IMG/VR virus record: IMGVR_UViG_3300001041_000071
Span: 1-20,178 of that record
DNA: 20,178 bases
Reading direction: 5' to 3' (one strand)
Origin: a virus
The translations under genes were made by a program, and so were the position numbers. Below, in pieces: positions 1-20,178 of this stretch (the first letter of the stretch is position 1; each line of letters starts with the position of its first letter). The notes under the pieces were generated by a model, which did no database searches, was not told where the DNA came from, and saw only the letters and a program-made list of their open reading frames with translations.

Positions 1-308
1 GTTATCTTTTCAGCCAAAGGGGTTAACGCCCGGCCAGCTAACGAACCGAGCGTTCCCTTTATCCATGCTGCCTTGTAGTTTGGCTCGTCTTGCTGAATTG
101 GTGCATCGGTTGACGCATGAGACGAACGCAAATTATCCATACTGATTAGAGGTTCACGTCGAGTAGTGGGCGTTGTGGTATCCGGAAGCTCGTCCAGGAA
201 ATCAAATATGTTTCCACCGGACGAGCTATTTCCAGCAGTAGGGGTGATAACGCTTATTGATTTATTCCCTTCGTCTTCCTCGTCTAAGTAATCGAATATA
301 TTCGCCAT
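1..308 (-). CDS. N-terminus of a putative internal virion/ejection protein (cut by left edge)
   Basis: An open frame starts at an ATG at 308-306 after a good ribosome site (AAGGCGGTGA, about 6 nt upstream) and stays open to the left edge, giving 102 residues with no stop. The ribosome site begins at the stop codon of the upstream gene, so the two are likely co-translated. The protein begins MANIFDYLDEEDEG and repeats a related motif, GGNIFDFLDELPDTTTPTT, about 30 residues later; acidic and Thr/Pro/Ser-rich linkers follow. I do not recognise a catalytic domain in the visible part. Its place after three other low-complexity proteins suggests an ejected internal virion protein, which in short-tailed phages often carries a lytic transglycosylase further on. 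That role is inference from position only. Confidence 0.7.
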   Translation of the reverse strand, partial: MANIFDYLDEEDEGNKSISVITPTAGNSSSGGNIFDFLDELPDTTTPTTRREPLISMDNLRSSHASTDAPIQQDEPNYKAAWIKGTLGSLAGRALTPLAEKI

Positions 309-320
309 ATTATCACCGCC

Positions 321-1187
321 TTACTTATACCGAGATTCGTCATCGCCGTTCCATGTGTACGCCGAGCTTGCCAACTTCGCTAGATTATCCATATCTACGC
401 CAGCACTCATAAACGCGTTGGAATTGGAGTACATCCAATTAAGAACCTGATCCCTCGTCCATCCAAGATTAGCTTTTTCTTGCAGCTTGGACATGGCTTG
501 CGCTGTTACCTGTTGCGAATTTTGCTTGTCTTGGTAATTTAATTCGCTAACACTAGGACTACCCCCACCACTTGACCTAGCCTGACTAGCAGCCAGCGCA
601 TTATACCTGTACCCCATCTCTGCATCAAACTGAGCATTCTTAATCGCATCAGCAGTCTTCTCATAAGTATCCTGCCCCTTGTAATTTCCCATCATCCTAC
701 CAACGTCGTATTCGTTGGAGAAATTATCTTGACTAACGGTGTGGTCGAGAGTGTCCTGCTTGTACTTATTGGATATTGCATCTTGACCTTTATCGTAAGT
801 GAATTTGTTCTGGTTATAGGCATTTGTTACTGCATCCTGAATTTGCTTCTGCTCCATATCCAATCTTTCACCCGTTGGCATCCCCATATATGAGTCTGAA
901 CGAGGGGCACTATTGGCGGCTGTTACAGCCTTTATTTGTGCCGCTATATCGTTCGTCTCGAATGGTGATTGGTTACTTTTTTGAAAAGAGTCGAATGCTT
1001 TTGCGGTACCCTCGGAATCATTTCCGAACACTCGGGTGCCTCCGCCCAGCATATCATCAGTTACTCCAGTTCCCGGCCCTCCCAAGAACACGTCATCATC
1101 ATTTAGCTTTGTCTGTCCAGGAATAAATAACTGGACACCTTTTCCTTGATTTCTGTCCATGTCAGATTGCAGCGCGTAAACAGCCAA
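321..1187 (-). CDS. Putative internal virion/ejection protein, 288 aa
   Basis: The frame starts at TTG (1187-1185), preceded by GAGGAG about 10 nt upstream. A stop codon lies in frame two codons before it, so the start cannot be further upstream; the first ATG is at residue 10 and has no ribosome site. The protein is Gln/Asn/Asp/Ser-rich, with a Gly-rich N-terminal third (FLGGPGTGVTDDMLGGGTR) and a helical-looking middle with repeated YxKGQD-type motifs (YDKGQDAISN, YKGQDTYEKT). It has no signal peptide or membrane segment. It sits between the 216-aa protein and the edge-truncated gene in one tight cluster. I do not recognise the family; a DNA-ejection or inner-capsid role is inferred from its place after the tail genes of a podovirus-type module. 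Confidence 0.75.
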   Translation of the reverse strand: MAVYALQSDMDRNQGKGVQLFIPGQTKLNDDDVFLGGPGTGVTDDMLGGGTRVFGNDSEGTAKAFDSFQKSNQSPFETNDIAAQIKAVTAANSAPRSDSYMGMPTGERLDMEQKQIQDAVTNAYNQNKFTYDKGQDAISNKYKQDTLDHTVSQDNFSNEYDVGRMMGNYKGQDTYEKTADAIKNAQFDAEMGYRYNALAASQARSSGGGSPSVSELNYQDKQNSQQVTAQAMSKLQEKANLGWTRDQVLNWMYSNSNAFMSAGVDMDNLAKLASSAYTWNGDDESRYK

Positions 1188-1221
1188 ATTTCATCAACTC
1201 CTCTCTAGTGCAACATCAAGG

Positions 1222-1872
1222 CTACCCACCATAATAACGCTGCCTAACTCCTGAGCCTGAAGTAAACGTATAGCCACCGTTGGCATCCCGAACAATATTA
1301 GTTGCTCCGGGGTATAGGTTTGCGATAGTAGCTGGGAGACTTACACTTGATGAAGAACTAGACGTACTTGGTCCGATATACCGACTCCCACTTGACCATC
1401 CCGGATACATATCAGTTATAGCGCTCGGTGCCCACCTAGTTATCTCTGCAGCGGATACCGCATTGTCGAAACCACTCTGCTTCTGTTTCTCTTTAAATTC
1501 CTTCTCCCACTGCTTCAACTTTTCCTGAAATTCATACTGCTCATTTCCTTGAGTTCTTGACGCTAAAGTAGGAACGCCATAATAATCATACGCCCCTCTT
1601 CCGCTATCAACCGTCTTATTGTCAGTAGTTATATGAGTCACCTTAGAACCCTGAGCGTTATAGGGATTGCCCGGCCTTTGAATAGGCTGCACGTTTCCAG
1701 ATACAGTTCTTATTTCATCAGCCCTTTGAGTTACAGCAGGATCTTGAGCAGGAGTCGAGCCGCTTATATTCGTTCCGATCGGATACCCTGCTTGAGGAGC
1801 TTGTCCAGTAGCCCCCGGTATAGGTGTTCCATCCGTATAATATCCCGGCCTGTTTGGATCAATTGTAGGCAT
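1222..1872 (-). CDS. Putative internal virion protein, 216 aa
   Basis: An ATG at 1881 opens the frame, but it lies inside the ribosome site (AAGAAAGGATG). The better start is the ATG at 1872, about 9 nt downstream, giving MPTIDPNRPGYYTDG. The N-terminal half is Pro/Gly/Gln-rich and looks disordered. A short charged helix follows (EFQEKLKQWEKEFKEKQKQ), then a Ser run (STSSSSSSVS) and a Tyr/Gly-rich end. A short stretch, RADEIRTVSG, echoes TADEIRKAS near the N-terminus of the upstream 504-aa protein. I do not recognise the family. Position and composition suggest a small structural or ejected virion component; the confidence given is that this is a real gene. Confidence 0.75.
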   Translation of the reverse strand: MPTIDPNRPGYYTDGTPIPGATGQAPQAGYPIGTNISGSTPAQDPAVTQRADEIRTVSGNVQPIQRPGNPYNAQGSKVTHITTDNKTVDSGRGAYDYYGVPTLASRTQGNEQYEFQEKLKQWEKEFKEKQKQSGFDNAVSAAEITRWAPSAITDMYPGWSSGSRYIGPSTSSSSSSVSLPATIANLYPGATNIVRDANGGYTFTSGSGVRQRYYGG

Positions 1873-1887
1873 ACTAATCATCCTTTC

Positions 1888-3402
1888 TTAGACATTCTTG
1901 TACTGAGGTATCCCATCATCCCTTGTCCCGGTTTTTGTTGATCCTGCCGGAACGACACCCGCAGGTAACTGGTCAGCATAGATAGGAGCGTAGTATTTCT
2001 TGCCGTGAGAGGTGTACGTCAATCTGTAACCTGTCAGAGCATACCCTCCAGCGTTGGTGGCAGGAGCATTAGTTCCCGGCCCAACTATAGCGTAGTTCTT
2101 CCACTCAGTACCTGTCTTCCCGGTAGTAGTTCCTTCGAGGTCAGGAGTTATATTGCCCGATGCGTCGATTACATCAGTGGTCGGAGTTTCTTCAACGGGG
2201 TCAGTAGCTTCTACAGGAACAATGCTAATACTTCCATCAGGATTAACAACAACCCTATCTGTACCGGTACTAACATCACCCGGATAATTACCCGTTGTAT
2301 TTCCAACTGCAATACCATTTTCAAACTCTTGTTGACCCACCGAAGCGTTATAGTTCAACGCCCATTGCTGTAACCCAGAGTAGTATTGCTGCGTACTTAA
2401 TCCAAGTTGTGCCGCAAACTGACTAGCATTCTGGTCAAGTCCGGCCTGAGCTAGAGAGTTCTGCGCCCCATTCTGAGCTATTTGTGCCGCTAATTGCTGT
2501 TGAGATAGGCCTAGCGACTGAGCGAATTGAGACGATTGATTATCTATTTGCTGTTGAGCTTGCCCGGATGTTACTAACCATTGGTTATCCGCCACAGCAT
2601 CCCTGCCGTATTGATAAGCAGCCGTATTATAATCAACAGCAGCCTGAGCCTGAGCAGCCACTATCTTATCGGCAAAACTTGCGTCGAGTTGTTGTCCCGC
2701 GAGATTATTGGCATTGATATTATTGGCGGTATTAGAGTTGTTGGCCAATTGTTGCGTTGCCGATTCCCCTGATTGCAGTAGCCCCATTTGTGATAAGGCA
2801 TTGCGAATATGTTGAGCGTTCACCATTCCTGTGGAGGATGCCGTATTATTCGCGGTTTCCGTTTGCCCCGGTATCTTTGCTCGCTCTGTGTTATATGTTC
2901 CGACTTGTGCGGCTAATTGACCTTCCATCGTAGTCTTTAGGTTTGCAAGCGCCTGAGCTTGGCGTATTCTTATTGCCTCTGCTTCTGCCTGTCTTGCCGC
3001 TTCTGCTGCTGCTTCTCTCGCTGCTGTTGCCTCTGCCTGTTGGTTGGATGTCGCTTGCATTGCCGCTATGGCTGCTTGTATTTGTGCAGCGTAGTCGACT
3101 GGAGGAGTTGTTGTGGTTGTTGCTTCAGGGGTTGAAGTTGTTGGGGTTGTTGTTGGGGGTGTGGTAGTCTCAGGGGTAGTAGCCGGAGTTGTCGTATCGG
3201 GGGTTGTTGACGCCGGGGTGCTGTTTGGATTAGGAACACCCGGTATCATAGCAGGTGGCCCACTTTCAGCTAGTCCACTTCCTGCTAATCTGTCGGTGGT
3301 AGTCGTTGGGGTGTCGTAGAGATTCCTTGTGCCACTTGCCTGAGCAGCCGCAATACTAGCTTTCCTTATTTCATCTGCCGTTTGAGATGCGGTAGTTGCC
3401 AT
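1888..3402 (-). CDS. Large low-complexity virion protein (putative ejection protein), 504 aa
   Basis: The ATG at 3402 follows a near-ideal ribosome site (AAAGGAGG, 5 nt spacing). The architecture visible in the translation is: a helical N-terminus; a Pro/Thr linker at about residues 60-105 built from TTTP/TTP repeats; a long Ala/Gln/Glu helical region at about 110-180 likely to form a coiled coil; an Asn/Gln/Ala-rich middle with repeats of the type SQFAQSLGLSQQQLAAQ and SQFAAQLGLSTQQYYSG; and a Gly/Tyr-rich C-terminal segment. There is no signal peptide or membrane helix. It is the first gene after two hairpins at 3430-3557. Length, helix content and position resemble podovirus ejection proteins (P22 gp7/gp16/gp20 as a functional class), but I see no sequence-level match, so the function is inferred. 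Confidence 0.8.
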   Translation of the reverse strand: MATTASQTADEIRKASIAAAQASGTRNLYDTPTTTTDRLAGSGLAESGPPAMIPGVPNPNSTPASTTPDTTTPATTPETTTPPTTTPTTSTPEATTTTTPPVDYAAQIQAAIAAMQATSNQQAEATAAREAAAEAARQAEAEAIRIRQAQALANLKTTMEGQLAAQVGTYNTERAKIPGQTETANNTASSTGMVNAQHIRNALSQMGLLQSGESATQQLANNSNTANNINANNLAGQQLDASFADKIVAAQAQAAVDYNTAAYQYGRDAVADNQWLVTSGQAQQQIDNQSSQFAQSLGLSQQQLAAQIAQNGAQNSLAQAGLDQNASQFAAQLGLSTQQYYSGLQQWALNYNASVGQQEFENGIAVGNTTGNYPGDVSTGTDRVVVNPDGSISIVPVEATDPVEETPTTDVIDASGNITPDLEGTTTGKTGTEWKNYAIVGPGTNAPATNAGGYALTGYRLTYTSHGKKYYAPIYADQLPAGVVPAGSTKTGTRDDGIPQYKNV

Positions 3403-3429
3403 ATATACCTCCTTTATGGGGAAACAGGC

Positions 3430-3454
3430 AAAAATAATAGAGCTTTTCAGCCCT
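3430..3454 (-). terminator. Terminator-like hairpin before the 504-aa gene
   Basis: Read on the minus strand, AGGGCT-GAAA-AGCTCT forms a 6-bp stem (one G-U) closed by a GAAA tetraloop and followed by ATTATTTTT. It lies about 28 nt before the start of the 504-aa gene and could attenuate read-through into the internal-protein cluster. Confidence 0.6.
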
Positions 3455-3512
3455 TACTTCTGTCTGTTATTGTTTTATTGGTGTGTTGCATAATTAGTCT
3501 ACTGTCTCGTAG

Positions 3513-3557
3513 AAGGGCAAAGGAAAAACACCTTCCGTGGTGCCTTCTCTGCCCTTT
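3513..3557 (-). terminator. Nested stem-loop after the small tail-end gene
   Basis: On the minus strand, three nested pairings can be drawn: AAGGGCA with TGCCCTT (outer), AAGG with CCTT (middle) and CACC with GGTG (inner), the last followed by five T residues. It starts 6 nt after the stop of the 49-aa gene at 3563. The inner hairpin with its T-run looks like a weak terminator, while the outer stem would compete with it. Either a terminator or a structured, regulated intergenic region is possible. The remaining bases up to 3403 hold no gene and no convincing promoter. Confidence 0.5.
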
Positions 3558-3562
3558 AGGAA

Positions 3563-3712
3563 TTAAGTTAGTGGAACGATTAAATCCTGTCTACCTTCTG
3601 CGGTTAGGATTGCATCAACGTTAGCCTTATATGGTAGATAGCGAGAGATTGAGAAAAAAGCTAAATAGTCTAGACCACCGTCAATGATTTCACCTGCGAT
3701 ATAAATTGCCAT
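3563..3712 (-). CDS. Small tail-region protein, 49 aa
   Basis: The ATG at 3712-3710 is preceded by an excellent ribosome site (GGGAGGTGA) and opens 49 codons ending in TAA at 3563. The protein begins MAIYIAGEIIDGGLDYLAFF and ends with a segment of the form YKANVDAILTAEGRQDLIV. The pattern Y..fVD.iL.aeGr.DLI is one I associate with short proteins encoded just after tail-fibre genes in phages of Gram-positive hosts, but their function is unknown to me. It lies 26 nt after the 65-aa gene, probably in the same transcript. A hairpin follows its stop. Confidence 0.7.
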   Translation of the reverse strand: MAIYIAGEIIDGGLDYLAFFSISRYLPYKANVDAILTAEGRQDLIVPLT

Positions 3713-3738
3713 TTTGTTCACCTCCCTTCACTTCCTTT

Positions 3739-3936
3739 CTAAAATGAATTCATTAAGAGAAAATTAATTACTTCCTTCGTTGCCTCAAGTTCTTCTTGCA
3801 GTATTTCCATCTTTGGTTTGGGCTGAACAATAGGTGGCAAACTTGCCTCGTATTCTCTTTGAGCAATTTCTTCAGGGGTAAAGTCCCGTTCACTAACTTC
3901 CCCGGTTGAACAATTAAGTTCATAGATATTAGGCAT
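3739..3936 (-). CDS. Small protein after the tail fibre, 65 aa
   Basis: The ATG at 3936-3934 overlaps the stop codon of the tail fibre gene by one base (TAATG) and has a G-rich site upstream (GGGGGG), so translation is probably coupled to the fibre. The N-terminus, YELNCSTGEVSERDFTPEEI, is followed by a Pro-rich stretch (PPIVQPKPK) and a helical end (EILQEELEATKEVINFLLM) with a heptad-like pattern. Small genes of this kind commonly follow fibre genes and may be fibre chaperones or minor tail components. I cannot place it in a named family. Confidence 0.7.
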   Translation of the reverse strand: MPNIYELNCSTGEVSERDFTPEEIAQREYEASLPPIVQPKPKMEILQEELEATKEVINFLLMNSF

Positions 3937-5264
3937 TATTTAACCCCCCATAAAACAAACTGACTTCCCGTCTTAATGCTATCGCTAGATGCGATTAAAG
4001 ATATTTTCGTAATATACTCAGTAGGAGTTTTGTACCATCCGCCGTTACCGATGTTTATATTTAACCCAGCCACCAGATACGAAACTCCCCGTTTCGATAT
4101 TTGCTTATTTTGTATTAGAATTTCCCCTACTGAAGGAGCGGAAGCGGCATCAGATATGGGCAATGCGTCTATAATCTTTATTGATGTTGTAGACTCAGTT
4201 GCACTAGCTACAGTACTTCCGTTGCCTGTCATACTTGTACCATTATAATTAGTTGCGTTATCATTAAATTTTAGTCTTAAATCCCTGTATGATGTTGTGC
4301 TGGTTGATGTTGCATTGAATATGACTTTTAAGAGTTTATACGTGTTAGCTATACTTGTAAAATCTACTTGTGCAACATCTGACCCTAACGTTGTTTCCGC
4401 AATTTTCTCCCATGTTTTTGTAGATGCTACGTTTGCGGGTGTAACCGCTATGGTTGTGCTAGTTCCAGCTGCATATTCTGCATCTGTGGCTATTTCAATT
4501 ATACCTTTTACCGTGTCTGATGCATCAACAACCGTAACCTTAATCCCGCTAGTAACTTGCCACCAATCATTAGCGGAGTCCCACTTTACGGTTATGATTG
4601 CCCCTGCTTCAATATCCCCTGTTTCCAAGGAATCATTGTAATATTTCCTTAAATCCTTTGCCCCTCCACCTGCATTCAATGTTGCTGCTCCGGTATTGGC
4701 GGTTTTGCAGAATATATCAAGTGTCATTCCTTCAACGTAAGAAGTAATGGCAGGACTCAGGGCAACAACGTAATCATCTGTACCCCCTGCATCCTTTTTG
4801 TAATGATGTGCATAATCCGCCAAATGCGTAGAAATAGCGCTGGTATTTCCTTTTACCGTTTCAGTCGTTCGCCCATCCCCCGCTAAATCATCCAACTCAG
4901 CTTGAGTCGCAACATCTGCCGCGCACTTAGCTGCGGTCACTGAACCATTGGCATACTTAATCGTAGCTAATGAACCATCCGGTATTGCTCCTAATACTGC
5001 GGCAACAATTTGAGCGTACAGCCAATCTACTCTATCTCTTACGTTTGTTCCGCTACCTGCTATGGTTTCAGGTATGCCGGTATTATCAGCACCGCTTACA
5101 TCGCTCGTTGTGGCATTGAGGAGATTAGCGACTGCATTTAGGGCTACCCTTAATTCCTCTCCCCGAGCATTCATGTACTCCTTCGTCTGAGCAGGAGTCC
5201 AATTCGGATAATCAGTCTGCGCTTCAAAATCAAAAGTGAAAGTATCCTTTGTTGGAAATGCCAT
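3936..5264 (-). CDS. Tail fibre / receptor-binding protein, 442 aa
   Basis: The ATG at 5264 overlaps the upstream stop by one base (TAATG), with GGAGG 7 nt before it. The N-terminal ~90 residues are helical and probably anchor the fibre to the tail. The middle is Thr/Ala/Gly-rich. Residues ~248-280 (ASDTVKGIIEIATDAEYAAG and on to TIAVTPANV) match the phage tail fibre repeat pattern of the Phage_fiber_2 type (GI.e.AtdaEa.aGt.tt.avTP). The C-terminal ~150 residues look like a beta-rich tip (SFRDL-type strands, ending FVLWGVK) that would meet the host surface. The position after the gp10-like tail protein fits. The receptor cannot be told from sequence. Confidence 0.8.
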   Translation of the reverse strand: MAFPTKDTFTFDFEAQTDYPNWTPAQTKEYMNARGEELRVALNAVANLLNATTSDVSGADNTGIPETIAGSGTNVRDRVDWLYAQIVAAVLGAIPDGSLATIKYANGSVTAAKCAADVATQAELDDLAGDGRTTETVKGNTSAISTHLADYAHHYKKDAGGTDDYVVALSPAITSYVEGMTLDIFCKTANTGAATLNAGGGAKDLRKYYNDSLETGDIEAGAIITVKWDSANDWWQVTSGIKVTVVDASDTVKGIIEIATDAEYAAGTSTTIAVTPANVASTKTWEKIAETTLGSDVAQVDFTSIANTYKLLKVIFNATSTSTTSYRDLRLKFNDNATNYNGTSMTGNGSTVASATESTTSIKIIDALPISDAASAPSVGEILIQNKQISKRGVSYLVAGLNINIGNGGWYKTPTEYITKISLIASSDSIKTGSQFVLWGVK

Positions 5265-7081
5265 TATCTAACCTCCGATCCCTTGTCGTACTCAATGTTG
5301 AGAGAGATAACGCTCATCCCCTCGTCAAGTACATTGTTAGAAAATCTAAATTGAAAATAATTAGCTCGCTTGGACATCCTCTTTCTTTTTAGCACAGGGA
5401 AGAATGATGTATTGAACGTGAAATTAACAAAGCAGAATCCAACGAAGCTGAATGCGCTCGTTTGCATAGTTAAAACGACATCGCTATTGCTTTTACGAGA
5501 ACGGAATGAGACGAGCGTTGATCCCCTGCTCATTGGTTTAGCGAGTAGGCCTATCTTGTTAATTACCTTGACCATATTCGGCGTGCCAGCACATTCCTCG
5601 CGCAGGTCATACCATGCGTCAATTGCCACGCCATCATCATTCGCAATTAATGGGTCGAATTGATAAACGATGCCATCAGTGTTACTGCCGAAGCAGAGTG
5701 TGTTGTCTATTACAGCAAAACATGATGCAGGAATGTTTGTGTCAAATAGCCATGCGTTGAGTTTGTAATCCCAAACGTAGCAAACATCATTAATGCATAA
5801 CCCGTAGTAGCCATCATGATTATAGGATACTGTATTGGTTAAATTACCTTCTTGGAGGATGCCTAAGTCTGTTCTGCCCGAACCTGACTTGTTTACTAGG
5901 TCGCTAATGTCGTTAATGGATAGGCGATTATTAACAGTGGTGTTGGATAGGACTTGCATTACTCCGTTGCTCGTAGAGGCACATACAACAGTGTTGTCGA
6001 CCTCTTGAATGGAACCAGGTATGTCACTGCCCTTTTCGAGATTGATGTCAGCATAGGGGAATATGGGGTAGGCTGTGCCATCTGCATAGGAGAGGTATCC
6101 ATGCCCTTTGCTATGCGAGACATAAAGTAGGTCAAAGATATGCGCTAGTCCCGCTACATTGCCCGGTACTTTTTGTACTGCATCATCAGGGAAATAGTCG
6201 GCGTTGTAGTTTTCTCCGTAAAGGCGAGAGTGCCAGATTAAGTCTGGGTAGTTGGGGTTGCCGGAGAAGAATACTGTCGCTTCCGTTTTGCCACCGTAGA
6301 CCTCAGCGTGTTTGCAGTTAAGGATTAATGCAGGGGTGGTGAGCGATGCCTTGAATGCCGTAATTATGACGTTATCCGTTCCGATGGCTGGAGCAATGTT
6401 GAATGTAACCACGCCTGTTGTTCTGTTGACCGTGAAGTTTGTTGTCTCTACCATTGCTACGCCATTGACTATGGCTGTTATGGCTGTTGCGTCGAGAGAG
6501 GTATACGGGAGAGTGTAGGCCGTTGCTGTGCCTGTTGCAGAGAATGAGGTACGGAAGCCAGGGGAGATGATGTTGAAGGATTCGTTTGGAGTCCCATAGT
6601 TGGGTGATCCCGTTGGTGAACGTCCGACGAGAATTAGGGGGATGTACCCGACGACATCAGCGCAGGTAGTGCCGTTAAAGGAGATATAGTCAGTCCCATT
6701 CTTCATGTACAGGGTATTGCTGAGGACAAAAAAAGAAGCCTTAGCGTTTGCTAGGCCCGACTTGATTTCGACGGGTTGATCATTGTTTTCTTGAGTGAAT
6801 AACTTTGTGCTCCACGCGATTAAGCGAAATTTAGTTCCTGACGCCTTGATGTATGGGGATATTCCGTTGATGCCACCTACGCCGAGGGACGTAGGGTATA
6901 GGCGGGAATAGCCATTTCTTTTGCTTATGCTGAGATCCCTAATTCTCACATTCTGGCTTTCCGGGCTTTGATTTACTGCAATCAGTGAAGGATTGTCTCT
7001 GTAATTATTACCTCCAGAGAAATCAGAATAAGTCAACTCGCGAGCAGTTGAAGGAAATTTTGGTATTTTAATCTGAGCGAT
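5264..7081 (-). CDS. P22 gp10-like tail / packaged-DNA stabilisation protein, ~605 aa, probable ATC start
   Basis: A long beta-rich protein with the N-terminal signature FSGGNNYRDNPSLIAVNQSP and then SQNVRIRD, as seen in podovirus tail-hub proteins that close the portal channel (P22 gp10 class); the middle is propeller-like with repeated VDNTVVCAS / IDNTLCFGS units. The first conventional start is TTG at 7036, but it has no ribosome site and cuts close to the conserved FSGG motif. In frame upstream, with no stop until the end of the previous gene, lie 15 more codons starting with ATC at 7081, placed about 5 nt after GGGGGTGG. I therefore place the start at ATC, giving (M)AQIKIPKFPSTARELTYSD. 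TTG at 7036 (590 aa) is the alternative. Confidence 0.75.
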   Translation of the reverse strand: MAQIKIPKFPSTARELTYSDFSGGNNYRDNPSLIAVNQSPESQNVRIRDLSISKRNGYSRLYPTSLGVGGINGISPYIKASGTKFRLIAWSTKLFTQENNDQPVEIKSGLANAKASFFVLSNTLYMKNGTDYISFNGTTCADVVGYIPLILVGRSPTGSPNYGTPNESFNIISPGFRTSFSATGTATAYTLPYTSLDATAITAIVNGVAMVETTNFTVNRTTGVVTFNIAPAIGTDNVIITAFKASLTTPALILNCKHAEVYGGKTEATVFFSGNPNYPDLIWHSRLYGENYNADYFPDDAVQKVPGNVAGLAHIFDLLYVSHSKGHGYLSYADGTAYPIFPYADINLEKGSDIPGSIQEVDNTVVCASTSNGVMQVLSNTTVNNRLSINDISDLVNKSGSGRTDLGILQEGNLTNTVSYNHDGYYGLCINDVCYVWDYKLNAWLFDTNIPASCFAVIDNTLCFGSNTDGIVYQFDPLIANDDGVAIDAWYDLREECAGTPNMVKVINKIGLLAKPMSRGSTLVSFRSRKSNSDVVLTMQTSAFSFVGFCFVNFTFNTSFFPVLKRKRMSKRANYFQFRFSNNVLDEGMSVISLNIEYDKGSEVR

Positions 7082-7084
7082 GTT

Positions 7085-7095
7085 ACCACCCCCTT
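7085..7095 (-). promoter_or_regulatory. Ribosome binding site that selects the ATC start
   Basis: Minus-strand AAGGGGGTGGT overlaps the TAA of the adaptor gene and ends 3 nt before ATC at 7081. No comparable site exists before the TTG at 7036, where the upstream bases read TGCTCGCGAG. Confidence 0.6.
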
Positions 7096-8002
7096 ACCAG
7101 CCACTATAGTTTTCTATCGTGTTGTTTTGCTCGTCAATCGTCGGACTCGATTCGGTCATAAAGGAATCGAAAATATTGAGCAGCGTTAAGCCCTGGGCTT
7201 GACTCCCTGTAGAGAAAAGCCAAGTTCCGGCAGCAAAATATGCCAAGTAATTATGATTTTGCTCCTGAATCTCAGGTTCGTCAGTATCGAGAACTAATTT
7301 AGTAGGACGCTTGAAGTACAGAACATCGAAGCTACCTGTATAAAAGTAATTAATGACCAGATTTTTTTTCTCGATAGAATAATCAATCAAAGTGGAATGC
7401 AATCTATCATCAGAGTTCTGAACAACTTTGTTAAGGGCGATATAATCGCTTGGTAACTCATACTTGATGTACGGCTGGAAACGTGGCACATCAGCAGCAC
7501 TAGCAAACGTGTATCCATACAATGCAGTTCGTCTAATGTTATAGGGGTATGATCCAGAGAAGCGCATTCTAACAGTGTTAGTCGCACTCGAAGGGGTAAC
7601 TAGCCCCTTGTACTCCGTAAATCCACTGATGCCCGTTATGGTCAGTGTGGAAAGATTTGTCCACACTCCGTCAATACTTTCCTCAAGGTGGACAACACAG
7701 CCCTTATCAACCTCGAAATAATACGATTTAACCCCTATGGCCGATACTTCAATATCTGCATCCAAGTGCTGAACAAGATTGAATGAGCTGTAGATATTGA
7801 GTAAATTAGGAATAGGGTTCTGAGTTATAGGATGAACTGCTTCAATTTTGTCTTTTTCGGCAAACTTATTTTGGGCAGTATTTAAAAAATCATTGAAAGC
7901 AAGTCGAAAATCCCCCGTGTCCGATAGAGGTAATAATTCTGAATCAGCAGAATAGGAGTTAGCTAACTTTAACGCTAAGTCCCTTATCTCTCCAAGGTTC
8001 AA
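7094..8002 (-). CDS. Head-tail adaptor (connector) protein with an inserted beta-sandwich domain, 302 aa
   Basis: The frame is open from ATG 8020, but AAAGGAGG lies inside that stretch; 7 nt downstream is TTG at 8002, which I take as the start (MNLGEIRDLALKLANSYS). The helical N-terminus and the C-terminal section (YELPSDYIALNK, YFKRPTKLVLDTDEPEI, then H-NYLAYFAAGTWLFSTG) follow the pattern of podovirus adaptor proteins, in which a P-E-I...H motif precedes two helices. Between them, at about residues 75-165, sits a beta-rich insertion containing VVHLEESIDGVWTNLST, which resembles a segment of the neighbouring 289-aa protein. It would dock on the portal and receive the gp10-like tail protein encoded next. 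Confidence 0.7.
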   Translation of the reverse strand: MNLGEIRDLALKLANSYSADSELLPLSDTGDFRLAFNDFLNTAQNKFAEKDKIEAVHPITQNPIPNLLNIYSSFNLVQHLDADIEVSAIGVKSYYFEVDKGCVVHLEESIDGVWTNLSTLTITGISGFTEYKGLVTPSSATNTVRMRFSGSYPYNIRRTALYGYTFASAADVPRFQPYIKYELPSDYIALNKVVQNSDDRLHSTLIDYSIEKKNLVINYFYTGSFDVLYFKRPTKLVLDTDEPEIQEQNHNYLAYFAAGTWLFSTGSQAQGLTLLNIFDSFMTESSPTIDEQNNTIENYSGW

Positions 8003-8044
8003 GCAACTTCCTCCTTTCATAAAAATAAAAGCACTAGTTAACCC

Positions 8045-8914
8045 TTAAACCTCATACCCCTTCACCACAATAAAGCAATCCAAGGCTCCTGAAGTTGTAA
8101 CCTTCAAGACATTATCCGCAGTCGCAGAGACATCCGGGGAATTCGCACTTTCCACCACTAATCCATTAACCCCAAGCTTGTACTCGCGTATAATTGTGGA
8201 ATCATCCAAAAGTGTGATCGTTCCTGCCGTTGCCGTACTCGCGACAATATCTGTTATGGCAAATTTCTTACCACTAGCCGGAGTCCATAGGGCTGCGGCG
8301 GTTTGTTGTGCTGTATAATCTCCTGTTTTACGAAGATTTGTCAAACTTGTTCCGGTGCCTTGTAGCTGTGCCATTATTCCTTTTAGATTGGCATTTACCG
8401 AACTTGATGCCGTGGGGTCGATATTTTTTGCATCAGCCTTTACTCCCAAGGTCGCAATATCCCCATCTGCCACCATGACGGGATCGATGTTAACACCCTT
8501 GGTATAATGAATCATAATAAAACTTGTTTGAGGCGTAGCACCATTTACATATCTGCATCTTGAATAACGTCTGCTTAATTTTGTCCAAGCTAATATATTT
8601 GAGACTCCTGCCGAAACTACCGCAGACGATGTCGTTGTCCAGTTTGTTCCATTGTGGCTCTCTTCTAAATAAAGGTTTCCGCTTTGATCAGCTAATACCC
8701 AAATACGCGTGTAACCGTCAGGGATAGTTTGTTCTGGTCTATCCACAACAGGCGAAGTATACGTTGCATTAGCTCCAAGCAAATCTCCTGTTCCTATAGT
8801 AGTATCCACTAATACCATAGGGATATTGCCGGAAGCCGGATAGACCGGAACGGAATTATTGGCATCAGCTACCAATTTTACTTCATGCCCTTGTGCATCA
8901 CTTAGTCGTGGCAT
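8045..8914 (-). CDS. Structural protein with beta-sandwich domain, 289 aa
   Basis: The ATG at 8914 lies inside the end of the upstream gene (17-nt overlap, different frame) and has its own GGGGG site 7 nt before it. The protein starts MPRLSDAQGHEVKLVADANN. The middle, about residues 65-140, is a predicted beta-sandwich with LYLEESHNGTNWTTTSS; a linker of Gln/Thr/Asn follows, then a C-terminal beta domain (PASGKKFAITDIVASTATAG to FIVVKGYEV) typical of surface appendages on phage virions. It has no signal peptide or transmembrane segment. Position between capsid and adaptor genes points to a head fibre, collar or decoration protein; I cannot choose between these. Confidence 0.7.
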   Translation of the reverse strand: MPRLSDAQGHEVKLVADANNSVPVYPASGNIPMVLVDTTIGTGDLLGANATYTSPVVDRPEQTIPDGYTRIWVLADQSGNLYLEESHNGTNWTTTSSAVVSAGVSNILAWTKLSRRYSRCRYVNGATPQTSFIMIHYTKGVNIDPVMVADGDIATLGVKADAKNIDPTASSSVNANLKGIMAQLQGTGTSLTNLRKTGDYTAQQTAAALWTPASGKKFAITDIVASTATAGTITLLDDSTIIREYKLGVNGLVVESANSPDVSATADNVLKVTTSGALDCFIVVKGYEV

Positions 8915-9158
8915 TTGTTTTCCCCCTTTTGGCTATTTGTTTAGGTTTTACTGTATTAACTTCTTTCTGCACTAAGCCCTTCGCGATTGGGCTTAGGACT
9001 GCGAGAAGTTGAGATAACCAGTCGTTTGAAGTGTTGTTATTTTCGACCACGTTTGAAACGAGGACGGATAATAGCTCATTGGTTTTTCTTGCTTCTTTGC
9101 GAATGTCGTAGAGTAGTTGGCGTTCTGTTGTTGAGGTATCAATTTGAGATTCTTGCAT
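8898..9158 (-). CDS. Small coiled, basic-tailed protein of unknown function, 86 aa
   Basis: The ATG at 9158 is preceded by AAGGATGTGA. The N-terminus (QLLYDIRKEARKTNELLSVLV) has a heptad-like helical pattern. A hydrophobic amphipathic helix follows (WLSQLLAVLSPIAKGLV), then a strongly basic end (KPKQIAKRGK). Its last codons are overlapped by the start of the 289-aa gene, so the two are coupled. It is the first gene after the strong terminator at 9171-9199. The helix is too interrupted to be a clear membrane span, so a holin call is not justified. It may be a small assembly or virion protein. Confidence 0.65.
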   Translation of the reverse strand: MQESQIDTSTTERQLLYDIRKEARKTNELLSVLVSNVVENNNTSNDWLSQLLAVLSPIAKGLVQKEVNTVKPKQIAKRGKTNATTK

Positions 9159-9170
9159 AAGTTCACATCC

Positions 9171-9199
9171 TTAAAAAGAAGAGGGCGATTAAGCCCTCT
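9171..9199 (-). terminator. Strong intrinsic terminator after the 155-aa structural gene
   Basis: On the minus strand, AGAGGGC-TTAATC-GCCCTCT is a perfect 7-bp GC-rich stem followed by TCTTTTT. It overlaps the TAG stop of the gene ending at 9198, leaving no spacer. Confidence 0.85.
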
Positions 9200-9665
9200 A
9201 TAGTGCTGTGTAATATATTTCGTAAGTGCCGACAAGCCCTGCGGTTGCCCCGCCAGCGACCATTGAACCTGTCACCCATTTACCAGATGCCAATCGTTTG
9301 AATGGTTTTCCGTTTGTTCCTGCACTTTCATCGTTGGTGAATATTCCCGTTGCCGCTGCGATGTCTTTACCGTCGATTAGGGTATCACTAGAGGTTGTTG
9401 CGTTGGTGGCAGTAGTACCAACATCAATGGAACATGCTCCGGTAGTTTTTGTGGTTACATTTAGGACTACATGAGTTACCAGGATTGCTCCTGCTTCTGG
9501 ATTTGCCCATGCGAATATTCCTCCGCCTGTATCGACAGCCGCTAATGCTCCGGTAACTTTCTTCATGGAACGATTGAGTTCTGCGGCGGTTGCTGTTATT
9601 ACTACGCCTCCCATAGAAAAAGAATCTGCATCTACGATGGTAAAATTACTAACTCCTTCGGGCAT
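9198..9665 (-). CDS. Putative capsid decoration/structural protein, 155 aa
   Basis: The frame opens at GTG 9674, but that GTG is part of the ribosome site AAAGGAGTG; the ATG at 9665, 8 nt after AAGGAG, is the likely start (MPEGVSNFTIVDADSFSMGG). The protein is beta-rich and Ala/Thr/Gly-rich with no charged helices: ATAAELNRSMKKV in the N-terminal part, then GACSIDVGTTATNATTSSDTL, and a Gly-rich end (GSMVAGGATAGLVGTYEIYYT). This looks like a small jelly-roll decoration or head-fibre-type protein. It is encoded immediately after the capsid gene and bounded by terminators on both sides, consistent with high expression. The family is not identified with certainty. Confidence 0.7.
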   Translation of the reverse strand: MPEGVSNFTIVDADSFSMGGVVITATAAELNRSMKKVTGALAAVDTGGGIFAWANPEAGAILVTHVVLNVTTKTTGACSIDVGTTATNATTSSDTLIDGKDIAAATGIFTNDESAGTNGKPFKRLASGKWVTGSMVAGGATAGLVGTYEIYYTAL

Positions 9666-9679
9666 GTTATTCACTCCTT

Positions 9680-9715
9680 TTAAAAATAAAGTAAGGCGAG
9701 TATTTCTACCCGCCT
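9680..9715 (-). terminator. Terminator after the major capsid gene
   Basis: On the minus strand, AGGCGGGTA-GAAA-TACTCGCCT forms a 9-bp stem with one G-U pair and a GAAA tetraloop, followed by TACTTTATTTTT. It begins 6 nt after the capsid stop codon. Confidence 0.75.
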
Positions 9716-9720
9716 GTTAA

Positions 9721-10722
9721 TTAAAGTGCTGTTGCCCCTGCAAGACCAGGTGCGCCACAAAGGATTGTTCTAAAATTGTTGATACCTGCTGAGTACCTGC
9801 TTCTTCCGGCGAACACGTTGGAATCGTCATTGTCATTAATGTACGACTTTGTAGTGAGAGGAATGCGATCCAACCAAATCAGTGCTTGATACGCTTCGTT
9901 GAATGCAGAATCCATGATGAACCATGTATCAAGGCCGCTAGTTGTTCCCGCAAACGCTGTGAGGTAAGGCGATATTACGACATTCCAGCGAGATGCGTTA
10001 ATATTAATTCCATTATTTGCCGTTGTTGGGTTTAATTCGGATCCGATGGCCTCGAATACCAATTTCTTGATAGATGCCTTGTCGGGGATAATGATAGTGT
10101 CGGGAGTCACCGAGAGTATGTGGCCATCATCGTCAGTTAGATAATGCGCTTTTTCCTCAAGGTAGTTCAAGTTGTCGTAGGAGAACGGCGCATTGTAGAG
10201 GTTAGACTGTACGCCAGTTCCGCCAGTAATGGAAGGATGGTCAACCGCAAACATTGCCTTGCCGTCAGCACCAGAGATGTCAAAGTTTTTGCCCATGAAA
10301 TTCATTGTGGTAGCATTTCCCTTATTAATAATGCCAGCCGCAAAAAGTTCCTTTGTCCGATTGTAGGACAACATGAAGGCAGAAGCACGAGACTTAACCT
10401 TACCGAACTTGGCATCCTCAACCATCTCTTGGGTCACGGAGAATTGGTTCTTCCAAGTTTCAGGCTCAATGGTCTTACTGTATCCTTCTTGGAAAGTAGA
10501 TTCAGGATATTTCCCATTTTCCCCCACAGGACTGAAATTCCCGAGACTTGTCTCAATGGTATACTTATTGGCAAAATCCTTCGTCTCATCCATATAAAAA
10601 ACCTTGTTAATAATGGACATCTTTTGGAAGGCTTCCTCTTGCTGTTCTAGCATCATCTTAATAGGCTCTTGACTCTTACCGAAAATAGAATCATTTACTC
10701 CACTTGCTTTACTAAAAATCAT
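9721..10722 (-). CDS. Major capsid protein (HK97-fold type), 333 aa
   Basis: The frame is open from GTG 10731, but that codon is within the site AAGGAGTGA; the ATG at 10722, 8 nt downstream, is the better start (MIFSKASGVNDSIF). Features typical of a phage major capsid protein are visible: a short N-terminal arm; KYTIETSLGNFSPVGENGKY with an E-loop-like segment; QFSVTQEMVEDAKF followed by a long helix (spine-helix-like); a central domain with VDHPSITGGTGVQSNLY; and a C-terminal hydrophobic domain with WNVVISPYL and TWFIMDSA. There is no protease gene beside it, so assembly is probably scaffold-driven as in P22. Terminator hairpins lie on both sides of the gene. Confidence 0.88.
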   Translation of the reverse strand: MIFSKASGVNDSIFGKSQEPIKMMLEQQEEAFQKMSIINKVFYMDETKDFANKYTIETSLGNFSPVGENGKYPESTFQEGYSKTIEPETWKNQFSVTQEMVEDAKFGKVKSRASAFMLSYNRTKELFAAGIINKGNATTMNFMGKNFDISGADGKAMFAVDHPSITGGTGVQSNLYNAPFSYDNLNYLEEKAHYLTDDDGHILSVTPDTIIIPDKASIKKLVFEAIGSELNPTTANNGININASRWNVVISPYLTAFAGTTSGLDTWFIMDSAFNEAYQALIWLDRIPLTTKSYINDNDDSNVFAGRSRYSAGINNFRTILCGAPGLAGATAL

Positions 10723-10745
10723 TTTCTTCACTCCTTAAAATTTCA

Positions 10746-10776
10746 TACAAAAAGGACCTCCATATCGAAGGTCCTT
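10746..10776 (-). terminator. Terminator-like hairpin just before the capsid gene
   Basis: On the minus strand, AAGGACCT-TCGATATGG-AGGTCCTT is a perfect 8-bp stem followed by TTTGTATG. It lies about 24 nt upstream of the capsid start, with no room for a complete promoter between them, so it must be read through, processed or serve as an mRNA 5'-end stabiliser. Confidence 0.7.
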
Positions 10777-10808
10777 ACTAGGTCATGCTATTGAATTACT
10801 AAATCAAC

Positions 10809-11210
10809 TTATCTGCGGAAATAACCCTTCACATTGGAAGTGGTTGTTGCCCCATCAGTCGCACTAATCTCAAATACTCCGCTAGAACTCGTTGCTGTAC
10901 AAAGCAACCCATCAGTATGCAATGTAACCTTAGTCCCGATCACGGTAGTCGCCACAGTCGCCATACTCTTTGTGGAAAATTCTAGCAACTCAGTAACCCG
11001 AATAACGGGTAAATCTGTAACGGAAGTTGCCTCAGCAGTACGGTCGCACATTGCAATAAACTCCGGCACTCCGGTAGCCGCACACTTTGTCAATCTTCCA
11101 GACGTTTGCGACAACGCTTCACCAAGGGTTGCTCCCTCATTATCAGTTAAGAGGAAATACTCAAAAGGTGCTTGTGTGCCATTAAGTCCACCTACTACTT
11201 TAAAAGCCAT
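10809..11210 (-). CDS. Putative head decoration protein, 133 aa
   Basis: The ATG at 11210 follows AAGGAG at 10 nt. The protein starts MAFKVVGGLNGTQAPFEYFL and is beta-rich with many Thr/Val/Ser; a recognisable stretch is TLGEALSQTSGRLTKCAATG, followed by PEFIAMCDRT. Small proteins of this form encoded between scaffold and major capsid genes are usually capsid decoration or stabilisation proteins (DUF2190-like or similar), which is the most likely role here. It has two Cys in the central region and no signal peptide. It lies 14 nt after the scaffold stop, in the same operon. The family assignment is by pattern and position, not by a confirmed domain. Confidence 0.65.
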   Translation of the reverse strand: MAFKVVGGLNGTQAPFEYFLLTDNEGATLGEALSQTSGRLTKCAATGVPEFIAMCDRTAEATSVTDLPVIRVTELLEFSTKSMATVATTVIGTKVTLHTDGLLCTATSSSGVFEISATDGATTTSNVKGYFRR

Positions 11211-11224
11211 CTAAATCCATCTCC

Positions 11225-12121
11225 TTAATTTTTACTAGCCTTATAATGCTTCTTGTACTCATCCATGCTCTTACCCGGATTAAACTTCTTGTACATCTCC
11301 ATGACATCATCGGGAATCCTCACCGTATCCCCTTCGACTCCCTTGCCATTGCCCCTCACATGATCCTTCGACTGAATGTTGTTCAGGGTAGCTTGTTTAG
11401 CCGCCTCAACCCTCCTCGTCTCGATGTTCTTCCTCTCGACAACAAGATAGGCCTCGTTCAGCGTTAACCCTGTACTTCCATTCTTCCACTTCCTCCAAAC
11501 ATCCGGCGGGACATCAGCTACACCCTTGATCTCCGGATACTCCTTCGTCAGCTCATCAAACGAACTAACGAGAAAACTATCTTCCTGTGCCCGGATTGCA
11601 GCTTGCTTAAACTCCCTTGCCGCCTGAAGATCAGGATGCTCATCTACGAGCTTCTTTACCATGTCCGGGTCAATGCCCTTAGCGGCGTATTCCTCGCGCC
11701 TTAGAGCTTCTTCAAATTGCGCTACGTTGTGAATACCATGCGACTGACCATATTTCTCAGCCACATCAGCATCGGAGAAAACACCATACTGCCCGAACTT
11801 GCGGGCTATTTGTGCGTCCCTTTGACGTTGTGCCTCAACTTCTATTGCTCGACGTTCTGCCGCTTCTGCCTTACGTCTAAGGTCTGCGAATGCGGCATTC
11901 TGTTCAGGCGATTGCTTTTGTTTAACATCTACTTCATTCGCATTATCGGTTGCTCCTTCACCTTGGTTTGATTCAAGCTCTGTGGAGTCTATTGATATAT
12001 CGGATGAGTTATCCGTTGATTCTATTGACTCGGTTGATTCTTGGGGAGATGCGATTCCCCCGCCTCCAGCATCAATCTCATCCATAAACGGATGCAAATT
12101 ACAATTAAAAAAGTTAAACAT
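11225..12121 (-). CDS. Scaffolding protein, 298 aa
   Basis: The ATG at 12121 follows GCGGAGG with 7 nt spacing. The N-terminus, MFNFFNCNLHPFMDE, is like the short hydrophobic-acidic starts common in phage scaffolds, followed by a highly acidic, Ser/Thr/Asn-rich disordered stretch (residues ~25-75), a strongly charged helix (AAFADLRRKAEAAERRAIEV and on, residues ~78-110) and a helical C-terminal half ending in a basic segment (YKKHYKASKN) of the sort that contacts the capsid lining. Length, charge and position between portal and capsid genes are those of a scaffold. Its leader (12137-12156) is nearly identical to the leader of the upstream HNH-AP2 gene. Confidence 0.85.
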   Translation of the reverse strand: MFNFFNCNLHPFMDEIDAGGGGIASPQESTESIESTDNSSDISIDSTELESNQGEGATDNANEVDVKQKQSPEQNAAFADLRRKAEAAERRAIEVEAQRQRDAQIARKFGQYGVFSDADVAEKYGQSHGIHNVAQFEEALRREEYAAKGIDPDMVKKLVDEHPDLQAAREFKQAAIRAQEDSFLVSSFDELTKEYPEIKGVADVPPDVWRKWKNGSTGLTLNEAYLVVERKNIETRRVEAAKQATLNNIQSKDHVRGNGKGVEGDTVRIPDDVMEMYKKFNPGKSMDEYKKHYKASKN

Positions 12122-12136
12122 TCTAATACCTCCGCA

Positions 12137-12156
12137 TTTTTACGCTATGCAAGCGA
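12137..12156 (-). repeat. Leader repeat copy 1 (before scaffold gene)
   Basis: Minus-strand TCGCTTGCATAGCGTAAAAA lies directly before the scaffold ribosome site. It matches 18 of 20 bases of copy 2 at 12719-12738. CGCT and AGCG can pair as a small 4-bp stem with a 5-nt loop. Confidence 0.75.
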
Positions 12157-12186
12157 AATACGCCATTAGGCGGCGAACCCGTGATA

Positions 12187-12705
12187 TTACATTCCCATTG
12201 CATCTTGGCTGAATGGCATATTTTCCTTCCTAACTTGAATGGAGAAATGTTCTGCATCCCTGAATACCTTAAAACGCTTATTAAATCTCTTTTCTCCAAC
12301 CCTGATGTCAACTCGCCAACCTTTTTCATCCTTGTCATAATAAACACCATTAATGCCCGTCTTTGAATTCTTACTCAGCTTTCGATTCTGCCCATTCTCG
12401 GCTATTGTCGCCAGCCTAATATTGCATCTCCTATTATCCAATGTGTCGCGACTTTTATGGTCCACGACATGGCCTTGGGGAGCATTAAGTAGGAGTCTCG
12501 ACAAGGAACGGCTAACTCGCTGAATATTCATAACCACATAATAATCTCCATTGTGGCGACTATCACAACCAGCAAACCATGTGCCACTTAAGGAGTTCGC
12601 CAACGGCAGGTCTACAGTGTCTATTGTTGTTTCAAGGATTTTGCCATTTTTGCATTGAAGGAAGACTACTGTAATATCACCGCGAATTTCATACTTATTT
12701 TTCAT
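12187..12705 (-). CDS. HNH-AP2 homing endonuclease, 172 aa
   Basis: The ATG at 12705 follows GGGAGG at 7 nt. The N-terminal ~70 residues are beta-rich. Residues ~79-97 carry the HNH core (HVVDHKSRDTLDNRRCNIRL, with D82-H83, N91 and N95), followed by the usual NGQNRK segment. Residues ~115-150 match the AP2 DNA-binding domain (TGINGVYYDKDEKGWRVDI then FNKRFKVF). This HNH + AP2 order is typical of free-standing phage homing endonucleases. It would cut a related phage genome lacking the insertion and copy itself in. It is inserted between the Lys-rich small genes and the scaffold gene; a near-identical leader lies on both sides. The C-terminal ~20 residues are unremarkable. Confidence 0.88.
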   Translation of the reverse strand: MKNKYEIRGDITVVFLQCKNGKILETTIDTVDLPLANSLSGTWFAGCDSRHNGDYYVVMNIQRVSRSLSRLLLNAPQGHVVDHKSRDTLDNRRCNIRLATIAENGQNRKLSKNSKTGINGVYYDKDEKGWRVDIRVGEKRFNKRFKVFRDAEHFSIQVRKENMPFSQDAMGM

Positions 12706-12718
12706 TATTTACCTCCCG

Positions 12719-12738
12719 TTTTTACGCTACTCAAGCGA
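12719..12738 (-). repeat. Leader repeat copy 2 (before HNH-AP2 gene)
   Basis: Minus-strand TCGCTTGAGTAGCGTAAAAA lies directly before the HNH-AP2 ribosome site, in the same relation to the start codon as copy 1 is to the scaffold gene. A weaker echo (CTCGCTTGAAAGG) precedes the 41-aa gene at 12977-12989. Confidence 0.75.
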
Positions 12739-12777
12739 TTCGCACCGTCTTTTCCGATGAGTCAGCCACTACTAGGC

Positions 12778-12815
12778 AAAAGAAAAGGTATACCTATGGT
12801 AATTAGGTATACCTT
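12778..12815 (-). terminator. Strong intrinsic terminator upstream of the HNH-AP2 gene
   Basis: On the minus strand, AAGGTATACCTA-ATTACCA-TAGGTATACCTT is a perfect 12-bp stem with a 7-nt loop, followed by TTCTTTT. It closes the transcript of the small Lys-rich genes and separates it from the HNH-AP2 gene. Confidence 0.8.
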
Positions 12816-12829
12816 GGTAAACGTTTACC
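12816..12829. repeat. 14-bp perfect palindrome GGTAAACGTTTACC
   Basis: This palindrome abuts the terminator stem and is followed by a further GTAAAC copy (12835-12840), so alternative pairings are possible. It may be an extension of the terminator structure or a binding site for a dimeric regulator; nothing else in the window distinguishes these. Confidence 0.5.
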
Positions 12830-12840
12830 TTTTAGTAAAC

Positions 12841-12966
12841 TTACTTACCAGAACCCGAACGAAGGTCTTTGCCGGTTGACTTCTTAGGCGCAGCATTCTT
12901 TTTGTCCATGTTGGTTGCCTTGATGTACCCTGCGCTGTTTTGGGGGATTTTCATTTTGTCTTTCAT
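12841..12966 (-). CDS. Small basic protein, 41 aa
   Basis: The ATG at 12966 is about 5-7 nt after AAAGGTGGTGA and opens 41 codons (MKDKMKIPQNSAGYIKATNM and on, ending SGSGK) to TAA at 12841. An ATG two codons earlier (12972) overlaps the ribosome site and is less likely. The protein is Lys-rich, without hydrophobic segments. It lies between the portal and scaffold genes, in a cluster with the 58-aa Lys-rich protein. Function unknown; short basic proteins in this location may bind DNA or the inner head, but there is no direct evidence. Confidence 0.65.
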   Translation of the reverse strand: MKDKMKIPQNSAGYIKATNMDKKNAAPKKSTGKDLRSGSGK

Positions 12967-13015
12967 TGCCATCACCACCTTTCAAGCGAGGTAATGTCGC
13001 CGCTTTAGACGACTG

Positions 13016-13041
13016 CATAAAAATAAGAACCTTATCGGTTC
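13016..13041 (-). terminator. Terminator-like hairpin between the two Lys-rich small genes
   Basis: On the minus strand, GAACC-GATAA-GGTTC forms a 5-bp stem followed by TTATTTTTAT. A second hairpin (CGTGGT paired with ACCACG, 13059-13081) stands just upstream, after the stop of the 58-aa gene. The short stem makes this a weak terminator. Confidence 0.5.
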
Positions 13042-13087
13042 GTCAGTTGGCGTTTATTCGTGGTCATTTGAAACTACCACGGACTAT

Positions 13088-13264
13088 TTAGCATGGTTTC
13101 TTACCCATACCACCCTTTTTGCCAGACTTTGGTGCAGATTTTTTAGCCATTTTATCAACTCCTTTCATCGGCATCATTCCTTTGGGTCCGATACCAGGCA
13201 TGGCCTTGGCTAACATAATGTCGATCTTAACGGTTGGCTTTTTCTTTGCGTCTTTTTTAGGCAT
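13088..13264 (-). CDS. Small Lys/Met/Gly-rich protein, 58 aa
   Basis: The ATG at 13264 follows AGGAGG at about 9 nt; the frame ends with TAA at 13088. The protein is extremely basic (MPKKDAKKKPTVKIDIMLAK at the start; KKSAPKSGKKGGMGKK at the end) with a central MPGIGPKGMMPMKG stretch. Inside the gene, AAAGGAG stands 8 nt before an in-frame ATG (residue 39), so a 20-residue C-terminal product may also be made. No domain is recognisable. Its place between portal and scaffold suggests a minor head or DNA-binding component; this is inference. Confidence 0.65.
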   Translation of the reverse strand: MPKKDAKKKPTVKIDIMLAKAMPGIGPKGMMPMKGVDKMAKKSAPKSGKKGGMGKKPC

Positions 13265-13277
13265 TATTGTTGACCTC

Positions 13278-13514
13278 CTATGATTTCAATTTGACCAACT
13301 CTTTAATAATTCGTTCAGGTTCAATATGATTGAAGATATATAGAAGTTCTTCCCCGAACTCGTTCCTTATGCTGGTAAGCAAATCTTCCGATTTATTAAA
13401 ATTCACCGTATCTCCATTAGGTAATACTAGGTCAATCCTTTCCTTCATTAGCCTAGCCAAAAGAAAACACTCAGTATCCGTGTACCGTTGAGTCCTTTTC
13501 TTGTATTCATGCAC
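13278..13514 (-). CDS. Small protein coupled to the portal gene, ~78 aa
   Basis: The frame is open from GTG 13526 and overlaps the end of the portal gene in another frame. I choose GTG at 13514, which stands about 6 nt after AGGGTGGTG; GTG at 13526 or 13523 would add four or three residues. The protein (MHEYKKRTQRYTDTECFLLA at the start) is mixed helical, with RLMKERIDLVLPNGDTVNF as a probable beta-turn unit and a helical C-terminus (IEPERIIKELVKLKS). It has no Cys motif or membrane segment. Overlap with the portal gene implies coupled translation. I do not recognise the family. Confidence 0.65.
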   Translation of the reverse strand: MHEYKKRTQRYTDTECFLLARLMKERIDLVLPNGDTVNFNKSEDLLTSIRNEFGEELLYIFNHIEPERIIKELVKLKS

Positions 13515-15660
13515 CTTGTCCACCACCCTGTTGTTGTATCATTAACTGCTGAACGATTTCAATCTTCTTCTCATCCGGAAGTTGAGCGAACGCATTCCGT
13601 TCCTCTTCGCTCATATGCTGCATGGCTTGCTCAAGGACTTCCTGAACTTGTTGCTGTTGGTTTACGCCACCTTGCGGTTGTTGTGGCTCCATTGGTTGCT
13701 CTGTGCCCTGTGGCGGCATTTCTTGAGGTTGTTTATTTGCTCCAGACATTGGTGTCGGTTGCAAGCTTTGTTGTGGCATTTGTAATAGCTGTCCCATTTG
13801 GTCTGGCTGTCCTCCTTGCGACTTAATCCCCATCTTGCCTAGCATTTGAGATTGAGCATCAGGCATTAAGTCTTCGTAGTTGATAGATACTTTGGATTCA
13901 GGCTGTGCCGGTGGGGCTTTCGCCTGTGCTTCTAGTTGCTTATTGATGCTGTCGAGGATTGTCTTGGCATTAGGGAATTTCTGCGCCACTAATTGAGTCC
14001 ACAGAACTACGGATGCTGGGCCCGGGTTATATGCTCCATACTTAAGCATTTCAGTTGCTTGGTTGAATAACCACATCTTGTCTCGCGGTAGCCCTGCCCC
14101 TGCGTCTGCTTGAAAGATGAAGTCTGTGTTGTAGTAGAGTTCTCCTGCTTTATCGCGAACAAGAAAGGCATACTTATTGAAATCGCCGAATGAATCTTGT
14201 CCATTAGCGTCTTTTGTTACGAATGGTCGAAGTTCATCATAGAATGCTAATTTGAACTCGAACATGATTTCGTAGAGTTGCTTAAATGCGGCGTATTTGT
14301 TTGATTCTTTTGAGCGTAGGCGACCGGACGCTTGCTGTACTTGGATTTGCTTTGCTAGACCGGATACTGCGGTCGAGTCTGATTTACCTTGATATGAGTT
14401 TGTTATACCGAGGGTTGACTGTGCTGCCTTGTATTGTTGTTGAGCAAAGGCAAGGTCGTTGGAAATATTTGCAGACAAATTCTTTACATTGAGCGCGTTC
14501 AACTCGGACTGAGTGCCCCTAATAATTCCGTATAACTCATTAGATAGGTTGAACCTATGACCGTCTAAAGCTGTAACCACAACAGACCCACGTAAAATCT
14601 TTTCCTCAATAGTGGAGACTACTTTTTTATAAGCGTCTTGTTGGTCGCGGATAACATCTACGTCAGATTGTCCACCAAATGCGAAGTTGAGGGGAATGTT
14701 CTCGCGAATGATTAGAGGGTAGCGTGTTGGAGTGAAGTAGGGAACTTTTGTTCCTACGGGGAGGACTTCGCCGGGTTGCCCATTAACCGAGGATAATGTT
14801 ACTTCTGTACCTAGCTCTTCAAACTCTTGAATCTTGCCGTTGATGCGCCTTGCATAAAAGTTTTCCATATCTTCAAGGATTTCATCCTCGCACCAAACAA
14901 GCTTTGACACTTCTCCATCATCATTCTTGTACCAGCACACGATCTCTGTTACCATGTCGGGGTTGTTGGGCTGAGTGGTGTTACTGACAAGGCTAATGTT
15001 GGGAAATTGTTCTCCTACATTCTCGAGATCCACATCATACCGTTTTTTGATGTAGTTCTTTGTGACTGAACTCAAAATAAAGAAGTAGTCCATTTTTTGA
15101 AGGTCAAATACGCCGGGTTGCGGAATAATCCTTTTGGGATGGACTGACTCTATTTCCAACTCGCCACGGTATAGGTGATGCTTAAAGTCTGGATTCCAAC
15201 CCACCAACATAGCAGAGTAGCCTTGCACCGGGGTTATGCGCTCGTTAACATCATTAATGGCTGTCATGCCTAGTTCTGTTATGTCTGAGGTTAGGGAATC
15301 CTCGATCATTGTGGCTTGTACTTCATAGCCAGGGAGCTTGGTTCGGACGGAGGGTTGTGGGATTGTTGAGTCAACGCCTGTTTCTATGAATTCTAAGACT
15401 AGGTTGACTACGTTGTTGGCTTGCTTGCGCTTGCCATTAGATGTACGAGTATTCACATTGCCATCGACAATTTTTGTGCCAAGGTAGATAGCTTCTCGCT
15501 CGTCTCTGATTGCCTCGTCGATGCCGGCGCGCGCCTCACTAAATTTGTCCTGGAATTTTTTCAGCTTGGCTTGCTGTTCTGATTCTTCTTTCATGGAGAG
15601 TTTTTTATCTTTCAACTTCTTCACCACCTTTTTGCCGAAGTCTTTTATTGCATCAATCAC
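13507..15660 (-). CDS. Portal protein, 717 aa
   Basis: The GTG at 15660 follows AGGAGGTG at 6 nt. The protein forms the dodecameric ring at the head vertex through which DNA is packed and ejected. Its length is close to the P22-type portal (about 725 aa), longer than siphovirus portals. The visible pattern fits: a basic helical N-terminus; NNVVNLVLEFIETGVDSTIP; VHPKRIIPQPGVFDLQKMDY; FAFGGQSDVDVIRDQQDAYK, a DV..i.d.Qd.yk motif typical of portals; AQSTLGITNSYQGKSDSTAV; and SNKYAAFKQLYEIMFEFKL helices. The last ~130 residues are Pro/Gln/Met-rich and probably disordered or barrel-like. It is the first gene after a terminator, and the next small gene overlaps its end. Confidence 0.9.
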   Translation of the reverse strand: MIDAIKDFGKKVVKKLKDKKLSMKEESEQQAKLKKFQDKFSEARAGIDEAIRDEREAIYLGTKIVDGNVNTRTSNGKRKQANNVVNLVLEFIETGVDSTIPQPSVRTKLPGYEVQATMIEDSLTSDITELGMTAINDVNERITPVQGYSAMLVGWNPDFKHHLYRGELEIESVHPKRIIPQPGVFDLQKMDYFFILSSVTKNYIKKRYDVDLENVGEQFPNISLVSNTTQPNNPDMVTEIVCWYKNDDGEVSKLVWCEDEILEDMENFYARRINGKIQEFEELGTEVTLSSVNGQPGEVLPVGTKVPYFTPTRYPLIIRENIPLNFAFGGQSDVDVIRDQQDAYKKVVSTIEEKILRGSVVVTALDGHRFNLSNELYGIIRGTQSELNALNVKNLSANISNDLAFAQQQYKAAQSTLGITNSYQGKSDSTAVSGLAKQIQVQQASGRLRSKESNKYAAFKQLYEIMFEFKLAFYDELRPFVTKDANGQDSFGDFNKYAFLVRDKAGELYYNTDFIFQADAGAGLPRDKMWLFNQATEMLKYGAYNPGPASVVLWTQLVAQKFPNAKTILDSINKQLEAQAKAPPAQPESKVSINYEDLMPDAQSQMLGKMGIKSQGGQPDQMGQLLQMPQQSLQPTPMSGANKQPQEMPPQGTEQPMEPQQPQGGVNQQQQVQEVLEQAMQHMSEEERNAFAQLPDEKKIEIVQQLMIQQQGGGQGA

Positions 15661-15684
15661 TTACAGCACCTCCTGAAAATGGAC

Positions 15685-15710
15685 ATAAGAAAAGCACCCC
15701 GCAGGATGCT
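15685..15710 (-). terminator. Intrinsic terminator between the terminase region and portal
   Basis: On the minus strand, AGCATCC-TGCG-GGGTGCT forms a 7-bp stem (one U-G pair) followed by TTTCTTAT. It starts about 10 nt after the stop of the 43-aa ORF, about 25 nt before the portal start. Confidence 0.75.
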
Positions 15711-15719
15711 GTGAGTTCG

Positions 15720-15851
15720 TTATTTAATTTGTTCTGGTAGTTTGAATTTGTCTACCCATGTTTTAGGGTCAATGGTTAACTCTGTGGGTTTTGTGACCAT
15801 TACCAACGATTCTGTGTCGAGTCGGTATTCAATTACTAACACTTTAATCAT
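15720..15851 (-). CDS. Small protein overlapping the terL nuclease gene, 43 aa
   Basis: The ATG at 15851-15849 overlaps the stop of the terminase nuclease half (ATGA) and opens 43 codons to TAA at 15720: MIKVLVIEYRLDTESLVMV, then TKPTELTIDPKTWVDKFKLP near the end. There is only a weak GGA upstream, so translation probably depends on coupling. The beta-strand-like start and a short helix suggest a compact fold. The function is unknown. Evidence that it is real: ATGA overlap, sensible composition and a terminator directly after it. Confidence 0.6.
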   Translation of the reverse strand: MIKVLVIEYRLDTESLVMVTKPTELTIDPKTWVDKFKLPEQIK

Positions 15852-16870
15852 CTTCCAATCTTTTTAAGGATATATGCCCTCATTTCAGGGGTAGCTCTTT
15901 CCAAATCTTCAAGCAAGTCTTCAGGAAGATCGTTCAGGTTTTGCTTCTCTACTATTTGAACAGTAAACCTCTGTTGTGGTCTTATTTCAGCCGCGATCAT
16001 ATCCGACATTAATAAATCATCATGTTTGCCCGGTGTTGCATCCGGTCGGTTGTTCTTGTCATAGATAAAGGTTAGGCATTCGCCGAGCATCGTAATGTCG
16101 GTGAATAATTCAATGTGTTCCTCAATAAGTGCAATTTCCTTGTCAATGATAAGTGGTCTACTATTCCCATCAGTCTTCCATCCGAACTTCTTTTGAATTT
16201 CCTTACTGATGCTGTCGTAGGATTGGCGCATGTATTGTTTTGGGTATCTCAGGCGTTCGAGTTCTTCAAGAGGTGCAGTATTAAAGTTCATTTCAATTCC
16301 AATAAGAGCCTCGTTGAAATACTTTCCAAGGCAATAGACCTGATGAGTATATGGTTTAGAATTTGATGATTGCATATGAAGTGTGGCGGAACGCTTTCCT
16401 GTGATGTTATTTAGGACTGTAGAAGAGTAATAATCTCCCCCTTCTCCTTTTGTGTCTCCACCAATTACATATGGATAATCTTTTTGCACATCCTCATAAA
16501 TGGTAACGAAACCTCGTTCGTCCTCTACCCAATGAATAGAATCATCCTTGATCTTATTTTGAGTATCAGGATCATCCCATTCAAAAGAAAAACGCCCTCG
16601 TTTTGGAGGGTGTTCCTTATAAAGCTTCTTTAGTTCTTCAATCCGCATCTCTACGATTTCATTTGCAAATACAGGCCGGCCAGTTGAAAGGAACGCCTCT
16701 TTTGGATATGAGGGGTTCTCCTGCTTCATGAGGTTGTGGTCCCCGCCGCAATCGTTCTTTAGTTTCCAACGATACCACTTGATTTGACCAAAATCAACTC
16801 CATATAGGCTTATTAGACTTTTTTCATAATCATTAAGACTTAATACCTTATTAGCTTCTTCTATATTCAT
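15848..16870 (-). CDS. terL: Terminase large subunit, C-terminal nuclease half (split gene), 340 aa
   Basis: The frame is open from ATG 16885, but GGAGGTG lies there; the ATG at 16870, 7 nt downstream, overlaps the HNH stop (ATGA) and is the likely start. The protein opens with EKSLISLYGVDFGQIKWYRWKL and ENPSYPKEAFLSTGRPVFAN (residues ~16-70), the usual bridge between ATPase and nuclease domains in large terminases. The RNase H-like nuclease follows with acidic residues in the expected places: D139 (VIGGDTKGEGGDYYS), E193 (IGIEMNF) and D284/D285 (GKHDDLLMSD). It cuts concatemeric DNA at headful packaging. It lacks the ATPase, which is supplied by the separate gene at 17364-18239. No frameshift or decay is visible. 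Confidence 0.9.
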   Translation of the reverse strand: MNIEEANKVLSLNDYEKSLISLYGVDFGQIKWYRWKLKNDCGGDHNLMKQENPSYPKEAFLSTGRPVFANEIVEMRIEELKKLYKEHPPKRGRFSFEWDDPDTQNKIKDDSIHWVEDERGFVTIYEDVQKDYPYVIGGDTKGEGGDYYSSTVLNNITGKRSATLHMQSSNSKPYTHQVYCLGKYFNEALIGIEMNFNTAPLEELERLRYPKQYMRQSYDSISKEIQKKFGWKTDGNSRPLIIDKEIALIEEHIELFTDITMLGECLTFIYDKNNRPDATPGKHDDLLMSDMIAAEIRPQQRFTVQIVEKQNLNDLPEDLLEDLERATPEMRAYILKKIGR

Positions 16871-17358
16871 GGCACGCACCTCCATGAAATGTTTCTCTTT
16901 ATCCTGCTAACATGGCATTGCTTAATATCGTAATCTTTTGCTATTTCCTTCTGCAATCTATTATCATTTCTTATCGAAATAATTTGATCGTTAGTTAGTT
17001 TTGATTTACCACTTTTTTCCCCAGCTAAGCATGGTGGTCTGTTTCTTTTCTTCTTAATCATATCCATGGTATTACCCTTCGGAGTATCTACAAATAGGTG
17101 TGCAGGATTAATGCACGATTTGTTATCGCATTTATGGCAAACAAACAAGCCTTCCGGTATTTTTCCTTTATATTTTTCGTACATGTACCTATGGACTTTA
17201 ATTATTTTGCCGCCCCTATTCATTTCATGATAACCGCTAGTAACATTAATCCTATGACTATCGCATATCCAGCAACCATTTTCAGAAACACTCCACGATA
17301 CCTGCTTGTAGTTATGAGGCTTCCAATTTTCTGCTCTAATGTATTTACCCTTCGGCAT
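16867..17358 (-). CDS. HNH homing endonuclease inserted inside terL, 163 aa
   Basis: The ATG at 17358 is 8 nt after AAGGAG; that site itself encodes the last Lys-Glu of the terL ATPase half, whose stop follows at once. A GTG at 17367 overlaps the site and is rejected. The HNH domain is clear: C29/C32, then KVHRYMYEKY (H56-R57), VCHKCDNKSCINPAHLFV (C74, H75, C77, N79, C82, H87) and a TPKGNTMDM helix. A C-terminal helix-turn-helix follows (LTNDQIISIRN to KEIAKDYDIKQCHVSRIKRN, residues ~121-155), which would select the site. It would cut unoccupied terL alleles and spread by repair. Outside the ORF no intron-like sequence remains, so it is free-standing. Confidence 0.9.
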   Translation of the reverse strand: MPKGKYIRAENWKPHNYKQVSWSVSENGCWICDSHRINVTSGYHEMNRGGKIIKVHRYMYEKYKGKIPEGLFVCHKCDNKSCINPAHLFVDTPKGNTMDMIKKKRNRPPCLAGEKSGKSKLTNDQIISIRNDNRLQKEIAKDYDIKQCHVSRIKRNISWRCVP

Positions 17359-17363
17359 GGAAA

Positions 17364-18239
17364 TCACTCCTTATTGGAATTTATATATTCATTATATACT
17401 CTCCATGCCTCATCTTCAATAGCTGTTGTATCAAGCCTATAAAGTTCATAGTCATGCCAAGCGAAGAACATAGGGATAAAGTCATTCTCCCCGGCCTCTG
17501 CCTTGTCCCACAAGTCTTTAAAATCGTTCATGCCATTTGCTGTACTCTCTATGATAACAATCGTTCCCGGTATGTTGGGAACCGACTGAAGTATCCCGGA
17601 AAGAGTGGTTGCGGGATTTCCGCCATAGAAGGCGAACTCCGAAAGATGAACGTAGTAATGAGTATCAGAGCGTCCGATTCCGTCACTGCCAGCAGTTTGA
17701 ACCTTAATCTTACTATTCAAGCCTTCGCCTTTCCCCTTGTGAGTAGCGGGAAGGTCAAATATAAGTTCACGGGCATTAGAAGCTTTCTGTAATGGCTTAA
17801 TCCGGTCAGGGAGCTTGCTGTACATAAACTTAGCTTTTTCAAAGATGGCATTGGTCGAGTCGTCGCGATGGGCAACCACAAGTGCATTTCTGTTCTTATT
17901 CTTTGTCAGTCTACAAATCAACTTTCCTTGGGTATATGTGGAAACACCTTCCTGTCTTGCCTTCAATACAATGATTCGGGCAGGGATTCCGAGTGTTTCT
18001 AGTTCCTTTATTTTATCGTCTATTATTTTCTGGATTGAATTATAGGTTAAGAAAACTTCATTTCCTTTTTTGTCGATTACCTTGATATAGAAACGACAGA
18101 AATCATCATCATTGCGCCTAGCTAATTCGTCCTTAATAGCATCTAACGATGGTAAATCACTCTGCTTTATTTTAGGCCTAGCAACTTTAATAGGAGTATC
18201 CACGATATCCTTACTCGCCTTTTCCTTCTTGACTACCAT
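17364..18239 (-). CDS. terL: Terminase large subunit, N-terminal ATPase half (split gene), 291 aa
   Basis: The ATG at 18239 is preceded by GGAG 8 nt upstream; that site lies in the last codon of the previous gene. The ATPase motor is complete: an adenine-binding Q-type region (YNSIQKII, ~66-73), a Walker A-like KARQEGVST (residues 93-101), Walker B YYVHLSEF with catalytic E201, and the coupling motif ESTANG (231-236). The protein ends just after FFAWHDYELYRLDTTAIED (residues ~258-276), in the linker before the nuclease domain. It powers DNA packaging into the prohead through the portal. Normally this is continuous with the nuclease; here the nuclease half is a separate gene beyond the HNH gene. 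Confidence 0.92.
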   Translation of the reverse strand: MVVKKEKASKDIVDTPIKVARPKIKQSDLPSLDAIKDELARRNDDDFCRFYIKVIDKKGNEVFLTYNSIQKIIDDKIKELETLGIPARIIVLKARQEGVSTYTQGKLICRLTKNKNRNALVVAHRDDSTNAIFEKAKFMYSKLPDRIKPLQKASNARELIFDLPATHKGKGEGLNSKIKVQTAGSDGIGRSDTHYYVHLSEFAFYGGNPATTLSGILQSVPNIPGTIVIIESTANGMNDFKDLWDKAEAGENDFIPMFFAWHDYELYRLDTTAIEDEAWRVYNEYINSNKE

Positions 18240-18243
18240 ACTA

Positions 18244-18399
18244 TCACTCCAAAGATACTTGATACGTCACCCAGTGTCGCACCCATATTTCTTCCCGGCA
18301 TTTGTGCTTGCTGTAATTCCATCGTTTGCAGTTTGCGCAATTAACTAGGATACCAGGTTCATTACTTTTAAATTCGGAGCATGATCTATTTTCGGACAT
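18244..18399 (-). CDS. Small cysteine-rich (zinc-ribbon-like) protein, 51 aa
   Basis: The ATG at 18399 follows AGGAGTG at 7 nt; a possible extension to 18441 would cross a terminator-like hairpin and has no ribosome site. The protein has C-x2-C followed by a third Cys (NCANCKRWNYSKHKC) and an earlier C near the N-terminus (RSCSEF), a likely zinc-binding arrangement, then an aromatic basic tail (EEIWVRHWVTYQV). It overlaps the ribosome site of the terL ATPase gene, so both are probably co-translated. A DNA-binding or packaging-accessory role is possible from the position, but the family is not recognised. It is too short to be a typical small terminase. Confidence 0.65.
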   Translation of the reverse strand: MSENRSCSEFKSNEPGILVNCANCKRWNYSKHKCREEIWVRHWVTYQVSLE

Positions 18400-18418
18400 G
18401 GTTTTCACTCCTAGAGAT

Positions 18419-18452
18419 ATAAAAATAATCAGCAAGGGCAACGCCGATCTGA
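18419..18452 (-). terminator. Possible terminator after the transporter gene
   Basis: On the minus strand, TCAG pairs with CTGA and GGC with GCC in an imperfect stem (18429-18452), followed by TTATTTTTAT. It starts right after the stop codon of the transporter gene. Confidence 0.45.
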
Positions 18453-18453
18453 A

Positions 18454-19116
18454 CTATTTAGATTGCGTTCCGCAAGATGGCTCCCACAAAGGGAATTTGT
18501 TTTCACTGTTGCACCCAGCCCTATTACACCTAGTCGAAGGATTATAGATTGACATTACGGATAACGGCATCCTTTTTCCGCATGTCTCGCAGTTCCTATT
18601 TGTTTTTCCTCCGAATCGTTCCAAGTCACCAACTCCGATAAGCTGCATTACCGTTTTAACGATTATTTGACCAATTATAGCCATCGGAACTGCTCCCCAA
18701 GGTATAAACCCTGCTCCCAATGGAGACAACCCAACCATCACAAATACAGAAGAATCTAAAACACCTGAAACCATCCCGCTATAGATAACTCTAAGATGCA
18801 TCGGTAATCTTAATCTAGTATAAATTTCTGTATCTGTGGTTTCGCTCAATAAAAAACTAACTGCACTAGCAAGCACAATCCAAAGCGTGTCGCCCAATAA
18901 TCGGGATGATATTGTGGATAAAATTAATGCCAAAATAATAATTAAATACGTGTTTCTTCTGCCGTGTTTTTCCTGAACCAAATCCCTTAGGACAAAAGTA
19001 GCACCGATTAGAAATGTCCCTAAGGTTATAACAAAAGGCCCTATAATTAATGGTGCGAATGATGCAGTTAAAACATTAGCGATTATAATTGCCATTAGAT
19101 AAAGAAATACAATCAA
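18454..19116 (-). CDS. yhhQ: VUT/YhhQ-type queuosine-precursor transporter with Cys-rich C-terminal tail, 220 aa
   Basis: An integral membrane protein of the VUT (YhhQ/QPTR) family, which imports preQ0/preQ1. The start is TTG at 19116, 5 nt after GGGAGGAG and overlapping the dpdA stop (TTGA). The TTG at 19131 lies before that site and is rejected. Membrane segments are seen at about residues 3-17, 21-42, 56-72, 77-92, 112-129 and 138-160. Family hallmarks include GPFVITLGTFLIGATFVLRD (26-45) with the R-D pair, then EKHGRRNTY, SRLLGDTLWI and AVPMAIIGQIIVKTV. Residues ~167-220 form an unusual tail with C176-x2-C179, C197-x4-C202 and C215, probably zinc-binding. Coupling to dpdA suggests the phage scavenges 7-deazaguanine bases from the cell. 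Confidence 0.85.
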   Translation of the reverse strand: MIVFLYLMAIIIANVLTASFAPLIIGPFVITLGTFLIGATFVLRDLVQEKHGRRNTYLIIILALILSTISSRLLGDTLWIVLASAVSFLLSETTDTEIYTRLRLPMHLRVIYSGMVSGVLDSSVFVMVGLSPLGAGFIPWGAVPMAIIGQIIVKTVMQLIGVGDLERFGGKTNRNCETCGKRMPLSVMSIYNPSTRCNRAGCNSENKFPLWEPSCGTQSK

Positions 19117-19736
19117 GCAAACTCCTCCCAATATTGTTGATTAAGAGTTGCTAATCCCCTTGGAATTAGCGTATCCGGAAACATGCTAAATCCAGAACCA
19201 TCCACAGAATTACATCCAATAAGTCTGGCATAATTAATCCTCTTTTTGCTGTTCACCCTACCCATATGCACGAACTTACCTCTCAACCGCGCTTCCTTGA
19301 CAAGTTCCCTAACATAAGCACCAAGTTTGAATTCTGTTGTACCCCCAATAAAAAGTGCCCCAAACTTAGTCCAATGCACATCGCATTTATCTAATCCATC
19401 TTGAGCCACAAGGGATACCGGAAGGTCATACGACTTGATAATAGGCTGCCAATATTCAAACTGCTTTAGGGTTAGCTCAGCGTTACCAACTACGTCAGGT
19501 GCATTTACGAATAGACAACCTTGTTTTCCTTGTATCCTTTTCAAGGTATTTATAAAAGCTTGCTCGTTAAAACCTGTAAAGCAATCATTGTCCATCGCCC
19601 ATTTTAGTCCGTAGTCGATGATTATATTTATGTCGTGTCCACCACGGGGAGTTAATAGAAATCCAAGATTAGGATTGTCTTTGTATTTTTTAATTGTTTT
19701 TGTTGCCCCACTTACCAGAAGTAAGATAGTGTCCAC
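19113..19736 (-). CDS. dpdA: DpdA-like 7-deazaguanine DNA transglycosylase, 207 aa
   Basis: A protein of the tRNA-guanine transglycosylase superfamily in its phage DpdA form, which replaces guanine in DNA with a 7-deazaguanine base. Motifs in order: LLTPRGGHD (28-35), WAMDNDCFTGF (46-56), FVNAPDVVGNAELTL (76-90), LVAQDG (109-114), FGALFIGGTTEFKLG (125-139, the substrate-binding GG loop), GKFVHMGRVNSKKR (153-166) and IGCNSVDGSGF (173-183). By analogy with TGT enzymes, D179 in SVDG is the likely nucleophile and D49 or D51 a general acid/base; this is inference. It is shorter than bacterial DpdA (about 400 aa), as expected for phage forms. The start is GTG at 19736; an in-frame stop lies six codons upstream and the ribosome site (AAGG) is weak. 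Confidence 0.85.
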   Translation of the reverse strand: MDTILLLVSGATKTIKKYKDNPNLGFLLTPRGGHDINIIIDYGLKWAMDNDCFTGFNEQAFINTLKRIQGKQGCLFVNAPDVVGNAELTLKQFEYWQPIIKSYDLPVSLVAQDGLDKCDVHWTKFGALFIGGTTEFKLGAYVRELVKEARLRGKFVHMGRVNSKKRINYARLIGCNSVDGSGFSMFPDTLIPRGLATLNQQYWEEFA

Positions 19737-19740
19737 ATCC

Positions 19741-19887
19741 CTTGTCTTAAACTAGTCATTAAACCATTAATAATACGTTTAGTAATACGCCCGCTAACTC
19801 ATTGCCTGTCCTTAACGATGGACAAGGTTAAAACGTGATGAAATCAAGGTTTTTATTTAAAAAGAAGGGGTTAATGGGAAAAAATAA
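19741..19887 (-). other. Intergenic region upstream of dpdA with a 12-nt spaced repeat
   Basis: This 147-nt gap holds no gene. On the minus strand, CGTATTA is repeated 12 nt apart (19771-19777 and 19783-19789), and an imperfect hairpin CTTGTCC/GGACAGG lies upstream of it without a T-run. A TATTAT within the second repeat could be a -10 element, but no good -35 accompanies it. I looked for a preQ1-I riboswitch fold, because such elements often precede precursor transporters, and did not find one. Confidence 0.4.
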
Positions 19888-20178
19888 TTAAATTACTTTC
19901 CTACCAAGTAAATCCAACGCTTGCAAAACAGTTCTAACCGTAACCCTGTCGTAATCCTTTATGTTCTCAGATAACTCTCCATACGGGTACATATCAGCAT
20001 GGCACTTAGCACACCATTTATAAAGCTTAGGGTTGTGGTTATCTTCAAACCTATCCTTGGCTTCTCTATGCGATTGTAAGTATCCAACATGTTCCTCGCT
20101 GACACATTCACTCGGAGAATGAAATCCTTGGTTTTTCTTTTCTCTCCACCATGCATCATGCACTTTCTCGCTTAACTG
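19888..20178 (-). CDS. RyR-domain protein, cut by right edge (at least 96 aa seen)
   Basis: A GTG at 20163 could start the frame, but the codons before it to the edge stay open and read QLSEK, so the protein runs QLSEKVHDAWWREKKNQGF; the K-V-H-x-x-W pattern is part of the RyR (ryanodine-receptor repeat) domain, so the true start is beyond the window. The C-terminal half has the domain's signature, PYGELSENIKDYDRVTVRTV, with the D-R-x-T/V core and a final helix (QALDLLG). A WCAKCHADMYPY stretch, HPSECVSEEH-like residues and a Cys pair are present. Many phages carry such single-domain proteins; the biochemical role is unknown. It lies upstream of dpdA by 151 nt. Confidence 0.8.
   Translation of the reverse strand, partial: QLSEKVHDAWWREKKNQGFHSPSECVSEEHVGYLQSHREAKDRFEDNHNPKLYKWCAKCHADMYPYGELSENIKDYDRVTVRTVLQALDLLGRKVI

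Follow-up and report, generated by a model that had tools for sequence, protein, structure and literature searches.

The window analysed here, a 20,178-base virus record, carries on its minus strand two overlapping genes, one for a short DpdA-like transglycosylase (sDpdA) and one for a VUT/QPTR transporter. We consider it fairly probable that the two form a minimal salvage-type 7-deazaguanine cassette, in which VUT would import the base, sDpdA would modify the phage DNA with it, and the modification would protect that DNA. The virus would, in other words, probably shield its DNA with an ingredient that it does not make itself. The observation on which the initial annotation was built is confirmed, its interpretation is partly supported, and its core inference is reasonable; DNA modification, protection from restriction and dependence on the host diet are steps that we infer beyond it.

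Two coupled genes in a phage genome

The sDpdA gene occupies positions 19113..19736 of the minus strand (207 aa, GTG start), and the VUT frame, open from a TTG at 19131 (18454-19131, minus strand, 225 aa), follows it. As had been described, the two ORFs share a TTGA overlap, at 19113..19116 on the minus strand, in which the stop codon of sDpdA is combined with one TTG of the VUT frame (19116-19113). Because the Shine–Dalgarno-like run GGGAGGAG (19122..19129, minus strand) lies at a suitable distance, 5 nt before it, the TTG at 19116 rather than that at 19131 is probably the VUT start, which gives a gene at 18454..19116 and a protein of 220 aa. Directly downstream of VUT is a Cys-containing 65-aa ORF (18244..18441, minus strand), which matched no family over the cut-off and is possibly on the same transcript as the cassette; terminase and portal genes follow farther downstream. 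Upstream of the cassette, an ORF at 19888-20178 gave a marginal match to the RyR domain (27.5 bits; cut-off, 27.4). Searches of the window with Rfam and ARAGORN gave no match.

The 207-aa protein was found at 100% identity in three further IMG/VR contigs with the VUT frame adjoining, and the VUT gene was identical too in the one contig compared by codon (G001). Chance or host contamination is ruled out by the presence of the identical pair in several assemblies, flanked by phage genes. The window is contained in the 59,917-base contig G003 (25132-45309; 99.99% identity), and the 64,923-base relative G001 has an exact 126-bp repeat at its ends (10-135 and 64798-64923), from which we read it as a closed circular assembly. 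G003 is collinear with G001 but has several unmatched stretches, the largest of about 10 kb, and ends without an overlap. Between G001 and the window, none of the 434 codons of the cassette genes differed; this identity is not special, because the 4.6 kb around the cassette is also nearly identical (98.7%), other matched parts ranging from 65 to 99.6%. In a TerL comparison, no close isolate was found (best identity, 33%).

A short family within the DpdA/TGT superfamily

The sDpdA protein matched phrog_15826 (E 9e-53), the sole PHROG at E <= 0.01, which PHROGs labels "unknown function". No family in Pfam or NCBIfam exceeded its cut-off, Pfam TGT (PF01702) was not matched, and neither was phrog_887, the profile of canonical phage DpdA (about 300 aa; the type that has been studied by experiment), which is matched by the canonical DpdAs of Sonali (gene 87) and phiG7 (phiG7_16). 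Identity to three canonical DpdAs was 14–17%, the row L018:3793-4767, which is not a DpdA, being excluded. When the PDB was searched with the 207-aa protein (phmmer) and with the family profile, no TGT was found. PADLOC returned nothing for sDpdA and nothing for the canonical DpdA of Sonali either.

With hhalign, the sDpdA family aligned to a six-sequence canonical DpdA profile over residues 40–134 (E 7.3e-6, probability 84%), with D49 (LDSGAF), D81 (LDGIGD) and the GG placed on their equivalents. Against 20 TGTs, the match was weak and local (E 0.04, probability 1.4%), and the alignment paired D179 with the FDC-motif Asp, Q112 with a conserved Gln and GG with GG. The FDC-motif Asp is the nucleophile of TGT, whose catalytic and base-pocket residues are Asp102, Asp156, Gln203, Gly230 and Asp280. 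Ten residues were invariant in all 77 aligned members of the short family (D49, P80, D81, Q112, F129, G131, G132, K137, H157 and D179), and the copy in the window has every one of them. There is also a bridge protein, EVB98_054 of Rhizobium phage RHph_N3_2, which matches both phrog_887 (7e-51) and phrog_15826 (7e-5) and whose gene shares a GTGA overlap with a VUT gene. Several phage records annotate members of the short family as "DpdA-like tRNA-guanine transglycosylase".

By sequence, then, sDpdA is distantly homologous to canonical DpdA, and we file it as a distinct short family within the DpdA/TGT superfamily, not as a canonical DpdA. The initial description of the protein as a phage-type DpdA accordingly stands as far as its TGT/DpdA-like nature is concerned, given the hhalign match and the active-site residues, but not as a canonical DpdA, since phrog_15826 is matched instead of phrog_887. 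The profile check that had been proposed for both proteins was likewise divided: the VUT profile was matched, whereas the 207-aa protein was unmatched by the phrog_887 and Pfam TGT profiles. The canonical enzyme (phrog_887), as in the Escherichia phages 9g and CAjan, is TGT-like, as sDpdA is, but the two differ in length (about 300 versus 207 aa) and PHROG, and in Sonali, phiG7 and CAjan the canonical gene has folE/que genes next to it.

The AlphaFold2 model of sDpdA (pLDDT 95.2) is a complete, compact TIM barrel within the 207 residues. Among PDB structures, TGT entries reached a best Z of 15.2 (3.0 A), with an rmsd of 3.0–3.2 and 198–201 residues aligned for the TGTs listed, and pyruvate kinases reached a best Z of 16.1 (3.7 A), with an rmsd of 3.3–3.9; the Foldseek list was headed by other TIM-barrel enzymes. 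Because pyruvate kinases are level with or above the TGTs, the fold alone is not decisive for the function of sDpdA. Of the 29 fold matches in BFVD at E <= 1e-3, five were phage proteins named "queuine tRNA-ribosyltransferase", the canonical DpdA of Sonali among them, and the other named matches were a glycoside hydrolase, an isomerase-like protein and a phosphodiesterase.

The VUT transporter

The second gene had been assigned to a queuosine-precursor transporter, and this assignment was borne out. The protein scored 58.3 bits with Vut_1 (PF02592, COG1738; cut-off, 27.2) and also matched phrog_4899 (E 3e-32), so that it can be classed from its sequence as a Vut_1/QPTR-type (queuosine-precursor) transporter. 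It scored below the cut-off of the NCBIfam queuosine precursor transporter family TIGR00697 (45.6 versus 50.95) and far below that of the PRK11212 preQ0/preQ1 transporter model (10.5 versus 252). Its model has six predicted long helices (residues 2–174), and the best PDB matches of the model were ECF S-components (ThiT, PanT and BioY), all with E above 0.05. The closest of the 25 VUT proteins compared, that of L042, was 62% identical. The C-terminal tail (18454..18612, minus strand; low pLDDT) contains five Cys (CETC...CNRAGC...C) and was confined, among the VUT proteins compared, to the copies of this phage.

No preQ0 pathway found in the phage contigs

The absence of folE, queD, queE and queC from the neighborhood of the cassette, which had been pointed out in the initial annotation, extends to the whole of G001 and of the incomplete contig G003. 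QueC, QueD, FolE (searched as the standard type), TGT (PF01702) and QueF had no match in either contig. Run on 14 genomes as controls, the same searches were positive in 8 to 14 of them. No full QueE was found in G001 or G003; G001 gave one Radical_SAM match, below the cut-off and over 18 positions. The corresponding 72-aa CxxxCxxC frame was rejected as a QueE because it covers only these 18 profile positions below the cut-off. The gene-content scan of G001 covered 85 of its 105 called ORFs, and from each library the 25 most frequent families were listed, out of 65, 119 and 118. Because no preQ0 pathway was found in these contigs, which contain or closely match the window, the salvage reading holds. 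A role in protein deazaguanylation of the type IV CBASS or qat-like kind was rejected, since such systems use QueC-family proteins (as a passage of PMC13279940 describes) and G001–G003 are without a QueC match.

Recurrence of the VUT–short DpdA pair

Relatives of sDpdA were confirmed 425 times in viral contigs and 46 times in genomes; from the viral set the 80 best entered the analysis, so the counts that follow cover the nearer part of the short-DpdA family. They refer to 133 loci (1.98 Mb; L021–L146 and the seven isolates L013–L019), which group at 70% identity into 71 clusters; the cluster, tree and distance counts do not include phiG7 (L020). A VUT gene lay within 1 kb of the short DpdA gene and on the same strand at 36 of the 133 loci (23 of the 71 clusters), and none was found farther off or on the opposite strand within these loci. 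VUT was not found in 48 clusters, some of them with short flanks. QueC, QueD, QueE, FolE and canonical DpdA were all missing from the fetched flanks of the 36 VUT-linked loci. Pathway genes or canonical DpdA occurred in nine clusters, and either these or VUT in 31; the remaining 40, again including some with short flanks, had neither. One cluster of ten loci was mixed, with VUT in some members and pathway genes in others. The commonest neighbor family on the opposite strand was rejected as a candidate, as it is taken, by its coordinates, to be an antisense frame of the short DpdA gene itself.

Both gene orders were observed, VUT being upstream in 27 loci and downstream in nine. On a tree of sDpdA built from 95 of the 133 rows with a quick method and a simpler model, the supported branches force at least five changes (gains or losses) for upstream VUT and at least three for downstream VUT. 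Possible GTGA, ATGA or TTGA overlaps were present at the junctions of L015, L035, L063, L071, L074 and L095, as in the window, and in GreaseLightnin the VUT and sDpdA genes overlap by eight bases.

Fifty whole records, hand-picked so that 24 had VUT nearby and 26 did not, were also searched: VUT was found in 24 (23 over the cut-off) and QueC in five, with no record holding both (one-sided P 0.03). In phiG7, which belongs to neither set, a VUT gene and a split short DpdA are separated by about 4.3 kb, and QueC, QueD, FolE and canonical DpdA are present as well, so the importer and pathway supplies can coexist.

QueF-like triads and pathway-bearing relatives

In the Arthrobacter phage Aoka, genes 38–40 are a same-strand triad of the window's VUT and sDpdA families with a third gene between them. 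This gene 39 is QueF-like (29.5 bits; cut-off, 27.3), and its best PHROG, phrog_5949, is labelled GTP cyclohydrolase. GTP cyclohydrolase and QueF have related folds. Corresponding triads, with a QueF-like gene inside the VUT–sDpdA pair, were found at L070, L072 and L083 (over the cut-off) and at L079 (under it), and the intervening ORF of L103 matches the same phrog_5949. At L065, a QueF-like gene directly precedes sDpdA and no VUT was found. The 50 records searched for QueF overlap with, but are not identical to, the 50 searched for VUT and QueC. No QueC was present in the whole records of the triads searched (Aoka, L072, L079 and L083). The extra gene, which sets the triads apart from G001 and G003, where QueF had no match, suggests that imported preQ0 is reduced or amidated in the triads.

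These neighborhoods bear on whether the VUT protein instead imports another nucleobase or a vitamin, with the adjacency reflecting a general nucleotide-supply operon. Vut_1 is a broad family, the NCBIfam equivalog cut-off was missed, and one relative scored weakly with a VUPS model. Such an operon is nevertheless quite improbable, as the adjacency to a TGT-like gene is repeated on the tree and QueF-like genes lie within the pair, with Que genes beside other copies.

Some other relatives carry QueC, QueD and QueE or a full pathway. At L082, three short DpdAs occur together with two QueC and one QueE, and L053 has a FolE 9 kb away from its short DpdA. The QueE of L031–L033, L044 and L142 rests on a small phage profile; in a Pfam check of putative QueE proteins, that of L033 scored 19.7 bits, under the cut-off, and that of L044 had no match. 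Sonali and Vibrio phage R29Z each carry pathway genes and, beside an intact short DpdA, a canonical DpdA of full length, and phiG7 has its two-piece short DpdA alongside a full-length canonical DpdA. Because both types coexist in these three phages, the function of canonical DpdA is not simply transferable to sDpdA. The intact members beside canonical DpdA in Sonali and R29Z, together with the distant kinship to canonical DpdA and the weak match to the TGT profile, would fit a non-inserting, accessory role for this TIM-barrel protein, which might take 7-deazaguanine out of DNA, edit or further process it there, or act on the free base. We regard this role as improbable, considering that none of the 77 members varies at the nucleophile-like and pocket positions and that none of the 36 VUT-linked loci had a canonical DpdA in the fetched flanks, which were searched for canonical DpdA and the pathway genes, and we retain base exchange by sDpdA as the preferred reading.

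Comparison with known systems

Passages of the survey by Hutinet et al. (2019, PMC6884629) place 76 phages in a DpdA-only group (Group 3), for which a host-made or imported precursor is suggested; DNA modification in such phages is described as hard to predict, and the source of the base is left open. Like them, the phage of the window has a DpdA-type gene without pathway genes. In the survey, phage YhhQ homologs showed no correlation with any group, according to the same passages, whereas in the present data VUT is linked to a single short-DpdA family. VUT, with or without the QueF-like gene, beside this one family thus offers a specific, testable answer to the question of the base source.

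7-Deazaguanine was not found in the DNA of the DpdA-only Mycobacterium phage Orion, whose host lacks the pathway, Salmonella phage 7-11 had only traces (50 dADG per million nt) (both PMC6884629), and dADG was found in the DpdA-only phage MED16 (PMC8306585). Orion and 7-11 would be what is expected if the cassette were a relic, or stayed silent in the majority of hosts, with the precursor being rarely met and the DNA mostly unmodified. We hold this to be very unlikely for the cassette at hand, in which all the invariant residues are intact; several assemblies share its genes unbroken and identical, and the start/stop overlaps are retained in relatives.

Transporters have been linked to phage 7-deazaguanine clusters before. 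The salvage idea is already in print for Pantoea phage Vid5 (2018): the authors, in a passage of PMC6266253, report a Vut_1 preQ0/preQ1 transporter and hypothesise preQ0 salvage. As a phage-encoded Vut_1 transporter, it is like that of the window, but Vid5 also has a queuosine-type cluster with three of the four preQ0 genes (a passage of PMC8306585) and a tgt/DpdA gene, whereas the phage of the window is without pathway genes and its enzyme belongs to the short family. A passage of PMC8310023 notes a preQ0 transporter in a full-pathway phage, with reference to the Seuratvirus-type clusters of CAjan and EC151, and transporters are marked in a cluster figure of PMC7472734. From the parts of these sources that deal with them, the Seuratvirus-type clusters resemble the window in linking a phage VUT to 7-deazaguanine DNA modification and differ in that their VUT supplements a full pathway, whereas VUT is the only supply gene found in the phage of the window. 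No description of the VUT–short DpdA pairing or of the QueF triad was found in the titles, abstract openings and passages searched, a scope that does not permit a claim of priority.

Proposed mechanism and a possible portable module

During infection, VUT would reside in the host membrane and take up a free 7-deazaguanine base (preQ0 or preQ1), which sDpdA would swap for guanine in the phage DNA by TGT chemistry, with D179 as the putative Asp nucleophile, D49 as the second acidic residue, and D81, Q112 and G131/G132 as the base pocket. Phage DNA modified in this way may be less sensitive to restriction enzymes or to other DNA-recognising defences. The protein families and the gene coupling point to import and base exchange, and DpdA kinship and the mobile-element setting to DNA as the target; protection is suggested by work on CAjan and others, in which protection by DNA modification has been published (as stated in passages of PMC6884629). 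The substrate, DNA rather than tRNA as the target, and protection are all points that we infer.

On a wider scale, we tentatively suggest, as a possibility that falls somewhat short of probable, that a portable module for DNA modification is common to phages and plasmids, consisting of a compact DNA transglycosylase and an exchangeable precursor-supply slot. The slot would hold a VUT importer, an importer with a QueF-like enzyme, or a QueC/D/E pathway; the phage of the window would be its smallest version, and the importer version would tie protection to 7-deazaguanines that neighboring microbes release. If this were true, the restriction immunity of mobile DNA would be set by community chemistry. 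It is this exchangeable slot, next to a single compact transglycosylase, that merits follow-up.

Plasmids, host genomes and carriers of the pair

If the module is real, salvaged 7-deazaguanine marks would occur in plasmid DNA as well as in phage DNA. Two Streptomyces plasmids have a gene annotated as "VUT family protein" directly before a short DpdA. A short-DpdA relative occurs in 171 plasmid records, of which 133 are from Pseudomonas; in the two Pseudomonas plasmid records viewed, the relative was longer (CDS of 864 and 861 bases) and without an annotated VUT nearby.

For the host genomes, 22 of the 46 loci were submitted and 21 genomes were searched. QueC was encoded in two of the three genome assemblies with a VUT-linked copy, so import does not serve solely to rescue hosts without the pathway. 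In the 21 genomes, of which only three were VUT-linked, no correlation of VUT with QueC-lacking hosts was seen. TGT was present in 19 of the 21, all of which hold other short-DpdA copies.

That so many of these genomes already possess a TGT weighs against sDpdA acting on tRNA rather than DNA, in which case more Q-type modification of host tRNA would aid translation during infection. The homology of sDpdA to TGT would suit such a role, and an importer beside a TGT-like enzyme would serve tRNA too, as QPTR transporter–bacterial TGT fusions have been reported (a passage of PMC11130926). We nonetheless think it unlikely: family members sit on phages and plasmids, and some relatives adjoin canonical DpdA and a DNA-modification pathway. 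Furthermore, TGT has a C-terminal zinc region, and sDpdA, which ends after the barrel at 207 aa, has no room for one. DNA remains the preferred target.

The pair is carried by Mycobacterium phage GreaseLightnin (VUT, gp54; short DpdA, gp55), Rhodococcus phage ReqiPine5 and Aoka as well as by the two Streptomyces plasmids, and its presence in named phages and plasmids makes it experimentally testable. If the cassette works as proposed, supplying or removing a nutrient could turn the restriction resistance of a phage on or off. The laboratory host M. smegmatis lacks the pathway (according to a passage of PMC6884629), and cultured carrier phages exist for this host.

Coupling of VUT genes to DpdA genes and distant plasmid relatives

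In Rhizobium phage RHph_N3_2 (locus L151, 7186–8390), the gene for the queuosine-precursor transporter VUT is joined by a GTGA overlap to a DpdA gene of the phrog_887 type, the canonical phage DpdA, and VUT coupling therefore extends beyond the short DpdA family (phrog_15826). On plasmids, 133 Pseudomonas records (e.g., L157 and L160) encode a protein distantly related to the short DpdA; in the two records viewed, this relative was longer than the short DpdA and annotated as hypothetical, with no annotated VUT gene nearby.

Genes around the short DpdA

The VUT protein of the window ends in a zinc-ribbon-like C-terminal tail with five cysteines (18454–18612, minus strand), which was found in none of the other VUTs compared with it. 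Directly upstream of the short DpdA gene lies an ORF on the same strand (19888–20178) with a marginal match to the RyR domain (27.5 bits, against a cut-off of 27.4). In the phage ReqiPine5 (L015, 5438–7599), the VUT–short DpdA pair is adjoined by a PAPS-reductase-like gene (PF01507), and in three clusters of loci, including that of an isolate phage (L013), the short DpdA has a PP-loop-looking gene family in its vicinity.

One phage contig (L082, 1–4600) encodes three short DpdAs, two QueCs, and one QueE, together with an ORF of the nucleoside 2-deoxyribosyltransferase family. In Seuratvirus phiG7 (L020, 5881–6473), two ORFs make up a split short DpdA, with a canonical DpdA a few genes away; in SHIN8, the short DpdA was likewise matched as two pieces.

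Split terminase gene

The terminase large subunit in the window (15848–18239, minus strand) is encoded by two ORFs of 291 and 345 amino acids, between which sits an HNH_3 endonuclease ORF (16867–17367). An Rfam search of the window identified no intron at the split terminase. In the relative contig G001 (64,923 bases), by contrast, the terminase large subunit is a single ORF of 538 amino acids.
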